A stretch of DNA of 64,000 nucleotides. It comes from Botryobacter ruber (GTDB lineage: Bacteria; Bacteroidota; Bacteroidia; Cytophagales; Hymenobacteraceae). Made by a program: the position numbers and the translations under genes. Location of the stretch: positions 186,001 to 250,000 of the forward strand of contig NZ_QCZK02000024.1 of the NCBI RefSeq assembly GCF_003347595.2, given 5' to 3'. The notes beneath the pieces are model-generated. The model did no database searches, had not been told where the DNA came from, and saw only the letters and a list, made by a program, of their open reading frames with translations. This document shows positions 1 to 64,000 of this stretch, in pieces (position 1 is the stretch's first letter; each line of letters starts with the position of its first letter).

Positions 1-785
1 TGACTCACCACATCCACGGTAGCCGGCACCTCTTTGTCCAGGTCGGGAAAGCGCACAATGGCTTCGTCGCCTTTGTTTATCTTAGCCATGTAAGCTTCCG
101 ATACTTCTGCCACTACCTTGCCGCCTGTAGTATTCACGACCCGGATAATGCCCATACCCGGCATCACTGCCTCGCCTGTATTCGGCATTACATCGTCTAC
201 CACGCCACTGATAGGCGCTTTCACGTTAAACTGGCTGCGTTGCTGCTGCAGGGCACCCAGGTTGCGCTGCAGAGCTTCGTAGTTGTTTTTGGCCGTGAGG
301 TACTGCATTTCGGTTCCAATCTTCTGGTCCCAGAGGTTTTTCTGTTTCTCGTAGGCAATGCGGGCCAGGTCCAGACGGGTGCGCAGTTCGGCCAGGTTCT
401 GCTCCAGCACCGTCGCATCAATCGTAGCCATGGTCTGTCCTTTCGACACGCGGTCGCCACGCTCTACCTTCACGCTCGTCAGCACCCCGCCCACCTGCGG
501 ACTTACCAGCACATCCTGGTCGAACTGCGCCTTGCCCGGCACTTCCAGGTAATGGCTGAAAGTATCCTGCTGCACCGATGCCACGCTCACCGGCACCGTC
601 TTTTTCTCGACAACACCACCTTTGCCTTCTTTTTTCAACTCTGCCTCCAGTGTGGCAATCTGCTCCTGTAGCTCTGTCTGCTGCTCTTTTAAGGCGGCCA
701 GTTGCGCTTCCTTATCATTTTCCTGTTGGCAAGCTGCAAAGGCTATGGTGGCAGCTACAGAAGTAAATAGTAGTATCTTTTTCAT
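1..785 (-). CDS. Efflux RND periplasmic adaptor (HlyD/MFP family), partial
   Basis: The frame is open from an ATG at 785 to the window edge, so about 261 N-terminal residues are visible and the C-terminus is missing. It starts MKKILLFTSVAATIAFAACQ, a lipoprotein signal with Cys at about residue 19. A coiled-coil stretch rich in Gln/Glu/Leu follows, then an MFP core with lipoyl-like halves around a second coiled coil (VLVSPQVGGVL, VKAPISGVVDDVM). The family links an inner-membrane RND pump to a TolC channel. It lies just downstream of the TolC gene with a gap of about 30 bp, so the two are probably one operon, and the RND pump is expected beyond the left edge. The signal-peptide codons at 733-760 resemble the dispersed repeat found elsewhere in the window. 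Confidence 0.9.
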   Translation of the reverse strand, partial: MKKILLFTSVAATIAFAACQQENDKEAQLAALKEQQTELQEQIATLEAELKKEGKGGVVEKKTVPVSVASVQQDTFSHYLEVPGKAQFDQDVLVSPQVGGVLTSVKVERGDRVSKGQTMATIDATVLEQNLAELRTRLDLARIAYEKQKNLWDQKIGTEMQYLTAKNNYEALQRNLGALQQQRSQFNVKAPISGVVDDVMPNTGEAVMPGMGIIRVVNTTGGKVVAEVSEAYMAKINKGDEAIVRFPDLDKEVPATVDVVS

Positions 786-817
786 TTTTAGTACAGGTCT
801 GGTTGGTTTCAAGTGTT

Positions 818-2173
818 TTATTTTGTTGTTAAGGTGCCGGTAGCTTTGTCGAGGTTTACTTTGGCGATAAGGGCATCGTACATGGCGGCGTAGTAATTGG
901 TTTGTGCCTGGCGCAGGTCGGTTTCGGCAGTTACCACTTCCAGGTTCGTGCCCACCCCTTCCTGGAATTTGATTTTGGCAACACGCGCGATTTCTTCTGC
1001 TAACTCTAAATTTTCGCGCTGCGAGGCCAGTACCTCCAGCGAGTTGGTGAGTTCTGTAGAAGATTGCGCCAGTTGCAGGTCAATGCTTTGCTTGAGGGTT
1101 TCAAATCCTAACTTCGTATTTTCGAGGGTAAGCTTGGACTGTTGTATCTGGTAGTGTTTGCGAAGTCCATCAAAAATGGGCACCTGCAGCTGCACGCCAA
1201 GAAATCCAAAATCCAGCCAGTTGGTCCTTTTAGTTATAAAAGAAAACTCATTACTGGCGGTACTGTAACCAAAGCGGGAATTCAGATACAGTTTTGGCAA
1301 ATACCCGGAGCGCAGATTTTTCAGGTCCAGTTGGGCCAGGTCACGTTGCGTTTCCAGCAACGAATATTCTATGCGGTTGCTGTAGTTAAAGCTGCCCGTG
1401 TTCGCTTTGCTCATGTCCACCTCCACTTCACTTAGCTTATCTGTCAACACGAGCTGTTCTTCCTGGTCCATACCCATCTGGAATTTAAGCAGGTCTTCGC
1501 TCAGCTGCAGCAGGCGCTCTGTTTTTTGCTTCTCCACGTTCAGGTTATTGCGCGTAACACGCAGGCGGTCTACATCCAGCTTTTCGGCCACGCCATTCTC
1601 GAACATTACCTGCGTTTGATGCAGCAGGGTATCCAGGCGGGCTAGGTTCTGGTTCAGAAGCTCCATGCGCTCCCGACTTACCAGCACACTGTAATAAGCT
1701 TTTGACACCTGCTCTGCTACCTCTATTTCAGTTTGCGTCAGGCTCTTGCGCGATAGCTCTGTATAGGTTTTAGCAGCCTTTAGCCCGATCAGGTAAGATC
1801 CGTCAAACAGCAACTGGCTACCCGTAAGAACTGCATTGCCGGAATATATTGGTGTAAAAGGCAATGCCACGTATGTACCTGGCTCTGCATCCGGGTTAGT
1901 AAACTGAGCAGGCACAAAGGTCTTTTGCTGCACAAAGAAACCGCCCACATCAGCGGAAGCATTTATCTGCGGCAATCCCATCGCCCTGATCTCTCCCACT
2001 TTGGCTTTGGCACTAAGCTGCTCGTTGCGGGCAGCTTTCAGGTTGGGCCGGTTGGCGATGGCAAACTCGATACTCTGGCTTAGGCTAAAGGACTTGGGCG
2101 CTTCCTGAGCCTGCGCTCCTTGCAGGCAGAGGATGGCGAAAACAGCCCATAGCAGGCTACTTATTTTTTTCAT
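818..2173 (-). CDS. TolC family outer membrane efflux protein
   Basis: A 451-residue protein with signal peptide MKKISSLLWAVFAILCLQ followed by GAQAQ. Two outer-membrane-efflux repeats rich in Gln, Leu and Ala follow, as in TolC/OEP channels; features include the AEQVSKAYYSVLVSRERMEL helix and a C-terminal ETDLRQAQTNYYAAMYDALI stretch. The frame extends to a TTG at 2203, but the ATG at 2173 puts the signal peptide at the N-terminus and leaves 30 bp after the TetR stop, so I take 2173. It forms the outer-membrane duct of a tripartite pump with the adaptor just downstream. It is probably co-transcribed with the TetR gene and controlled by it. Confidence 0.92.
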   Translation of the reverse strand: MKKISSLLWAVFAILCLQGAQAQEAPKSFSLSQSIEFAIANRPNLKAARNEQLSAKAKVGEIRAMGLPQINASADVGGFFVQQKTFVPAQFTNPDAEPGTYVALPFTPIYSGNAVLTGSQLLFDGSYLIGLKAAKTYTELSRKSLTQTEIEVAEQVSKAYYSVLVSRERMELLNQNLARLDTLLHQTQVMFENGVAEKLDVDRLRVTRNNLNVEKQKTERLLQLSEDLLKFQMGMDQEEQLVLTDKLSEVEVDMSKANTGSFNYSNRIEYSLLETQRDLAQLDLKNLRSGYLPKLYLNSRFGYSTASNEFSFITKRTNWLDFGFLGVQLQVPIFDGLRKHYQIQQSKLTLENTKLGFETLKQSIDLQLAQSSTELTNSLEVLASQRENLELAEEIARVAKIKFQEGVGTNLEVVTAETDLRQAQTNYYAAMYDALIAKVNLDKATGTLTTK

Positions 2174-2203
2174 GGTTCTGAGGAAATTTAAAGGAAGGAT
2201 CAA

Positions 2204-2851
2204 TTACTCTTCTTCTGTAATCTGTTTGTACTTGTTGATAAGTTTATGGCCTTTCAGGGTAGCGATGCCAAGCATGTATATCTCAAGATTTGACTCCTGC
2301 ACGTGGTGCAGTTCAAACTTGTGTGGGGGGAAAATGTGCCTGTCGAACGGCACCTCGATCATGGTCAGGCGCAGGCGGGATACTACTTCAATATCCAAGT
2401 CGGTACGAAACAGGCCTTCTTTCATGCCCCGCTCCAGGTTCTCTTTTATCTTGCCAAGTATAAAATCAGCTTTATGTTTCTGCCACATCTGCCAGCTGCC
2501 GGCATGGTACTTCTGCAGATCATGAAAAATAACCGGATGTATGTTGGCAAAGATCTCCCGGGTTACCTCCATTATTTTAAACTGCTCATCAATGGCATTT
2601 TCAGCATGCTGAATAAAGCATTCGCAACTCGATGTATGATTTTCCAGGAAAACCCGGAAAGCGGCAAACACCATTTCATCTTTGTTGCTGAACCACTTGT
2701 AAATCGTTTTCTTGGACATAGACAGGTGCTGCGCCACCTCATCCATCGAAACACTTTTTATGCCCTTCTGGCAAAACAGCTCAAATGCGCCCTTTACTAT
2801 CCTGTTTTGCACAGCTGCATTCTCTGCTAAAACTACTTCTTTCTGTTCCAC
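2204..2851 (-). CDS. TetR/AcrR family transcriptional regulator
   Basis: A 215-residue protein. Residues about 15-60 form the TetR helix-turn-helix (IVKGAFELFCQKGIKSVSMD, then AQHLSMSKKTIYKWF), followed by an all-helical ligand domain with no close match that I recognise. The only usable start is GTG at 2851; an in-frame stop lies four codons upstream. It is the first gene of a regulator-TolC-adaptor operon, so it most likely represses its own efflux genes and responds to a pump substrate. A possible operator lies just upstream at 2864-2893. Confidence 0.9.
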   Translation of the reverse strand: MEQKEVVLAENAAVQNRIVKGAFELFCQKGIKSVSMDEVAQHLSMSKKTIYKWFSNKDEMVFAAFRVFLENHTSSCECFIQHAENAIDEQFKIMEVTREIFANIHPVIFHDLQKYHAGSWQMWQKHKADFILGKIKENLERGMKEGLFRTDLDIEVVSRLRLTMIEVPFDRHIFPPHKFELHHVQESNLEIYMLGIATLKGHKLINKYKQITEEE

Positions 2852-2863
2852 AACACAAAACTA

Positions 2864-2893
2864 TGGAAACGTTTTTTATTCCAAAAGTTTCCA
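2864..2893. promoter_or_regulatory. Possible TetR operator upstream of efflux operon
   Basis: TGGAAAC and GTTTCCA form an inverted repeat with a 16-bp AT-rich spacer, ending 13 bp before the GTG start of the TetR gene. Position and symmetry fit an autoregulatory operator. This is inference; the half-sites are short. Confidence 0.35.
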
Positions 2894-3073
2894 AAAGCAT
2901 TTATTTTTCCTCCTAACAAACCTTCGTGCAGCCGCTGCGGCTGTAAAATTGGAACATCCCGTTAACATCAGGAAGCACTATTAGACCAACTGCCGCTTTT
3001 CCTGTCCCAGTAGCCGGATTTTACCGCCGAACAAGAAAAGCGCCGCTATCACTTTACTGGAGCAGCGGGTGCT

Positions 3074-3817
3074 TCAGATGCCAAGCACACTGCGCAACCT
3101 GGTGTAGCCACTCTTACTCAGCGGAATGCGTACCCCACTCTTCAGCAAGGCCACATGGCTGTCTTTTTCAAAAGGTTCGATGCGGGTGAGCTGGCTCAGC
3201 GCCAGCATAAAAGAGCGGTGCACCCGCACGAACTGCTTCGGGTCCAGCGTCTTTTCATAATAGCTCATGGTCTTCTTCTTCAGGAAAACGCCGTCTCTGA
3301 TATGAATTTTTACATAGTCGTCGTAGGCTTCCAGGTACAGCACCTCCTGCACCGGGATAATGCGGATGTTGTTGCCGGTTTTTACCACGATGCGCAGGTG
3401 CTCTTCGGGCTGCTTGCCTGTTACCTCCTCCAGTTGGTGAGCAGCGGGTGTGGTGGCAGCTGCAGAGCGCTGGGCGAGCCATTTTTTTACCGCCGCCTCA
3501 AAACGTTCTTTGCTGAAGGGCTTGAGCAGGTAGTCTACGGCATTGGCCTCGAAGGCTTTGATCGCATATTCATCAAAGGCGGTTGTGAAGATAACGCCCG
3601 GCGCCTGCTCTACCAGTTCCAGCATCTCAAACCCGTTTATTTTGGGCATCTGGATGTCGAGGAAGATGAGGTCGGGCTGGTGCTGCAGGATGGCTTTTAC
3701 ACCTTCAAACCCGTCGCCGCACTCCTGCACTACCTCCAGCTCCGGAAAGCTTTGCAGGTACTCGGCCACGATACTCCGGGCCAGGGGCTCATCGTCTATT
3801 ATCAGGCATTTTTTCAT
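3074..3817 (-). CDS. LytTR family response regulator
   Basis: A 247-residue protein. The N-terminal receiver domain (1-120) has the acidic pair IIDDEP, the phospho-acceptor Asp54 in FLDIQMP and the conserved Lys in YLLKPFSKERF. The LytTR DNA-binding domain fills about 140-245 (VLYLEAYDDYVKIHI, VRVHRSFMLAL). This is the AlgR/LytR/BtsR type common in Bacteroidota. Its ATG at 3817 lies 29 bp inside the end of the upstream kinase gene, so translational coupling is likely. The cognate kinase is the neighbouring LytS-like protein. The LiaF-like gene at the head of the operon suggests a cell-envelope signal. Confidence 0.95.
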   Translation of the reverse strand: MKKCLIIDDEPLARSIVAEYLQSFPELEVVQECGDGFEGVKAILQHQPDLIFLDIQMPKINGFEMLELVEQAPGVIFTTAFDEYAIKAFEANAVDYLLKPFSKERFEAAVKKWLAQRSAAATTPAAHQLEEVTGKQPEEHLRIVVKTGNNIRIIPVQEVLYLEAYDDYVKIHIRDGVFLKKKTMSYYEKTLDPKQFVRVHRSFMLALSQLTRIEPFEKDSHVALLKSGVRIPLSKSGYTRLRSVLGI

Positions 3818-4841
3818 GTTGCTGTTGTGGAATTTTAATGGTTGTTGTAAACACGCTGTCGTGCGGACTGGTAGTGAGCAGGTCCTGGCGGGCGTAGAGC
3901 AGGTAGAGCCTGCGCCTTACGGAATCGAGTCCGAAGCCGGTACCTTTGCGGGGCTGCTGCGTAGTCGGGTCGTATGGATTTTGAGTGGTGATTACAAGGT
4001 AACCGTCTTCCGTCGCGGCTTTTATGCTGATTTCGGTGTCGCCAACCGTATCGTAAAGTCCGAATTTGATGGCGTTCTCCACCACCGGCTGAAGCAACAG
4101 GACAGGCAGGCGCATTGGCAGGCTCTCCTCCTGCGCCGCTAACGTTACATGCAGGCGATGCCCGAAACGCACTTTTTCAATATCCAGGTACAGCTGCAGT
4201 TGCTGCAGTTCATCTGCCAGCGGCACCTGTTGCTGGTTGTCCTGGCGCAGCGTGCCCCGCAGGAAATCGGAGAGCTGCTGCACCATTTTCCGGGCCTGCT
4301 CCGGCCTGGCCACCACCAGTGCACTGATGGAGTTGAGGCTGTTGAACAGGAAGTGCGGCTGCAGTTGCTGGCGCAGGTTGTAGAGTTCCGCCTCACGGGC
4401 CAGTTTCTCGGTGGCCATTTTCCGCTCCTCGGCCTGTTGCAGCTCACGGGTATAAAACCAGAGCCACGTCAGCAGCAGCATCAGCAGTATCATCAGCCAG
4501 GCAACCGCCACACGCACAGCCAGGGTCGCGTTTACAAATGCCAGGTAAGCTTCCTGCCCTGCCCACAGCTCACCCACCAACCAGTAAAAAACAGCAGTAC
4601 AGATACCGGCCAGCCCCAGTCCCCAGCCCAGCAGGAAAGCGCCCTGCCGTATGTCGGGCTGGTAATAGCGCAGACCGGTACCCATGGCATAGCCGCCCAT
4701 CGCGATCAGCAGGTTGGAGAGCAGCGCATCGGTACCGGTGATGGCCACCCCGAAGCCGGCAGGCCACAGCACCAGTGCCTGTACCACCGCCCACAGCAGC
4801 GCCCAGCCCAGGTAAAGGAGAATCAGACGGAAAGGAGACAT
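3789..4841 (-). CDS. LytS/YpdA-type sensor histidine kinase
   Basis: A 350-residue protein. There are about four predicted membrane helices in the first 130 residues, then a short coiled coil and the His_kinase domain (PF06580 type). His163 sits in the motif LQPHFLFNSLN. The ATP-binding domain contains PVVENAIKFG (N box) and GTGFGLDSVRRRL (G box). There is no periplasmic sensor domain, so sensing is probably within the membrane. The ATG at 4841 is preceded by AG-rich sequence, and the gene starts 17 bp after the LiaF-like stop. It phosphorylates the LytTR regulator with which it overlaps. Confidence 0.94.
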   Translation of the reverse strand: MSPFRLILLYLGWALLWAVVQALVLWPAGFGVAITGTDALLSNLLIAMGGYAMGTGLRYYQPDIRQGAFLLGWGLGLAGICTAVFYWLVGELWAGQEAYLAFVNATLAVRVAVAWLMILLMLLLTWLWFYTRELQQAEERKMATEKLAREAELYNLRQQLQPHFLFNSLNSISALVVARPEQARKMVQQLSDFLRGTLRQDNQQQVPLADELQQLQLYLDIEKVRFGHRLHVTLAAQEESLPMRLPVLLLQPVVENAIKFGLYDTVGDTEISIKAATEDGYLVITTQNPYDPTTQQPRKGTGFGLDSVRRRLYLLYARQDLLTTSPHDSVFTTTIKIPQQQHEKMPDNRR

Positions 4842-4858
4842 GAATTTTTCCGGTAGCG

Positions 4859-5707
4859 TTAGTAACTCTTGATGTTGAGGCCGCCGAGCAGCGTAGTTCC
4901 CTTCAGGATCAGCACTTTGTTGGGGTCGTGGCCGTGTGCCAAAGCAGGTCGCCTGTCATCGATACCGCCCAGGATGGCCACCATTTCTGATTTTAGCTGC
5001 CAGTGCGGCGGCAAAATGAGCGTAGTTCCCCCGAATATCTGCGTCACGTCCAGCACCACCGGGTGCTCTATATCGGCCTGGGCCAGGTTCAGCTCGGTAC
5101 CGCCGAACACGTTCACTACCTCGCCTCCTTTAAAGCGTTTAGAAATGATGTTTTTTTTTATACCGCCAAATACGGCCGTGCTATCAATATAATCTTCTGC
5201 AGAAGTTTGGGCTGCATAGTCAACCGAGGCACCGGTATTGCTGCTGGTTCCGGCATAGCTGCTATCCTCGAAACCGGTGGGCGCTGCTGCCGGTGGTGGT
5301 GGCATAACGGGTTCCCGGTAGTGGTGCCGCCTGAACCGGTAGGGTTTCCGGGGCCGCAGCATCAGCCATAAACCTAAGGTAATTATCATTATGGGCCAGA
5401 AATACGGCTTCAGGTTGAACTGGTAGTAGTCGCTTAACAGGAAAACCAAACCGACAAGCACCAGCACCAGCCACCCCGGCCGCTGAAACGAATGGCGGAA
5501 ACCCAGGAACAGCCCCAGCACAATCAGGAACATCTGCCACGACAGCACCCACGACGGCAGAACGAGCATGTCCAGTTTAGCGGCCAGTAGCAGCACACCA
5601 ATGCCAATCAACAGCAGGCCGCCCAGCACCCTGCCCGAACGGTTGCCCCCCGGCCGCTCCCAGCCGCTGTTGGGGTCGAACTCCGGTTTATTATCTTGTT
5701 TTTCCAT
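4859..5707 (-). CDS. LiaF-like membrane protein (DUF5668 plus LiaF C-terminal domain)
   Basis: A 282-residue protein. After a polar N-terminus with GWERPGGNRSGR come about four short hydrophobic segments (residues 27-120, LiaI/LiaF-like DUF5668), then a Pro-rich cytosolic linker. The C-terminal beta-helical domain (about 180-282) has repeated FGGTELNLA, FGGTTLILP and LGGIDDRR turns typical of LiaF/YvqF. In Firmicutes LiaF restrains a LiaS-type kinase. Here it heads an operon with a LytS-like kinase and LytTR regulator, suggesting a similar role. The link to a LytTR system is inference from gene order. Confidence 0.88.
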   Translation of the reverse strand: MEKQDNKPEFDPNSGWERPGGNRSGRVLGGLLLIGIGVLLLAAKLDMLVLPSWVLSWQMFLIVLGLFLGFRHSFQRPGWLVLVLVGLVFLLSDYYQFNLKPYFWPIMIITLGLWLMLRPRKPYRFRRHHYREPVMPPPPAAAPTGFEDSSYAGTSSNTGASVDYAAQTSAEDYIDSTAVFGGIKKNIISKRFKGGEVVNVFGGTELNLAQADIEHPVVLDVTQIFGGTTLILPPHWQLKSEMVAILGGIDDRRPALAHGHDPNKVLILKGTTLLGGLNIKSY

Positions 5708-5904
5708 ATCTGAATAACTTTAGCTTCAATGTCTGCTTCAAAAGTACGGCAATCGCCCGCGTACTACAACAGGCTTTAGGCAGGCCCGAACCGGAAGTCG
5801 GTAAAGCAGCAGATAAAGTCGGTGAATGAGAAGCAACAGAACTTTTCGGACCGCTGATGGTAGTGGTTGTACTGGTTAGGGTGATTTTATGATTGCCCAA
5901 ACGT

Positions 5905-5935
5905 CTGCTGCAGCTGCCACCACTCCCGCTGCTCC
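5905..5935 (+). repeat. Dispersed ~30-bp repeat, orientation A
   Basis: CTGCTGCAGCTGCCACCACT then CCCGCTGCTCC. It matches the consensus flanks and the GCCACCAC core and lies between divergent genes. Confidence 0.7.
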
Positions 5936-6096
5936 TTGTGACTGAATCAGGACTTATAAAATTTCAAATTATTCAGGATTCCTGAGCTGTTTTGCTCCCG
6001 CTCATTTCGCTAGTACCGTCACTATCATCTATATTCAAAAAGCAAACATAAAATCACACCCATCATGCCATCACTACTATCAACGGTCAAAATTAT

Positions 6097-6104
6097 TATC
6101 TTTG
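6097..6104 (+). promoter_or_regulatory. pheS promoter, Bacteroidota -7 box TATCTTTG
   Basis: TATCTTTG matches the Bacteroidota TAnnTTTG -7 element. It ends only 3 bp before the pheS ATG at 6108, so transcription would start at or very near the start codon and the mRNA would be leaderless or nearly so. I see no clear -33 TTTG. Confidence 0.5.
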
Positions 6105-6107
6105 TGC

Positions 6108-7133
6108 ATGGTTGAGAAAATACAACAAGTAGAACAAGATATAGCAGCGGCTGTGGTGGGCAGTGCTGCAGAACTGGAAGCGTTCCGGATTGCCTATATT
6201 GGCCGCAAAGGCAAAATTGCCGCCCTCTTCGACGACCTGAAGCAGGTAGCGCCCGAGCAGCGCCGCCAGGTGGGCCAGGAGCTGAACCGCCTCAAAAACC
6301 TGGCGCAGGAAAAGTTCGACCAGGCACAGGAGCAACTGGCAAATGCCACTGCCGAGTCTGCCGATACGGGCTTTGACTTTACGCTGCCGACGGTGCCCAA
6401 CACGCTGGGCACCCGCCATCCGCTGTCGCTGGTGCGCAGCGAGATCATCCGCATTTTTGAGCGCATCGGCTTTAACGTGTCGGAAGGGCCGGAGATGGAA
6501 GACGACTGGCATAACTTTACGGCGCTTAACTTCCCCGAAAACCACCCTGCCCGCGAAATGCAGGACACTTTTTTCCTGAGCCAGGACCGCGACAAGCTGC
6601 TCCGCACGCACACCTCTACTGTGCAGGTGCGCCTGATGGAGATGCAGAAGCCGCCCTTGCGCAGCATTATGCCGGGCCGCGTGTACCGCAACGAAGCCAT
6701 CTCGGCACGCGCACACATGGTGTTCCACCAGGTAGAAGGGCTGTATGTGGACAAAAACGTAAGCTTCGCCGACCTGAAGCAGACGCTCTACTACTTCGCC
6801 AAAGAGATGTTCGGACCGGACACCAAAGTACGCTTCCGTCCGTCGTTCTTCCCCTTCACCGAACCCAGCGCCGAAATCGATATTACCTGCCTGATCTGCA
6901 AAGGCGAGGGCTGTAACATCTGCAAAGGTACCGGCTGGGTAGAGATCGGCGGCTCGGGCATGGTAGACCCGAACGTGCTCGAAAACTGCAGCATCGACTC
7001 CGAAACTTACTCCGGTTTCGCCTTTGGCATGGGCATCGAGCGTATAACTATGCTGAAGTACCAGATAAAGGACCTGCGCCTGTTCACCGAAAACGACGTG
7101 CGGTTCCTGCGCCAGTTTAAAGGCATTCTGTAA
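6108..7133 (+). CDS. pheS: Phenylalanine--tRNA ligase alpha subunit
   Basis: A 341-residue protein, normal for PheS. The N-terminal coiled coil (to about 90) binds tRNA. The class II core contains GTRHPLSLVRSEI, GPEMEDDWHNFTALNFPENH, the motif 2 region RTHTSTVQVRLM, and motif 3 GFAFGMGIERITML. The usual Cys-rich insert CLICKGEGCNICKGTGW is present. It charges tRNA-Phe together with PheT, which is not in this window. The ATG at 6108 is preferred over a TTG two codons upstream; a near-leaderless promoter sits at 6097-6104. A long antisense frame covers almost the whole gene and is a codon-bias artefact. Confidence 0.98.
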   Translation: MVEKIQQVEQDIAAAVVGSAAELEAFRIAYIGRKGKIAALFDDLKQVAPEQRRQVGQELNRLKNLAQEKFDQAQEQLANATAESADTGFDFTLPTVPNTLGTRHPLSLVRSEIIRIFERIGFNVSEGPEMEDDWHNFTALNFPENHPAREMQDTFFLSQDRDKLLRTHTSTVQVRLMEMQKPPLRSIMPGRVYRNEAISARAHMVFHQVEGLYVDKNVSFADLKQTLYYFAKEMFGPDTKVRFRPSFFPFTEPSAEIDITCLICKGEGCNICKGTGWVEIGGSGMVDPNVLENCSIDSETYSGFAFGMGIERITMLKYQIKDLRLFTENDVRFLRQFKGIL

Positions 7134-7150
7134 GGTTAAATTGCTGAATT

Positions 7151-7211
7151 GTTGAATGGTTAACTGCTGCACAGCAACAACCAGCTGCACCCGGCAGTTT
7201 ATCCATTCAAC
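7151..7211. repeat. Imperfect inverted repeat between pheS and hbd
   Basis: GTTGAATGGTTAACTGCTG at 7151-7169 pairs with 7192-7211 with about three mismatches. A further GTTAACC copy lies just before the hbd start. There is no T-tract, so it is not a typical terminator. It could fold in a pheS-hbd transcript. Confidence 0.5.
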
Positions 7212-7228
7212 CATTTAACAGTTAACCG

Positions 7229-8086
7229 ATGCAATTAGAAGAGATAAAGACAATAGGCGTAGTGGGAGCCGGCACCATGGGCGCCGGCATTGCCCAGGTT
7301 TGTGCCAGGGCAGGCTATAAAACCTTCCTGTTCGACATTAATGCCAACATGCTCCAAAAGTCGGAAGCAACCATTGGCGCCAATCTCGACAAAGGCATCG
7401 CCCTCGGCAAGTTAACGGCTACGGACAAACAAACTGTACTCGACAACATCGTTTTCACAGAAGATACGCTGCAGCTCATTACCGATGTCGTGATAGAAGC
7501 AGCGGTGGAGCGCCTGGAGGTAAAGCAGAGCATCATGCAGGAACTGGCCAGCATCAACAGCTCCGACACCATTCTCGCCACCAACACCTCGTCGTTGTCT
7601 GTTACACGCATTGCGGGCGCCGTAGCACACCCGGAGCGGGTTGTCGGGATGCATTTCTTCAATCCTGCCCACATCATGAAGCTGGTGGAAGTTGTTTCCG
7701 GTGCTGCCACCGCCCCCTCTGTAGCCGAAACTGTCCGGCAGCTGGCCCTGAAACTGGAGAAAACGCCTGTCATGGTGCAAGATTCTCCGGGCTTTATCGT
7801 TAACCGTGTAGCGCGGCATTATTACGTGGAAAGCCTGAAGCTCCTGGAGGAAGGTGTCGCCAGTGTCGAAACAATCGACCAGCTGATGCGTGCCAGTGGC
7901 TTCAAGATGGGCCCCTTTGAACTTATCGACCTGATTGGTGTTGATACGAATTATGCCGTCACCACCTCACTATTTGAGGCATTTCATTATGATCCGAAAT
8001 TCAGACCAAACCGCATACAGCAGCAGAAAGTGGATGCCGGCCACCTGGGCCGCAAATCGGGCAAAGGCTTTTACACCTATGAGTAA
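7229..8086 (+). CDS. 3-hydroxybutyryl-CoA dehydrogenase
   Basis: A 285-residue protein of the HBD/HAD family. The Rossmann motif GVVGAGTMGAGIAQ lies at about 10-25, the catalytic His in MHFFNPAHIMKLVEVV, and GFIVNRVARHYY begins the C-terminal dimer domain ending DAGHLGRKSGKGFYTYE. It oxidises (S)-3-hydroxyacyl-CoA with NAD(P), in fatty acid or butyrate/polyhydroxybutyrate metabolism. No other beta-oxidation gene is nearby, so the pathway is unresolved. It overlaps the next gene by 8 bp. The paaH/hbd naming is uncertain, so no symbol is given. Confidence 0.95.
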   Translation: MQLEEIKTIGVVGAGTMGAGIAQVCARAGYKTFLFDINANMLQKSEATIGANLDKGIALGKLTATDKQTVLDNIVFTEDTLQLITDVVIEAAVERLEVKQSIMQELASINSSDTILATNTSSLSVTRIAGAVAHPERVVGMHFFNPAHIMKLVEVVSGAATAPSVAETVRQLALKLEKTPVMVQDSPGFIVNRVARHYYVESLKLLEEGVASVETIDQLMRASGFKMGPFELIDLIGVDTNYAVTTSLFEAFHYDPKFRPNRIQQQKVDAGHLGRKSGKGFYTYE

Positions 8087-8501
8087 ATATTTTTCCTTAC
8101 TCCCGTGCTTCTTGTTCCTGCTGCTTTCCTCCTGCAACGACAACGCCGACAGGCCTGCCATTCCGAATGTGCTGGTAAACGAGCAAATAAATGTAAGAAG
8201 CGCTATGTACCCCAGGCTGCAGCAGGACGGCGGCTATGCCTACATTGCAGGCGGCTACAAAGGCATTATGGTGGTACGCCAGAGTGCAGACCTATATTAT
8301 GCCTTCGAGCGCACCTGTCCCTACGATCCGGCAGCAGCCTGTTCCCAAATAGAGGCAGACGACTCGAATCTGTTTATCATAGACAAATGCTGCGGTTCCC
8401 AGTTCAGTTTCCAGGGCAACGTGATGGCCGGACCGGCTGTGTACGGTCTCCGGGCTTATAAGACATCACTGGTTGGGTCAACGCTGTATATCAGCAACTA
8501 A
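8079..8501 (+). CDS. Rieske-fold lipoprotein lacking canonical cluster ligands
   Basis: A 140-residue protein. It starts MSKYFSLLPCFLFLLLSSCN, a lipoprotein signal, with the ATG inside the last codons of hbd (8-bp overlap). The rest resembles the Rieske [2Fe-2S] fold (GGYKGIMVVRQ, FERTCPYDP, DKCCGSQFSFQGNVMAGPAV, YGLRAYKT). The expected CxH and CxxH ligand pairs are replaced by CPYD and CCGSQ, so a normal Rieske cluster is unlikely. Small proteins of this kind are seen in Bacteroidota and often keep the Rieske name. Function unknown. Confidence 0.78.
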   Translation: MSKYFSLLPCFLFLLLSSCNDNADRPAIPNVLVNEQINVRSAMYPRLQQDGGYAYIAGGYKGIMVVRQSADLYYAFERTCPYDPAAACSQIEADDSNLFIIDKCCGSQFSFQGNVMAGPAVYGLRAYKTSLVGSTLYISN

Positions 8502-8632
8502 AATTTTCAGCTGATTTTCAGCAAATTATTAAAATCCATAACATTTTTTTAGCCCTACACTTGCATAGAATTTAAAACCGCCGTAATATTGCATCACAAT
8601 TCAACGCTAGCGCGGCGAATTGAAAACAAAAT

Positions 8633-8706
8633 TCCTCCTTAGCTCAGTTGGTTAGAGCACATGACTGTTAATCATGGGGTCCTTGGTTCAAGCCCAAGAG
8701 GGGGAG
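8633..8706 (+). tRNA. tRNA-Asn (anticodon GTT)
   Basis: 74 nt with a complete cloverleaf: acceptor TCCTCCT/AGGGGGA (one T-G pair), D stem GCTC/GAGC, anticodon stem CATGA/TCATG with loop CTGTTAA, variable GGGTC, and T stem CTTGG/CCAAG with TTCAAGC. The discriminator is G and the CCA end is not encoded. A terminator follows. Confidence 0.97.
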
Positions 8707-8716
8707 CTTCAAAATC

Positions 8717-8753
8717 AGCCACTTACAGGTAAAACTGGTAAGTGGCTTTTTTT
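8717..8753 (+). terminator. Rho-independent terminator after tRNA-Asn
   Basis: AGCCACTTAC pairs with GTAAGTGGCT across an 11-base loop and is followed by seven Ts. Confidence 0.88.
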
Positions 8754-9049
8754 ATTTGCATGCATTTTGCACACAACCTCCCCTTCGACAGCTCCCTGAG
8801 TATTTGGATTGATCTTCTAAAGCTGAGCCGTACACCTCAGGAGTACGTTTTTAGTCTGCTGCACCTGCCACCACAGCCTCTGCTGTTCTTCAGTACACGT
8901 TTTTTTACTGGCTGGCATTAAAAGCAGACGCTTAAGCAAGTATGGCCCAAAAGAAAGCCTGCTAAAACCTGGACTTGTCCAAATTTCAGCAGGCCTGTAC
9001 CTTTAGCGGACCTGTTGAATGATAACAGGCTCAATTAACCCTTAAATCT
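8754..9049. other. Intergenic region with one dispersed repeat
   Basis: About 300 bp between the tRNA terminator and the 3' end of the phosphoesterase gene. Apart from the repeat at 8856-8885 I see no gene or clear signal. Confidence 0.6.
8856..8885 (+). repeat. Dispersed ~30-bp repeat, orientation A
   Basis: Near-consensus copy with CACCTGCCACCACAGCCTC core and CTGCTG on both sides. It lies in the tRNA-phosphoesterase gap. Confidence 0.85.
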
Positions 9050-10579
9050 TTACAGCTGACTTAGTTTCAGGTCTTTTAACACCACTTCCTCCTTAAATAC
9101 TGTTCTGAAGCGGTCTGTTACCTGCACCGCTATACGCTGCGCCGAGGCGGACGGCCTGGCAAAGAACAGGTGGTCCGTCAGGTGCGGCTCTACCCACTTG
9201 TGCCTGGCAGGCTTGGCTGCTCCCAAATGCAGCTCCACCGACAACGGATCGAACGCTGTTTCCTGTTGCATTTGGCCCATGCTTTTGCCGTCTTCGAACC
9301 ACTCCACCTGCCATGCCGGGTCCCAGTTCCAGACGTTTACGGCCAGGTGCTCCGGCTTCTCTTTAATGGCTCCCACCGGGTAAATGCGCAGCTGGTGCTG
9401 TTTCGCATGCCCTGTGGCTTTGTAGTACCACTGTATGTCGCTGCCGTTCACTTCGTACACGCCGTAGCCGCTGGGGGTGCCGTCGAAGCAGATAGGGCCG
9501 GTCCACCAGGCGCCGCACACGGTGCCATGCACGTGCTCAATTAAATTGTTACCGGTTACCAGTTTCTCGTTAAAGTGCGTGTGCCCCGACATAATGTGGG
9601 CTTTGTAAGGCTCCAGCAGGCGGTACAGTTCCCGCCGGTTGGCTACCACACCACCCATAGGCTCCTCCTTCTCCTTGTTGCGCACGTGCTGCTTTGTGTA
9701 GGCCGGTATGTGTAAGCTTACCACCACGGTAGCTCCCGGTTTTACAGTTGCCAGATCCTGCTCCAGCCAGGCCAGCTGCCGCTCCGTCAGGTAACCAATG
9801 TACTTCTTAGCGGTGCCGATAAAGAACACATCATCGAGCACGACATAATGTATCTCGCCGCGGTTAAAGGAGTAGTAGGTGGGGCCGAACAGCTTCTTGA
9901 AAGTCTTGCTGGAGAGGTCGTCGGAGCGGGCATCGAGGTCCATGTCGTGGTTGCCGATTACCTGGAAGAACGGAACACCTGTCATGCCGACAGCTTCTTT
10001 GTAATCCTCAAACAGTTCAAACTTATCCCACACCAGGTCGCCGCAGCCAATGCCATGGAACAAAGCGTTTTGCCCATAGCTGCCGACCAGCTTTTTGGTG
10101 TCCGGGGCAGCGGTAGCCTTCAGTTCCGCTGCATCGGCCTCGGATATCATCTGCGTGTCGGCCCAAACGATGAAGTTATGTTGGGTGTCGTCCTGGGCCA
10201 GTTTCTTCAGTTCAAAATCAGCTTTGAAACGGCTGCGTTCCGCCTTTATCCTTTCGTAGAATCTCGTAATGCCTTGCTCGTTCGTGAACTCATATCCGCG
10301 CGGAGTGGTGATGTACACAAATTCGGCAGTGGCATTGCTGTCCAGTTCGTAGTTGCCTTTCGCGTCGGTAAGGGTGATGTTGATGCCATCGGTAACGGCA
10401 ACACCGGCAATGCCTTTGCCCTGGCTGTGCACTTTGCCGCTGAGGCTAACAATGGATAAGTCTTTGCCTTTTTCAGGTATTTTTACCTTAGGGCTGGCCT
10501 GAAGGGCGCCTGCGTTAAAAGTAAGCCCCACGCCTGCCAGTCCCAGCGATTTTAAGAAGGTTCGTCTTTTCTGTGACAT
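9050..10579 (-). CDS. Secreted calcineurin-like phosphoesterase (Tat-type signal)
   Basis: A 509-residue protein from the ATG at 10579; the frame runs further upstream without support. The N-terminus MSQKRRTFLKSLGLAGVGL resembles a Tat signal. A carboxypeptidase-regulatory-like N-domain follows (about 45-120), then a metallophosphatase core with CGDLVWD, GNHDMD, SLHIPAY and GHTH metal ligands, and a C-terminal beta domain. The first metal motif is ADTQ rather than DxH, which may be a family variant. It acts outside the cytoplasm on an unknown phosphoester. It directly follows SusD on the same strand, so it probably handles a substrate imported by this SusC/SusD pair. Confidence 0.9.
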   Translation of the reverse strand: MSQKRRTFLKSLGLAGVGLTFNAGALQASPKVKIPEKGKDLSIVSLSGKVHSQGKGIAGVAVTDGINITLTDAKGNYELDSNATAEFVYITTPRGYEFTNEQGITRFYERIKAERSRFKADFELKKLAQDDTQHNFIVWADTQMISEADAAELKATAAPDTKKLVGSYGQNALFHGIGCGDLVWDKFELFEDYKEAVGMTGVPFFQVIGNHDMDLDARSDDLSSKTFKKLFGPTYYSFNRGEIHYVVLDDVFFIGTAKKYIGYLTERQLAWLEQDLATVKPGATVVVSLHIPAYTKQHVRNKEKEEPMGGVVANRRELYRLLEPYKAHIMSGHTHFNEKLVTGNNLIEHVHGTVCGAWWTGPICFDGTPSGYGVYEVNGSDIQWYYKATGHAKQHQLRIYPVGAIKEKPEHLAVNVWNWDPAWQVEWFEDGKSMGQMQQETAFDPLSVELHLGAAKPARHKWVEPHLTDHLFFARPSASAQRIAVQVTDRFRTVFKEEVVLKDLKLSQL

Positions 10580-10674
10580 GTCTTTTTTTTGAAGATGATG
10601 TTTTAGAACCCGCAGCGCATGACCTGCTTTTTCTGGACGTGCGCTGCAGGTTTTGTGAGCAGATGGGAGTCCGC

Positions 10675-12117
10675 TTATTTTTCCCACCAGCCTTTGGTGT
10701 TGATGTCGTCGCCACCCATTGTCTCGACTGCTTTCCTGTAGTTGGCGCTGTTGCTGATCTGCACGGAGGCCGGATAGCGGAAGCGCACAGGCACTTGCTT
10801 GTTGTTGAGCATGGCTTCGGTGGTAGGCAGCACAGGCAGCCCGGTGCGGCGGTACTCAAACCACTGCTGATAATCGTTAAAGTACAGGGCGTAGTACTTC
10901 TGCAGCATGATGCGCTCCAGCGTACCGTCATAAGCAGCGGCAGGATTTTCAAAATAACCAGCTGGTACCGTGGCGCCCCATTGTTCGATAGCGGCCTTCA
11001 CACCGTTCTCGTAATGGGTTTGGGCATCGGAGGTTATCACCCCTTTCTGGGCCAGCTCGGCTTTTATAAACTCGACCTCAGCATAGCTCATAATCACAGC
11101 AATCATGGGGGCCGTAACCAGTGCTATGTTCAGGTTAGATGGAGTAAAGTCGAACTGGGCTTCGCCGCCAGCATAGCCGCTCGGTATGCCTTTATAGCCG
11201 ATGGTGGTAGTGCCGTCTTTCAGTCGTGCCTGGCCGAAGAACTTTGACAGGCGGGGGTCGTTCATGTTGTTCAGGTTATCCACGAAAAACTCCGCTGCTG
11301 CCCGGCCTGTTCTGAAGTCGACGGCGCGGCCCCAGGGGGAGATAAGCGGCGGAATGCCGGGGATCTGCAGAATGGCGGCGTCATCGTTGCTTGTAAACAC
11401 AGGGTATTTGGCAGGATCGTTGATCATTGCGGCCATCTTTTCAAAAGAACCCATCTCAGTACGTTTAGATACCCGCAGCAACAGCCTTAGGCGAAGGGAA
11501 TTACAGAAACGCTGCCAGTCGGCTGCATCGTTGCCATACAGTATTTCGGTGCCGTAGATCATGTCTTTAGAGGTATCGAACAGGCTGTTGGCAGTCTCTA
11601 AATCACCTAAGATTCTCCTGTAAACCTCTTCCTGCGTATTGAAAGCCGGATAAAATATACCCTCGTCGCCACGTGCTGCCTCGTCCATCGGCACATCGCC
11701 AAAGCTGTCGGTGAGCAGGGAGTAAGTCCAGGCGTTTAAGGTAAGGGCAATGGCTTCGTAATTCGGGTCCTGAGCCGCAACCGCTGCCGCATGCATTTCC
11801 TTGATGTTGGTTAACCAGCGGTAGTAGGTGTTCCAGGTGGAGTTGCCGGCATTGTCGCCAATGTCGTAGCGGTGCTCCCCTCCCGACGGGCTAGGGTATG
11901 GAAGCGCCACCTGCATAATCTCAAAGGTGTAGGCATCGCTCCGGGAGGTGTTAAAACTGGCCATCTCGTAGAGGATGGGGTTGAGCAAGGTTCCCGGGCT
12001 GATCTTTTCTATCCGGTTGGGGTCGGTGTTAATTTCTTCGAAATCGTCGGTGCACGAAACGCTGACGCAGCTCAGGGCCACCATCAACACGACTATTTTC
12101 TTCTTTAAACTTATCAT
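10675..12117 (-). CDS. SusD/RagB family nutrient-binding outer membrane lipoprotein
   Basis: A 480-residue protein. From the ATG at 12117 it has a lipoprotein signal (VVLMVALSCVSVSCTDDFEE). The N-terminal motif EEINTDPNRIEKI and TYYRWLTNIKEMHAAAV place it in the SusD-like group, with TPR-like helices through the middle and AEVEFIKAELAQKG near the C-terminus. It sits on the cell surface as the lid and binding partner of the SusC transporter encoded just upstream (about 200 bp gap holding a dispersed repeat). The substrate is not evident; the neighbouring enzyme is a phosphoesterase, not a glycosidase. Confidence 0.94.
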   Translation of the reverse strand: MISLKKKIVVLMVALSCVSVSCTDDFEEINTDPNRIEKISPGTLLNPILYEMASFNTSRSDAYTFEIMQVALPYPSPSGGEHRYDIGDNAGNSTWNTYYRWLTNIKEMHAAAVAAQDPNYEAIALTLNAWTYSLLTDSFGDVPMDEAARGDEGIFYPAFNTQEEVYRRILGDLETANSLFDTSKDMIYGTEILYGNDAADWQRFCNSLRLRLLLRVSKRTEMGSFEKMAAMINDPAKYPVFTSNDDAAILQIPGIPPLISPWGRAVDFRTGRAAAEFFVDNLNNMNDPRLSKFFGQARLKDGTTTIGYKGIPSGYAGGEAQFDFTPSNLNIALVTAPMIAVIMSYAEVEFIKAELAQKGVITSDAQTHYENGVKAAIEQWGATVPAGYFENPAAAYDGTLERIMLQKYYALYFNDYQQWFEYRRTGLPVLPTTEAMLNNKQVPVRFRYPASVQISNSANYRKAVETMGGDDINTKGWWEK

Positions 12118-12252
12118 GATGTTTTTCTTCTTTTGAAGAACTGCCGGTTGCAGGGGTGTACTTCCGGCAGTTCTGTTATTGGTAATGTGTAAATGGATGC
12201 TAAAAGGCTGATGCCAAACCACGTTTCACCACTTCCAAAGCCGCATTTTGTT

Positions 12253-12282
12253 CTGCTGCACCTGTCACCACAGCCTCTGCTG
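12253..12282 (+). repeat. Dispersed ~30-bp repeat, orientation A
   Basis: One change from the core (CACCTGTCACCACAGCCTC), preceded by TTTTGTTCTG. It lies between susC- and susD-like genes, so it may be inside their transcript. Confidence 0.85.
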
Positions 12283-12314
12283 CTACGAAAGGAAAATAAA
12301 GCGGGAAGGGTTAT

Positions 12315-15300
12315 CTAAAATTTCAGGGTAACGTTCATGCCGTAGGTTCTGGGGGTTGGCATCTGGCCGATCTCCACGCCTGGCAGAATGGTAGAGCCAT
12401 TCAGAGCGGCCGTTTCCGGATCGAAAATCGGGAAGTTGGTGAGCATGGCCAGGTCGCGACCGTACAGCGCTACGCTGGCCCCTTGCAGGAACCTGGCCCG
12501 GTTGAGCAGCGACTTGGGCAGGTTGTACTCCAGGCGCATTTCGCGGAGCTTCAGGTAAGAGGCGTCGAATGAGTTTGACTCCACGTTGGCCCTGCGGTAG
12601 TAGCGCTTGTAATATTCCATCGGGCTTACTTTGGTCGTGTTGGGGGAATAGGTGCCGTCGCCGTTGTCTACCACACCCTCGCCGATTATGTAGCCTTCTT
12701 CACGGCCCATCAGCGTGTGCTTCAGCTTGCCCTGCTCCGACATCTTGTGGTGCGTCTGAGAATAGATAATGCCGCCGTACTGGCCATCGAGCAGGAAGCT
12801 GAAGCGGAAGTTCTTATAAGAAAACTCGTTGGAGAAGCCGCCTTTCCAGTCGGCGTAGGCGTTGCCAATGTATTGTGTCTCATCCGGGTAAGCCGGTAAG
12901 CCCGCCGCATCGTACACAATCTGCCCGTCGGGGCTCCTGACGAAGCCGTAGCCGTAGATGTCGCCTGTAGTGCCACCCACCTTGGCGATAATAGTTGCCT
13001 GGCCGCCGGAGCCGATGATCTGCTGGTCGTCCATCCCTTCCGCCAGTTCCAGCACCTTGTTATCGTTCTTAGACCATACAAGCGAAGACTTCCACTTAAA
13101 GAAAGCATTGTCAATTGGTCTTGCGTTCAGCACCAGCTCAACTCCCTGGTTGCGTACCTTTCCGGCGTTCATAACGGCTCTGCTGTAGCCTGTGGTCGGG
13201 TCGAGTGGCACATCCAGGATCTGGTTGCGGGTAAAGCTTTTGTAGAGCGTAATGTCCATGCCGATGCGGCCCTTGTAGAGCATGTATTCTAAACCGGCTT
13301 CGTAGCTGGTGGTAATTTCCGGCTTAAAGTTCACGTTGTGCAGCGTAGTGGGTACCGAACCGGAACCTGCAAAGTCGCTTTGCCCGTAGTACTTCCTGGT
13401 TTTGTACGGATCGGTATCGTTACCTACCTGTGCTGCCGATAGCCGCAGCTTGGCAAAAGAAACCTGGGTTGGTAAGGCAAATAAATCGGTCAGCACAAAG
13501 CTGGAGCTGATGGAGGGGTAAAAGAATGCGTTGTTCTGCACAGGCAGGGTGCTCGACCAGTCGTTACGGCCTGTTACATCCACAAATATCTTGTCTTCAT
13601 AAGAGAAAGAGGCCAGCGCATACAAACTGTTTACCCGTTTATTGCGGTGCAGTGTCGTCATCATGGGCGTGCTGATGCCGTTGGAGAGTTTGTATACGCC
13701 CGGAATTACCAAGCCGTCCACCACGCCGTTGGTGCCTTTGTACTTGCGGTTCATCATGTTACCCCCGACAGAGGCTCTTACGTCTACCAGGCTTCCAATT
13801 TTGTCGCGGTAAGTAAGCAAGGCGTCGGTGTTAACCTCGTAGTCGAAAATGCTCTGCTCTTTGTAGTAGCCATACTGGAAGTTGGCCGTGCTGAACGGGC
13901 GACGCTGCTCCCGGTCTTCCGCACTCATGTCTACTCCGGAGCGTACCATCAGGTCAAACTTTGGCGAGAATATATAGGTGGCGGAGAGGTTGCCGATGGT
14001 GGAGTAGTTGTTGAGCGCGTTCGTCATCTCATAAGCGATCACGTAGGGGTTGTCGATGTAGGAGCTGAACGGGTGTATCTGGTCTATTTGCTCCTGCCCG
14101 CTTTTCCATCTTGGCTCATACCAGGCCAGATCCACGTTCGGGTTCTGGAAGATCATGAAGTAGGAGATGGACTGGTTGTTATAACCGGTTGCCGGAAGGT
14201 TGTCGCTCTTCTTGTGCGTGAAGTTGACTTTGGAGTTGAGCCTCAACTTATCAGAAGCTTTGTAGTTCAGGCTAAGCGCAGCTGTCAGGCGCTCGAAACC
14301 GGTGTTCGGCATAATCCACTCGTTCTTAGAATGCGTGACAGAAGCACGAGCCGACCCTTTCTCATTTCCTCCTTCCACAGCTACGCTGTTCGTGATAGTG
14401 GAGCCTGTCCTGAAGAAGCCTTTTACGTTATCTTTATACGGCCTCCAAAGCTGCCGCTCTGCCGACTGCCCCTCCAAGGTTGGGTCGTACTGGTAATAGT
14501 ACTGCCCATCGAACTTCGGCCCGTAGGCGCTACTGGTGCTACCTGTGTTTGCTCCGTCTTCTGAAGCACGGTACGAATAGTATGGCTTCCCTTCTTTGTT
14601 CAGGTTTTCCGTGCCCTGGCCATATTCATGCTGAAAGTCCGGCCACCGCAGCACATCGTTAAAGCTGATATTGGTGTTTACGGTTACGCCAATGCCTTTC
14701 TGCCTGCGGCTTCCTGATTTGGTGGTAATGATGAGGGCGCCGTTGGCTGCCCGGCTACCGTAGAGCGCGGCTGCACTTGGGCCTTTGAGTACGGTAATGC
14801 TTTCGATATCATCGGGGTTGATATCGGCAATGCCATTCCCGAAGTCTATCGGCACATCGTTTCCGGAGCCGGCGCCATAGGCGCTGCTCACCCCGGAGCT
14901 GGTCATTTCGCTGCTCATCGGCACCCCGTCCAGCACAATTAAAGCATTGTTGCCATCGGGGTTCAAAGAGTTGTCTCCCCGCAGCGAAATCCTGGTGGAG
15001 TTAACGGGCCCGGAGCCGGGTGAAGTTAAGCTTAAGCCGGCCACCTTACCAGACAGTGCCTGTGCAAAATTATTGGAGCGGGCGTCGTTCAGGCTTTCGC
15101 TGCTCACCGTTTGGGTGGCGTAGCCCAGCGCCTTCTGCTCCCGCTCTATGCCGAGCGCCGTTACCACCACCTCGCTCAGCACATGGTCGTTTACCTGCAG
15201 CTTCACATTAATTGTCGCTTTACCACTATACGCCACTTCAGATGTTTTATATCCGATGAAGCTGAAAACAAGAACATCCCCGGTGGTAAGCGCGCCAGGA

Positions 15301-15515
15301 ATTGTAAGGCTGTAAGCGCCTCCCATGTTGGTAGATGTAGCCACTGTGGAACCTTTAAGTAACACTGTTACACCAGGCAAGGGTTGGCCCTGGCTATCGG
15401 ATACCACGCCGCTGATGGTTTGCGACTGCGCCAGCAGACCGCAACTGCATACTAGCAACAGAAAGAGCGTTGCAAGCAGGTGCTTTCTGTAAACTGTAAA
15501 TCTCTTAAAACGCAT
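12315..15515 (-). CDS. SusC/RagA family TonB-linked outer membrane transporter
   Basis: A 1066-residue protein. The signal peptide ends near LLAQS, then a carboxypeptidase-D regulatory-like domain (ISGVVSDSQGQPLPGVTVLL), the TonB-box/plug region (VVVTALGIEREQKALGYATQ; ESITVLKGPSAAALYGSRA; GALIITTKSG) and a 22-strand barrel ending YGMNVTLKF. It imports a large ligand across the outer membrane using TonB energy, in complex with SusD. It is first in a three-gene minus-strand set with SusD and a phosphoesterase. No sigma/anti-sigma pair is adjacent. Full length and apparently intact. Confidence 0.96.
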   Translation of the reverse strand: MRFKRFTVYRKHLLATLFLLLVCSCGLLAQSQTISGVVSDSQGQPLPGVTVLLKGSTVATSTNMGGAYSLTIPGALTTGDVLVFSFIGYKTSEVAYSGKATINVKLQVNDHVLSEVVVTALGIEREQKALGYATQTVSSESLNDARSNNFAQALSGKVAGLSLTSPGSGPVNSTRISLRGDNSLNPDGNNALIVLDGVPMSSEMTSSGVSSAYGAGSGNDVPIDFGNGIADINPDDIESITVLKGPSAAALYGSRAANGALIITTKSGSRRQKGIGVTVNTNISFNDVLRWPDFQHEYGQGTENLNKEGKPYYSYRASEDGANTGSTSSAYGPKFDGQYYYQYDPTLEGQSAERQLWRPYKDNVKGFFRTGSTITNSVAVEGGNEKGSARASVTHSKNEWIMPNTGFERLTAALSLNYKASDKLRLNSKVNFTHKKSDNLPATGYNNQSISYFMIFQNPNVDLAWYEPRWKSGQEQIDQIHPFSSYIDNPYVIAYEMTNALNNYSTIGNLSATYIFSPKFDLMVRSGVDMSAEDREQRRPFSTANFQYGYYKEQSIFDYEVNTDALLTYRDKIGSLVDVRASVGGNMMNRKYKGTNGVVDGLVIPGVYKLSNGISTPMMTTLHRNKRVNSLYALASFSYEDKIFVDVTGRNDWSSTLPVQNNAFFYPSISSSFVLTDLFALPTQVSFAKLRLSAAQVGNDTDPYKTRKYYGQSDFAGSGSVPTTLHNVNFKPEITTSYEAGLEYMLYKGRIGMDITLYKSFTRNQILDVPLDPTTGYSRAVMNAGKVRNQGVELVLNARPIDNAFFKWKSSLVWSKNDNKVLELAEGMDDQQIIGSGGQATIIAKVGGTTGDIYGYGFVRSPDGQIVYDAAGLPAYPDETQYIGNAYADWKGGFSNEFSYKNFRFSFLLDGQYGGIIYSQTHHKMSEQGKLKHTLMGREEGYIIGEGVVDNGDGTYSPNTTKVSPMEYYKRYYRRANVESNSFDASYLKLREMRLEYNLPKSLLNRARFLQGASVALYGRDLAMLTNFPIFDPETAALNGSTILPGVEIGQMPTPRTYGMNVTLKF

Positions 15516-15851
15516 AACTTTGCTTGATTAATTTGACAGCAAAGCTAGCATTGGCGGATTGCCAGAATGTTAAGGGAACTATATGTCAATGTTATAACTT
15601 TTAAAAAAACGCTGCTTCTCTTAACAGTTTTTTTATGCAGCCGTGATGTTTAACTAAGAAAACATTTTACCGGGACGAAGTTTAACAACCATCTCTGGCC
15701 TCACCAGGGCAGATGATGCAGCGCAAAACGTGGAGACGTGAAAGTGGAAAAAGATTGTCCCCAAAGCGCAGACTTTGAAGGCTACTGAAAAAGTGGTAAT
15801 TTTAATTTGAGCCTGTCAACCAATTTCAGAACGGGACATACTATCATCTTT
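15516..15851. other. Divergent intergenic region (SusC / LRR kinase)
   Basis: 336 bp carrying the promoters of two divergent genes. It contains A/T runs but no repeat of the main family, no hairpin with a T-tract and no small gene that I can support. Confidence 0.5.
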
Positions 15852-17207
15852 ATGCAAACATTACAGCAACTAAAGGCTGGTCAGCTTGCCGGCGCTAAAC
15901 GCCTGAAACTCGCCTGCGGCCTGACGGAATTTCCCCGCGAGATACTCGAACTGCACGAAACGCTGGAGGTCCTGGATTTATCGGGCAACCACCTGACACA
16001 CCTGCCCGAAGACTTTGCTCAGCTGCAGCACCTGAAAATAGCCTTCTTTTCGGATAATGATTTTACGGAGTTTCCTGCTGTACTGGGAAAGTGCCCAAAC
16101 CTGGAAATGGTTGGCTTTAAAGCCTGCCGCATCCGCCAAATTCCAGCAGAAGCTTTCCCGTTGCAGTTGCGCTGGCTGATAGTAACAAATAACCAGATCG
16201 CAGAAATTCCGGCGTCTATTGGCAAATGCGCACGGCTGCAGAAGCTGATGCTTGCTGGCAATAACCTCACGCACTTACCTTCCGAACTGGCAAACTGCCT
16301 GAACCTGCAGCTGCTCCGGATTTCGGCCAATAAACTGGAGCAGCTGCCAGACTGGCTCTTTACCATGCCGCTGCTGTCGTGGCTGGCTTTTGGCGGCAAC
16401 CCGTGTGTGAAGCCTGTGCAAGAAAACTGTGACCTTGCTGAAATAAACTGGCGCGACCTTGCAGTGGAGCAGCAGCTAGGCGAAGGCGCCTCCGGCCTGA
16501 TAGCAAAAGCGCACTGGCACAGCAGCAACCGGGGCAGCAAACCAAAACAGGTAGCAGTAAAAGTGTTTAAAGGCAAAGTGACCAGCGACGGTTTGCCTGC
16601 CGATGAAATGACTGCCTGCATGGCCGCAGGTACGCACGCTAACCTTGTTCAGGTACTGGGGAAAGTAGCCAATCACCCGGAGCAGAAGCAGGCGCTGGTC
16701 CTGGAACTCATTCCGCCTGCTTTCCGGAACTTAGGCGGCCCGCCAAGCTTCGAAACCTGCACCCGGGATACCTTTCCGCCCGGCACCTCCTTTTCGGTAA
16801 CAGAAATCAGCACCATTGCACTGGGCATTGCCGCTGCCGCTGCCCACCTGCACGCACGCGGCATTATGCATGGCGACCTTTACGCACACAACATCCTGGT
16901 TAATGAAACTGCACATCCCTTGCTGGGTGACTTTGGCGCCGCTACAGCTTACGAGGCAGCCGACCCAGAAAAAAGGGCAGCCCTGGAACGTTTGGAAGTT
17001 AGAGCTTTTGGCTGTTTACTCGAAGACTTGCTCGGATACGTAGCTCCCGCAGACAGCAGCCATCCGTGCCTTCCCGCGCTAACCAGGCTCAAACAGGCAT
17101 GCATGCATCTTCATGTAAAACAGCGCCCCGGCTTCGCAGTCATCCTGGAAAGCCTCAAATTATTATCAGTTCCCGAACCAGCTCCTGCCTCAGCTGATTT
17201 GGTATAA
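15852..17207 (+). CDS. Leucine-rich-repeat protein with C-terminal protein kinase domain
   Basis: A 451-residue protein from the ATG at 15852 (a TTG lies 15 codons earlier). Residues about 20-195 form roughly seven LRRs of about 23 residues (LEVLDLSGNHLTHLP, LIVTNNQIAEIP, LMLAGNNLTHLP, LRISANKLEQLP). Residues 210-430 are a Hanks-type kinase: P-loop LGEGASGLIAKA, Lys in QVAVKVFKG, catalytic loop HGDLYAHNIL (HGD instead of HRD), and DFG. There is no signal peptide or membrane helix, so it is cytosolic. Such LRR-kinases are known in scattered bacteria, but their substrates are not clear to me. It stands alone, with its own terminator. Confidence 0.9.
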   Translation: MQTLQQLKAGQLAGAKRLKLACGLTEFPREILELHETLEVLDLSGNHLTHLPEDFAQLQHLKIAFFSDNDFTEFPAVLGKCPNLEMVGFKACRIRQIPAEAFPLQLRWLIVTNNQIAEIPASIGKCARLQKLMLAGNNLTHLPSELANCLNLQLLRISANKLEQLPDWLFTMPLLSWLAFGGNPCVKPVQENCDLAEINWRDLAVEQQLGEGASGLIAKAHWHSSNRGSKPKQVAVKVFKGKVTSDGLPADEMTACMAAGTHANLVQVLGKVANHPEQKQALVLELIPPAFRNLGGPPSFETCTRDTFPPGTSFSVTEISTIALGIAAAAAHLHARGIMHGDLYAHNILVNETAHPLLGDFGAATAYEAADPEKRAALERLEVRAFGCLLEDLLGYVAPADSSHPCLPALTRLKQACMHLHVKQRPGFAVILESLKLLSVPEPAPASADLV

Positions 17208-17224
17208 AATTAATCCCATAAAGC

Positions 17225-17274
17225 AAAACGAACAGCCACTTGCCAGGCTAACCCGGCAAGTGGCTGTTCGTTTT
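17225..17274. terminator. Bidirectional terminator, perfect 20-bp stem
   Basis: AAAACGAACAGCCACTTGCC at 17225-17244 is exactly complementary to 17255-17274, with a 10-base loop. A and T runs on the two sides serve both convergent genes. The stem core resembles the terminator of tRNA-Asn. Confidence 0.9.
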
Positions 17275-17350
17275 CTTTTATACTTAACTACCCCATCACC
17301 TCTCCGCTTCCTACACTCTCCTTTCCGGTGACTTTAAGCCTTCTTCCAAT

Positions 17351-17381
17351 CTGCTGCACCTGCCACCAGAGCCTCTGCTCC
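17351..17381 (+). repeat. Dispersed ~30-bp repeat, orientation A
   Basis: CACCTGCCACCAGAGCCTC core, one change from consensus. It lies between convergent genes after the bidirectional terminator. Confidence 0.82.
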
Positions 17382-17431
17382 TGAAAAGCGTTAACGCAAC
17401 CAACCGTGCAGCGAACTGGAGATGCTACTTA

Positions 17432-17644
17432 TTAATGATAGGCAGGACAAACTACCCGTTTGTTGAAAACGGCGAAGAAATTCCTGAGATTGAAAGTTTT
17501 TTTCCCGGACTTAGCCCCTTTCTTATTTTTTACTACTGCATAAGCGCTGGTCTTCAGGTTTACAGAAGAAGCAAAGCTTTGTTGCGTTAACGAAAGGGAA
17601 AACACGATTAGCAGGAGGGCGGCGAAATAATGGATTTTTTTCAT
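17432..17644 (-). CDS. Small secreted protein, function unknown
   Basis: A 70-residue protein with a clear signal peptide (MKKIHYFAALLLIVFSLSL, then TQQSFASS). The mature part is about 45 residues, basic, with KNKKGAKSGKKTFNLRNFF and one Cys near the C-terminus. I do not recognise a family. The ATG at 17644 is followed by a normal Sec signal, which favours a real gene over chance. The next gene on that strand is far away, so it is probably monocistronic. Confidence 0.6.
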   Translation of the reverse strand: MKKIHYFAALLLIVFSLSLTQQSFASSVNLKTSAYAVVKNKKGAKSGKKTFNLRNFFAVFNKRVVCPAYH

Positions 17645-18033
17645 TTTATCGTTTCGATCATTCTATAGTTTAGCTTTATTTCAGATACAGACAGCACTAA
17701 ACCTATAAAAAAGAATCAACTCCTTCTCATCTAAAGGCAATAAAAATTTTCACCTGGCTCCAAAACTGTATACTTTGCCAGCAGACACTAACAGATGTCG
17801 GGCATCAGCCCCACTTTCACCTCCGGAAAAAGGCAACATAGCAGGAATTTAGCTGCGTATAACAAGCAAATACCACACACTGGCGCCGCAGCAGGCAACC
17901 TGTTTCTGCTAACCTTTTCGCGCGTTTCACAGTATAAATATGGTAATATTTTCATATTTAAGGTTGAGCAGAAACAGGCAGCAGTATCCATGTTTTACCT
18001 GCTCAGCCATTCGTAAACTTTAATTCTAAAACG
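17645..18033. other. Divergent intergenic region, no clear gene
   Basis: 389 bp. Frames of 67-73 residues on both strands (17788-18016) overlap one another and have biased Cys/His/Ser content, so neither is called. It should carry promoters for the small secreted protein and the small lipoprotein. Confidence 0.45.
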
Positions 18034-18204
18034 ATGAAAGATATAAGACCTTATTTAGCTGTTATTTTCGTGATGATGGCTGTTACACTAAGCAGTTGCG
18101 AACTTGTAGGAGACATTTTTAAAGCAGGCATGTGGACAGCACTGATCATTATCGTGCTTATCGTGCTGCTGGTAGCGTGGCTGTTCAGAAAGCTGAGAAG
18201 ATAA
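18034..18204 (+). CDS. Small membrane lipoprotein (56 aa)
   Basis: It starts MKDIRPYLAVIFVMMAVTLS and continues SCELVGDIFKAGMW, so there is a lipobox with Cys22. A single transmembrane helix (ALIIIVLIVLLVAWLF) and the basic tail RKLRR follow. Near-identical architecture (SCE..G.IFKAGMW, helix, basic end) occurs in many Bacteroidota, often labelled phosphatidate cytidylyltransferase, a name this size cannot justify. Function unknown. A strong terminator begins right at the stop codon. Confidence 0.75.
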   Translation: MKDIRPYLAVIFVMMAVTLSSCELVGDIFKAGMWTALIIIVLIVLLVAWLFRKLRR

Positions 18205-18246
18205 AAAAACAGCAAAGGAGCCTGCGTGGGCTCCTTTGCTGTTTTT
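18205..18246. terminator. Bidirectional terminator, perfect 18-bp stem
   Basis: AAAAACAGCAAAGGAGCC (18205-18222) is fully complementary to 18229-18246, with loop TGCGTG. It serves the small lipoprotein (+) and the hydroxylase (-), which converge here. Confidence 0.93.
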
Positions 18247-18278
18247 AAAGCTATCGTCTTTACGGAACGTGTCCTGTA

Positions 18279-18887
18279 TTATTTCCCTTTTTTGGGCATC
18301 GTACCCAACAGCCAGTCCCAGAGGGGCGACGAAACGCCAAACGCAGCTTCCGGATCTTTGTAATGATGAATGCTGTGGTGCACCCAAAGTACCTTCAGGA
18401 AATTTTTTGGCGGCGCATAGGCGTGTACCGCATAGTGCACAAACAGGTACAGCGCATAGCCAAACAGCAAGCCTGCCACCAGGCCAAACACCAGCCGCCC
18501 GACAAAAAGCTCAAATACAAAGAAGAGGAACGATGCTAACAGCACGCTCACAATAGGGGGCATCGCCAGCCGTTCTTTATCCTTCGGATAGTCGTGGTGG
18601 TTGCCGTGGAAGGTATATTGTACCCGCTTCTTCAGAGGCGTATTCGTCTCCATATGGAAGACGTACCGGTGCGCCATGTACTCAATCAGCGTAAAAATGA
18701 GCCAGCCCAGCAGAAAATAGCCTGTTGCCTCCAGCACATTTATAAAGCTGTTTGTTAAGCCATAATAAATCAGCCCGGCAGCTATAATAATGAAGATAGA
18801 AATAGGCAGGGCAATATGGGTTCTGGTAAGTCGCTCCAGAACAGGATTCTGGAAAATCTGGGCGCGTCCTTTATGATTAGGTTTCAT
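18279..18887 (-). CDS. Sterol desaturase / fatty acid hydroxylase family protein
   Basis: A 202-residue integral membrane protein. It has the di-iron histidine clusters HRYVFH (about 74-79), HGNHHDYP (about 94-101), HYAVHAYAP and HHSIHHY, with about four membrane helices between them. The size and motif spacing match the short FA_hydroxylase family that includes fatty acid 2-hydroxylases and carotenoid hydroxylases. In Bacteroidota such enzymes may hydroxylate sphingolipid or flavolipin acyl chains; which one is inference. The ATG is at 18887. No lipid gene is adjacent. Confidence 0.9.
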   Translation of the reverse strand: MKPNHKGRAQIFQNPVLERLTRTHIALPISIFIIIAAGLIYYGLTNSFINVLEATGYFLLGWLIFTLIEYMAHRYVFHMETNTPLKKRVQYTFHGNHHDYPKDKERLAMPPIVSVLLASFLFFVFELFVGRLVFGLVAGLLFGYALYLFVHYAVHAYAPPKNFLKVLWVHHSIHHYKDPEAAFGVSSPLWDWLLGTMPKKGK

Positions 18888-19023
18888 TTTGAATTTGTTG
18901 TGTTGGATGCAATTACTTTAACCGCAAAAAGGCAAATTGGTTACAACTGCTGCAAAGCTACGCACATAAGAATTACCTCCAAAATAATAAACCGGAATCA
19001 GATTAAAATATGATCTGCGTCAT

Positions 19024-19530
19024 TTATTCCTTGTTTAACACAGATAAAATTGATTCCAGATCTGCTTCTCCCCGGAAAATGTAACGCGCCTGCTCGTAAA
19101 ATTTCCGCCTGTCGGCTAACGTATTACCCACAAATGCCTGTAGCTCAGCCTCCGACTTATTGGCCAGCAGCGGACGCACCGAAAGATCAGACGCAGCAAG
19201 CCGTCGCACGATTTCGGTTTCGGGCACATCTAGGAACACGCTTTTGCCATGCTGGTTAATGTAAGCCATGTTATTGTGGAAACAGGGCATGCCGCCACCG
19301 GTAGCTATCACGGCCTGCGCATACTCCTGCACGACTGCTTCCAGTGCCTCACGCTCCAGTTCCCGGAACCTTTCGGCCCCCTCCTGCTCAAATAGCTGGG
19401 CGATGGTCCTGCTCTCCCGCTGCTCGATGTACGCATCCATATCCACAAAAGGGTAATCCAGCGCCTGGGCCAGTTGTACGCCCAAAGTTGTTTTACCGGC
19501 TCCCATCATGCCGATTAAAAAAATTCTCAT
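19024..19530 (-). CDS. aroK: Shikimate kinase
   Basis: A 168-residue protein, typical for AroK. It has the Walker A motif GMMGAGKTT (7-15), the shikimate-binding DMDAYIEQR (31-39), GGGMPC (78-83) and the lid Arg in LSVRPLLA. It phosphorylates shikimate in aromatic amino acid and folate-precursor synthesis. It is last of a minus-strand run that also holds DUF1599, BT_3928-type and ABC permease genes; the 22-bp gap to the permease suggests co-transcription. Confidence 0.97.
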   Translation of the reverse strand: MRIFLIGMMGAGKTTLGVQLAQALDYPFVDMDAYIEQRESRTIAQLFEQEGAERFRELEREALEAVVQEYAQAVIATGGGMPCFHNNMAYINQHGKSVFLDVPETEIVRRLAASDLSVRPLLANKSEAELQAFVGNTLADRRKFYEQARYIFRGEADLESILSVLNKE

Positions 19531-19552
19531 GGTTGTTTAATTACGCGATAAA

Positions 19553-20614
19553 TTATTCCAGCTTCACCCGCGGGTCCAGGGCCACATACAGCAAATCTAC
19601 GAAGATGTTGATCAGCACAAAAAGAAAGGCGACAAACAGCGTGGCCCCCATCACCAGCGGGAAATCCAGGTTCTGCACCGCCTGAATGGTAACAGCTCCC
19701 AGGCCTTTCCAGTTAAAAATATACTCGATAAAGAAAGCGCCCGCCATCAGCGAAGCCATCCAGCCCGACGCTGCCGTCACCACCGGGTTGAGCGCATTTT
19801 TCAGTGCGTGTCCTGTAATCACCCGGTAGCGGTTCAGTCCCTTGGCGCGAGCCGTCCGGATGTAGTCCTGCGACATCACGTCGAGCATGGAGCTGCGGGT
19901 GAGCTGCACAATTACCGCCAGCGGACGGATGCCCAGCGCAATGGCAGGCAGCAACAGGTTCCGCAGCATGAGCTGTTTTCCTTTGAAAGGATCGATCTCG
20001 TAAAGCTGCCCGGTAAGGCTGAGGCCGGTCCAGTCGCTCCAGTAGAAACCAAACGTAATGGCAATGAGAATGGCGGCTACAAACGAAGGCACCGAAATAC
20101 CCAGCACCGAGGTGGTGACGAGGGTATGGTCGAGGGTGCTGTGCGGTTTTAAGGAGGCCAGTACGCCAAACAGAATCCCGAACACTAACGCAATGAGCAT
20201 GGCTGCAGCAGCCAGCCAGAGGGTGCCGGTGAAGTGGTCGAGCAGGATATCGGTTACGTTTTTATTGCTCTGGAACGAGCGGCGCAGGTAAGGCGTCTTC
20301 CAGGCCAGCACATCGTCGCCAAAATCGGCGAGGGTGGTGTAGTCGTACTTCTGCCGGTTCGCCTCCGTATCCTCGTGCACCGACAGCGGCGACACATCGT
20401 TTATGTAATACAGCAGCTGCGCAGGCAGCGGCTTGTCCAGTCCGAGTTCTGCTGCAATAGCGCCGCGTGTTGCCAGGTCGGAACGCTGACCGGCGAGCAA
20501 GGCTACCGGATCGCCGGGCAGCACGTTGAACAAAAAGAAAATAGCCACCAGCACTCCCAGCAATATCAGCAGCCCATGCCCCAATCGGTTCAGTATAAAT
20601 GCCAGGAATTTCAT
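19553..20614 (-). CDS. ABC transporter permease (DppB/OppB type)
   Basis: A 353-residue inner-membrane protein. The N-terminal HGLLILLGVLVAIFFLFNVL and PGDPVALLAGQRS match the DppB/GsiC start. The extra-cytoplasmic loop is long (about 80-130). The BPD_transp_1 domain follows, with YIRTARAKGLNRYRVI and HALKNALNPVVTAASGWMA (EAA-like loop), ending VALDPRVKLE. It would form half of a dipeptide/oligopeptide transporter. No partner permease, ATPase or binding protein is adjacent, so they must be encoded elsewhere. The gene lies 15 bp after the BT_3928-type stop. Confidence 0.92.
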   Translation of the reverse strand: MKFLAFILNRLGHGLLILLGVLVAIFFLFNVLPGDPVALLAGQRSDLATRGAIAAELGLDKPLPAQLLYYINDVSPLSVHEDTEANRQKYDYTTLADFGDDVLAWKTPYLRRSFQSNKNVTDILLDHFTGTLWLAAAAMLIALVFGILFGVLASLKPHSTLDHTLVTTSVLGISVPSFVAAILIAITFGFYWSDWTGLSLTGQLYEIDPFKGKQLMLRNLLLPAIALGIRPLAVIVQLTRSSMLDVMSQDYIRTARAKGLNRYRVITGHALKNALNPVVTAASGWMASLMAGAFFIEYIFNWKGLGAVTIQAVQNLDFPLVMGATLFVAFLFVLINIFVDLLYVALDPRVKLE

Positions 20615-20629
20615 GGTTGGTGGTTTAAA

Positions 20630-21721
20630 TTACAACCGCTCCTTCACCTCCTCAATATCCGGCGTATCGTTGTAGTGCCACTTGCCTTTTACGGTACCGT
20701 CCTGCAGCAGCATAATGCCCGGGTTGGAGCGGATCATGGTTTTGAGCACGGTGCCGTCGGCAAAATAATACGGAGCTGCCAGGTTTACCTCGTGGCGGAA
20801 CTCCTCAAAATCCTGGCTGCTCGACGAGGTAAGCACAAACGGCATAATCGCCTGCTGCTCTGCCTCCTGCACCAGCCGGCTTATCTGCCGGAAGCTTTCT
20901 TTATCCGCCTTCTGCACATTCTGCACAATAATCAGCAGCTTCTTCCCCTGCAGGATCAGCTTAGTATGGTCGCCGTCGTCGTTCCAGGTATTAAAGTCGG
21001 TAATCTTCGGACCATCCTCCGGGTTCAGGGCCACCATCTCCTTAAACTTGTAGCTCTCATCCATCGGGTAATCCGTAAACTCATAGTCCCTGCCGTCTTT
21101 CTCCATCACATATTTATAACGGAGCGGCGCCGAAGGCTTCATCAGGGCCGGAATGTTGTTACCTACTTTATAGGCTCTGAAGTCGATAAAAGGCAGGTGC
21201 TCGTACGCAAACCAGGCAATGGCTACCGATAAAACAGCTGACACTGCCACCACCGTAGCGCCTGCCCTGTTGTTGGTGATGGGCGGCAGGAACCGCTGCG
21301 TAAACAGCAGCACCAGGATCATGGCCAGCAGCACCATGTCTTTTGCAAACGACTGCCAGGGCGTAAGCTTAATCGCATCGCCGAAACAGCCGCAGTCGGT
21401 TACTTTGTTGTAGTAGGCTGAGTAAAAGGTAAGGAAGCCGAAAAAGATGGTCAGGGCAAGCAGGGCCACCAGGATGCTTTTCAGCTTCCAGCGCACCAGC
21501 AGTGCCACCCCGAGCACCACCTCCGCCGTGCTTAACAAAATAGACAGCAGCAGCGCATACGGCTCAAACACATGGAAAACCGAAGAAAAGTCTTCGGCAA
21601 ACACCTCGAAGTATTCTTCCAGTTTAATGGCTGTACCAACCGGATCATTCAGCTTGATCAGGCCCGAAAAAATAAAAAGCACGCCCACAAAGAGCCAGAA
21701 AAACTTACTTACAAATCTCAT
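20630..21721 (-). CDS. BT_3928-type DoxX/MauE-like membrane protein with thioredoxin-like tail
   Basis: A 363-residue protein. The first about 170 residues hold four membrane helices of the DoxX/MauE type (FSGLIKLNDPVGTAIKLEEY; the TDCGCFGDAIKLTPWQSF loop carries two Cys). A C-terminal soluble domain looks thioredoxin-like (LIIVQNVQ, VLTSSSSQDFEEF, IMLLQDGTVKGKWHY) but has no CxxC. I choose the ATG at 21721 over a TTG three codons upstream; it overlaps the DUF1599 gene by 17 bp. The pair DUF1599-BT_3928 is a recurring neighbourhood in Bacteroidota. A redox or quinone-linked role is plausible but not shown. Confidence 0.88.
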   Translation of the reverse strand: MRFVSKFFWLFVGVLFIFSGLIKLNDPVGTAIKLEEYFEVFAEDFSSVFHVFEPYALLLSILLSTAEVVLGVALLVRWKLKSILVALLALTIFFGFLTFYSAYYNKVTDCGCFGDAIKLTPWQSFAKDMVLLAMILVLLFTQRFLPPITNNRAGATVVAVSAVLSVAIAWFAYEHLPFIDFRAYKVGNNIPALMKPSAPLRYKYVMEKDGRDYEFTDYPMDESYKFKEMVALNPEDGPKITDFNTWNDDGDHTKLILQGKKLLIIVQNVQKADKESFRQISRLVQEAEQQAIMPFVLTSSSSQDFEEFRHEVNLAAPYYFADGTVLKTMIRSNPGIMLLQDGTVKGKWHYNDTPDIEEVKERL

Positions 21722-22265
21722 CCTGAGCAAAGTTTAGTTTGATAAGGGCAAAAACAGCATAGTTGATCATGTCGCGGTAGTTGGCCTCCACCCCCTCCGA
21801 TATCAGTGTCTGCCCCTGGTTGTCTTCAATCTGCTTGGTGCGGTAGAGCTTCATCAGGATAATATCGGTAATGGAGCTCACGCGCATGTCGCGCCAGGCT
21901 TCGCCGTAGTCGTGGTTCTTGGCTTTGAGTAGTTTCAGGTTTTCTTCGATCTGCTCCGCATACAGCCGCTCCACTTCTTCTGCTGGCAGCGCCATGGCAG
22001 CATCGGCTGGCAGCGAGGCCTGTATCAGGGCGATAACGCTGTAGTTGATAATGCCCACAAACTCAGATGCAATACCTTCTTCCACCAGCTGCACTCCTTT
22101 TTCCTGTATCGAACGGATACGCTGTGCTTTAATGAAAATCTGGTCTGTAATGGACGGCAGCCGCAGCACGCGCCAGGCCGTACCATAGTCAGCGGTCTTT
22201 TTCACGAACGTGTCTTTGCAGCGCTGCACTACCTGATTATATTCCTGAATGGTTTGACTAATCAA
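21705..22265 (-). CDS. DUF1599 domain-containing protein (internal duplication)
   Basis: A 186-residue protein made of two similar halves. Each has an ADYGTAWRVLRLPSITDQI-like segment (KTADYGTAWRVL; KNHDYGEAWRDM), followed by RxxQI/RSIQ and an INYSVIALI/INYAVFALI helix. Function is unknown; the family has been noted in Bacteroidota and phages. The best start is TTG at 22265, as no ATG precedes the first conserved helix. Only 35 bp separate it from the divergent folP. It overlaps the downstream BT_3928-type gene. Confidence 0.88.
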   Translation of the reverse strand: MISQTIQEYNQVVQRCKDTFVKKTADYGTAWRVLRLPSITDQIFIKAQRIRSIQEKGVQLVEEGIASEFVGIINYSVIALIQASLPADAAMALPAEEVERLYAEQIEENLKLLKAKNHDYGEAWRDMRVSSITDIILMKLYRTKQIEDNQGQTLISEGVEANYRDMINYAVFALIKLNFAQDEICK

Positions 22266-22300
22266 CTTTTTAGTTTTAATTTTAAAAATAATTGACTACG

Positions 22301-23167
22301 ATGCCAACATTAGGAGCGAAAGATACGCTTTTTCAAAAAAAAAGCACACTTAACTGCCGCGGAAAAATCCTGTCGCTTGCCACGCCGCAGGTAATGGGCA
22401 TCCTGAATGTTACCCCCGATTCCTTTTATGCCGGCAGCCGCCTGGCCGCTCTCCCCGATGTACTCCGCAAAGCTGAAAGCATGCTTTCCGACGGTGCTGC
22501 CATCCTCGACATTGGCGGCTACTCCTCGCGCCCGGGTGCGACCGATATTCCGGTGCAGGAAGAACTCGACCGGCTGATACCGGCAATAAAAGCCATCGCT
22601 GCTGAATTTCCGGAAGCAATAATTTCGGTAGATACGTTTCGGGCACAGGTAGCAGCAGCGGCTGTGGAGGCTGGTGCTGCCATTATTAACGACATCGGCG
22701 GCGGCACTTTAGACGAGGCCATGTTTGAAACCGTTGCCCGGCTGCAGGTGCCTTACGTACTCATGCACATGCGCGGCACTCCGCAGACCATGACCACCCT
22801 TGCCCAATATGACGATATTGTGCTGGATGTGCTCGACGAATTGCAGCAGCGGGTAACTACTCTTATCACTTTAGGCGTAAAAGATATTATACTTGACCCC
22901 GGCTTCGGATTTGCCAAAACAGTAGACCAAAACTTTGAACTTCTTAACCGCCTCGACGAGCTGAACATCATGCAGCTGCCGGTGCTGGCCGGGCTGTCGC
23001 GCAAATCCATGACGTACAGGTTCCTGCAAATTGACCAGGCAGAGGCCCTGCCCGGAACAATTGCACTAAATACCATCGCTTTGATGCGTGGAGCCGGCGT
23101 TTTACGGGTGCACGACGTAAAAGAAGCTAAACAGACCATAGACCTATTCACGAAAACAACACGTTGA
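22301..23167 (+). CDS. folP: Dihydropteroate synthase
   Basis: A 288-residue protein. It has the signature motifs VMGILNVTPDSFYAGSR, DIGGYSSRPGA, SVDTFRAQVA, INDIGGG, YVLMHMRGTPQTM, LDPGFGFAK and GLSRKSM. It condenses 6-hydroxymethyl-dihydropterin pyrophosphate with p-aminobenzoate in folate synthesis. The ATG at 22301 is chosen over a TTG three codons earlier. Its stop TGA overlaps the TTG start of cdaA, so the two are translationally coupled; folP-cdaA linkage recurs in Bacteroidota. Confidence 0.98.
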   Translation: MPTLGAKDTLFQKKSTLNCRGKILSLATPQVMGILNVTPDSFYAGSRLAALPDVLRKAESMLSDGAAILDIGGYSSRPGATDIPVQEELDRLIPAIKAIAAEFPEAIISVDTFRAQVAAAAVEAGAAIINDIGGGTLDEAMFETVARLQVPYVLMHMRGTPQTMTTLAQYDDIVLDVLDELQQRVTTLITLGVKDIILDPGFGFAKTVDQNFELLNRLDELNIMQLPVLAGLSRKSMTYRFLQIDQAEALPGTIALNTIALMRGAGVLRVHDVKEAKQTIDLFTKTTR

Positions 23168-24009
23168 TTCCTTTATTTAACATAGGATTTTTAGAGATTG
23201 AGTGGCTCGATGTCATCGACATCCTGCTCGTAACCATACTCTTATACCAGCTCTACAAGCTGCTGACGGGCAGTGTGGCCTTAAAAATTTTCCTGGGGCT
23301 GCTCTCTGTCTACCTGCTGTACCTGGTGGTTCGGGCGGCGGGCATGGAGCTGTTGAGTATTATTCTAGGCCAGTTTATGGGTGTAGGTGTGCTGGCAGCT
23401 ATTATTGTATTCCAGCCGGAGATACGGCGCTTCCTGTTGCTGATCGGCAAAACCACTTCCCTCAACCACGACCGCTTCTGGGGTTTTCCATGGCGGCGGG
23501 AGCAGGCCGAAAAGCTCAGCCTGACACCTTTTATCGAAGCGGCCAAATCGTTGGCAGGTAAAAACACGGGCGCGCTGATCGTGTTTTCCAAAAGTTCCGA
23601 ACTGAAATACTACGCCGAGTCCGGCGACTTAATTGATGCCGTTATTTCCAAGCGTCTGCTCATGTCTATCTTCAACAAGACAAGCCCGCTGCACGATGGC
23701 GCCGTGATCATCTCGAACAACCGCATCAAAGCCGCCCGCTGTATCCTGCCCGTAACCGAAAACAACGACATCCCCGCCTCCATGGGCCTGCGCCACCGCG
23801 CCGCCATCGGCCTGACCGAAGTGACCGATAGTATTGTGCTGGTGGTGTCGGAAGAGACGGGGCAGATTGCGTTGGTGCGCAACGGCGAAGTGTACCGCAA
23901 CCTTTCCGCCGCCGACCTCCGCGTAAAGCTAAACCAGCTCCTGTTCGACACCGATCAGAAAGCCCCCACCGCAGCCCCGTCGTCTGAGAAATCGGTGAAT
24001 GTAGCGTAG
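23164..24009 (+). CDS. cdaA: Diadenylate cyclase (CdaA type)
   Basis: A 281-residue protein. About three N-terminal membrane helices (12-75) precede the DAC domain, with GALIVFSKSSELKYY, the catalytic DGA in SPLHDGAVIISNNRI, and RHR in MGLRHRAAIGLTE. It makes c-di-AMP from two ATP. The start is TTG within a TTGA overlap with folP. The usual Firmicute partners CdaR and GlmM are absent. After the stop a composite repeat element begins at once, and its first hairpin probably ends the transcript. Confidence 0.96.
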   Translation: MIPLFNIGFLEIEWLDVIDILLVTILLYQLYKLLTGSVALKIFLGLLSVYLLYLVVRAAGMELLSIILGQFMGVGVLAAIIVFQPEIRRFLLLIGKTTSLNHDRFWGFPWRREQAEKLSLTPFIEAAKSLAGKNTGALIVFSKSSELKYYAESGDLIDAVISKRLLMSIFNKTSPLHDGAVIISNNRIKAARCILPVTENNDIPASMGLRHRAAIGLTEVTDSIVLVVSEETGQIALVRNGEVYRNLSAADLRVKLNQLLFDTDQKAPTAAPSSEKSVNVA

Positions 24010-24296
24010 GGAAGTTTGGGAGTTAGAGAGTTTAGGAGTTTAGGAGTTAGAGAGGTAGAAAGGTAGAAAGTTAGTTATTTTGTAGGGGTTGAAAATCTTC
24101 AACCCTGTAACAGAAAGGTAGAGAGGTCAGGTGTATTAGCTGTAGAGACGCGGTGCCCGCGTCTCCTGCACGAACCACCAACAAATACAATCAATCCTGT
24201 TATTCCTTAAATCTTCTTCATCTTGTTCAGACAACCCTAATCCTGAAAATCCTAGAATCCCGTAAATCCTGATTCAGACAATAAACAAATGCTGAA
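24010..24296 (+). repeat. Composite intergenic element, copy 1
   Basis: It starts at the cdaA stop. Octamer-like units GTTAGAGA/GTTTAGGA run to about 24075. A hairpin follows (24086-24105, GGGTTGAA/TTCAACCC). A GAGACGCG/CGCGTCTC hairpin at about 24144-24164 comes next, then AATC-phased AT-rich sequence with TTCAGACAA words. The segment 24136-24236 is nearly identical to 58132-58231. Confidence 0.88.
24086..24105 (+). terminator. Hairpin in composite element after cdaA
   Basis: GGGTTGAA-AATC-TTCAACCC has an 8-bp stem and tetraloop. It is followed by TGTAAC rather than a T-run, so termination is possible but weaker than in the hemB copy. Confidence 0.5.
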
Positions 24297-24500
24297 TTAC
24301 TGACTATTCCCCCTTCTCTTCCAGAAAAACCAATACACCGGCACACCCAGCAGGGGCACCCACAGCACCACCAGCCAGCGCAGCCGCTGGTTCAGGTTAT
24401 AGTCTGTTTTGAAAATGAGGTGAATGATGGAAAACACTACGCCTATGTAGTAAAAAGAAACTGCCAGAAAAATAAGGCCTTCGGTTACACTAAATTTCAT
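24297..24500 (-). CDS. Small two-helix membrane protein (PLDc_N-like)
   Basis: A 67-residue protein with two transmembrane helices (LIFLAVSFYYIGVVFSIIHL; LRWLVVLWVPLLGVPVYWFF) and a basic end KRRGNSQ. The pattern with W.PL.G...Y...R resembles the PLDc_N domain (PF13396-like) found alone or fused to cardiolipin synthase. Likely inner membrane; role unknown. It sits between a repeat element and kbl, 61 bp after the kbl stop on the same strand. Confidence 0.7.
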   Translation of the reverse strand: MKFSVTEGLIFLAVSFYYIGVVFSIIHLIFKTDYNLNQRLRWLVVLWVPLLGVPVYWFFWKRRGNSQ

Positions 24501-24561
24501 GAACTGCCAACGTTACTGAGCTCGAAAACATTCTGTACCTCCTTTCTATAACTGAAATAAT

Positions 24562-25752
24562 TTATTTGATCACCCCCAGCTCTTTCCCCACTTCCGTAAA
24601 AGCTCCAATGGCTTTATCGAGATGCTCCTGATCGTGCACCGCCGATAGCTGCACCCGGATACGCGCCTTCCCCTCCGGCACCACCGGGTAGTAAAAGCCA
24701 ATTACGTAGATGCCTTTTTCGAGCATACGGGCGGCAAATTCCTGCGCCAGCTGCGCCTCGTAGAGCATCACCGGCACAATCGGATGATCGCCTGGCCGGA
24801 TATCGAAACCGGCTGCCGTCATATTATCACGAAAGTACCGGGTGTTCCATTCCAGTTTGTCGCGGAGGCCGGTGTCGGTGCTGAGCAGGTCCAGCACGGT
24901 GATGGTAGCTCCTACAATAGCAGGCGCCAGCGAGTTGGAGAACAGGTAGGGGCGCGAACGCTGCCGCAGCATATCGATGATCTCTTTGCGCCCCGACGTA
25001 AAACCGCCCATGGCACCGCCCAGTGCTTTGCCTAAGGTACTTGTAATAATATCCACTTTCCCCATCACCTGCCGGTACTCATGCGTTCCGCGGCCTGTTT
25101 TGCCCAGGAAGCCGGTAGCGTGCGAATCGTCCACCATCACAACAGCTTTGTATTTATCGGCCAGCGCCACGATCTTATCCAGCTGCGCAATGGTGCCGTC
25201 CATCGAGAAAGCGCCATCAGTGGCAATAATACGGTGCTTTGCATCCTGTGCCTGCTGCAGTTTCGCCTCCAGGTCCTGCATGTCGTTGTGCGCGTACCGG
25301 AAACGCTGCGCCTTGCACAGCCGGATGCCGTCAATGATCGAGGCATGGTTCAGTTCATCCGAAATAACAGCCGAATCTTCCCCTACCAGCGGCTCGAACA
25401 GCCCGCCGTTGGCATCGAAGGCAGCAGCATACAGAATGGTATCTTCCGTTCCCAGAAACTGCGCAATTTTCTGCTCCAGTTCCTTATGAATGTCCTGTGT
25501 GCCGCAGATGAAGCGGACGGAGCTCATGCCATAGCCGTGCGTCTCGATGGCATGTTTGGCTGCTGCTATCACGTTGGGATGGGCAGAGAGCCCCAGGTAG
25601 TTGTTGGCGCAGAAGTTGAGCACATGCGCCTGCTGCGTCGTATCGACAACAGCACCCTGCGGTGTGGTAATAATCCGTTCTTTTTTATACAGCCCCGCCT
25701 GCTCTATGGCGGCCAGCTGCTGCTCTAAATCCGGTTTTAAAGTTTCGTACAT
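24562..25752 (-). CDS. kbl: Glycine C-acetyltransferase (2-amino-3-ketobutyrate CoA ligase)
   Basis: A 396-residue PLP enzyme, full length. Motifs include [56 protein letters not shown] and the Schiff-base Lys in [13 protein letters not shown]. It cleaves 2-amino-3-ketobutyrate with CoA to glycine and acetyl-CoA. It is the second step of threonine breakdown; the first enzyme, an SDR-type threonine dehydrogenase, is encoded 1.6 kb away at 27357. The two genes diverge and flank a Pro/Ala-rich protein gene. Confidence 0.97.
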
Positions 25753-25837
25753 TGTTCCGTTTGCTGTAAGGTGTTGGCTCCCTTACACCTTACGGATGTG
25801 AGACGGATTGGTAACTACCAGTTCAGCTTCTCTCCCG

Positions 25838-27100
25838 CTACTCCTCCGTTTTCGGCGGCGGACGGCGCATGATGGGCCGCGGACGAGGCGGTTTTGGCTT
25901 TTCTGCAGGAGCCTCTACTCCTTCTGCACCTGGTTTGGGCTGTTCCGGTTCCGGTTTTACCTCTTCGGCAGGTGTTGACGGTTCCGTAGCTGGTGCAGAG
26001 GTTTCTTTAGGCTTTTCAGCAGGTACTTCCGGAGCCGGAGCTTCCGGTGCTGCTGGCGGTGTGGCCGCTCCGGGACGTTTTATGATGGGTCGTGGCCGCG
26101 GCGGTTTAGGCGCTGCAGGTTGCGCTTCAGTTGGAGCATCAGCAGTGTTCTCTCCTTCTGTTGGGGCCGGTGCCGGTGGCTCCTGTGGCGGTTTCTGCAG
26201 TGCCGTTGGCCGCTTGATAACCGGGCGCGGACGCGGTGGCGTTGGTTTGGCACCTTCTTCAGTAGCTGGCGGTGGCGTCTCAGCTGCCGGCGGCGTAGCA
26301 GGAGGTGCTGCGGCACTTTCAGGCGCTTCGGCAGCCTTGTCCTGCGGCGGCTTTTGCAAAGCGGCAGGCCTTTTGATTACTGGTCGCGGACGTGGCGCTG
26401 GCTTGGCTGCCTCTGCTGCTGGCTGCTCTGTTGCCTGCTCACCTGCTGGAGGCGTTGCATCCCCGGCTTCGTCAGTAGCTGCCGGCTTTGGAATAACGGG
26501 TCGTTTGATAACCGGACGCGGACGTGCGGCTGGTTTAGCAGCTTCGGGTGCCTGTTCTGCCGCTTGCTCGCCCACAGCAGGCGCCGTTGCAGCTGCTTCA
26601 TCGGGCGTGGCTGGTTTGGAAATAACCGGACGTTTGATAACAGGCCTGGAACGTGCAGGAGTTGGTTGAGCTGCCTCGTCGGGTTTGGGTGTTTCTGCAC
26701 CAGCCTCCCCTCCTTCAGCTGCCGGTTTTGGCCGCATGGCAGCAGGACGGGGCACGACAGGCCGTGGTTTGGGAGCAGGTGCAGGCGCTTCCTGTTTTTC
26801 AGCACCAGCCTCGCCTGCGGCTGGCGCTGTAGCCGAAGCATCGGCAGCAGGGGCAGCAGGGGCAGCACGACGGGCAGACGGACGGGCAGGCGCAGCAGTT
26901 ACCTCCGGTTTTGGAACAGCATCCTCCGCCAGGTGATAGGAAAGTCGAACATCGTTGAGCACCATTTTTACGGCCATGTAAAAGCTGTTCGGGTGCATCT
27001 GCGCATACATGTTCGCCCACTCTTTGCAACGCATGGGGTCGTCTGCCTCAAAAGCTGCCTTGTCTATCCTTCTTTTTATCAGAAATTCTTCAAACGTCAT
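25838..27100 (-). CDS. Pro/Ala-rich repeat protein with conserved N-terminal domain
   Basis: A 420-residue protein. The first about 70 residues look globular (MTFEEFLIKRRIDKAAFEAD, CKEWANMYAQMHPNSFYMAV). The rest is low-complexity Pro/Ala/Glu with a recurring basic motif RPRPVIKRP about every 40-55 residues: seven forms, including RPVVPRP, RSRPVIKRP, RPRPIIKRP and the final RPRPIMRRP. There is no signal peptide or membrane segment. It is probably an extended cytosolic protein; multivalent binding by the repeated basic motif is a guess. It lies 85 bp upstream of kbl on the same strand. Confidence 0.82.
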   Translation of the reverse strand: MTFEEFLIKRRIDKAAFEADDPMRCKEWANMYAQMHPNSFYMAVKMVLNDVRLSYHLAEDAVPKPEVTAAPARPSARRAAPAAPAADASATAPAAGEAGAEKQEAPAPAPKPRPVVPRPAAMRPKPAAEGGEAGAETPKPDEAAQPTPARSRPVIKRPVISKPATPDEAAATAPAVGEQAAEQAPEAAKPAARPRPVIKRPVIPKPAATDEAGDATPPAGEQATEQPAAEAAKPAPRPRPVIKRPAALQKPPQDKAAEAPESAAAPPATPPAAETPPPATEEGAKPTPPRPRPVIKRPTALQKPPQEPPAPAPTEGENTADAPTEAQPAAPKPPRPRPIIKRPGAATPPAAPEAPAPEVPAEKPKETSAPATEPSTPAEEVKPEPEQPKPGAEGVEAPAEKPKPPRPRPIMRRPPPKTEE

Positions 27101-27242
27101 ACTTGCTGCGTTACGTGCTCCTTAACCGGTTCGGGGTGCTGCCCACCGGCTTTGCATTCCGGTAATTTCACACAAATATATAAAATTCGCAGGCCTGCTG
27201 CAGGTTATATTGTTTTGGTGCCCACCGGTAAGGCCAAAAGTT

Positions 27243-27272
27243 CTGCTGCACCTGCCACCACAGCCGCTGCTG
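27243..27272 (+). repeat. Dispersed ~30-bp repeat, orientation A
   Basis: Core CACCTGCCACCACAGCCGC with CTGCTG flanks, preceded by AAAAGTT. It lies between the divergent Pro/Ala-rich gene and the threonine dehydrogenase gene. Confidence 0.85.
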
Positions 27273-27356
27273 CTTCTTTTCCGGTTCCGGCGCAGCAACA
27301 ACTTCTATCAGCTACTTGCAGTATTGTGAAGAGGGAAAAGCAGCAAGTACAAACGT

Positions 27357-28346
27357 ATGGCAGCAAAGGCAACGAAAGAGATGGTGCTCGTGATCGGCGC
27401 CTGCGGACAGCTGGGTTCGGAGCTGACGCTGGAGCTGCGATACCTCTACGGTGGCGCGAATGTAGTGGCCGCTGACATCGCTCCTCCCAAACAGGCCGAG
27501 CTGTTGGAATCAGGCCCGTTTGAGCAGGCCGATGTGCTGGACATGAAGGCGCTGCGCCACCTGGCTTCCAAATACACCTTCACGCATATTTACCACCTGG
27601 CGGCCATCCTCTCGGCGGCGGGCGAGAAAAACCCGGAATTTACCTGGCGCCTCAACATGGACGGGCTGCTGCATGTGCTGGACCTGGCGCGCGAACAAAA
27701 GACAGCCCGCGTATTCTGGCCGAGTTCCATTGCCGTGTTTGGTCCGCACACGCCCCGCCACCACACGCCCCAGTACACGCCCATGGACCCGAACACCGTC
27801 TACGGCATCAGCAAACAGGCCGGGGAGTTGTGGTGCGCGTATTATTTCGAAAAGTATGGCCTCGATGTCCGCAGTCTCCGCTACCCTGGCCTCATCAGCT
27901 ACAAAGCTCCTCCCGGCGGCGGTACCACCGATTATGCCGTGGATATTTACCACAAAGCCCTGAAAGAGCAGAAGTATGCCTGTTACCTGCGCGAAGACAC
28001 CTTCCTGCCCATGCTCTACATGCCCGATGCCATTATCGCGGCCCTCGACCTGGTGCAGGCACCTGCCAGCCAGGTAACGGTGCGCTCGGCGTACAACCTC
28101 GGCGGCATGAGTTTAGCGCCAAAAGACATTGCCGCTGCCATCCACGAGCACATCCCTGCCTTTGAAATCAGCTACCAGCCCGACTACCGCCAGCAGATAG
28201 CCGACTCGTGGCCGCAAAGCATCGACGACAGCAGCGCCCGTCACGACTGGGGCTGGAAACCCGCCTACGACCTGCCCGCCATGACCGCCGACATGCTCCA
28301 GAACCTGAAAACCAACCTCTCTGCCAACGCGCCACTGCCATTATAG
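27357..28346 (+). CDS. NAD-dependent epimerase/dehydratase-like L-threonine 3-dehydrogenase
   Basis: A 329-residue SDR protein. The Rossmann motif GACGQLGSEL lies at about 14-23, HLAAILSAAGEKNP at about 82-95, the catalytic Ser in WPSSIAVFG, and YGISKQAGELW (YxxxK). GLISYKAPPGGGTTDYAVDI is typical of the SDR-type threonine dehydrogenases found in Bacteroidota and archaea. It oxidises L-threonine to 2-amino-3-ketobutyrate, the Kbl substrate, and kbl lies nearby. The family assignment is firm; substrate is inferred from the motif and kbl linkage. Confidence 0.92.
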   Translation: MAAKATKEMVLVIGACGQLGSELTLELRYLYGGANVVAADIAPPKQAELLESGPFEQADVLDMKALRHLASKYTFTHIYHLAAILSAAGEKNPEFTWRLNMDGLLHVLDLAREQKTARVFWPSSIAVFGPHTPRHHTPQYTPMDPNTVYGISKQAGELWCAYYFEKYGLDVRSLRYPGLISYKAPPGGGTTDYAVDIYHKALKEQKYACYLREDTFLPMLYMPDAIIAALDLVQAPASQVTVRSAYNLGGMSLAPKDIAAAIHEHIPAFEISYQPDYRQQIADSWPQSIDDSSARHDWGWKPAYDLPAMTADMLQNLKTNLSANAPLPL

Positions 28347-28507
28347 CAGCAGTAGCTCATTTTTTATACACCTCATCTTCAGCGCAATAATCACAAAACT
28401 TCCAGGTTTGAAATAAATTTTGATGTTTAAACCGCAGCTACCGCGCATAAAGGTATAGTTATTGCTATATAGGGATAAACCAAACAACCCATAATTATTT
28501 CACAATC

Positions 28508-29146
28508 ATGAAAAACAAATTAGTACTTCTTCTCATGATGCTTGTTTTGGCCGCAGGAGCAAACGCCCAGGACAGCAACAAAGCCGCAACCGGTAACACT
28601 ACTGCCGAAATCGGCCTGAACTTTAACAACGGTACCTTTCTGCAGGGCGGCAACCTGCGCTTCAGGCATTTTATGGCCGACGATATGGCCGTTCGCTTAG
28701 GCCTTGGCGCGAACTACAACTACAATAAAATTAGCGAAGACGCTAATTCTTCCGTATTCAGCCTGCGGATTGCACCCGGCATAGAAAAACACTTTGCCGG
28801 CACCGAAAAATTATCACCTTATGTTGGAGCGGAACTTCCAATCGGCTTTACTACTGCCTCTTACGAAGATGCCAATTTTGAGTACAGAGGCGCTTCAGCA
28901 CCGGGCACTAACGCCAACAGATCAAACTTTAATATTGGCCTGAACGCTGTTGCTGGCGTTGACTATTACTTTGCCAGCCACTTCTACGCCGGTTTCGAAA
29001 TTGGTGCAGGAATTACCTATTTCAAAAACAGCGACGTGGAAGTTGAAAACAAAAACAATGGCAATGTGAACAATACCAAAGGCTACCACAGCCTGAACTT
29101 CTCTCCTTTCGCGACAGGAGGCATTCGGGTAGGTTTCGTATTCTAA
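28508..29146 (+). CDS. Outer membrane beta-barrel protein
   Basis: A 212-residue protein with signal peptide MKNKLVLLLMMLVLAAGANAQ. The remainder shows alternating aromatic/polar strands (LRFRHFMADDMAVRLGLGA, IGLNAVAGVDYYFASHFYAG) and the C-terminal strand GGIRVGFVF ending in Phe, as in OmpA/OmpW-like eight-strand barrels. Likely a small outer-membrane barrel; ligand unknown. It is monocistronic, with a perfect terminator 18 bp downstream of the stop. Confidence 0.88.
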   Translation: MKNKLVLLLMMLVLAAGANAQDSNKAATGNTTAEIGLNFNNGTFLQGGNLRFRHFMADDMAVRLGLGANYNYNKISEDANSSVFSLRIAPGIEKHFAGTEKLSPYVGAELPIGFTTASYEDANFEYRGASAPGTNANRSNFNIGLNAVAGVDYYFASHFYAGFEIGAGITYFKNSDVEVENKNNGNVNNTKGYHSLNFSPFATGGIRVGFVF

Positions 29147-29163
29147 CACCTGCTTACCAGCAC

Positions 29164-29206
29164 AAACAAAAGCAGCCGGCACCACCCTTGCCGGCTGCTT
29201 TTGTTT
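29164..29206. terminator. Terminator, perfect 18-bp stem
   Basis: AAACAAAAGCAGCCGGCA pairs fully with 29189-29206 across a 7-base loop, followed by TTAC. It ends the barrel-protein transcript. Confidence 0.9.
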
Positions 29207-29264
29207 TTACCTTAACCCGCTGCTGCTTTTCTCCGTCTATAGGGTTGTATTTCCAATTAAACCA

Positions 29265-29591
29265 ATGACAATAACAGAATCAAACGATAACCACCTGCGG
29301 CAGCTTATTTTTGAGAAACCCCGTGTGATCGTAAAATATACGGATGAAGAATGCCTGATTTGTAAAGAGCTTTCCCCTTCCTTTGCCAGCTTATCTTCCG
29401 ACCCGACGTACGGCGAGATAGTATTTGTCCGGATGAACGCAAAGGAAAACCCGGTTTCGAGCAAAGAAGTGAAGCTGACAGGCACGCCTTTTTTTGCAAC
29501 TTACAAAAACGGGACCTTATTGGAGTGCGGCGTTGTTAGTACAGAAGAAGGCATAAAAGCAATGTTGGCTAAGCTTCTGGAAATTAAGTAA
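29265..29591 (+). CDS. Thioredoxin family protein
   Basis: A 108-residue cytosolic protein. The active site is CLIC (CxxC) at about 28-31, after VIVKYTDEE, and the cis-Pro lies in LTGTPFFATYKNG. There is no signal peptide. Canonical thioredoxin has WCGPC; here the Trp is missing and the centre is CLIC, so it may be a specialised disulfide reductase or a YbbN-like protein. Stand-alone gene between the barrel and DUF4403 genes. Confidence 0.88.
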   Translation: MTITESNDNHLRQLIFEKPRVIVKYTDEECLICKELSPSFASLSSDPTYGEIVFVRMNAKENPVSSKEVKLTGTPFFATYKNGTLLECGVVSTEEGIKAMLAKLLEIK

Positions 29592-29665
29592 ATTGGCGCT
29601 CCTGCCATAGTAGCTGATTCGGAAAAGCTGTAACTTGCATCGCTTTTTTTTAATCAGCAACAAAC

Positions 29666-31120
29666 GTGAAAAAACTTATCTCCCAAACAGCTGCTTCCTT
29701 ACTTTTTGCAGCAACCCTCAGCCTGAGCTTACCAGGCTGCTCCGGCACATCAAACCTAAACACGGAAGCCCCTGTCAGTTCGGTGGCAGCTACGCCTGCT
29801 TACCAGCCACGGCTCTCTTCTGTTTCGGTGCCTGTTTCAGTTTCGATCAGTGCCATAGAAGAAAGGCTGAACAAGGAATTTGCCGGCGTGCTCTACAAAG
29901 ACGATAAGCTGGAAGGCGACAATGTAGCTGTTACCGTATCGAAAAACGGCCGCCTGAGCATCCGGGCCGACAAAGACAAAATTTACTTCAGCGTGCCGCT
30001 CCACATCTACGCCAAAGGGCGCTGGAAGTGGGACCCCTGCAAACTCTGCCCTACCATCGACAAAACCGAAGACACGGCTTTTGACATGGTGATCAACACC
30101 GAGAGCAGGTTCGGCATTACGGAAGACTACAGCATCAAAACCATTACCAGCACCGACTTTGAGTGGGGCAATACCAAACCTACCCTGCAACTGGGTCCGC
30201 TGAAGATTGGCCTGGCCCGCTTCGTGGAGCCTAAAATGCACGAGCAGATGGCGCTGATGGGCAAACTCCTGGACAAGGAACTGCAGAACCACCTGAACAT
30301 GCGCAAGTATGTTGTAAATGCCTGGCAGCTGATACAGGAGCCTGTAAAGCTGGACGACGGGCTGGATGCCTGGCTTAACATTGTGCCGCAGGATGTGCGC
30401 ATTGCACCCTTCCAGGTAAAAAACGGCAACCTGAGCACCCGCATCGGCATCACGTCTTTCATCTCCGTTAGCACGGATGGTAAGCCGCAGATACAGGTAA
30501 ACAAAAACCTGCCAAAGCTCCTGATCGACAACCGCCTCAGCGACGACATTCAGATTGGCCTTACCGCTAACATTCCTTATGAGCACGCCAGCAAGCTACT
30601 GCAGGAGCAGGTAGCCGGGCAAACCTACAAATTTGATGGCGACAAGAGCCAGCTCACTGTAAAAAATGCCACCATTTCTCCGGGAGGCCAGCAGCTGATC
30701 ATGATGCTGGATGTAGACGGCAAGACCAAAGCCGGCCTGTTTACAAAGAAAATAGCGGGCAAAATATACCTGCGCGGCACCCCGTACTACGACGCCCAAA
30801 GCGCTACCATCAAAGTACGCGACATCGACTACGACCTCGACACCAAGGACAAACTCCTCAGCGCCGCCAGCTGGCTCGCAAAAGACAAGTTCAAGGAAAT
30901 GATACAGGCGCAGGTGAACTTCCCGGTACAGGGACAGCTGACAGAGGCGAAGAAGATGCTGCAGAAAAACCTGGACCAGTCGGCACGGGTGCACGAATCG
31001 GTGCTGCTGCGGGGAAGTATTAAAGATATTGTACCCGAAAATATCTACCTGACACCGGCCGGCATAAAAGCCGTCATAACCGCAAATGGTAACCTGACTG
31101 CTACTATTGATAAGTTGTAG
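29666..31120 (+). CDS. DUF4403 family lipoprotein
   Basis: A 484-residue protein. The start is GTG at 29666 and the lipoprotein signal runs MKKLISQTAASLLFAATLSL with Cys in LPGCSG. The mature part has two long amphipathic beta/alpha halves (VSISAIEERLNKEFAGVLY; TVKNATISPGGQQLIMMLDV) typical of DUF4403, a family resembling lipid-binding BPI/SMP-like tubular proteins. It is probably periplasmic or outer-membrane anchored. Function unproven. It is followed by a strong hairpin. Confidence 0.87.
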   Translation: MKKLISQTAASLLFAATLSLSLPGCSGTSNLNTEAPVSSVAATPAYQPRLSSVSVPVSVSISAIEERLNKEFAGVLYKDDKLEGDNVAVTVSKNGRLSIRADKDKIYFSVPLHIYAKGRWKWDPCKLCPTIDKTEDTAFDMVINTESRFGITEDYSIKTITSTDFEWGNTKPTLQLGPLKIGLARFVEPKMHEQMALMGKLLDKELQNHLNMRKYVVNAWQLIQEPVKLDDGLDAWLNIVPQDVRIAPFQVKNGNLSTRIGITSFISVSTDGKPQIQVNKNLPKLLIDNRLSDDIQIGLTANIPYEHASKLLQEQVAGQTYKFDGDKSQLTVKNATISPGGQQLIMMLDVDGKTKAGLFTKKIAGKIYLRGTPYYDAQSATIKVRDIDYDLDTKDKLLSAASWLAKDKFKEMIQAQVNFPVQGQLTEAKKMLQKNLDQSARVHESVLLRGSIKDIVPENIYLTPAGIKAVITANGNLTATIDKL

Positions 31121-31138
31121 TTCTGGAGAGATTTTAAG

Positions 31139-31187
31139 GTAAAAAGAGGAAGGGCTGCCATGATTTGGCGGCCCTTCCTCTTTTTAC
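31139..31187. terminator. Bidirectional terminator between DUF4403 gene and convergent gene
   Basis: GTAAAAAGAGGAAGGGC pairs with GCCCTTCCTCTTTTTAC across a partly paired loop. A and T runs at the two ends suit both directions. Confidence 0.9.
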
Positions 31188-31201
31188 TTTAATCTAGCCT
31201 T

Positions 31202-31951
31202 TCAGAACCCGCTTTTACTGCTCTTCGCTACGGGCATCGGGCTGTTGAAGATCGTGTCGGGCACATGGGCCGGCACGGCTATGCGGTGCAGCCGCAGGTC
31301 GCTCTGCAGGCTGCTGCGGTCGGCGGCAAGTTTTATGCTGCCATAGTCACCATAGTCGGACCACCTCCGGATGAAGACCGGGGTGGCACTGGTGCTGTCG
31401 CTGAAGAAGGCCCACTGCGTTACCAGCCCCTCCGCCTTATCAACCCAGACCAGGTACTTCCCCGCTCCCTCTTCCGGAAACGTAACTTCGAGCATATCGG
31501 CGGGAGCGCCTGTTTGCGTTTTGCCTTCACCCGCATATGCCAGGTCTGTTTCTTTATCCAGGAGCCGGAAGGGCATCAGCAGCCAGAACGAATTGTAGGT
31601 CCATTGGGCGTAGGCATGGTCCAGCAGGTCGCGTACTTTTTGCTCGTCCTGCAGGGCCTGCCCCCGCTCGTACACTTTCCCGGTTCTGGCCCGGATGTCC
31701 AGCACCGCCACCAGGCTGTCCTTTTCCCAACGGAACTGCTGCTGTTGCTTATCCCAGATCTGGTACTGCCCGATAAAGGCCCACGAAATAAAACGCGTCG
31801 CCTCCCAGCCTTCGGCGCCGCCCATCTGCTGCAGTACCCGCTCCGCCAGCGCTCTGGCTTTGGGATCGGCGCCGGCCTGTGCAGGTTGTGGCGCCAGTGC
31901 TGCCTGCTGCAGGAACAGGCACACTATCAGTACAAATTTCAATGGTCTCAT
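31202..31951 (-). CDS. Secreted protein, DUF6503-like
   Basis: A 249-residue protein. The signal peptide MRPLKFVLIVCLFLQQAALA is followed by a mature part that starts with an ALAERVLQQMGGAEGWEATR helix, then beta-rich sequence with Trp/Tyr (WTYNSFWLLMPFRLLD, YLVWVDKAEGLVTQWAFFSD). This pattern fits Bacteroidota proteins with a LolA-like beta half-barrel. Periplasmic, perhaps lipid-related, but there is no direct evidence of ligand. It is divergent from yihY, with a dispersed repeat in the gap. Confidence 0.7.
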   Translation of the reverse strand: MRPLKFVLIVCLFLQQAALAPQPAQAGADPKARALAERVLQQMGGAEGWEATRFISWAFIGQYQIWDKQQQQFRWEKDSLVAVLDIRARTGKVYERGQALQDEQKVRDLLDHAYAQWTYNSFWLLMPFRLLDKETDLAYAGEGKTQTGAPADMLEVTFPEEGAGKYLVWVDKAEGLVTQWAFFSDSTSATPVFIRRWSDYGDYGSIKLAADRSSLQSDLRLHRIAVPAHVPDTIFNSPMPVAKSSKSGF

Positions 31952-32041
31952 CCGTCTCCTCCTGTCTTTGCTTAGCTGCTGCTCTTGTATACGTACTCCC
32001 GGTGCCGGGGCTGCCTTTTCCTGCTCCTGGCACAGTACAAG

Positions 32042-32071
32042 CAGGAGCAGAGGCTATGGTGGCAGCTGCAG
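32042..32071 (-). repeat. Dispersed ~30-bp repeat, orientation B
   Basis: Reads CAGGAGCAGAGGCTATGGTG then GCAGCTGCAG on the plus strand, followed by TAAAGC. It lies between divergent genes. Confidence 0.82.
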
Positions 32072-32167
32072 TAAAGCTTTTGCAGGATTAACGGCCCTTT
32101 CAGGCTGCAGCGGCTGAAGAGTTAACCAATATCAGTAGCTGCCGTATCAGAAAACGTTTTAACTAAC

Positions 32168-33157
32168 ATGCAAAAAGTGCCAATGGCAAACCTACTACTA
32201 AAGAAAACGCTTCCGCTGCTAAAGGCTACCTTCTCCGGCTTTAACGAAAACAACTCGCTTATGCTGGCGGCTGCACTGGCTTTCAATGCGATCTTCTCTA
32301 TTCCGCCGCTCCTGATTATCATCATCCGGGCTGCGGGTTTTTTCCTGGGAGAGGAGGCTGTTTCCGGAGAGTTATCGAACCAGATTGCTGCCGCTATCGG
32401 ACCTAATGCAGCAAAAACAGTTGAAAACATCATTCAGAATGCGCATGTGAGCGAATCGGGGGGGCTCGCTTTCTGGATCGGGCTTGGCACCCTTGTTTTT
32501 GCTTCCACCACCTTCTTCGCCACACTGCAGGAGTCGCTCAACCGGGTCTGGAACCTGAAACCCAAACCTACAAACGGCATCCTGAAAATGCTGAAGGTCC
32601 GGATGTTTTCTTTCGGAATCGTGATCAGCATGGCGTTCCTGATGCTTTTGTCGTTGCTGGTAAGTGCGCTGGTTTCCATTTTAAGCGACTTTTTAAAAGA
32701 CACTTTTCCGGACATCAGTTTCTTTGTTATCCGGGCTATAGATTTTGCGCTCTCTGTTGGCATCATCACCCTGCTTTTTGCCCTGATTTATAAATACCTT
32801 CCGGACGCGATTATCCGCTGGAGCGATGTGTGGGTGGGCGCTTTTATCACGGCCCTGCTTTTCGTGATTGGCAAATTCCTGATCAGCTGGTATGTTGGCA
32901 CCAGCGACCCCGGCTCTGCCTATGGCGCCGCAGGCTCTATTATCGTGATCCTGGTCTGGATTTATTATACCTCGGCCATCGTGCTCCTGGGGGCTGAATT
33001 CACACAGCAATTTTCCGTGATGTACGGGCACAACATACTTCCGAAGGAACATGCTACTTTTTACCGGGAGCAGGAAATAGCGGAGTTTCCTAAGTTTTCG
33101 AGCAAAGGCACCGGAAGGCCCCGGGCAGAAGGCAGGTTTAACAAGGAAAGCTCCTGA
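32168..33157 (+). CDS. YihY/virulence factor BrkB family membrane protein
   Basis: A 329-residue integral membrane protein with about six helices. Features are the N-terminal FSGFNENNSLMLAAALAFNA (family AxAYY-like segment), PPLLIIIIRAAGFFLGEEA, SLNRVWNLKPKP and YKYLPDAIIRWSDVWVGAFI, then a SDPGSAYGAAGSIIVILVWI loop/helix. The C-terminal tail is cytosolic and basic. The family was once named RNase BN in error; its role is unknown. The ATG at 32168 is used; a second Met lies five codons on. Confidence 0.93.
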   Translation: MQKVPMANLLLKKTLPLLKATFSGFNENNSLMLAAALAFNAIFSIPPLLIIIIRAAGFFLGEEAVSGELSNQIAAAIGPNAAKTVENIIQNAHVSESGGLAFWIGLGTLVFASTTFFATLQESLNRVWNLKPKPTNGILKMLKVRMFSFGIVISMAFLMLLSLLVSALVSILSDFLKDTFPDISFFVIRAIDFALSVGIITLLFALIYKYLPDAIIRWSDVWVGAFITALLFVIGKFLISWYVGTSDPGSAYGAAGSIIVILVWIYYTSAIVLLGAEFTQQFSVMYGHNILPKEHATFYREQEIAEFPKFSSKGTGRPRAEGRFNKESS

Positions 33158-33164
33158 TAAAAAA

Positions 33165-33204
33165 CCAAAAGCGCCATTTCCAGGAAAGGAGATGGCGCTT
33201 TTGG
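33165..33204. terminator. Bidirectional terminator between yihY-like gene and rlmN
   Basis: CCAAAAGCGCCAT pairs with ATGGCGCTTTTGG, with an inner TTCC/GGAA helix. It lies between convergent genes, with A-rich and T-rich ends. Confidence 0.88.
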
Positions 33205-33223
33205 CGGGCTAAAAGTACTATCT

Positions 33224-34291
33224 TTAGGGTGTTTCCTTTACGGCCAGCTGGCCGCAGGCAGCGTCTATATCTTTACCCCGGCTGCGGCGCACATTTACCT
33301 GCACCCCACGGTCGGCGAGGTAGTAGATAAAGTTTTGCCACTTTTCCTCGTCTGTATTCACAAAGTCGGCATTCTCGATGGGGTTGTACTCAATCAGGTT
33401 GATTTTGCAGGGGATGATCCTGGAAAAGCGCAGCAGCTCCTCCGCATCCTGCAGCGTATCGTTAAAGTTGGCGAACACAATGTACTCATAGGTTACTTTA
33501 CGGCCTGTTACCTGGTGGTAGTATTTGAGTGCATCCGTTAATGCTTCAATCGAGTTGGTTTCGTTTATCGGCATGATCTGGTTGCGCTTCTCGTCGTTGG
33601 CGGCGTGCAGCGACAAAGCCAGGTTGGCTTTAATGCCGTCATCAGCCATTTTCTTAATCATCTTGGCAATACCGGCCGTACTTACCGTGATGCGGCGAGC
33701 CGCCATGTTCAGGCCATCGGGCGCCGTAATGCGCTCGATGCTTTTCATTACGTTGGCGTAGTTGAGCATTGGTTCGCCCATGCCCATGTACACGATGTTG
33801 GAGAGCGGCGTACCGTACTGCTTCAGGCTCTGCTCGTTAATGCGCACCACCTGGTCGTAGATTTCGGCGGCATCGAGGTTGCGCAGGCGGTCCATGTAAC
33901 CGGTGGCGCAGAACTTGCAGGTAAGCGAGCAGCCTACCTGGCTCGACACGCAGGCGGTTTTACGCTCCTCATGCGGAATCAGCACCCCCTCTACAATGTG
34001 GCCATCGTATAGTTTGAAAGCCGATTTTATGGTACCGTCGTTGCTCAGCTGCTCCCTGGACACCTGCACCGCATTGATGGTGAAGTGCTGTTCCAGTTTC
34101 TCGCGCAGCGCCAGGCTCACATTGTTCATCTCGTCGAATGACTGCGCAGCATGCTTCCATAGCCAGTCGTACACCTGCTTTGCCCGGAAAGGCTTCTCGC
34201 CCTGCTCTACCAGCCACGCCTTCAGGTCGTCTAAAGACAGCTTTCGGATATCTTTCTTGTTCAGGATATTGATGTCTGCGATTATCGTCAT
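33224..34291 (-). CDS. rlmN: 23S rRNA (adenine(2503)-C(2))-methyltransferase
   Basis: A 355-residue radical-SAM enzyme. The cluster motif CSLTCKFC lies at about 117-124, and GMGEPMLNYANV, MPINETNS and INLIEYNPIENADF follow. The second catalytic Cys is in DIDAACGQLAVKE near the C-terminus. It methylates C2 of A2503 in 23S rRNA and of A37 in some tRNAs. Normal length, ATG at 34291. The next gene on the same strand ends 228 bp upstream, beyond a terminator, so rlmN has its own promoter. Confidence 0.97.
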   Translation of the reverse strand: MTIIADINILNKKDIRKLSLDDLKAWLVEQGEKPFRAKQVYDWLWKHAAQSFDEMNNVSLALREKLEQHFTINAVQVSREQLSNDGTIKSAFKLYDGHIVEGVLIPHEERKTACVSSQVGCSLTCKFCATGYMDRLRNLDAAEIYDQVVRINEQSLKQYGTPLSNIVYMGMGEPMLNYANVMKSIERITAPDGLNMAARRITVSTAGIAKMIKKMADDGIKANLALSLHAANDEKRNQIMPINETNSIEALTDALKYYHQVTGRKVTYEYIVFANFNDTLQDAEELLRFSRIIPCKINLIEYNPIENADFVNTDEEKWQNFIYYLADRGVQVNVRRSRGKDIDAACGQLAVKETP

Positions 34292-34463
34292 ACAGCAAAA
34301 TTACAAATTCATTTTCATTACAAGCTATAAACCAAACATTTACAACCTAAAATGATGCTTATTTTATACTTCAGGTAAAACAATGGGAATCACTTTTGAA
34401 GTTTTCCTGCTTCTGCTCCCTAAGCCACAACAAATATACTGATAAAATAGCTCCTTTGTATAG

Positions 34464-34494
34464 CAATAAAAAAGCCTGTCCGGCTGAACAGGCT
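34464..34494 (-). terminator. Terminator of the spanin-like gene (minus strand)
   Basis: On the minus strand AGCCTGT and ACAGGCT pair across an 8-base loop and are followed by TTTTTTATTGC. It lies 26 bp after the stop of the gene ending at 34520. Confidence 0.85.
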
Positions 34495-34519
34495 ATTCCA
34501 GGCCCTGAACCATACCAGG

Positions 34520-35086
34520 TTATTTTTTGAAACGAACAAAGGACACTCCTACCAGCAGCAACCCGGCAACTATCAAGGCTAACTTGAGGCGGTCTGCCTC
34601 GTCGTCCTGTTCCCGAATCTTGTTTTCCTGCTGCTCAATTAATCTTCGGCTTTCCGCCAGTTCATTTCTGAGCGTTTTTTCCCGCTCCTGGCAGGCTGCT
34701 ACTGTCGCGTTGCTTTCCTGTACCTTGTTCGTCTGCTGCTTAAGTAAATGGTTATAATAACTGGCATCGGGCTGCTTAACCTGGGGCGTGTATTTCCTTG
34801 TGATAATCCGGGGTGCCGGTTCAGGGCAGGGGATACTGTCGGCTTTTACCACCACCTCCTTTACAACTGTGTCAACTATAGTGTCCGTTTTGGTTACTGT
34901 TGTTTCGCGGGCAGGAAACCAGTCCGCATACTTTTGTTCAACCATTTCAGGCCAGCGCTCTTTTAAAGCGTCCTGCGTCTGCTCTGCCGCCTCCTGAGTT
35001 TCGGTGGCTTTATCGATTGCCTTTTCGGTGCTCACGCAGGCTAAGACCAGTAGCAGCAAACCTATGTATAACAGCAGTGTTCTCAT
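34520..35086 (-). CDS. Lipoprotein with coiled coil and C-terminal membrane helix (spanin-like)
   Basis: A 188-residue protein. It starts MRTLLLYIGLLLLVLACVST, a lipobox with Cys17. A helical segment (EKAIDKATETQEAAEQTQDA), a Val/Thr-rich beta stretch with KTDTIVDTVVKEVVVK, and a long coiled coil (about 115-165) follow. A single transmembrane helix (LALIVAGLLLVGVSFV) with tail RFKK ends the protein. N-terminal lipid anchor plus C-terminal inner-membrane helix is the layout of phage unimolecular spanins (u-spanins). No phage gene is adjacent, so it could equally be a cell-envelope tether. I do not recognise a family by sequence. Confidence 0.6.
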   Translation of the reverse strand: MRTLLLYIGLLLLVLACVSTEKAIDKATETQEAAEQTQDALKERWPEMVEQKYADWFPARETTVTKTDTIVDTVVKEVVVKADSIPCPEPAPRIITRKYTPQVKQPDASYYNHLLKQQTNKVQESNATVAACQEREKTLRNELAESRRLIEQQENKIREQDDEADRLKLALIVAGLLLVGVSFVRFKK

Positions 35087-35324
35087 ATACTTGTTGAAGA
35101 AGGATTACAAAGGAGAAAGCCTATGCCGGCAGTTTTACTACGAAGCGAACGGCCTTACCAGATATGATTATCCTGTTAGATTCCAGCAGCAACAGCATGA
35201 TCTTTGTCGCGCGGGCGCTGCAGGGCCTAAAAACAATCCTGACAAGCCGGAGAAAACACCACTGCAACAACATACCCCACCTCCCATACAGCCAGGAAAG
35301 GCACAGTTGTCGTTCTGCAAAAAG

Positions 35325-35753
35325 TCAGGTGCTGGATTCCAGCTTCGCCTTCACCTCCTCCGGCAGCGCGGTTAATTTACGGGTTGTGTAGTCGAAGCAA
35401 AGCATACCTGTTTTGGCGCGCGCTATCTCTTTGCCGTGCTGGTTGAACACGTGGTACGTAATATCGAAACCGTATTTGCTCAGATCGGCAAACGCCATGT
35501 TGATGGTTAGCACATCGCCGTAAAAGCTCTCGCCTTTGTAGGAAATAGCCACATCGGCCATAATCAGGCTGGCGCCACCCATTTCCAGTTCGGTATAGCC
35601 AAAATGCGCTAGCAACTGCACACGCGCCTCGTGCAGGATGGACAGCAGGGCATCGTTGCCCAGGTGGTTGCCATAGTTCAGGTCTGTTATCCGGACCGGG
35701 ATGTGGGCTTTGAATGCGGTATCTGCCGGAATTTCTACTTTTACACGTGCCAT
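35325..35753 (-). CDS. Acyl-CoA thioesterase, 4HBT hotdog family
   Basis: A 142-residue protein. The hotdog fold is shown by VRITDLNYGNHLGNDALLSI (the YGNHLG replaces the usual D..GH), HEARVQLLAHFG, IMADVAISYKGESFYGDVL and RAKTGMLCFDY. It probably hydrolyses an acyl-CoA. The Asn-for-Asp/His change at the usual catalytic loop means the exact substrate and catalysis are unsure. The ATG at 35753 is preceded by AT-rich sequence. It is divergent from mnmD. Confidence 0.88.
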   Translation of the reverse strand: MARVKVEIPADTAFKAHIPVRITDLNYGNHLGNDALLSILHEARVQLLAHFGYTELEMGGASLIMADVAISYKGESFYGDVLTINMAFADLSKYGFDITYHVFNQHGKEIARAKTGMLCFDYTTRKLTALPEEVKAKLESST

Positions 35754-35869
35754 TTCAGGTTTATTTTTTTGCTAACTATCTGTTATTGTACCTCCTGTAA
35801 ATTAGGGCAGGAATTTTATTTATAACAATCGATAATTCGTTTATACATTTGTAAAGTAACACAACAAAA

Positions 35870-36550
35870 ATGTACCTCGAAATCAGAAAAACGAAAGATG
35901 GCTCTAACACTCTGTTTGTACCGGCTCTCAACGAGCATTATCATTCGGTGCATGGGGCGCTACAGGAATCGCAACACGTTTTTATAAAGCACGGACTGGA
36001 GCACGTGCTCACTACCAAAACCGATATCAAAATACTGGAAGTTGGTTTTGGCACCGGCTTAAACGCTATACTTACGTTACCTTTTGCCTTGTCGCAGAAA
36101 GCCTTTATACAGTACGATACCCTCGAAAAGTACCCGCTCAGCGAGAAACTGGTGGAGCGGCTGCACTTCGAGCAGTTTATCCTGAACCCGGAACTGCAGG
36201 ACTACTACCTGCAGCTGCACCACTGCAACTGGAACGAGCCGGTAACGCTGATGCCTTTCTTTACCCTGCAGAAAATTAACGAAGGACTGGAGGATTTCTT
36301 TCCCCCGGAAGCCTATTACGATATTATTTACTTCGATGCCTTTGCACCCGAAAAGCAACCGGAACTGTGGACCGAAGAAATCTTCCGGAAGCTGTACCAG
36401 GCCACCAGGCCCGGCGGTATTTTAGTTACCTATTGCGCCAAGGGCTCTTTTAAGCGAAACCTGAAAGCCGCTGGTTTTGAAGTAGAAGCCCTGCCCGGCC
36501 CTCCGGGTAAACGCGAAATGACGCGGGGACTAAAGCCGATCATTCTGTAA
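35870..36550 (+). CDS. mnmD: tRNA (5-methylaminomethyl-2-thiouridine)(34)-methyltransferase MnmD
   Basis: A 226-residue protein equal to the N-terminal methyltransferase half of E. coli MnmC; the FAD oxidase half is absent. The SAM motif is ILEVGFGTGLNAILTL (about 54-70), with IIYFDAFAPEKQPELWTEEI, GGILVTYCAKGSFKRNLKAA and PGPPGKREMTRG following. It completes the mnm5s2U34 modification of tRNA. Stand-alone MnmD is common in Bacteroidota. The ATG is at 35870. Confidence 0.95.
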   Translation: MYLEIRKTKDGSNTLFVPALNEHYHSVHGALQESQHVFIKHGLEHVLTTKTDIKILEVGFGTGLNAILTLPFALSQKAFIQYDTLEKYPLSEKLVERLHFEQFILNPELQDYYLQLHHCNWNEPVTLMPFFTLQKINEGLEDFFPPEAYYDIIYFDAFAPEKQPELWTEEIFRKLYQATRPGGILVTYCAKGSFKRNLKAAGFEVEALPGPPGKREMTRGLKPIIL

Positions 36551-36683
36551 CCATCATTACCGGGCAACAGCAGCAGCAAATTATGAAGCTGCAGGCGGCG
36601 GAATTTCCCCTGTTTTAGATGGAAATTCCGAAAGGAATTATTTACCTTACCACTTTGATAGCGTAGCACTAAACAACTCTGAC

Positions 36684-37055
36684 ATGGAAACCATCGCTTT
36701 GATTGCGCATAACAATAAGAAGACGGATCTTCTGAACTGGGTAAAGGAAAATCACCAGGCCCTACGCAAGTACGACCTGGTAGGCACCACCAATACGTCT
36801 GCCCTCATCAACGACCTGCTCGACATGAACATCAAGCCTTTCGGGCATGGCCCCAGCGGTGGCGATATTCTGCTGGCTGCTAAAATTCTGCAGGGCGAGA
36901 TTCATAAGGTCATTTTCTTTATCGACGCCGAAACCCCGCACGGCCACGAGCACGACATCCAGACGCTCATCCGTACGGCAGTGCTGAATAACATACCGAT
37001 TGCGCTCAACCGTGCTTCAGCCAACTTTATGATCCTGGAGAAGGCGTCGCAGTAG
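36684..37055 (+). CDS. mgsA: Methylglyoxal synthase
   Basis: A 123-residue protein, a little shorter than E. coli MgsA (152) but covering the full fold. It has IALIAHNNKK with the conserved His, LVGTTNTS, the catalytic Asp in GHGPSGGDI, FIDAETPHGHEHD, and IPIALNRASANFM. It converts dihydroxyacetone phosphate to methylglyoxal as a phosphate-stress bypass of glycolysis. Own promoter region of 130 bp; a bidirectional terminator follows at 37197. Confidence 0.95.
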   Translation: METIALIAHNNKKTDLLNWVKENHQALRKYDLVGTTNTSALINDLLDMNIKPFGHGPSGGDILLAAKILQGEIHKVIFFIDAETPHGHEHDIQTLIRTAVLNNIPIALNRASANFMILEKASQ

Positions 37056-37107
37056 TTCAGGCTCCTGTAGCAGCACCAGCCTCGACGGGCGCTGCTGTAG
37101 GAATATG

Positions 37108-37137
37108 CAGGAGCAGCGGGTATGGTGGCTGCTGCAG
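37108..37137 (-). repeat. Dispersed ~30-bp repeat, orientation B
   Basis: CAGGAGCAGCGGGTATGGTG then GCTGCTGCAG, followed by CAAAGC. It lies between mgsA and a convergent gene. Confidence 0.75.
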
Positions 37138-37196
37138 CAAAGCTTCTCCTGTATTTCCGGAAATTGTAACAACTACTTTGATAAGGTATACCCAGC

Positions 37197-37234
37197 AAAA
37201 AGCCTCACTTCCTGAAACAGGTAGTGAGGCTTTT
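37197..37234. terminator. Bidirectional terminator after mgsA
   Basis: AAAAGCCTCACTTCCTG and CAGGTAGTGAGGCTTTT pair, with one mismatch, across AAA. Confidence 0.88.
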
Positions 37235-37283
37235 ACTTTCTCCGCCTTAGGCGTAATATTTTCGGGTGAAAACCGGTTATATG

Positions 37284-37976
37284 TTAAGCGGTTGGATAAA
37301 ACCGCAGTTGCAGTAACTTCAGGCCATCGTTGTCATAATCCCAGAAGTATCCCTCCATTGCCTCATCAAAGAGTGGATAGGTGCCTGCCTCCAGCAGCAC
37401 ATTGCCATCACCATCCAGAACATCTGCCAGCAGGGTAACATAAAGAAGCGAGCCGCTAACATCCGTAAACTTGCCATACCTGGCTCGGTCTAAGGTAATT
37501 CCCTCACAAGAAAGCACAGCCTCTACATACGTACCATCTTCTGTCTGCACCATATCGGCGCAGGTTGTTATGGTTACAGAACCTTTCTGATTGCCAGGAA
37601 TACGCGCCCAAACTGTCCAGGCATTCGACACATTCTGGGGTAACTGGAATCTTGCACCATTTGAGTCGGTTCCGTTAGCATCCAGTACCTGGAAGCTTTC
37701 TCCCTCCGGTGCCGGAGTTAAACCTATCTTTGTTTTACCCTGTAGGTCAACAAAGATTCTGCCGCCGTTATTGCCGGTCATGTCAGCGGTTTTTCCTTTT
37801 GGAACGCCAATAATGTTTAGGTTATAGTGCACACCGCTGGGAGCACCGTTACCTGTCGCCAACGTGGTAGATGCCGCATCAAGGGCAGCTGTCGGGGTGA
37901 TTTCCTGCTCTTCGGAGCAGCTCATTGTAAATAATGCCGGAAGTACCAGCAAGGCAAACAAACTTTTTCTTTTCAT
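37284..37976 (-). CDS. Lipoprotein of unknown function
   Basis: A 230-residue protein with lipoprotein signal MKRKSLFALLVLPALFTMSC (Cys20). The mature part starts with an acidic linker (SEEQEITPTAALDA), then beta-rich sequence with NLNIIGVPKGKTADMTGNNG, GRIFVDLQGKTKIGL and SNAWTVWARIPGNQKGSVTI. Four or so Cys are spread through it. I do not recognise the family. Probably surface or periplasmic. Single gene, with AT-rich upstream DNA. Confidence 0.72.
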   Translation of the reverse strand: MKRKSLFALLVLPALFTMSCSEEQEITPTAALDAASTTLATGNGAPSGVHYNLNIIGVPKGKTADMTGNNGGRIFVDLQGKTKIGLTPAPEGESFQVLDANGTDSNGARFQLPQNVSNAWTVWARIPGNQKGSVTITTCADMVQTEDGTYVEAVLSCEGITLDRARYGKFTDVSGSLLYVTLLADVLDGDGNVLLEAGTYPLFDEAMEGYFWDYDNDGLKLLQLRFYPTA

Positions 37977-38474
37977 AATATATATAGCTTAAGTTATAAA
38001 AGAATTTTGTTTGCTGTAAATATATAATAAATTTTATATAATGTTATACCATTATATATTTATTTTTTAATACTTATAATTATTTTCATCATAATCGTTA
38101 AAACCAGCCTGTAACACCCCTTTACGCGCAAAAAATATTTCGAAGATTAACACCCGAAGTTTTCCCCTGGCTACATTTTTCATAACACTAACCGGCTCTG
38201 TTTAGAGGAGCTAAGGCAATGGTGGCAGCTGCAGAATATTCTAACAGGGGCTTTCCCTGATAAAGATGCTAACGACCACTACGCACCTGCATCTCCTGCT
38301 TCACTTTCTTTCCACACCAAAACACTTTCTTTTGCGAAGAAGGAATAGAACTATGAATGGTTTTTTTTAACAAATTGCATTATCTTTAGCCATTACAACC
38401 AGCATGCCTGCGCTTACATAATTCCTGCATACCAATGTGCGACAGGCGCCCTGGCTATGAAAGCTGCTGTCTAT
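37977..38474. other. AT-rich divergent intergenic region
   Basis: About 500 bp. The first 100 bp (37977-38090) are very AT-rich, with TATATA/ATAATT runs. A dispersed repeat lies at 38205-38234. TATCTTTA at 38381-38388 is a fair -7 box for the barrel gene at 38475. No small gene is supported. Confidence 0.5.
38205..38234 (-). repeat. Dispersed ~30-bp repeat, orientation B
   Basis: GAGGAGCTAAGGCAATGGTG then GCAGCTGCAG. It is a degenerate left half with a conserved right half. Confidence 0.7.
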
Positions 38475-39443
38475 ATGAAAAAGCTGTACTTCCTGCTGCT
38501 GTGCCTGCTTGCCAGCTCTGCCTATTCGCAAAAAGCAACATTCCGGGCATATGTGTCGGGCAATTTTCCTGTTATTGCGGATGTGGAGAAGCAGGTGACT
38601 TACGATAGCTCTTTGCCATACATGGGATACTATCAGATTCCGCAACAGGAAAAAGCTACCATCAAAACCAGTTTCAAGGAGAAGCCCGGAGGGCGGTTTG
38701 GTGGTACTGTTGCTGTTGGTATCTCGCCGAAATTTGCTCTGGAAACCGGCCTGCTGGCAACGCTGGTGCGGTTCCAGAAATCAAACAGTATTGCAGTTGA
38801 AGGAAACCAAAGCTCACAAGCTACTGATGGCTCTCCGTTTGGCAGCTCTTATGGGTTTCGCTTTAAGGATGTATATGGTTCAGAAGATAGCATGGCACGA
38901 GACAAAGATGGAAACCTGATTTATGATGCAAACGGAAATCCCATCCGTATGCGTTTTTCCCAGTCTAGCCCGGATGGTTCTGTCATCAGAAGGTGGCAGG
39001 ATGGATCGGATGCTACTGCAACCCAACACGCACCAGAACCCTATCGGAAAGCAGGAAACACAACGATACTGTACCTGGACCTCCCGGTGATCGTCCGCTA
39101 CAACCTACACCGGTTTTTTGATGTAAAAGCTGGCTTTACCACATCGTTAGTGGCTTATTCCGAAAGAATACTGTACTTCTCAAATTATGATATACCCTAC
39201 ATGCCAGCCGCCAGCACCCCCACCTGGACGCATAGCGACTCCTACGGAAGTTACGGGAAAGTTAAAAACGGCGGTGGCATCAGCAAAACCCTTTTTGCCC
39301 TGAATGCCGGTGTCACGCTTAAAGCCACCAGGCACATTGGCTTCGACCTGGACTACGCCCGCTACCTTACCCCCATTTATACGAGCCGGGCAGAAACGCA
39401 CAAGTACAACCTGTTTAGTTCCGGCATGTCGTATGCCTTCTAA
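38475..39443 (+). CDS. Outer membrane beta-barrel protein (PorT-like)
   Basis: A 322-residue protein. The start at 38475 gives the signal MKKLYFLLLCLLASSAYSQ; a second ATG lies six codons upstream. Multiple amphipathic strands follow (FGGTVAVGISPKFALETGLL, TTILYLDLPVIVRYNLHRFF, IGFDLDYARYLTPIY) and the protein ends SGMSYAF. The layout suits the outer-membrane barrel group (PF13568-like). Middle residues 110-190 are an unusually long Ser/Asp/Gly loop. The GNAT gene begins 10 bp after its stop, so the two may be co-transcribed. Confidence 0.8.
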   Translation: MKKLYFLLLCLLASSAYSQKATFRAYVSGNFPVIADVEKQVTYDSSLPYMGYYQIPQQEKATIKTSFKEKPGGRFGGTVAVGISPKFALETGLLATLVRFQKSNSIAVEGNQSSQATDGSPFGSSYGFRFKDVYGSEDSMARDKDGNLIYDANGNPIRMRFSQSSPDGSVIRRWQDGSDATATQHAPEPYRKAGNTTILYLDLPVIVRYNLHRFFDVKAGFTTSLVAYSERILYFSNYDIPYMPAASTPTWTHSDSYGSYGKVKNGGGISKTLFALNAGVTLKATRHIGFDLDYARYLTPIYTSRAETHKYNLFSSGMSYAF

Positions 39444-39453
39444 GCTCTGAAGC

Positions 39454-39897
39454 ATGCTTATAATCCGGGAAGCGAAGCTGGAAGACCTGAAGGTTGTACA
39501 TCAACTGGAAGAAGAACTGTTCGGGCAGCACAGCTACCCGCTCTTTGTGCTGCGGCAGTTGTTTGATATTACCAACGACCTGTTTCTGATAGCAGAAGTT
39601 TCCGGTGCGGTAGCGGGTTACGCCATTGGCCATTACAATGCGGAGCAGGAAGAAGGATGGCTGCTGTCGCTGGCGGTACATCCCGTCCACCGGGGAAAGC
39701 GGATTGGCGAACAATTAACTGCCACCCTGGCAGAAGCCTTAAAAGCAAAAGGAGCCCGAACCATGCTCCTGACAGTACACCCGGAGAATGCGCCCGCCCT
39801 GCGCATTTACCAGCAAGCCGGATTCACGACAACGCAGCTGTACCCCGATTACTACCTCGACAATAGCCCCAGATGGCTGATGGTAAAGACGCTTTAA
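39454..39897 (+). CDS. GNAT family N-acetyltransferase
   Basis: A 147-residue protein. Motif D/A sequence is seen as GWLLSLAVHPVHRGKRIGEQ (acetyl-CoA-binding R/Q-x-x-G-x-G/A variant HRGKRIG), with LTVHPENAPALRIYQQAGF as motif B. It resembles the RimI subgroup, but the specific substrate cannot be told. It starts 10 bp after the barrel protein and may share its mRNA. Confidence 0.9.
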   Translation: MLIIREAKLEDLKVVHQLEEELFGQHSYPLFVLRQLFDITNDLFLIAEVSGAVAGYAIGHYNAEQEEGWLLSLAVHPVHRGKRIGEQLTATLAEALKAKGARTMLLTVHPENAPALRIYQQAGFTTTQLYPDYYLDNSPRWLMVKTL

Positions 39898-40223
39898 ATC
39901 ACCGCTTTTGCCATAGAGCGCAGCGTTTTTGCTCGTGCTAATTCTGCTGCACCTGCCACCACACCTACTGCTGTTCCTCTGTGGAACAAGTCCTTCACAC
40001 TTCCTGTACAAGCACCAGTTCTGTTACACTGTTTCATGAAGCTTCCATTCTGCCTTTTCCCCTGCACACAGCTGCACCTGCAGCAGCACAACCCACACCT
40101 TAAAAATACAAATACACATTTAGAACTATTTCTTTAACACAGCGGTTACAGGCATTGTAATTTAAAAAAATAGTTATAATTTAAAGCGCCATTAAACCAA
40201 ATAATCCACACAAACATTATTTT
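39898..40223. other. Intergenic region with one dispersed repeat
   Basis: 326 bp between two plus-strand genes. It holds the repeat at 39944-39973. The AT-rich stretch 40110-40220 probably carries the promoter of the next gene. No small gene seen. Confidence 0.5.
39944..39973 (+). repeat. Dispersed ~30-bp repeat, orientation A
   Basis: CACCTGCCACCACACCTAC core with CTGCTG flanks. Confidence 0.82.
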
Positions 40224-40559
40224 ATGGAAACTTTTAGCCCTAATACAAAAAAGCCCTCTCGTGTGAAAACTTTACTTAAAAAAGTTACAAAACCATTTCT
40301 CCCGAAGTACGAAGTGGTCTGCACTACTTACCAGGTAATTCCCGGCCTTCCGGTAAACAAAAGCCAGAGCAACCATGTGTTCGAGAAGGGAGCAGCTGTA
40401 GAAGCCCGTACTTTTTATGTGAAGGTAGCCACCTCCGATATTACCAGGACCATGGCTCCTGTAGAGGTACACTTAAAGAGAAGAGGCCGTATCATCGAAA
40501 AAACAGAAATTGGCCCGGTGCAGGACATCAAGAAGTTTAACGTTGTAACCAGCAACTAA
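40224..40559 (+). CDS. Hypothetical protein
   Basis: A 111-residue basic protein with no signal peptide. The N-terminus is Lys-rich (KKPSRVKTLLKKVTKPFLPK). The rest looks beta-rich (YEVVCTTYQVIPGLPVNKSQ, RTFYVKVATSDITRTMAPVE, GRIIEKTEIGPVQDIKKFNV). I recognise no domain. It has its own AT-rich upstream region and a terminator directly after, so it is a single-gene unit. Confidence 0.72.
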   Translation: METFSPNTKKPSRVKTLLKKVTKPFLPKYEVVCTTYQVIPGLPVNKSQSNHVFEKGAAVEARTFYVKVATSDITRTMAPVEVHLKRRGRIIEKTEIGPVQDIKKFNVVTSN

Positions 40560-40576
40560 ACTTTTACCAATCAGCT

Positions 40577-40618
40577 AGCAATGCCCTTCGGCTCTCTCTC
40601 CGGAGGGCATTGCTTTTT
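40577..40618 (+). terminator. Rho-independent terminator
   Basis: AGCAATGCCCTTCGG pairs with CCGGAGGGCATTGCT (one G-T) and is followed by TTTTTA. Confidence 0.9.
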
Positions 40619-40650
40619 TAGTTCCTGCTATGCAAAACCGGCAAAAAACA

Positions 40651-40678
40651 CTGCTGCACTAGCCACCACTCCCTCTCC
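40651..40678 (+). repeat. Dispersed repeat, weak copy overlapping fthC 3' end
   Basis: CTGCTGCACTAGCCACCACT then CCCTCTCC. It matches the flank and GCCACCAC parts only. It spans the fthC stop codon. Confidence 0.45.
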
Positions 40679-41240
40679 ACACGCTCTCTGGCGTGATGGC
40701 ACAATCCAGGGGAACATCAAACGGGTTAGGGTCTGCGATACGCTCTACAGGCGGCTCCAGCGACAGACCTACCTTCAGCACATCGGGGCGGCAATCGGCC
40801 AGGAAGCGGTCGTAGAAGCCTTTGCCGTAACCTACGCGGTGCCCGGTTTTGTCGAAAGCCAGCAGCGGCAGCAGCACTACATCCACCTCCTCTGCCTGGA
40901 TAATATGCGCGTTCTGCGGCTCGGGTATTCCCCAGTCGTTTTCCAGCAGCACCGCCTCATCGGTCAGGTGATGATGCGTGAGCACGCGCTGCGCCACATC
41001 AGTTACCGGCACCGCCACGCGCACCTCCGGGTGTTCCACCCGAAGCCGGTCGATGATTACCCAGGTATTTACTTCGTTGTTTTTGAGGATGGGCAGGAAC
41101 ACATGTACCGTTTGCCCGGCCTGCAGTGCAAAGTGCTGGAAAAACTGGTCTGCAATGCGCTGGCTGCGCAGCTGCACCTCCTCCGCCGGAAGCGCCCGCC
41201 GCCGCTCCAGCATCAGTTTCCGTAGCATCGCCTTCTGCAT
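40659..41240 (-). CDS. 5-formyltetrahydrofolate cyclo-ligase
   Basis: A 193-residue protein. Conserved elements are the N-terminal KAMLRKLMLERRRALPAEEV, the ATP-binding QTVHVFLPILKNNEVNTWVI region, and VDVVLLPLLAFDKTGHRVGYGKGFYDRFL (the hallmark GYGKGFYDRFL loop). It converts 5-formyl-THF to 5,10-methenyl-THF. Its ATG overlaps the bshC stop by one base (TAATG), so coupling is likely. The last codons (VWRGSGG) overlap a weak copy of the dispersed repeat. Usual names are ygfA/fthC/MTHFS. Confidence 0.95.
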   Translation of the reverse strand: MQKAMLRKLMLERRRALPAEEVQLRSQRIADQFFQHFALQAGQTVHVFLPILKNNEVNTWVIIDRLRVEHPEVRVAVPVTDVAQRVLTHHHLTDEAVLLENDWGIPEPQNAHIIQAEEVDVVLLPLLAFDKTGHRVGYGKGFYDRFLADCRPDVLKVGLSLEPPVERIADPNPFDVPLDCAITPESVWRGSGG

Positions 41241-42802
41241 TATTCTTCCTCCAGTATCGTAAATTTCAGGTCGAACGGGTCGAAAGCGGCAGCCAGTTCC
41301 GCTATAAAATCCGGGTTGTTGGTCCGGTAAGAGAGCAGGTTGTCGTAGCGCTCCTGCAGACTGCCGCCCGGGAACAGCTTCTCCTTCAGGTTCTCGAGCT
41401 GTTTAAACGTCTGCTCGTGCTTGTTGTCGCGGGCTTTGGATATTTTCTTCTCCAGCATCTGCAGCGTATTGGTTGCTTTCTGGGCTTCTGCTCCTACTGA
41501 TTTGGTGAGCGTCGGGTCAATTTCCTGCGCCAGCTGCTCTACCTGGGCAAAGGCGGCAGCAACCTGCTCCCGCTGCGCTTCCAGGCTTATCTCCTCTTCG
41601 TGCAGCACCAACGACATGTGCTTCTTCAGCTCCACATAATCTTTGAACAGCACCTCCGGCTCCAGCCCCAGTTTATGCATCCGGCTGGCGTTGCTGCGGC
41701 CAATGTAAAGCGCGGAGTTGCGCAGCATCAGCACCGGGAAAGTAACTTCGTATGTCTCAAATAACTTCTTCAGCTGGAACCAGTACAGCACTTCTGCCCC
41801 ACCGCCCACATAGGCCAGGTTGGGCAACACCAGCTCTTCGTACAGCGGCCGCAGGATCACATTCGGACTAAACTCCTCCGGATGCTCCTTCGCCCGTTGC
41901 AGCACTTCTTCCCTGGTAAAGCTGATGTCGGTGTTTAATACGTTGAACTGCTCGCCTTCCTGCACAATCCGCTCCCGGAGCCCCTCCTTCAGGTAAAACA
42001 GGTTGATCTCGCGCGGGTACACCTGCGGTTTGTAGCCTGCCTGTTCCAACTGCGCACTTGTTTCGCTTACCAGCTTATGCGACAGGTTTTCGGTCAGCTC
42101 CTTCTCAATGACAGGTGTGAGCGCCTGCTTCAGCACCGGGTGATCTCCGTCGATGCTCACCAGCCCGTAATCGCCAAACAGGGCATGGGTGATGGCACGG
42201 GTAGCATCGGCCAGCGTTTTGCTGTTGCGGTAGGCTTCTTCGAAAACGGGAAACTTCTCCGGCAGCTCGTCCAGCAATTGCTCCAGGCCTGCTGTTGAAA
42301 AACGGCCTACGGCACCTGCCTGCTCCGTCTGCCATTCGTAACGTTTGCCAAACAGGTTGAAGTGGTTGATCTCTGCAAAGTCGTGGTCTTCGGTCGCCAT
42401 CCAGTACACCGGCACGAAGTTGTAGTCAGGGTACTTTTCCTGCAGCACCCGGCAGGTGTTGATGGCGGTGATGATCTTATAAACAAAGTAGAGCGGCCCC
42501 GTGAAGATGTTGAGCTGGTGACCGGTGGTGACGGTGTAGGTATTGGGCTGCAGCAACAGCTCTATGTTTTGCTGCACTTTCGGGTTAACTTCTGTTACTG
42601 TTTTATACTGCTCCAGCAATACCTGTTGCAGCGTCTGCCGCTGTTCCTGGCTAAAATGTTTCTCCTTCAGCTGCACTTCAAATACCTCCGGTGCCGGAAA
42701 ACGGTTATAGAAAGGCTGCAGCTTTTCACTGCGACACAGGTAATCGGTTATGGCCTGGGAGAAGGCGCCGGTGGCGGCGTAGTCGATCTTGGTTATTTTC
42801 AT
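41240..42802 (-). CDS. bshC: Bacillithiol biosynthesis cysteine-adding enzyme BshC
   Basis: A 520-residue protein starting MKITKIDYAATGAFSQAITD at 42802 (a further Met lies five codons upstream). Family signatures include TVTTGHQLNIFTGPLYFVYK, PVYWMATEDHDFAEINHF, VLRPLYEELVLPNLAYVGGG and AEVLYWFQLKKLFE. A long coiled coil fills about 400-480. It is thought to add Cys to the GlcN-malate precursor of bacillithiol. BshA and BshB are not in this window. fthC follows with a 1-bp overlap. Confidence 0.96.
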   Translation of the reverse strand: MKITKIDYAATGAFSQAITDYLCRSEKLQPFYNRFPAPEVFEVQLKEKHFSQEQRQTLQQVLLEQYKTVTEVNPKVQQNIELLLQPNTYTVTTGHQLNIFTGPLYFVYKIITAINTCRVLQEKYPDYNFVPVYWMATEDHDFAEINHFNLFGKRYEWQTEQAGAVGRFSTAGLEQLLDELPEKFPVFEEAYRNSKTLADATRAITHALFGDYGLVSIDGDHPVLKQALTPVIEKELTENLSHKLVSETSAQLEQAGYKPQVYPREINLFYLKEGLRERIVQEGEQFNVLNTDISFTREEVLQRAKEHPEEFSPNVILRPLYEELVLPNLAYVGGGAEVLYWFQLKKLFETYEVTFPVLMLRNSALYIGRSNASRMHKLGLEPEVLFKDYVELKKHMSLVLHEEEISLEAQREQVAAAFAQVEQLAQEIDPTLTKSVGAEAQKATNTLQMLEKKISKARDNKHEQTFKQLENLKEKLFPGGSLQERYDNLLSYRTNNPDFIAELAAAFDPFDLKFTILEEE

Positions 42803-42942
42803 AGTTGCTATTTCCATCAGCAGTAGCTATTCCTGTTACAGAATTGCCGGAAAACTGTTGCGCCGGCACTAGCCTTTGCACATCACTACAAAGTAACGGT
42901 TTTATTTTTGTTTTGTAAGGGAGATGTTACTCCGTATCAGAG

Positions 42943-43025
42943 GACCTCGCAGTGTGCGCAGCTCCTGCGAGTGTCTGACAGCAGTCGACCCAGACACTCG
43001 CAGGAGCTGCGCACACTGCGAGGTC
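42943..43025. repeat. Perfect 35-bp inverted repeat with 13-bp loop
   Basis: Arm 42943-42977 (starts GACCTCGCAGTGTGCGCAGC) is exactly complementary to 42991-43025; the loop is 42978-42990. It lies between the rimO 3' end and the bshC promoter side. There is no T-run, so it is not a standard terminator. It may be an insertion remnant or a processed RNA hairpin. Confidence 0.95.
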
Positions 43026-43100
43026 TTTGTGAAACTGCAAAACAAAAAAAGCCCCACAAGCGAAAAACACCTGCAGAGCTTACGAATCGAAACAAATCTT

Positions 43101-44414
43101 TTACTTCACCACCTCGCCATACAGGTCGAAGTCGGAGGAGTCGGTTATTTTCACGTTGGCGAAGTCGCCGATGCGCACGTAGGTGTCGGTAGCAGGTACA
43201 AGCACCTCGTTGTCTACTTCCGGCGAATCGAATTGCGTACGGCCTACGAAGTAGCCGCTTTCTTTGCGGTCGAACAGCACTTTGTAGGTGTTGCCTACTT
43301 TTTCCTCGTTCAGCTCTACCGAGATTCCCTGCTGCAGTTCCATAATGGCGTCGGCACGCTCCTGCTTCACGTCTTCCGGCACGTTGTCTTCTAAGGAGAA
43401 GGAGTGGGTGCTTTCTTCGTGAGAGTAGGTAAAGATGCCGAGGCGGTCGAAGCGGGTTTCTTCTACCCAGTCATACAGCTCCTGGAAATCCTGGTCTGTC
43501 TCGCCGGGGTGACCTGCGATGAGTGTGGTTCTTAAAGCAATATCCGGCACCCGCTGGCGGATGGCGTCAACGAGTTTGATGGTACGGCGCTTGCTGATGC
43601 CGCGGCGCATGGTTTTGAGCATGTTGTCGGAAACGTGCTGCAGCGGCATGTCGAGGTACTTGCAGATGTTGTCGCGCTCGTTCATCACGTCGAACACTTC
43701 CATCGGGAACTGCGACGGGTACGCGTACTGCATCCGTATCCAGTCGATGCCTTCCACATCCGAGAGGTGGCGGAGCAGGTCGGGCAGCTTGCGCTCGCCG
43801 TAATGCTGCAGGCCGTAGTAGGTCAGGTCCTGGGCAATAAGTATCAGTTCTTTGGTGCCCATGCTGGCCAGGCGCTTTGCTTCTTTTACCAGGTCCTCGA
43901 TCGGGCGGTCTACGTGCTTGCCACGCATCAGCGGGATGGCGCAGAACGAGCAGGGACGGTTACAACCTTCGGCAATTTTGAAGTAAGCAAAGTGTGATGG
44001 GGTGGTAATCAGACGCTCGCCCACCAGTTCGTGCTTGTAGTCCGCCTCCAGCTTTTTAAGCAGCTGCGGCATTTCGAGCGTACCGAAATAGGCATCCACC
44101 TGCGGTATCTCCACCTCCAGCGAATCTTTGTAGCGCTGCGAGAGGCAACCGGTTACGTATAATTTATCAATTGCACCAGCCTCCTTAGCGTCTGCATAGC
44201 GCAGAATGGTGTCGATGGATTCCTGCTTGGCATTGTCGATGAAGCCGCAGGTGTTGATGATGATAATATTGGAATCGTCTTTGTCGGATTCATGCGCCAC
44301 GTCCATCTGGTTGGCACGCAGCTGCCCCATCAGCACTTCCGAATCGACCAGGTTTTTGGAGCAACCCAGCGTAATGACGTTTACTTTATCTTTTTTGAGT
44401 GTTCTTACTTTCAC
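43101..44414 (-). CDS. rimO: Ribosomal protein S12 methylthiotransferase
   Basis: A 437-residue radical-SAM methylthiotransferase. The N-terminal UPF0004 domain has VITLGCSKNLVDSE and NTCGFIDNAKQES. The radical-SAM cluster is CNRPCSFCAIP, and the C-terminal TRAM domain ends IGDFANVKITDSSDFDLYGE. It adds a methylthio group to Asp89 of S12. The start is GTG at 44414; no ATG fits. A good -7 box lies at 44496-44503, giving an 80-nt leader. It lies near ftsY, rpmG and rpmB, a neighbourhood usual in the phylum. Confidence 0.97.
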   Translation of the reverse strand: MKVRTLKKDKVNVITLGCSKNLVDSEVLMGQLRANQMDVAHESDKDDSNIIIINTCGFIDNAKQESIDTILRYADAKEAGAIDKLYVTGCLSQRYKDSLEVEIPQVDAYFGTLEMPQLLKKLEADYKHELVGERLITTPSHFAYFKIAEGCNRPCSFCAIPLMRGKHVDRPIEDLVKEAKRLASMGTKELILIAQDLTYYGLQHYGERKLPDLLRHLSDVEGIDWIRMQYAYPSQFPMEVFDVMNERDNICKYLDMPLQHVSDNMLKTMRRGISKRRTIKLVDAIRQRVPDIALRTTLIAGHPGETDQDFQELYDWVEETRFDRLGIFTYSHEESTHSFSLEDNVPEDVKQERADAIMELQQGISVELNEEKVGNTYKVLFDRKESGYFVGRTQFDSPEVDNEVLVPATDTYVRIGDFANVKITDSSDFDLYGEVVK

Positions 44415-44495
44415 TTATGTAACTGTTATCGCGATAGTTCCTGAATACTGAAAACCATTGCGCGCCGGTAATAGTTCGTTTTGATAATCAGGGGG

Positions 44496-44503
44496 CAAAG
44501 GTA
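44496..44503 (-). promoter_or_regulatory. rimO promoter, -7 box TACCTTTG
   Basis: On the minus strand TACCTTTG matches TAnnTTTG and lies about 80 bp before the GTG of rimO. A -33 element is not clear. Confidence 0.5.
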
Positions 44504-44628
44504 CGGGAAGTTTGGGGAATAACAGAGTAAGGCGCGACGAGCCTTATTATTTTTTGCCACTTCAGCTGCAAAAAGACGTTCACCCCACTTGAAGGCAAAC
44601 GACTGAGAAAGTAGAACGCTGAAATACC

Positions 44629-44919
44629 TTAGCGTGGTTTTTTAGTTGGGTTTTGCCTTACATCAAACAAAGCCAGAATAATAATCTGTTCTTGCTTTAT
44701 TCTATAGAATACCCTCGTTTGCCTGGTTACCTGGAAACTAAAAATGTGTTTGTCAGCAACTTCAATTATACCTATCCTGGGAAACTCTTCCAATATATCC
44801 AGGAAATCAATTATCTTCTGCTCAAAAGCTTCTGCTACCTTTTCTCCCCACTCCTCTGTAATTTTGTTTCTGATGGAAGCATAGTTTCTTTCTGCTCGTT
44901 TGGTAAAAGAAATTTTCAT
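44629..44919 (-). CDS. RelE/ParE family toxin
   Basis: A 96-residue basic protein. The ParE/RelE fold is indicated by ISFTKRAERNYASIRNKITE, FEQKIIDFLDILEEFPRIGI and RQTRVFYRIKQEQIIILALF, then DVRQNPTKK. Its start overlaps the stop of the antitoxin gene by 4 bp, the standard antitoxin-toxin order. The pair is more AT-rich than the flanking genes, which suggests acquisition. Confidence 0.9.
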   Translation of the reverse strand: MKISFTKRAERNYASIRNKITEEWGEKVAEAFEQKIIDFLDILEEFPRIGIIEVADKHIFSFQVTRQTRVFYRIKQEQIIILALFDVRQNPTKKPR

Positions 44920-45149
44920 TTCCGTTTTCTGAAGATGGCTTCCCTGGCAATCAAATTTTCCTCCTCTTCTGATTCTTCGTAGGCCAACAACACCTCCCGC
45001 TTCTGTTCCTCTGTCAAGGAATTCCAGATGGCACCAGGGGTTTGGCTCTCCCTGCTCTTCAGGAAATCATAAAGGGCTTGCAGCAGCTCTTCATTCTGGA
45101 TTCGCTCTACGAGCTGATGTATGCTTATTTTTAACTCAATTGCTCCCAT
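44916..45149 (-). CDS. Antitoxin partner of RelE/ParE-type toxin
   Basis: A 77-residue acidic protein (IHQLVERIQNEELLQALYDF, LTEEQKREVLLAYEESEEEE), of the short helical type with a C-terminal EEEENLIAREAIF toxin-binding tail. No clear DNA-binding domain, so autoregulation may be partial. It overlaps the toxin by 4 bp and comes first, as expected. Identified mainly by context and composition. Confidence 0.82.
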   Translation of the reverse strand: MGAIELKISIHQLVERIQNEELLQALYDFLKSRESQTPGAIWNSLTEEQKREVLLAYEESEEEENLIAREAIFRKRK

Positions 45150-45244
45150 ATCAAAAGATTTAACCTGTTAATTTACGAATTAATGAAGATATTGATCACC
45201 CTAAAGTGGAATGAGAAAGCACCTTTCATACATGCCACAGCCCC

Positions 45245-46477
45245 TCAATGAAAGAACAGGTAAGCAATAAAGATTGCAGCCACAATACCCGCCAGGTCGG
45301 CCAGGAGGCCGCAGGTGAGGGCGTAGCGGGTTCTGCGGATGCCCACGGAACCAAAGTATACTGCCAGCACATAAAACGTGGTTTCGGTAGAGCCTTGTAT
45401 GGATGAAGCCAGCCGACCGACAAACGAATCTACACCATAGGTGTTCATGGCTTCTACCATCAGTCCACGGGCGCCACTGCCGCTTAAAGGCTTCATAAAG
45501 GCAACCGGCAAGGCCGGCACAAAGTCTGTGTTCAGGCCGGAAAGGCTGATCAGGTAACCAAGACCGTTCACCAGCATGTCCAGCGCGCCCGACGTCCGGA
45601 AAACGCCGATGGCTACCAGGATGGCCACCAGGTATGGGATGATGGTGATGGCTACGGAAAAGCCTTCCTTCGCTCCCTCAATAAACGCCTCATACACATT
45701 CACCTTCCGGATAAGGGCTAAGGCGACAAACGAAACAATGATGGAAAAGAGAATGACATTGCTCGCCACGCTGGAGATAACACTTACCTGCTCCTGCGGA
45801 ATGGTGCTGAAATAGTAAATAAGCCCGCCAATGAGCAGCAGCAATGTGCCCAGGTACGCCAGAATAACCGGGTTGAACAGGTTGATGCGCTGGTAAAGGG
45901 CCACGGCGATCAAACCCACCATGGTAGAAAAAAATGTAGCCAGCAAAATGGGAATGAAAATATCGGAAGGGTCGGCGGCGCCCAACTGCGCCCGGAATAC
46001 CATGATGCTGATCGGAATGATGGTGAGCCCGGAGGTGTTGAGCACCAGGAACATAATCTGGGCATTGGAGGCCCTGTCTTTGTCCGGATTCAGCTCCTGC
46101 ATCTCTTTCATGGCTTTCAGCCCGAGGGGCGTGGCCGCATTGTCCAGCCCCAGCATGTTAGCCGAAAAGTTCATCAGGATAGAACCGAACACCGGATGGT
46201 CCTTCGGCAGTTCCGGAAACAAACGACTGAAGAAAGGGCCTACGAGGCGGGCAAAAAGGGCTACCACGCCGCCACGCTCCCCCACCTTCATCAGCCCCAG
46301 CCACAGTGTCATTACCCCCGTCAGCCCCAGCGAAATCTCAAAACCCAGCTTGGCATTGTCGAAGGTACTGGCCACGAGCTTCTGGAAGATTTCAGTGTCC
46401 TGGAAGAACAGCAGCTGAAAGAGGGCAATGGCGAAAGCAATGAGAAAGAAGGCTGACCAGAGGTAGTTTAGAACCAT
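45245..46477 (-). CDS. Nucleoside recognition domain protein (fused SpmA/SpmB-like)
   Basis: A 410-residue membrane protein with about ten helices. The first half resembles SpmA (NMLGLDNAATPLGLKAMKEM; LNTSGLTIIPISIMVFRAQL) and the second SpmB (PYLVAILVAIGVFRTSGALD, FMKPLSGSGARGLMVEAM). The two Gate domains are separate genes in spore formers but fused here. The transported or sensed molecule is unknown. The ATG at 46477 is followed by a hydrophobic start. Confidence 0.9.
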   Translation of the reverse strand: MVLNYLWSAFFLIAFAIALFQLLFFQDTEIFQKLVASTFDNAKLGFEISLGLTGVMTLWLGLMKVGERGGVVALFARLVGPFFSRLFPELPKDHPVFGSILMNFSANMLGLDNAATPLGLKAMKEMQELNPDKDRASNAQIMFLVLNTSGLTIIPISIMVFRAQLGAADPSDIFIPILLATFFSTMVGLIAVALYQRINLFNPVILAYLGTLLLLIGGLIYYFSTIPQEQVSVISSVASNVILFSIIVSFVALALIRKVNVYEAFIEGAKEGFSVAITIIPYLVAILVAIGVFRTSGALDMLVNGLGYLISLSGLNTDFVPALPVAFMKPLSGSGARGLMVEAMNTYGVDSFVGRLASSIQGSTETTFYVLAVYFGSVGIRRTRYALTCGLLADLAGIVAAIFIAYLFFH

Positions 46478-46576
46478 GAGGTTGGTAAGGTTGCTATGAA
46501 TTTCAGAAAAGATACTGCACCTGCGGCATCAGGCTTACCGTCTACAACCGGTGGAAACCAATCTTAGCATGACAAG

Positions 46577-46606
46577 AGGAACAGAGGCTGTGGTGGCAGG
46601 TGCAGC
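46577..46606 (-). repeat. Dispersed ~30-bp repeat, orientation B
   Basis: AGGAACAGAGGCTGTGGTGG then CAGGTGCAGC. It matches the core fully and lies between two minus-strand genes. Confidence 0.85.
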
Positions 46607-46626
46607 GAAGGAAAAATTTATTAAAA

Positions 46627-47169
46627 CTAATACACCGCATCATAATTCACCAGGAACTCCACCTCCGTCACTTCCCCCTCCTTTACCTCCACCGGGAAAA
46701 TGTTATTCTGCCCGTCGAAGAGATTGGCATATAAACCTTTTGGCTCTTTCGTGAAGATGGAGTAGCGGCCAGGCTTTAAGCTGACGGAGAAATTGCCGTT
46801 GGCATCAGTCGTAACCTGGGCAACTTGTTTGGTTTTGATATTGGAGTAAAAAACACCTTCAGTGGTGGTTACCTGGGAGGCATTGGTGAGTTCGTAGATG
46901 AACACCTGCCGCTGCACACCACGCTTGTTGCTGGTGCGGGGCACGTCCGGGGAAGGCATCTGGTTGCCGCTTTCGTAGTAGATCTTTCCTTTGATGCCTT
47001 GTTGAATGGGTGCCTGGTTATCCTGTGCCTGCTCGCTGGAGGTGTCCTGCTTTACCATGCCTTGTGCTGTGGCGGAATCGGAAGCGCTGTACTGCTCATG
47101 CCCGGGCTGCTGTTTGCTGCCATTGCATGCCGCTATGAAGAATAGCAGTATAACCAACGCTTCTTTCAT
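46627..47169 (-). CDS. Lipoprotein with carboxypeptidase-regulatory-like domain
   Basis: A 180-residue protein. Lipoprotein signal MKEALVILLFFIAACNG (Cys15), then a polar linker rich in Ser/Gln/Asp (about 20-55). A single beta-sandwich follows: GIKGKIYYESGNQMPSPDVP, TTDANGNFSVSLKPGRYSIF, PVEVKEGEVTEVEFLVNYDA. Probably an outer-membrane or periplasmic binding protein; function unknown. It ends 7 bp before ftsY's 3' end on the same strand, so it follows ftsY's neighbourhood in reverse order. Confidence 0.75.
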   Translation of the reverse strand: MKEALVILLFFIAACNGSKQQPGHEQYSASDSATAQGMVKQDTSSEQAQDNQAPIQQGIKGKIYYESGNQMPSPDVPRTSNKRGVQRQVFIYELTNASQVTTTEGVFYSNIKTKQVAQVTTDANGNFSVSLKPGRYSIFTKEPKGLYANLFDGQNNIFPVEVKEGEVTEVEFLVNYDAVY

Positions 47170-47175
47170 ACTTCA

Positions 47176-48141
47176 TTATTTTTTAAGCGAGAAGAACGAC
47201 TCTACAAATTCCTGCTTGTCGAACACCTGCAGGTCTTCAATCTTTTCGCCGACGCCTATGTATTTAACCGGTATCTTGAACTCATCGGATATCCCAATAA
47301 CCACGCCACCTTTGGCGGTGCCGTCGAGTTTGGTAATGGCCATGGCCGTCACATCGGTAGCTTTGGTAAACTCGCGTGCCTGCACCAGGGCGTTCTGCCC
47401 GGTACTGCCATCCAGCACCAGCAGCACTTCCTGCGGCGCATCCGGAATAACCTTCTGCATCACGCGTTTGATCTTGGCAAGCTCGTTCATCAGGTTCACC
47501 TTGTTGTGCAGACGGCCAGCTGTATCGATGATCACCACGTCGGCATTCATGTCTACGCCCTTCTTTACAGCATCGTAGGCGACAGAGGCAGGATCGGTGT
47601 TCATGCCGTGCGAGATAACCGGAACGCCTACGCGTTCGCCCCAGATAATGAGTTGGTCTACGGCAGCGGCCCGGAAGGTATCGGCTGCTCCTAACACCAC
47701 TTTCTTACCGGCACGATGGAACTGGGCAGCCAGCTTCCCGATGGTAGTGGTTTTGCCTACACCGTTCACGCCTACCACCATAATCACGAAAGGCTTTACA
47801 TTGGCAGGCAACACAAAGGCATCACCGGCTTCGCCTTCATTGTTCTCCTCCAGCAGGGCTGCAATCTCCTCGCGCAGAATGCGGTCGAGCTCGGAGGTAT
47901 TTACGTATTTATCACGCGCCACACGCTTTTCGATGCGGTCGATGATTTTAACGGTTGTGTCTACGCCTACATCCGCATGCACCAGGATCTCTTCCAGTTC
48001 GTCGAGCACTTCTACGTCTACCGTAGATTTACCCATAACAGCTTTGTTGAGCTGTCCGAAAAAGCTGGTTTTGGTTTTCTCCAGACCTTTATCCAGAGAC
48101 TCTTTTTTCTTTTCTTTTCCGAAAAAGTCAAAAATTCCCAT
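47176..48141 (-). CDS. ftsY: Signal recognition particle receptor FtsY
   Basis: A 321-residue protein from the ATG at 48141 (the frame extends three codons to a TTG). The N domain is helical (about 20-105). The G domain has [15 protein letters not shown] (P-loop), [40 protein letters not shown] and the C-terminal [12 protein letters not shown]. It receives SRP-ribosome complexes at the membrane. The acidic A domain is very short, as in many Bacteroidota. It lies downstream of DUF4295 and rpmG in the conserved phylum order. Confidence 0.97.
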
Positions 48142-48193
48142 CTTAAGCAATGTAGGGTGAACAAACGTTGTCTAACGACATGGTAATATACCA

Positions 48194-48219
48194 AAAAAGT
48201 CCCAATAAAGGGACTTTTT
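48194..48219 (-). terminator. Hairpin between DUF4295 gene and ftsY
   Basis: AAAAAGTCCC pairs with GGGACTTTTT across AATAAA. It lies on the minus strand between the DUF4295 stop and the ftsY start and could partly end the ribosomal transcript. Confidence 0.75.
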
Positions 48220-48256
48220 CAAATACACTATCTATAAATAAGTAGAGTAGGCTATA

Positions 48257-48409
48257 CTATTTAGCAAGATATTCCTGTACTTTATCAACAGGCACCATTT
48301 CTTCTTTAAAAGTGTAAGCTCCGGTTTTAGGAGACTTCACAGCTTTAATTATTTTAGCCCAGTCTTTACCTGTAGCGGTTTTCAGGGTTGCAACTACCTT
48401 CTTAGCCAT
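48257..48409 (-). CDS. DUF4295 family small protein
   Basis: A 50-residue basic protein: MAKKVVATLKTATGKDWAKI, then IKAVKSPKTGAYTFKEEM, ending VPVDKVQEYLAK. It begins 2 bp after the rpmG stop (48412) and is found in that place across the Bacteroidota, so it is likely a ribosome-associated protein. Function not shown. It lies in an rpmG-DUF4295-ftsY run. Confidence 0.9.
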   Translation of the reverse strand: MAKKVVATLKTATGKDWAKIIKAVKSPKTGAYTFKEEMVPVDKVQEYLAK

Positions 48410-48411
48410 GG

Positions 48412-48600
48412 TTATTTAATTTCTTTATGTACAGTAACTTTTTTCAATACAGGGTTATACTTCTTAAGCTCAAGACGCTCAGGAGTGTTTTTTCTGTTTT
48501 TGGTAGTGATGTACCTTGAAGTTCCAGGTGCACCAGATGCTTTATGCTCTGTGCATTCCATGATTACCTGGATTCTATTACCTTTTGCTTTTTTAGCCAT
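48412..48600 (-). CDS. rpmG: 50S ribosomal protein L33
   Basis: A 62-residue protein beginning [20 protein letters not shown], with [20 protein letters not shown] and the basic end VTVHKEIK. One Cys (Cys16) is left of the usual zinc set, so this is the C- (non-zinc) form. A 2-bp gap follows to the DUF4295 gene. Upstream of it lie a repeat and the terminator of rpmB, so rpmG has its own promoter. Confidence 0.97.
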
Positions 48601-48702
48601 CTCAACAGTAATTTTTTATTTAGGACTGCAAATATACAAGCTTAAATCCTTTATTACAAACTATATAAAATTTTTATTACAGTAATTCTGCATCGTGCTT
48701 TT

Positions 48703-48735
48703 CTGCACCTGCCACCACAGCCTTAGCACCTGCTG
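48703..48735 (+). repeat. Dispersed ~30-bp repeat, orientation A
   Basis: CTGCACCTGCCACCACAGCC followed by TTAGCACCTGCTG. It has a 3-6-bp insertion relative to the consensus right end. Confidence 0.8.
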
Positions 48736-48791
48736 CTTCCCCGCTAAGCCACAACCACGTCCCGTAAACGGATAATGCAGCAGCAGCCGGA

Positions 48792-48846
48792 TAAAAAACA
48801 GCAACGGAGCGAGCCGCAACTGCAAAACAGTAGCTCACTCCGTTGC
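48792..48846 (-). terminator. rpmB terminator (minus strand)
   Basis: GCAACGGAGCGAGC and GCTCACTCCGTTGC pair with one mismatch, and on the minus strand a TGTTTTTTA tract follows. Confidence 0.8.
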
Positions 48847-48956
48847 CGGGAAATGCTTTATTTTGAAGATGGCTTGTCCGGACCTGTGACGAAGCAGCGG
48901 CCGCTATACAGCCACCGTGCAGCTCAGAAGCTGACGCACCAGCACAAGACTAAAAT

Positions 48957-49196
48957 CTAGAATACGATGTAGCCTTGCTCTACTGCTTTTTTCAGCACAG
49001 CAGAAATGCCATTCTTGTTGATAGTTCTTAAAGCTGAAGTAGAAACTTTCAGGGTAACCCATGCATCTTCTTCAGGAATGTAGAAACGCTTCTTCTGAAG
49101 GTTTGGATAGAACTTACGCTTGGTTTTATTATTAGCGTGCGAAACGTTGTTACCTACGCGTACTCTTTTTCCGGTTAAATCGCAAACTCGTGCCAT
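48957..49196 (-). CDS. rpmB: 50S ribosomal protein L28
   Basis: A 79-residue protein: [59 protein letters not shown], ending VEQGYIVF. One Cys at residue 5. Normal length. It is followed by a terminator and a dispersed repeat, so it is separated from rpmG. Confidence 0.97.
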
Positions 49197-49328
49197 CTTA
49201 TATTCTTTCTAATTTATTTCAATAGGGGTGCAAATATCTGTAAAAAGATACAGAAAGTCAAAGACATGAGAAATATTTTTCTAAAAACTGATCCGGCTCC
49301 GGCTACACACATCAATTAAGCGCTGCTC

Positions 49329-49508
49329 CTACTGCTTCTCCTCCTTCCCGCCTGGCGCCTTGGCAGCTCCTTTCCGGAAGCCATAGGGGCAATGGCGGCA
49401 GCCGTTCTGGCAGCAATAGCCGCGTTTCAGGTGGTAGCTGGCCGTAAAAACCAGTACCCCCTGCTCGTTCAGGTAATAATCTTCTCCTTCTTTCAGATGT
49501 TGCCCCAT
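49329..49508 (-). CDS. DUF5522 family Cys-rich small protein
   Basis: A 59-residue protein. It begins MGQHLKEGEDYYLNEQGVLV, then FTASYHLKRGYCCQNGCRHC, then PYGFRKGAAK. The motif Y-C-C-Q-N-G-C-R-H-C-P-Y is a probable metal site or redox centre, matching the DUF5522 pattern. The ATG is at 49508 and the stop at 49329. Monocistronic; function unknown. Confidence 0.82.
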   Translation of the reverse strand: MGQHLKEGEDYYLNEQGVLVFTASYHLKRGYCCQNGCRHCPYGFRKGAAKAPGGKEEKQ

Positions 49509-49659
49509 TTTGCCCGATTTTCTACAAACAGCTGTTTATCTGATATTTTAGTTAAATATATTTTTTTTGCACAACAAACCACACATTTAATCGTTATATT
49601 TTAAACTTGATTAATCCTGTTTTATCAACATACTCTTTTACTAACCTAAATTTTTACTT

Positions 49660-49968
49660 ATGGCTACCAATTCCACTCTTGCAGAAGTAATCCATTCGAT
49701 GCGTAGCCGCGGCTACCTGACCACCTTCACGATACAGCATGACTGTATTTTCTGCCCCGAACTCGACACCACCATTGCCCCTGGCAGCCTGACCCTGATG
49801 GAGCAGCACGAAGTAAAAGCCCTTGACAAAGTAACCAAGCGCGAGGTGTACGGGTTCAGAACGCCAGAAAACGTGCTGGGCATTATGACCAACGCCTACG
49901 CCGATTTTGATCACAAAGGGTTTACGGCAGTCTTTAGCCAGTGCAGTCAACGGCAAAGGCAAAGGTAG
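49660..49968 (+). CDS. Small conserved protein, often labelled PRPP synthetase-like
   Basis: A 102-residue protein: LAEVIHSMRSRGYLTTFTIQ, HDCIFCPELDTTIAPGSLTL, HEVKALDKVTKREVYGFRT, and VLGIMTNAYADF. This is the small family found in Bacteroidota that often carries the name phosphoribosylpyrophosphate synthetase, but it is far too short and has no PRPP-binding loop. A Cys pair CIFC is present. AT-rich leader upstream; function unknown. Confidence 0.78.
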   Translation: MATNSTLAEVIHSMRSRGYLTTFTIQHDCIFCPELDTTIAPGSLTLMEQHEVKALDKVTKREVYGFRTPENVLGIMTNAYADFDHKGFTAVFSQCSQRQRQR

Positions 49969-50288
49969 CGGAATGTTTAGTTAAGACAGACTTCTGATTT
50001 CATTTTGCCCACATCCCTCCTCCGCCTGTAGTTAACTGACCTGGTTTTTCAAAAACTTCCGTTATAGCATTAACCTGCTGACAGCTTGTTTTGCCCCGGC
50101 TCAAAACCGGAACACCTGCTTTGAGCCGGGGCAAAACAAGGGCCTGCCATAGTAACGCCTGCCTGCACATAAAAGCAGGTGTATTTAATTACTTTTACAA
50201 CCATTCCTGCTAAATTCTGTAATAATTCTACAGGCCGTTTAGCTACCGCCGTCACCAAACCTTTTGTGAAATAACATAAGCTATCACT
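49969..50288. other. Intergenic region with long inverted repeat, upstream of rocD
   Basis: 320 bp. The inverted repeat at 50085-50140 is its main feature. The rest is AT-rich leader of rocD (TAATTACTTT, TTTAGCTA). Confidence 0.5.
50085..50140. repeat. 21-bp inverted repeat with 14-bp loop
   Basis: CTTGTTTTGCCCCGGCTCAA(A) at 50085-50105 pairs with 50120-50140. It has a GC-rich centre and no T-tract after it. It may end transcription weakly or mark an insertion remnant. Confidence 0.88.
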
Positions 50289-51530
50289 ATGAATATGCAA
50301 GCGATCACGTCGAGCCAGGAGGCTATTGCTATCGAATATAAATATGGCGCCCACAATTACCATCCGATACCGGTAGTCTTAACACGGGGCGAAGGTATAT
50401 TTCTGTGGGATGTGGAAGGCAAGCGCTACTATGATTTTTTGTCGGCCTACAGCGCTGTGAACCAGGGCCACTGCCACCCTAAAATAATCGGGGCGCTTAC
50501 CCTGCAGGCGCAGCAACTCACCCTTACCTCCCGCGCCTTTTACAACGATAAGTTGGGCGTGGCCGAAAAGTATATCTGCGAGTACTTCGGGTACGACAAA
50601 GCCCTGTATATGAACTCCGGTGCCGAGGCTGTAGAAACCGCTATTAAACTGGCGCGCAAATGGGGTTACCTGCAGAAAGGCATTCCGCCGCACAATGCCG
50701 AAATCATTGTTGTAGAACATAACTTCCATGGCCGCACCACCGGTATCATCTCTTTCTCCACCGACCCCGTCTCTACCAAAGGCTTCGGACCGTACATGCC
50801 TGGCTACAAGGTAATTCCCTACAACGACCTGGCAGCGCTGGAAGAGGCCCTGCAGGAGAACCCCAACGTGTGCGGTTTCCTGGTAGAACCGATCCAGGGA
50901 GAGGCTGGTGTGGTGGTGCCTGATGAAGGATACCTGGCCAAGGCGCATGCGCTCTGCAAAGAATACAGCGTGCTGCTGATGGCCGACGAAATACAAACCG
51001 GCATTGGACGCACCGGCCAGATACTCGCCAGTTGCTACGACGCTGTACACGCCGATATCCTGATACTGGGCAAAGCGTTGTCGGGTGGTGTGCTGCCGGT
51101 GTCGGCGGTGCTGGCGAATGATGATATTATGCTGTGTATCCAGCCTGGCGAGCATGGCTCTACATTTGGGGGCAACCCATTGGCAGCAGCCGTAGCTATA
51201 GCTGCGCTGGAAGTGATCAAAGAAGAGAACCTGACGGAGAACGCCCGGATACTGGGAGAAATTTTCCGGGAGCGGATGGAGCGCCTGAGGGAGAAACGCC
51301 CGGAACTCGTGACACTGGTACGCGGCAAGGGACTGCTGAATGCTGTGGTCATAGAACCCACAGCCGACGAACGTACGGCCTGGGATGTGTGCGTGGAGCT
51401 AAAGGAAAACGGGCTGCTCGCCAAACCAACCCACGGCGACATCATCCGCTTTGCCCCACCGCTGGTTATCACAGAGGAGCAACTGCATGCCTGCTGCGAT
51501 ATTATCGAGGAAGTGATTCTGAATTTTTGA
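50289..51530 (+). CDS. rocD: Ornithine--oxo-acid transaminase
   Basis: A 413-residue PLP enzyme. Motifs include [74 protein letters not shown] and the Schiff-base Lys in [19 protein letters not shown]. It transfers the delta-amino group of ornithine to 2-oxoglutarate, giving glutamate-5-semialdehyde, in arginine or proline metabolism. The first Met is at 50289, another two codons on. Monocistronic with a MITE-like element behind it. Confidence 0.96.
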
Positions 51531-51547
51531 TCCGCCGTGTAGGGACA

Positions 51548-51710
51548 GGTCGGGACCCAATGCCGTCAACTTAAGAAAAACTAAAGGTTATTGTCATTTC
51601 GACCAACGGGAGAAATCTGGGTTAATTAGCAAAAAAGGCAATATATCAGATCTCTCACTGCGTTCGAGATGACAATTTAATCCTTAAGTTGACGGCATTG
51701 GGTCGGGACC
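51548..51710. mobile_element. 143-bp MITE-like element with 18-bp inverted ends and 10-bp target duplication
   Basis: Element 51558-51700 has ends CAATGCCGTCAACTTAAG and its exact complement at 51683-51700. It is flanked by direct repeats GGTCGGGACC at 51548-51557 and 51701-51710. The inside holds a second inverted pair (about 51591-51619 and 51650-51677, ATTGTCAT..TCGA..) of the type seen as an intergenic element in Cytophagales. It encodes no protein. Confidence 0.85.
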
Positions 51711-51756
51711 TGTCCAATCGTTCCCGATCCAATCCTACCCCAGACTCATATTAATT

Positions 51757-51785
51757 TGCTGCATCAGCCACCACAGCCTCTGCTC
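51757..51785 (+). repeat. Dispersed ~30-bp repeat, orientation A
   Basis: TGCTGCATCAGCCACCACAG then CCTCTGCTC. It lies between the MITE-like element and the palindrome. Confidence 0.8.
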
Positions 51786-51826
51786 TAATGCATGACTGGT
51801 CCTGCACAATTGCCGGTGCACGATTC

Positions 51827-51846
51827 GGGCAGGTCGCGACCTGCCC
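51827..51846. repeat. 20-bp perfect palindrome
   Basis: GGGCAGGTCGCGACCTGCCC with CTACAC after it. It is a paralogue, in reverse orientation, of the GGACAGGTC..GACCTGTCC palindrome into which the MITE inserted at 51543-51715. Confidence 0.88.
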
Positions 51847-51867
51847 CTACACAATATATTTTCGCTA

Positions 51868-52587
51868 CTACTGCGCTGCAAACACCTTTTTCAGCAGGTC
51901 GGTGGTGCGGGCGCCGGGGTTCTGGCGGATGTTCTTTTCTTCTTTGGCTACCATCACAAACAATCCTTCTATGGCTTTCTGGGTGGCATAGTCGTCGAGG
52001 TTGGGGTTTACTTTCTGCACCAGCGGAATTTTGTTGTAGGTGTTTACCAGGTTGGTGTAATATTGGGTGGCATTTACCTTATTGAGCGAATTCTGGATAA
52101 TAGGCTTAAACTTCTCGTTCAGTTGCGGCGAGGTGGTGCGGTTCAGGTATTGGGTGGCGGCATCGTCCTGTCCTTTCAGAATACTCCAGGCATCCTGAAT
52201 CGTCATCTGACGGATGGCCGACACGAAAATAGGCTTGGCTTCGGTGGCGGCGTCTTCGGCGGCACGGTTCAGGGCCAGCACAAACTTGTCTACCTCGCTG
52301 CCCATGCCAATGGCGCGCAGTTTCTCCTCTACCCGCTTCACCTCCGGCGGAAAAGGAATTTTGATCGCCGGGTTGTTGAAATAGCCATCCACCTGCGACA
52401 CCACATCGGCCCCGTTCGAAGCCCCGGTAGTTAGCGCCTGCTTCAGCCCCTCGGCCACCTCATCGGCAGAGAGACTTCCGCCGCCAGCCAAACCGGTTAC
52501 GGTTTCCTTCATTTTGTTCAGGTTAAACTGGGCCATGGCGCCACTGCTCACCAGCACCAGCAGCACTAAAAAGATAATTCGTTTCAT
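51868..52587 (-). CDS. DUF4197 family secreted protein
   Basis: A 239-residue protein. The ATG at 52587 gives a signal peptide (MKRIIFLVLLVLVSSGAMAQ); the frame runs upstream without support. The mature part matches DUF4197: ADEVAEGLKQALTTGASNGA, INIPFPPEVKRVEEKLRAIG-type segment IKIPFPPEVKRVEEKLR, AILKGQDDAATQYL-type WSILKGQDDAATQYLNRTT, and a C-terminal PLVQKVNPNLDDYATQKAIE. Periplasmic; function unknown. Confidence 0.92.
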   Translation of the reverse strand: MKRIIFLVLLVLVSSGAMAQFNLNKMKETVTGLAGGGSLSADEVAEGLKQALTTGASNGADVVSQVDGYFNNPAIKIPFPPEVKRVEEKLRAIGMGSEVDKFVLALNRAAEDAATEAKPIFVSAIRQMTIQDAWSILKGQDDAATQYLNRTTSPQLNEKFKPIIQNSLNKVNATQYYTNLVNTYNKIPLVQKVNPNLDDYATQKAIEGLFVMVAKEEKNIRQNPGARTTDLLKKVFAAQ

Positions 52588-52730
52588 ATACTTGAAGTTA
52601 GATGTTCCAAAACCGGATGCACGAAAGGTAGCAAACTCCTGCAGCAATAACAACGCAGGCAGACGCCTATTTCATATACCCGATTTTCTTTCTATTTGAT
52701 TCATCCTGAACAGGTTAAACCAATCCGAAA

Positions 52731-52764
52731 GGAGCAGCAAAGGCTGTGGTGACAGGAGCAGCAG
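52731..52764 (-). repeat. Dispersed ~30-bp repeat, orientation B
   Basis: GGAGCAGCAAAGGCTGTGGT then GACAGGAGCAGCAG, followed by AATAAAATGG. The same AATAAAA tail follows the copy at 61208. Confidence 0.82.
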
Positions 52765-52881
52765 AATAAAATGGTTGTTTCTGCAGCTGCGTCAACCGTT
52801 ACACCTGCTGCCGGCCAGGAATTCAGCGTTCATGAAACCATAAAACAACAGGCAAAGGTTACTTTTCCATCCCATTCGCCG

Positions 52882-52889
52882 TACCTTTG
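52882..52889 (+). promoter_or_regulatory. hemB promoter, -7 box TACCTTTG
   Basis: TACCTTTG matches the Bacteroidota -7 consensus and lies 42 bp upstream of the hemB ATG, giving a short leader. No clear -33 element. Confidence 0.5.
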
Positions 52890-52931
52890 CATAACGAAGC
52901 TCAGAACAATTTCTGTTAAGAATATAAAGCC

Positions 52932-53909
52932 ATGATCAGAAGACCAAGACGAAATCGCCAGACCGAGGCCATCCGGAATATGGTGCAGGAAACAACCGTA
53001 AACCTGCAGGATTTTATTTTCCCTGTATTCCTGCTGGAGGGCGATAACCAGAAAACAGAGGTTTCCTCCATGCCCGGCATCTACCGCTACTCCATCGACA
53101 AATTGCTGGAGGAAGTGCAGGAGTGCGTGGATTTGGGCATCAAAGTATTTGCCCCTTTCCCGAACATCCGCGAGGAACTGAAAGATAAATACGCCCGCGA
53201 AAGCCATAACCCCGAAGGCCTCTTCCCCAGCGCCATCCGCGCTATCAAGCAGAACTTCCCGGATGTGGCGTTGGTAACCGACGTAGCCATGGACCCCTAC
53301 AGCTCCGACGGCCACGACGGCATTGTGGAGAACGGCGAAATCCTGAACGACGAAACGCTGGAGGTGCTCGGCAAAATGGCGCTCGTGCAGGCGCAAGCCG
53401 GTGCCGACATTGTTGCGCCATCCGATATGATGGACGGGCGCATCGGCCACATCCGCAAAGTGCTCGACGAGAATGGCTTTCAGAAAGTAGCTATCATGTC
53501 GTACACCGCCAAGTATGCCAGCGCCTTCTACGGTCCCTTCCGCGATGCGCTGAACTCGGCACCAAAAGCAGGCGACAAAAAAACTTACCAGATGAACTAC
53601 GCCAACGCCCGCGAAGCCCTGATAGAAGCCGAACTCGATACCGCCGAAGGAGCCGATTACCTGATGGTAAAACCCGCCCTGGCTTACCTCGACATCATCA
53701 AGCTGCTCCGCGAGAACACCAACCTGCCGCTGGCTGCCTACAACATCAGCGGCGAATACGCCATGGTAAAAGCAGCTGCCCAAAACGGCTGGATAGACGG
53801 CGAAAAAGCCATGGTCGAAATGCTCACCAGCATCAAACGCGCCGGCGCCGACATCATCCTGACCTACTTTGCCAAGCAGTACGCGCAGCTATTGAAGTTA
53901 AAGAGTTAG
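52932..53909 (+). CDS. hemB: Porphobilinogen synthase (delta-aminolevulinic acid dehydratase)
   Basis: A 325-residue protein. Motifs: FIFPVFLLEGDNQKTEVSSM, FPNIREELKDKYARE, the metal-site segment VTDVAMDPYSSDGHDGI with no Cys, the first active-site Lys in MSYTAKYASAFYGPFRDAL, and the Schiff-base Lys in YLMVKPALAYLDI. The absence of the DxCLC zinc triad marks the Mg-dependent type. It joins two ALA into porphobilinogen in haem synthesis. The last residues (LKLKS) and stop codon are within the octamer repeat that follows. Confidence 0.97.
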   Translation: MIRRPRRNRQTEAIRNMVQETTVNLQDFIFPVFLLEGDNQKTEVSSMPGIYRYSIDKLLEEVQECVDLGIKVFAPFPNIREELKDKYARESHNPEGLFPSAIRAIKQNFPDVALVTDVAMDPYSSDGHDGIVENGEILNDETLEVLGKMALVQAQAGADIVAPSDMMDGRIGHIRKVLDENGFQKVAIMSYTAKYASAFYGPFRDALNSAPKAGDKKTYQMNYANAREALIEAELDTAEGADYLMVKPALAYLDIIKLLRENTNLPLAAYNISGEYAMVKAAAQNGWIDGEKAMVEMLTSIKRAGADIILTYFAKQYAQLLKLKS

Positions 53910-53966
53910 AGAGTTTAGGAGTTAGAGAGTTAGAAAGTTAAAGAGTTTAAGAATTATAATTTGTAG

Positions 53967-53990
53967 GGGTTGAAAATCTTCAACCCTTTT
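53967..53990 (+). terminator. hemB terminator (hairpin in composite element)
   Basis: GGGTTGAA-AATC-TTCAACCC stem-loop followed by TTTT. Confidence 0.72.
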
Positions 53991-54014
53991 ACAAATGGCG
54001 CAGCGAAAGTCTTT

Positions 54015-54043
54015 TGCTCCAGCCACCATTGCTTCTGCTCCTG
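54015..54043 (+). repeat. Dispersed repeat, degenerate, orientation A
   Basis: TGCTCCAGCCACCATTGCTT then CTGCTCCTG. It is inside the composite element after hemB. Confidence 0.6.
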
Positions 54044-54245
54044 GCAATCAATTAATCTTCTTAATCGTGTTCAGACAAAGAAATCACACTAATCATTAAA
54101 ATCACCGTTAATCAAAGGTTCAGACAAACATAAAATCACACCCATCATTACATCCTACCATCAACGGTCCGGAATGGAACGACTTTGTTTAAATAATCCT
54201 TTATAGGTAAATTGATAGTCTGCTATAATCTGTTATTCTGACCTT

Positions 54246-57200
54246 ATGAAGGAATTGGCCTTTTGGCTTATTGCACTACTCCTGACAACCGCTTCAACCG
54301 CCGCTGCACAGCAGCTGGTAACGAATGCCCGCAGCAATGTTCAGGCGCTGAAAGCCATTGCCCTTACTTCTGAAAAAGAATACAAAGAAAACCTCTCCAA
54401 GGCAGTAGCCCTGGCGAAAAAGCATGATTGGGTTATCGAGAAAACCTACCGGGATGGCTCACACCTGTCGCTGCAGGGGCTGGATGCGAACGGGCAGCCA
54501 GTTTACTACATCACCTATAACAATACCCGCAGTGCCGCAACCACCCGAACCGATCAGCTTTGGTCCGGCGGCAGCCTTGGCCTGAGCCTGAGCGGCGCCA
54601 GTCCGGTGGTGACTAACAGCCTGGGCGTGTGGGATGCCGGGCGCGTGTACGAAATGCATCAGGAACTGGCGGGCCGCGTGGTGCAGAAAGACAAAGCTAC
54701 TACCGCTGATGAACATGCCACCCACGTAGCAGGCACCCTGATTGCCAGTGGCGTAAACCCTTTTGCCAAAGGAATGGCCTTTGGGGTAAAGCAGCTGCAG
54801 GCTTACAATTTTAACAACGACCTGGCCGAGATGGCTGCTGCTGCCAATACGCTGCTGGTATCGAACCACTCCTACGGCTCAGTTGCCGGGTGGCGCCACA
54901 ATCCCGACCGGAAAGGCACCAAAGAAGATCCGTACTGGGAGTGGTGGGGCGATAACGATATCAGCAAAACCGAGGATTACAAGTTTGGCTACTACAACGA
55001 TGTTACCGCCTCCTGGGACCGCGTTGCCTTTAATGCGCCTTTCTACCTGATCGTAAAATCTGCCGGAAATAACCGCAACGAAAACGGTCCTGCCGCAGGC
55101 GAACCCTACTACAAACGCAACAAGAACGGCAAGTTCACACTCGAATCTGCCCGTCCTGCCGACATCAGCGACAACAAAGGCTACGACATTATCTCTACCT
55201 ACGGTACCGCCAAAAACATACTGACCGTAGGTGCCGTGGCGCCACTTGCCAATGGTTACAACCAGCCGTCCGATGTAGCGATCTCTTCCTTCAGCTCCTT
55301 TGGCCCCACCGACGATGGCCGCATCAAACCGGATATTGTAGGTGGTGGCGTAGCTGTTCTCTCCACACATAGCGATGCAAAAAACGCTTACAAATCGTTG
55401 AATGGCACCTCGATGGCCTCGCCGAACGTGGCAGGCACTATGCTGCTGCTGCAGGAACATTATGCCAACCTGCACGAAGGCACCGTGATGCGTGCTGCCA
55501 CCTTAAAAGGACTTGCCATCCATACAGCCGACGAAGCAGGCACCGCCCCGGGCCCGGATTACAGCTATGGCTGGGGTTTGCTGAATGCTGCACGGGCAGC
55601 GACCGTTATCTCTAACCCAAAGCAGACGCACCTGCTACAGGAGCTAAGCCTGAACCTGGGACAAACGCAGACAATTGAAGTAGTGGCCTCCGGCGACGGC
55701 CCGCTGAAAGTAACCATTTCCTGGACAGACCCGGAGGGGAATGTAACGCCAGTGGGCGCAGAGGCTTTGAATAACCGCACACCCCGACTGGTAAACGACC
55801 TGGACCTGCGCGTGAGTGGCCGCAGCAACACCTTTCTGCCCTGGAAACTTAACCCGATCCGTCCTGCCGATGCGGCTTTTACCGGCGACAACATCCTTGA
55901 TAACGTGGAGCAGGTACTGGTGCCCGATGCGGTGCCCGGCGAAACCTACACCATCCGCATCTCGCACAAAGGCAGCCTCAAAAACAGCCAGCAGGATTTT
56001 TCGCTGCTCGTAAGCGGTGTGGGCGGACAGGCTTATTGTGCCAGTACTGCCGCATCAGAAGCAGGTACTTATATCCGCACCTTACAACTAGGCACCTACC
56101 AGGCGGCTCTAGCGGCTACCGGTTGCGCCACCTTCCGCGACCTGACAGGCAGCAGCGCCATCTCCTTTCAGCCGGGACAGTCGCAGGAGCTTCGGGTAAC
56201 AGCTGGCACCTGCAATGCTGACGCGCCCAAAGCAGCCAAAATTTTCATCGACTGGAACAGCAACGGCAACTTTACGGACGTCGGGGAAGAAACGCTGCTG
56301 GCAGCAAGCAACGACACCTTTGCAGCCACTGTTACCGCGCCTGCCTCTGCAGAACCCGGCACCACCATCCGGATGCGCCTTGTGCTGCAGGAAACAAGTA
56401 CCGCAACTGCCATTACCTCCTGCGGCACCTATACCCGCGGCGAAACGCAGGATTACCGCATCCGGGTAGAGCAGCAACAGCATGATGTGGGCATTACTGG
56501 CATTGAACTGGTGGGTGCTACGGCGGCGTGTGCGTCTCCGGCACAGGCCGTGCTGGTAAAACTGCGCAACTTCGGGGCAGCGGCACAGGCAGCGGTTCCT
56601 GTTACCCTGCGCGTGCTTCGCGACGGAACGGAGGTTGCGCGCCTGACCAGCAGGTATACGGCAGGCTTAGCCTCCTTCTCCGAAGCTGAATTTGTAATGG
56701 AAGGCAGCTTCCCGACCGAAGCCGGCGCCTTGTATGAACTGGTAGCCTACACAGAACTCACGGAAGATGCCATTTCCCGAAACAACACCACCGGCCGCAC
56801 CATCGCCATTGGCACGCCTGCCGCAGCCCCCCAGGCAACCGCTTTCCGTTGTGGCAGCGACACCCATCTCTCTTTGCTGAGCAGTGGCGGCAATAACACG
56901 TTCTGGTATTCTTCTCCAGCAGCAACGGTTCCGGTAGCTGCCGGTAACCAGGTAAGTGTGCCGCTCGACCAGTCGGTGAATACGCTTTATGCTGCCGTGA
57001 GCGATTTCTCGGCCACAGTGGGACCTGCCGCTAAAACCTTTGCCACAGGCGGAGGCTATAACCAGTTCAGCCCGGATGTGCTTTTTACCGCGCATGCGCC
57101 CATGGTGCTGGAAAGTGCCAGGCTGTACATCGGGCATGGCGGCAAAATCACCTTCACCGTATACACCGAAGCAGGCGCCCCTGTGTCGAGCCGCACGCTG

Positions 57201-58004
57201 ACGGTACAGCCAACCCGAACACCTGCAGCCCCCGACGTACAACCTGACGACCCTTCGGACGTTGGCGCTGTTTACTACCTGGGCCTGGAACTGCCCGAGC
57301 CCGGCGATTACCGCATAGGCATCTCGTATGCCGAAGGAGCTACTATTTTCCGCAATAACCAGGGCGTGGCAGGCTATCCGTTTGGTATCCCGAATGTGTT
57401 TACCATTACCGGAAACACGGCAGGTACTGAGCAGACAGGCTACTACTATTATTTCTACGACCTGAAAGTACGGGCGCTGGGTTGCCGGAGTGAGCGGGCA
57501 CCTGTGCAGATGGGAAATGGCCAGACACTGCCCCAACCGGTCATCAGCCGCTCCGGCCACTCCCTCGTATCCAGCGCCGCCACCGGCAACCGCTGGTACC
57601 TCGATGGCAAACTCATTCCCGGCGCTACCGACCAGGAACTGGAGCCCGACCGCAGCGGCAATTACAGTGTGGTAACGGTGCAGAATGGCTGTATCTCGGA
57701 AGAGGCCGTTCCTTACACCTTTATCTACAGGCCCGGCGTGGAAGAAATCAGCCCGGAACTGATCGTTTACCCGAACCCCAGCCGCGACCGCTTCCGCATA
57801 GAACTGGAGACCACCCAATCCGAAGACATCAGCTTTGAAGTTTCAGACATGACCGGCAACCTGCTCTACTCAGGCAAAGTGGCGCAACGCAACGGCCAGT
57901 ACGAAGGCGTTGTCGATCTGTCAGCAAGGGCCTCCGGCATCTACCTGCTGCGCATCTACTACGGCGGGAAATACCACACCCGGAAACTGGTGCTGCAGCG
58001 GTAA
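54246..58004 (+). CDS. Secreted S8 serine protease with GEVED and T9SS sorting domains
   Basis: A 1252-residue protein. The signal peptide ends about residue 22. The subtilase domain (about 110-465) carries Asp in VWDAGRVYEMH, His in DEHATHVAGTLI and Ser in NGTSMASPNVAGTM, with the oxyanion Asn in VKSAGNN. A fervidolysin-like beta domain (LVNDLDLRVSG), a GEVED domain (RGETQDYRIRV), a CARDB-like domain, a late beta-sandwich and the C-terminal T9SS type A sorting domain (VYPNPSRDRFRIELE, LRIYYGGKYHTRKLVLQ) follow. It is exported through the type IX system to the surface or medium as a protease. Monocistronic. Confidence 0.95.
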   Translation: MKELAFWLIALLLTTASTAAAQQLVTNARSNVQALKAIALTSEKEYKENLSKAVALAKKHDWVIEKTYRDGSHLSLQGLDANGQPVYYITYNNTRSAATTRTDQLWSGGSLGLSLSGASPVVTNSLGVWDAGRVYEMHQELAGRVVQKDKATTADEHATHVAGTLIASGVNPFAKGMAFGVKQLQAYNFNNDLAEMAAAANTLLVSNHSYGSVAGWRHNPDRKGTKEDPYWEWWGDNDISKTEDYKFGYYNDVTASWDRVAFNAPFYLIVKSAGNNRNENGPAAGEPYYKRNKNGKFTLESARPADISDNKGYDIISTYGTAKNILTVGAVAPLANGYNQPSDVAISSFSSFGPTDDGRIKPDIVGGGVAVLSTHSDAKNAYKSLNGTSMASPNVAGTMLLLQEHYANLHEGTVMRAATLKGLAIHTADEAGTAPGPDYSYGWGLLNAARAATVISNPKQTHLLQELSLNLGQTQTIEVVASGDGPLKVTISWTDPEGNVTPVGAEALNNRTPRLVNDLDLRVSGRSNTFLPWKLNPIRPADAAFTGDNILDNVEQVLVPDAVPGETYTIRISHKGSLKNSQQDFSLLVSGVGGQAYCASTAASEAGTYIRTLQLGTYQAALAATGCATFRDLTGSSAISFQPGQSQELRVTAGTCNADAPKAAKIFIDWNSNGNFTDVGEETLLAASNDTFAATVTAPASAEPGTTIRMRLVLQETSTATAITSCGTYTRGETQDYRIRVEQQQHDVGITGIELVGATAACASPAQAVLVKLRNFGAAAQAAVPVTLRVLRDGTEVARLTSRYTAGLASFSEAEFVMEGSFPTEAGALYELVAYTELTEDAISRNNTTGRTIAIGTPAAAPQATAFRCGSDTHLSLLSSGGNNTFWYSSPAATVPVAAGNQVSVPLDQSVNTLYAAVSDFSATVGPAAKTFATGGGYNQFSPDVLFTAHAPMVLESARLYIGHGGKITFTVYTEAGAPVSSRTLTVQPTRTPAAPDVQPDDPSDVGAVYYLGLELPEPGDYRIGISYAEGATIFRNNQGVAGYPFGIPNVFTITGNTAGTEQTGYYYYFYDLKVRALGCRSERAPVQMGNGQTLPQPVISRSGHSLVSSAATGNRWYLDGKLIPGATDQELEPDRSGNYSVVTVQNGCISEEAVPYTFIYRPGVEEISPELIVYPNPSRDRFRIELETTQSEDISFEVSDMTGNLLYSGKVAQRNGQYEGVVDLSARASGIYLLRIYYGGKYHTRKLVLQR

Positions 58005-58007
58005 GAA

Positions 58008-58327
58008 GTTAGAGAGTTTGGGAGTTAGAGAGTTTGGGAGTTAGAGAGTTAGAGAGTTTAGGAGGCAGAAATTTTGTAGGGGTTGAAAATCTTCAACCCT
58101 TTCAGAGAGTTTAAATTGGCGACCTGCGTTTTAGCTGTAGAGACGCAGTGCCCGCGTCTCCTGCACGAACCACAGGCAAATCTAATCAATCCTGTTATTC
58201 CTTAAATCATCTTAATCCTGTTCAGACAAAAAAATCCTGTACATCCTTTAATCATTTAATCGTGTTCAGACTAATATAAAATCACAAAAATCAATACAAT
58301 CACTACCATCAGCGGTTCAGACAAACA
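58008..58327 (+). repeat. Composite intergenic element, copy 3 (after S8 protease)
   Basis: Octamer units GTTAGAGA/GTTTGGGA from about 58010 to 58065, the GGGTTGAA hairpin at 58080-58099, a GAGACGC hairpin at about 58140-58160, and three TTCAGAC words. 58132-58231 is nearly identical to copy 1. Confidence 0.88.
58080..58099 (+). terminator. Hairpin in composite element after S8 protease gene
   Basis: GGGTTGAA-AATC-TTCAACCC followed by TTTCAG. Confidence 0.5.
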
Positions 58328-58352
58328 GCAGCGGCTGTGGTAACTGGTGCAG
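58326..58352 (-). repeat. Dispersed repeat, orientation B, shortened
   Basis: CAGCAGCGGCTGTGGTAACT then GGTGCAG. It touches the stop codon of the M50 protease gene. Confidence 0.65.
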
Positions 58353-59432
58353 TTAATGTACCAGCGCTGATTTGATCATGATGAACTCGTTGATGTTTTC
58401 CAGGTTAATAACGCCGGCCAGCTTGCCGCTTTCCAGCACCGGGTAGAGCGGCGCTTTGTTTTTCTGCAGGCTGGTGTAGGCATCGGCGAGCTTGTCTTCT
58501 ACATCCAGCACCTTCACCTTGCTCAGCATAATACCCGCGACTGGTACATGCACTTTATCCTCTTTTACCGCCTGAATCAGCTGCGACCGGGAGAGGATGC
58601 CCACTACCTGTCCCTCTTCCTCCACCACAAAATCCTGGTCTGAGCCGGAGAGTAGTTTATTTAATGCATCGCGCACGGTTTCGGAAGGAGCAAGCGTGAT
58701 GAAGTTGGTCATCATGCCTTCGCGCACGCTGTGGCCCCGCATAAACTCCAGGAACTGCACCATGATATTTTCGGAGTGGGCGCCAAAGAACACGAAAATG
58801 CCGATCAGGATAAGAAAGGGATTGTAGAAGAAGCCGATAAACACGAAGAAAATGGCTAGCATTTGCCCCAGGTTGGCTGCTATCTGGGTGGCCCGTACCC
58901 GGCCCAGCTTAAAGGCCAGCAGCGCCCGCAGCACTCGCCCGCCATCCATGGGAAAGGCCGGTATAGCATTGAAAAAGACGAGCATCAGGTTTACGAACAG
59001 CAGCAGGTAAAAGAAGTTGGCAGGCGTGATGCGGGTAAAAAAGTCTTCGGACGGCAGCTCCTGCAGCGAAGGCAGCGCCAGCCAGAGAATCAGGGCAATC
59101 ACCACGTTTACGGCAGGACCCGCCACAGCAATCAGCAGCTCCTGCTTCGGATTTTCGGGCATCCGCTCCAGGCTGGCCACACCGCCAATGGGCAGCAGCG
59201 TGATCATTTTGGTTTTGATGCCATAGCGTTTTGCTGTAAGCGAGTGCCCCAGCTCGTGCAGCACCACACACAGGAAAATTGTAAGCACAAAGGCAACGGC
59301 CAGCACCGTGGTAAAGGCATCGCTCCCGCGGCGCACTTCCGAGAAAACAATCCAGCCGATGAGGATCAGGAAGGTCCAGTGTACCAGAATTTTAATGCCG
59401 GCAATTTTGCCCAGCTTTAACGACCATTTCAT
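58353..59432 (-). CDS. Site-2 protease family metalloprotease (M50B) with CBS domains
   Basis: A 359-residue protein with about six helices. The zinc site is HELGHS (59-64) and the second motif FPMDGGRVLRALL (about 165-180). Two CBS domains form the cytosolic C-terminus (LSGSDQDFVVEEEGQVVGIL; LQKNKAPLYPVLESGKLAGV). It belongs to the SpoIVFB-like group that cleaves membrane-bound factors. Substrate unknown; CBS domains suggest control by a nucleotide. Confidence 0.94.
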   Translation of the reverse strand: MKWSLKLGKIAGIKILVHWTFLILIGWIVFSEVRRGSDAFTTVLAVAFVLTIFLCVVLHELGHSLTAKRYGIKTKMITLLPIGGVASLERMPENPKQELLIAVAGPAVNVVIALILWLALPSLQELPSEDFFTRITPANFFYLLLFVNLMLVFFNAIPAFPMDGGRVLRALLAFKLGRVRATQIAANLGQMLAIFFVFIGFFYNPFLILIGIFVFFGAHSENIMVQFLEFMRGHSVREGMMTNFITLAPSETVRDALNKLLSGSDQDFVVEEEGQVVGILSRSQLIQAVKEDKVHVPVAGIMLSKVKVLDVEDKLADAYTSLQKNKAPLYPVLESGKLAGVINLENINEFIMIKSALVH

Positions 59433-59507
59433 AGCGGTATCTGTTAGATGCGATATTACTTTAAACGGGATTGCAAAGAGAAAGGCTTCCTTTCCTGGTC
59501 TGCCCCT

Positions 59508-59540
59508 TTTGCCTGTGTGTTCTCTTTATTTGTAGCTTTG
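59508..59540 (+). promoter_or_regulatory. Strong Bacteroidota-type promoter upstream of arfB
   Basis: TTTG (59508-59511) and TAGCTTTG (59533-59540) with a 21-bp spacer are the best -33/-7 pair in the window. The start would be about 59547, leaving a leader of about 120 nt before arfB. Confidence 0.55.
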
Positions 59541-59665
59541 CCTTGTCGGGCTTGTGGCGGCTGCGTATACCCTGGCAAAACCTGCAGCGCTATACTTCTA
59601 CTACGGGCCCACGTAAACATTTAGTTACAAGGCAGCAGCAGCTGGAATCTTAAACACAAACAGTT

Positions 59666-60079
59666 ATGAACCTGAAAGAGCGGGACCTGGAGCGGGAGTT
59701 TATCTTTTCTACCTCACGAAGCGGTGGTGCGGGTGGTCAGAATGTGAACAAGGTGGAAACGAAGGTGGAGCTGCGGTTCCCGGTAGCGCAGTCGCAAGCG
59801 CTGACGGCGGAGGAAAAGGCGCTGGTACAGGAAAAGCTGGCCAACCGCATCAACAGCGAAGGGTATTTGCAGGTGGTGTGCCAGACGGAGCGCAGCCAGT
59901 TGCAGAACAAGGAGCGTTGCATCGAACGGTTTTATGAACTGCTACGGCAGGCGCTCACGCAGCAGAAAAAGCGCAAAGCCACCAAACCTTCTCATGCCTC
60001 TGTTAAGCGGCGTATAGAGGGAAAGCGGCGGCAGTCGGAGAAAAAAGCAAACCGTGGCGGGTACCGGGGGGAGTATTGA
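59666..60079 (+). CDS. arfB: Alternative ribosome-rescue aminoacyl-tRNA hydrolase ArfB
   Basis: A 137-residue protein. The release-factor motif GGQ is in SGGAGGQNVNKVETKVELRF (residues 23-25), and the C-terminal tail is basic and Arg/Lys-rich (KRRIEGKRRQSEKKANRGGY) for the mRNA entry channel. It releases peptides from stalled ribosomes lacking a stop codon. Normal length. The ATG is at 59666. Confidence 0.96.
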   Translation: MNLKERDLEREFIFSTSRSGGAGGQNVNKVETKVELRFPVAQSQALTAEEKALVQEKLANRINSEGYLQVVCQTERSQLQNKERCIERFYELLRQALTQQKKRKATKPSHASVKRRIEGKRRQSEKKANRGGYRGEY

Positions 60080-60104
60080 GGTGGGATTGAGGTTGATCTG
60101 TTAA

Positions 60105-60344
60105 TCAATCCACTTTTTGGCTTTGCTCATACAGGAACTCTGGATCAAAATCGGCTTCATTTTCCCATTCAATCGTATCGAAACTTGTTCTCACTGTATT
60201 AAACAGCCGCTCATCTTTCAGTTCCTGGAATATGCCTAAATGAAGGTAAGGCTTTACATCAAACTGCCTTCTCTCTCCATTTTCAAAAGTCAGCAGCAAG
60301 AGGTAGTTTTCCTGGGGCTTTACATCTTTAACAGCTAAATACAT
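60105..60344 (-). CDS. DUF2442 family protein
   Basis: A 79-residue protein: MYLAVKDVKPQENYLLLLTF, ENGERRQFDVKPYLHLGIFQ, TSFDTIEWENEADFDPEFLY. The RxFDxxPYL and W-E-x-x-AD-x-DP-x-xLY pattern is DUF2442. It follows DUF4160 by 5 bp, a pairing seen in many bacteria and suspected to act as a small two-gene module, perhaps toxin-antitoxin. The local base composition is AT-rich. Confidence 0.9.
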   Translation of the reverse strand: MYLAVKDVKPQENYLLLLTFENGERRQFDVKPYLHLGIFQELKDERLFNTVRTSFDTIEWENEADFDPEFLYEQSQKVD

Positions 60345-60349
60345 CTTTT

Positions 60350-60616
60350 TTATTTTAACGGATCAATCTGAAACGGCTTTTCTCCATTCTGGCATAAAGT
60401 CCAGTCAGCCAGAAGCTCTTCACGGTGAATTTCTATCCAGGCCTGAATCAGGCGCAGTTGCTTCGAAGGAACTCGTCCTTCCATAACCTCGCCATCAGAA
60501 ATTTTGACTGTAGTAGTAAAATCCTGATAATAAGCATGAATGTGAGGTGGATTATGCTCTTTAGGGCCATAATACATTCTGATAATTATCCCGAAAAACA
60601 TGGAAATTGTTGGCAT
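60350..60616 (-). CDS. DUF4160 family protein
   Basis: An 88-residue protein: MPTISMFFGIIIRMYYGPKE, HNPPHIHAYYQDFTTTVKIS, VPSKQLRLIQAWIEIHREEL, ADWTLCQNGEKPFQIDPL. PTISMFFGIIIRMY..E.NPPHIHAYY is the DUF4160 signature. It lies 5 bp upstream of the DUF2442 gene. Function not established; the histidine-rich PPHIHAYY looks like a metal or catalytic site. Confidence 0.9.
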   Translation of the reverse strand: MPTISMFFGIIIRMYYGPKEHNPPHIHAYYQDFTTTVKISDGEVMEGRVPSKQLRLIQAWIEIHREELLADWTLCQNGEKPFQIDPLK

Positions 60617-60734
60617 ATCCTCTCATTTGATCAAAGTTACTCATTCCCCATCCTTTTTGTTTTGCTGGTGTTTCGGTGGTAATAAAAATCTGCCAACATA
60701 CTTGACCAAATTGGCGCAGCTACACAATGTATTC

Positions 60735-61052
60735 CTATTCATTTTCCTTGTTTTCACTTTCTATACCTTCATCTCTTTCGTAGCAATTAAAAAGAAGAGA
60801 ATAGCCATCTTTTAAAGCTTCATTGTAAAATTCAAGGTAATCTTCTTCTACATCTTCAGGAGACTCAAAAATAAGATATTCCTCCTCTAATTCATCTATT
60901 TGCCAGCCGTCACTTTCGATGTAGTACCTTGCCAGTTCATACGCACCATCAATGTCTGCATAGTTAATAAAAACTACTGCATATGCACCTTCTATTTTCC
61001 CATACTGACTTGAAGTTTCTGTCGGTAAAACATGAGCATTTAATTGATACAT
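60735..61052 (-). CDS. Hypothetical acidic protein
   Basis: A 105-residue very acidic protein: MYQLNAHVLPTETSSQYGKI, EGAYAVVFINYADIDGAYEL, ARYYIESDGWQIDELEEEYL, YNEALKDGYSLLFNCYERDE. I recognise no family. Its low GC matches the adjacent DUF2442/DUF4160 pair, so it may belong to the same acquired patch; immunity-protein-like composition is only a hint. Confidence 0.7.
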   Translation of the reverse strand: MYQLNAHVLPTETSSQYGKIEGAYAVVFINYADIDGAYELARYYIESDGWQIDELEEEYLIFESPEDVEEDYLEFYNEALKDGYSLLFNCYERDEGIESENKENE

Positions 61053-61207
61053 ATTTGTGATTTATATTTTGTACAACTATATATTACTTGACTTCCTCCG
61101 TTTATCCACCCAATACAGAAGTATAAACCGAATAACCCTTACCAAATATAAGCAAAACCACCCATCATCCCCTCTCCCACCGCAGCTTTTTTACCTCAAG
61201 CAAAAAA

Positions 61208-61243
61208 CAGGAGCAGCAGTGGCTGTGGTGGCAGGTGCAGCAG
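61208..61243 (-). repeat. Dispersed ~30-bp repeat, orientation B
   Basis: CAGGAGCAGCAGTGGCTGTG then GTGGCAGGTGCAGCAG, followed by AATAAAACGG. Close to consensus. Confidence 0.88.
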
Positions 61244-61477
61244 AATAAAACGGGGCAATAAACACCATTCCACCTGTTGCGACACACCAGAAACGGGAAG
61301 TCTGCCGTTATTGCAGCTGAGGCGCCGGCTGATGTAGCGCCCGACGCGCACGCGAATGTTCTGATCATTTTTAATAAACTAATATTCAGACGCTTACATT
61401 TCTACAGAAATTCCGGTGCAGCAGCTGTCGCATTAGGTAAGATATTTGCAGCCAGGCAAACGAACTTTTACACCCTT

Positions 61478-62092
61478 ATGAAACGATATTACCTACTTAT
61501 TCTTTTCCTTTTAGGACTGGCCACGGCCACCCAGGCACAGAAATACAGAACAGCAGCAGGCGCACGCCTCGACGGTAACCTGTTTGGCGTAACGGTGCAG
61601 CAGAAAATTTTGGAGCGCAGCACCATCGAAGGCATTTTTGCGGTAGGCGGCCGGGAGCTCAGCGCCACAGGCTTGTACGAATGGCACCGCCCCCTCCTGG
61701 GCAAACGCTTTAACTACTACCTTGGCGGCGGCGCACACGTGGGCAACCTGAAAGACCATGGCGTATTCACAGGCGTCGATGCCATTCTGGGCGTTGAATA
61801 CAAAGTAAACGGTTTGCCTTTCCTGCTCTCAGCTGATCTGAAACCCGCCGTACATATCAACCACGAAGACTGGGCAGGCTTGTCGAGCGGTGTTTCGATA
61901 CGTTATGTGATCCTGGCCGAAAAGAAGGAGAAGAAAAGCTGGTGGCCGTTCGGTAAAAAGGAAGAGGAGACTAAAAAGAAGCAGCAAAGCGAAGAGACAA
62001 ACATCTTCGATAAGATTTTCAAAAAGCCCGAGCCGGTAAAGGAGGAGGAGACAAACCCGCTTAAAAAGATTTTCAGGAAACGGGAAGAGTAG
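61478..62092 (+). CDS. Outer membrane barrel-like protein with charged C-terminal tail
   Basis: A 204-residue protein. From the ATG at 61478 the signal peptide is MKRYYLLILFLLGLATATQA; the frame extends further but not sensibly. A small barrel (RTAAGARLDGNLFGVTVQQK, GLYEWHRPLLGKRFNYYLGG, FSADLKPAVHINHEDWAGLS-type VSIRYVILAEK) follows. Residues about 150-204 are a highly charged tail (KKEKKSWWPFGKKEEETKKK, NIFDKIFKKPEPVKEEETNP), with a FDKIFKKPE/LKKIFRKRE repeat. The tail is unusual for a barrel and may face the periplasm. Confidence 0.8.
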   Translation: MKRYYLLILFLLGLATATQAQKYRTAAGARLDGNLFGVTVQQKILERSTIEGIFAVGGRELSATGLYEWHRPLLGKRFNYYLGGGAHVGNLKDHGVFTGVDAILGVEYKVNGLPFLLSADLKPAVHINHEDWAGLSSGVSIRYVILAEKKEKKSWWPFGKKEEETKKKQQSEETNIFDKIFKKPEPVKEEETNPLKKIFRKREE

Positions 62093-62117
62093 CTCTGGCA
62101 GGAGCAGTTCAGTGATT

Positions 62118-62147
62118 CAGGAGGCAAGGCAGTGGTGGCAGGAGCAG
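62118..62147 (-). repeat. Dispersed ~30-bp repeat, orientation B
   Basis: CAGGAGGCAAGGCAGTGGTG then GCAGGAGCAG. It is arm one of an inverted pair with the copy at 62174. Confidence 0.8.
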
Positions 62148-62173
62148 TATAGTATAAAGGCATAAAATCTTTT

Positions 62174-62204
62174 GCTGCAGTTGCCACCACAGCCTTGCCT
62201 CCTG
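62174..62204 (+). repeat. Dispersed ~30-bp repeat, orientation A
   Basis: GCTGCAGTTGCCACCACAGC then CTTGCCTCCTG. It is largely complementary to 62118-62147, giving a possible 30-bp stem with a 26-bp loop. Confidence 0.8.
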
Positions 62205-62365
62205 CTTTTGCCTGCAAAAACGGTGTTGCGTACTGCGCTTGTGGCGCAATCGTTAAATACCACGGCCCTAAAAAGGGAAGAAGTTCAGCCGGGGTAGCTG
62301 AACTTCTATAACAGGAAAGCTTGTTTTCATACTTTAACTGCAGTGCAAACTTCTGCATTAAAAGG

Positions 62366-62530
62366 TTAGTTTAAGTTTGTTCTATTCTGATAGCTACCGT
62401 TGGGGTCCGGTAGCACCATGTAGAGCCGGCAGTGTTGTTGCTGCGCTAAAGCAATGATGGGGTTTATTAGTTTGCTTTCCTTTATCTTCACAATTAGTAG
62501 TGTCTTTGTTCTGCTGCATACCCGGACCAT
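62366..62530 (-). CDS. Candidate small ORF (54 aa), uncertain
   Basis: From an ATG at 62530: MVRVCSRTKTLLIVKIKESK then LINPIIALAQQQHCRLYMVL and PDPNGSYQNRTNLN. The same frame stays open for 17 more codons upstream with protein-like composition (HYYFRDKYSAGTETCVV), but there is no ATG there. It may be a small gene, or a remnant of a longer one that lost its start. No family recognised; both strands are open here, which lowers confidence. Confidence 0.3.
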   Translation of the reverse strand: MVRVCSRTKTLLIVKIKESKLINPIIALAQQQHCRLYMVLPDPNGSYQNRTNLN

Positions 62531-63284
62531 AACGACACAGGTTTCAGTTCCTGCGCTGTATTTATCCCGAAAATAGTAATGCTAACGCATAAAATTTACT
62601 TTCTGGTTCCTTAAACTTCAGTAAATCATAATTTTTATAAATTTGCTGCAATATAAACCATAAACATTACATTCATAATTTATTTTTAACAGCTGCAGCA
62701 CTAAATTCTTACCAAGTAGCTTTCAGCTGCTTTTCGCCACAAAATTTCTTTTGTGATTACAACGCTAAACCGAAGAAAAGATTATTTTCAGGTGCATACG
62801 CCAACATTTGTATACATGAAATAAAGAGGGGAGTTAATAAACTGGCCTGCCTGGCAGGCATCTGGTTACACTGTACGCTCTCAACCTAACTTCCGTCACC
62901 TAATCCGCCTTCTGCTTTACTTAACTGGTGTAAAAATAACTAGCGCAACCTATTTTAAAAAGGAATTTTTCACCTGCAACGTAACATACCTTTTTCAGGC
63001 CGTAAAACAGCAAAAACGGGCAAACAGCGTAAAAAGCCACAACTACTGTGTAAAAAAACTGGGCCTTCCCACAGCAATCGTAACATCACGGGGGAAAAAT
63101 TTTTTCGCATTTTTTCCGGCTTCTACGCCCGGGCCTACAGTTGAACTGCAAACCGGAGCGCAGAAGCCGGATGTTATGGAAAAACAAGGGGGCTGACAGG
63201 TTGTTTCCGGATCGGAATTTCTTTGTTTTACTTTGTACTAAAGGCGCAGCAGATACTCTTTAACAGAAGCAGGCTCCGGTATAA

Positions 63285-63449
63285 TCAGGAACGGGGCAGG
63301 CGTTTGGCTACTACCTCGAACTGCGGCAACAGGTTAGGGTACTGCTTCATTTCGGTTCTGACAGCTATTTCTTTCAGATCGTCGGCAGTTTTTTTGAAGA
63401 TGCCGATAAACATGAACAGGATGGCGAGTAACAGGACAATGATTTTCAT
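63285..63449 (-). CDS. Small membrane protein (54 aa)
   Basis: MKIIVLLLAILFMFIGIFKK, then TADDLKEIAVRTEMKQYPN, then LLPQFEVVAKRLPRS. One N-terminal transmembrane helix is followed by a short basic cytosolic or periplasmic helix. The ATG is at 63449 and the stop at 63285. I recognise no family; the clean helix and length make a real small gene likely. Confidence 0.6.
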   Translation of the reverse strand: MKIIVLLLAILFMFIGIFKKTADDLKEIAVRTEMKQYPNLLPQFEVVAKRLPRS

Positions 63450-63835
63450 AGTTTTATGGGTTTAGTGTTTTTGAGTTTCTGACTTAATAGATAGTGGTAA
63501 CAGGCTGAAGGTTGCCTGGAACTTCATAAATATTTTTGCTTTCAAAAAAAAGGTCGGCACCTGCCTGTTTCTCCTGTAAAACACTCTGAACCAGCCGCTA
63601 CTACTGCTGCTGGCGCCATACCGCCGGCTCTAGTAGTAGCGGCATAACATAAGTTGCATTCAGCTGTTTAATAAGAAAAGGGATTTCTGTAAGGTGCCAC
63701 AACACCTGTTCCTGTGGAGCCGGCTTAGCATAAACAGGTGCTGTTATATAGCTGCATCTTTAATTTAATCGTAGCTTTACTGTACCTGGTGTTAAACATT
63801 CCAGGCAGAGCTTTACAACCTATAGCAACTAACAC
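63450..63835. other. Intergenic region upstream of cyanophycinase-like gene
   Basis: 386 bp. It holds an imperfect inverted repeat (63595-63615 with 63622-63642, CCGCTACTACTGCTG..) and a shorter hairpin (63700-63710/63733-63744). Otherwise AT-rich leader; no gene seen. Confidence 0.5.
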
Positions 63836-64000
63836 ATGATAAAAGGGAAGCTGATTGCATTGGGCGGAGGCGACGATGACGGGCTGCTGAAACTGATCCG
63901 TTCCCAGATATGCAACATCACATCACGTATTGAGGTAATTGCCACCGCTGCCACAGAAGTACTGGATGCCGGCATAGCTTACAAGAAAGCATTCGAGGAA
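63836..64000 (+). CDS. Cyanophycinase-like peptidase (S51 family), partial
   Basis: The first 55 residues are visible and the frame is open at the window end. It starts MIKGKLIALGGGDDDGLLKL, then IEVIATAATEVLDAGIAYKK. KGKLIA.GGxxD at the N-terminus and IxVIxTA match the cyanophycinase branch of peptidase S51, which cleaves cyanophycin to beta-Asp-Arg. The catalytic Ser is downstream of the window. A cyanophycin synthetase may follow, by analogy with other genomes; that is inference. Confidence 0.72.
   Translation, partial: MIKGKLIALGGGDDDGLLKLIRSQICNITSRIEVIATAATEVLDAGIAYKKAFEE

Follow-up and report, generated by a model that had tools for sequence, protein, structure and literature searches.

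A perfect hairpin between rimO and bshC of Botryobacter ruber: a probable REPIN of a RAYT-associated REP family in Pontibacter

Described REP-RAYT systems and the rimO-bshC hairpin

The closest described systems are the REPINs of Pseudomonas fluorescens and Escherichia coli, which, in the portion of the source available to us (PMC3116915), consist of an inverted pair of REP units with a spacer, lie outside genes, and are tied to a RAYT gene flanked by the same repeats; the same account takes REP doublets to be the presumed spreading unit. According to the accessible parts of PMC8266576 and PMC3733652, the E. coli RAYT cleaves single-stranded REP DNA and requires a hairpin with a bulge and a foot. 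Subclass 2.4 of TnpA_REP, which corresponds to RAYT group 4, is assigned to Cyanobacteria and Bacteroidetes, has in-gene REPs as a unique feature, and is listed with the motifs WQ and YIxNNP in a motif table (excerpts of PMC6006769). Two further kinds of element appear in the sections available of PMC3733652. CGTC-tagged REPs are short palindromes, also known from Bacteroidetes, in which the CGTC is unpaired and the repeats do not border transposase genes. TIRtrons, or TIRYTs, are tyrosine transposases bracketed by inverted repeats unrelated to REPs, some of these repeats being self-complementary and dispersed.

A structure resembling the first of these systems lies in the window, by which we mean the whole 64,000-nt stretch of Botryobacter ruber DNA that was analysed. 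It occupies part of the 283-bp gap between rimO and bshC, two genes on the minus strand (Table 1). A repeat search of the window found its two arms complementary at 35 of 35 positions, so that the original prediction of identical 35-bp arms around a 13-bp loop containing GTCGAC was exact. The inverted repeat is far above chance expectation. Folded as DNA, the surrounding 97-nt region reaches -51.2 kcal/mol (z -10.96), a value equalled by none of 200 shuffles. Directly after the hairpin there is no T-run longer than TTT on either strand, as the original prediction had also observed; the structure does not have the form of an intrinsic terminator, and a role for it as the rimO terminator was rejected for this reason. 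Matches to Rfam over positions 42928-43041 comprised microRNA, snoRNA and Mycobacterium sRNA models only. Some of the microRNA models returned low E-values, all matches fell under the gathering scores, and we regard them as a false lead, attributable to a hairpin that is both long and perfect.

Table 1. Features at the rimO-bshC site, in positions of the window
Feature	Coordinates	Strand	Remark
Left REP unit	42943..42977	+	Equals the commonest REP sequence of the genome
Spacer, 13 nt	42978..42990		ACAGCAGTCGACC; contains GTCGAC
Right REP unit, inverted, same as left	42991..43025	-	AAA, the commonest foot, precedes it on its own strand
Terminator-like hairpin with T-run	43049..43081	-	Outside the REPIN, which it separates from rimO; 19 nt past the rimO stop
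rimO	43101..44414	-	Upstream neighbour; Pfam match fits
bshC	41240..42817	-	Downstream neighbour; Pfam match fits

We are highly confident that the feature is a REPIN, that is, two inverted REP hairpins of 34-35 nt with their tails inward, belonging to a REP-RAYT family and inserted between rimO and bshC, because 15 of the 19 pairs of neighbouring units in the family are inverted and tail-to-tail. Three marks of a REPIN were found: an inverted pair of units with a short spacer, many copies outside genes, and a RAYT gene flanked by the repeat. Title searches combining Bacteroidetes or Pontibacter with RAYT or REPIN, which covered mostly papers free of subscription, turned up no Pontibacter REP family, and a literature search with the first ten letters of the unit listed unrelated titles.

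The dispersed REP family and its unit

Searching the genome with 171 bases around the hairpin returned 78 matches on many contigs. Looking for the arm elsewhere in the genome had been proposed from the outset, and a 34-nt REP pattern allowing at most two mismatches locates 63 sites, 46 of them exact, versus none for the reversed control pattern. When the 63 units are aligned, their borders are sharp, with high information at positions 0-33, an A-rich foot immediately before and little past them. They fall into 44 clusters, of which 28 have one unit, 13 have two and 3 have three. Every one of the 13 two-unit clusters is arranged tail-to-tail, and the 19 neighbouring pairs comprise, besides the 15 tail-to-tail, 2 head-to-head and 2 in line. 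The gaps within these pairs measure 14-15 nt in four cases, the rimO/bshC pair among them, 23 and 32 nt in one case each, and 74-98 nt in the remaining 13. Like the REPINs of P. fluorescens and E. coli, as far as the available text of PMC3116915 describes them, the rimO/bshC pair is an inverted, extragenic doublet with a spacer, and its family is linked to a RAYT that has these repeats on its flanks. Unlike them, the family has no GT[AG]G foot, its gaps are mostly 14-15 or 74-98 nt, the present genome has its cognate RAYT in broken form, and the RAYT lineage is centred on Bacteroidota.

Identity over 34 nt is seen in only 3 of the 19 neighbouring pairs, and the perfectly matched pair stands at the upper end of the range of the family. 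According to the original prediction, perfect arms of such length are rarely kept without selection or recent origin. The repeat is indeed far beyond chance, but its perfection is less telling, as 21 of the 63 aligned units, both rimO/bshC arms counted in, are identical to the 35-nt arm. The arms match perfectly mainly because the REP family is very uniform. Units are seldom found in genes; 4 of the 63 lie wholly within an open reading frame of at least 150 aa and 9 have any overlap with one, as compared with 927 of 1260 random nearby 34-mers lying wholly within. Two of the four are the rimO/bshC arms themselves, in an open reading frame antisense to the end of rimO that we take to be spurious. 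As a separate observation, several REP copies (L012 at 4792 and 11416, L020 at 4728 and L021 at 7905) adjoin sequence reading about aatcctgtaaatcctgattcagacaa, on either strand.

Each arm alone is predicted to fold as a REP hairpin of 34-35 nt, in which GAC-CTCGCAG leads through an unpaired Y and GT into a short inner stem and loop, followed by CCTGCGAG, a second unpaired Y and GTC. Substitutions in the stem are compensated. The harvest pattern leaves five stem pairs unconstrained, and across 85 distinct units collected at loci of Pontibacter and Rufibacter these are paired in 402 of 425 cells. In 2000 column shuffles the mean was 328 and the highest value 346; this control ignores the relatedness of the units, so that we read the result as support for the hairpin and not as a probability. 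An inner pair at positions 12 and 20, one side of which is fixed by the harvest pattern, was excluded from this score; it forms in just 47% of the distinct units. Inner stems alternate between GC/GC, CC/GG and CT/AG by compensating changes, with loops that vary too, and outer stems alternate between CTCGCAG, CTCACAG, CTAGCAG and others, each with its matching partner.

The foot departs from the canonical one. A GT[AG]G within 6 nt of the unit occurs in 1 of 63 units on each side, which sets the family apart from canonical GTAG REPs, and the commonest foot is AAAA (18 of 63 units). The stem ends in CGTC or TGTC in 58 of the 63 units. The units thereby resemble the CGTC-tagged REPs, which are likewise short palindromes with such a tetranucleotide at one end. 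In contrast to the unpaired CGTC and unflanked transposase genes that the available sections of PMC3733652 ascribe to that group, the GTC here is predicted to pair with GAC in either arm and the repeats adjoin RAYT genes, and the family does not fit the CGTC REP superfamily.

RAYT genes of the lineage and their flanking repeats

The three genes of the genome that match the Y1 transposase model PF01797 (L035, L036 and L037) were considered as partners and rejected, the best REP site in their 3.2-kb loci having at least 14 mismatches in 35. The partner was reached instead through a sister REP. In genome G006, pairs of REPs with a sister stem (CTCACAG/CTGTGAG) lie on both sides of a RAYT-like gene that scores 22.9 bits against PF01797, just under the cut-off of 23, a model too weak for the detection of the partner. 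Among 41 genomes of the genus, the lineage comprises 10 open full-length genes and a broken copy in the present genome. The REP pattern, at up to four mismatches, adjoins all 11 of these loci, namely 10 of 10 open genes and the broken copy, and does so on both sides in 8 of 11 (7 of 10 among the open genes); the count of 11 leaves out RAYT fragments and the broken L130. In the case of the present genome, the copy on contig C43 contains a stop codon and a shift of frame, with the exact 35-nt arm on both sides of it. It is shown for the genus that genes of one lineage of RAYTs, the HUH tyrosine transposases/nucleases, are accompanied by the same REPs or by sister REPs whose stems differ by compensating changes.

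The ten genes are Y1 transposases with the HUH and Y motifs expected of RAYTs, residues H58, H60, Y133, N137 and P138 being invariant among them. All ten match NF047646, two of them with scores of 64 and 67 bits, below the curated 80, and the lineage matches the TnpA_REP structure of PDB entry 4er8 with an E-value of 9.5e-6. The repeat and an open full-length gene of this lineage do not always travel together. Of the 13 congeners that carry the exact unit, no more than three (G006, G008 and G012) show such a gene, and G001 (16 units) and G019 (13 units) show weak matches to another RAYT group only. L130 is a further broken relative, 42% identical and with four stops, beside which there is a single REP-like site with three mismatches; in G006 (L116), a REP-like site, also with three mismatches, lies close to remains of a gene from the other RAYT group.

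Two observations concern other RAYT genes. Remains of a second RAYT at the ends of two contigs, L180 (G000:C21:1-480) and L181 (G000:C44:1-480), have a different palindrome, CCCGGTAGGTTTTGAAAACCTACCGGG, in or beside the gene, as judged by eye. L035 (G000:C3:32214) is an intact RAYT of 181 aa with other downstream repeats, gagcttgtagctcgtac-like and occurring twice, perhaps a REP family of its own.

A wider set was drawn from the best 80 of 169 matches, of which 79 loci come from named genomes, 18 from Pontibacter and Rufibacter and 61 from elsewhere; these 61 belong to Bacteroidota, Chloroflexota, Calditrichota and further groups. Among these best 80 matches, flanks that align as inverted repeats with at least 30 bits occur at 58 of 78 loci, and at 42 of 60 outside Pontibacter and Rufibacter, L236 having been dropped from the test for its short flank. 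When the upstream and downstream flanks of different loci were mispaired as a control, 7 of 77 reached 30 bits. Within the same set, many of these flank repeats are hairpins of about 33 nt, and 24 of the 79 loci carry strong in-frame hairpins within the RAYT gene, 21 of them between the HUH and Y motifs, compared with 0 of 395 codon-shuffled controls. None of the 11 Pontibacter loci of the set has such an in-gene hairpin, and the likeness of in-gene to flanking REPs was judged by eye.

Because in-gene hairpins occur in the wider relatives, the RAYT lineage may tentatively be placed near subclass 2.4. Like subclass 2.4, as characterized in the accessible parts of PMC6006769, most members have an NH[IFV]H motif and the stretch between the HUH and Y motifs is variable. 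Unlike it, the lineage often has FQ for WQ, its YIHxNP mostly lacks the N of YIxNNP (most Pontibacter RAYTs read FQ and YIHFNP, and so do not carry the subclass motifs), and the units of this genome have neither GT[AG]G nor a double foot. The FQ motif had suggested a placing in subclass 2.1, which was provisionally set aside on account of the in-gene hairpins.

Origin of the insertion and recognition of the repeat

Of 24 other genomes of the genus, 13 contain the exact REP pattern, whereas it is absent from all 14 genomes examined from other families of the order. The original prediction had also proposed looking for the hairpin in relatives: the repeat does occur in relatives, and the rimO/bshC copy does not, since the pattern at up to four mismatches is found between the two genes in 0 of 21 relatives. 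These 21 are the loci whose fetched stretch held the rimO end; eight of 29 relatives with loci were dropped for lack of a rimO match (L154, L155, L163, L165, L166, L173, L174 and L177), and 11 further genomes had no fetched locus. L157 and L176, in which the pattern matches with five mismatches about 410 nt past rimO, were scored as absent. A clean empty site was not found among the 21. The absence is seen and no junction can be read, because the gap in these relatives spans 725-1336 nt as against 283 bp here, further open reading frames occupy it in L151 (the one relative whose frames were listed), and BshC is at best 80% identical. As the REP pattern is missing there from all 21 relatives, the REPIN is most simply taken as having been added in this lineage, past the point where the rimO transcript probably ends. 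The suggestion of a recent insertion is thereby upheld for the insertion, a dispersed REPIN absent from this place in relatives, and not for its recency, given a broken cognate RAYT.

Could the host have put the REPIN to use, as a gyrase or nucleoid-protein binding site or a transcription roadblock, in the manner of the E. coli REPs? For other REPs, binding of IHF, DNA polymerase I and gyrase has been reported (accessible parts of PMC6006769), and the near end of the REPIN lies upstream of bshC, 126 nt from its start. Such a regulatory or chromosome-architecture role is nevertheless improbable, the REPIN being kept at this place in none of the 21 relatives.

The RAYT loci raise a second alternative, that the feature is a solo terminal inverted repeat of a TIRtron. 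In 9 of 11 loci of the lineage the two RAYT flanks do match each other in inverted orientation over 30 nt or more, the repeats reaching 115 nt and lying near the start and stop of the gene, and this bracketing of a tyrosine transposase is a likeness to TIRtrons as the text available of PMC3733652 presents them. Unlike the repeats of TIRtrons, these contain REP units themselves. The conserved dispersed unit consists of 34-35 nt and an A-rich foot, with no long terminal repeat, and the unit alignment suggests that dispersed copies share only the REP unit with the RAYT flanks. We consider a TIRtron origin quite unlikely.

The original prediction raised two possibilities, an insertion and an RNA hairpin for the processing or stability of rimO, which would act at the 3' end of the mRNA. 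The hairpin does lie downstream of rimO, and its RNA fold on the rimO strand is very stable (-80.4 kcal/mol, z -13.3). Against this, a terminator-like hairpin with 14 pairs and a T-run behind it intervenes on the minus strand between rimO and the REPIN (-18.9 kcal/mol, z -4.5, in a scan for which 0.9 such sites are expected by chance in the region), so that the rimO transcript probably ends before the REPIN. A hairpin 19-60 nt past the rimO stop is present in 18 of the 21 relatives, although a clear T-run is not found in all, whereas the REPIN is present in none, and the same repeat forms 44 clusters genome-wide. The stability hairpin is therefore very unlikely. An assembly artefact or a fold-back of one arm, conceivable in a draft of 62 contigs, is scarcely credible, because three other short REPINs with units 14 nt apart (starting at C58:90682, C35:84817 and C42:96314) share the anatomy, and the pair at C58:90682-90765 does so with sequence differences of its own (96% over that stretch).

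We return to the reading of the feature as a REPIN. By analogy with the RAYTs of E. coli and Pseudomonas, the RAYT would have bound single-stranded DNA folded into REP hairpins, cut next to these, and transferred the REP pair, or a copy of it, to new extragenic sites. A RAYT of the C43 type, while intact, may have spread the rimO/bshC pair in this way. The REPIN would then have landed upstream of bshC, on the far side of the probable rimO terminator, with no function specific to either gene. Since its cognate RAYT is disrupted in this genome, its present mobility is doubtful, and it would be immobile now unless another RAYT acts on it.

The perfect hairpin is thus a remnant of mobile DNA of a known kind and not a special control element of rimO; nothing special is implied for rimO or bshC. 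An odd perfect hairpin has led to a named mobile-repeat system and its RAYT. As a REP-RAYT family, that of Pontibacter is a new member of an ordinary kind, and the rule by which the repeat is recognized is the more interesting question. We tentatively suggest, from sequence comparison, that the RAYT lineage, extending from Pontibacter and Rufibacter to other Bacteroidota and on to Chloroflexota and Calditrichota, may recognize a hairpin of about 33-34 nt without a GT[AG]G guide, for which the A-rich foot may substitute in Pontibacter, and that different RAYTs may pair with stems that differ by compensating substitutions (CTCGCAG, CTCACAG, CTAGCAG and CTCGCGG). If true, this recognition rule would be unlike that of the E. 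coli and Pseudomonas enzymes, and the lineage would offer a natural series for reading it. A set of RAYT genes with adjoining REPs, compensating stems and no GT[AG]G foot makes the rule of REP recognition testable outside Proteobacteria.
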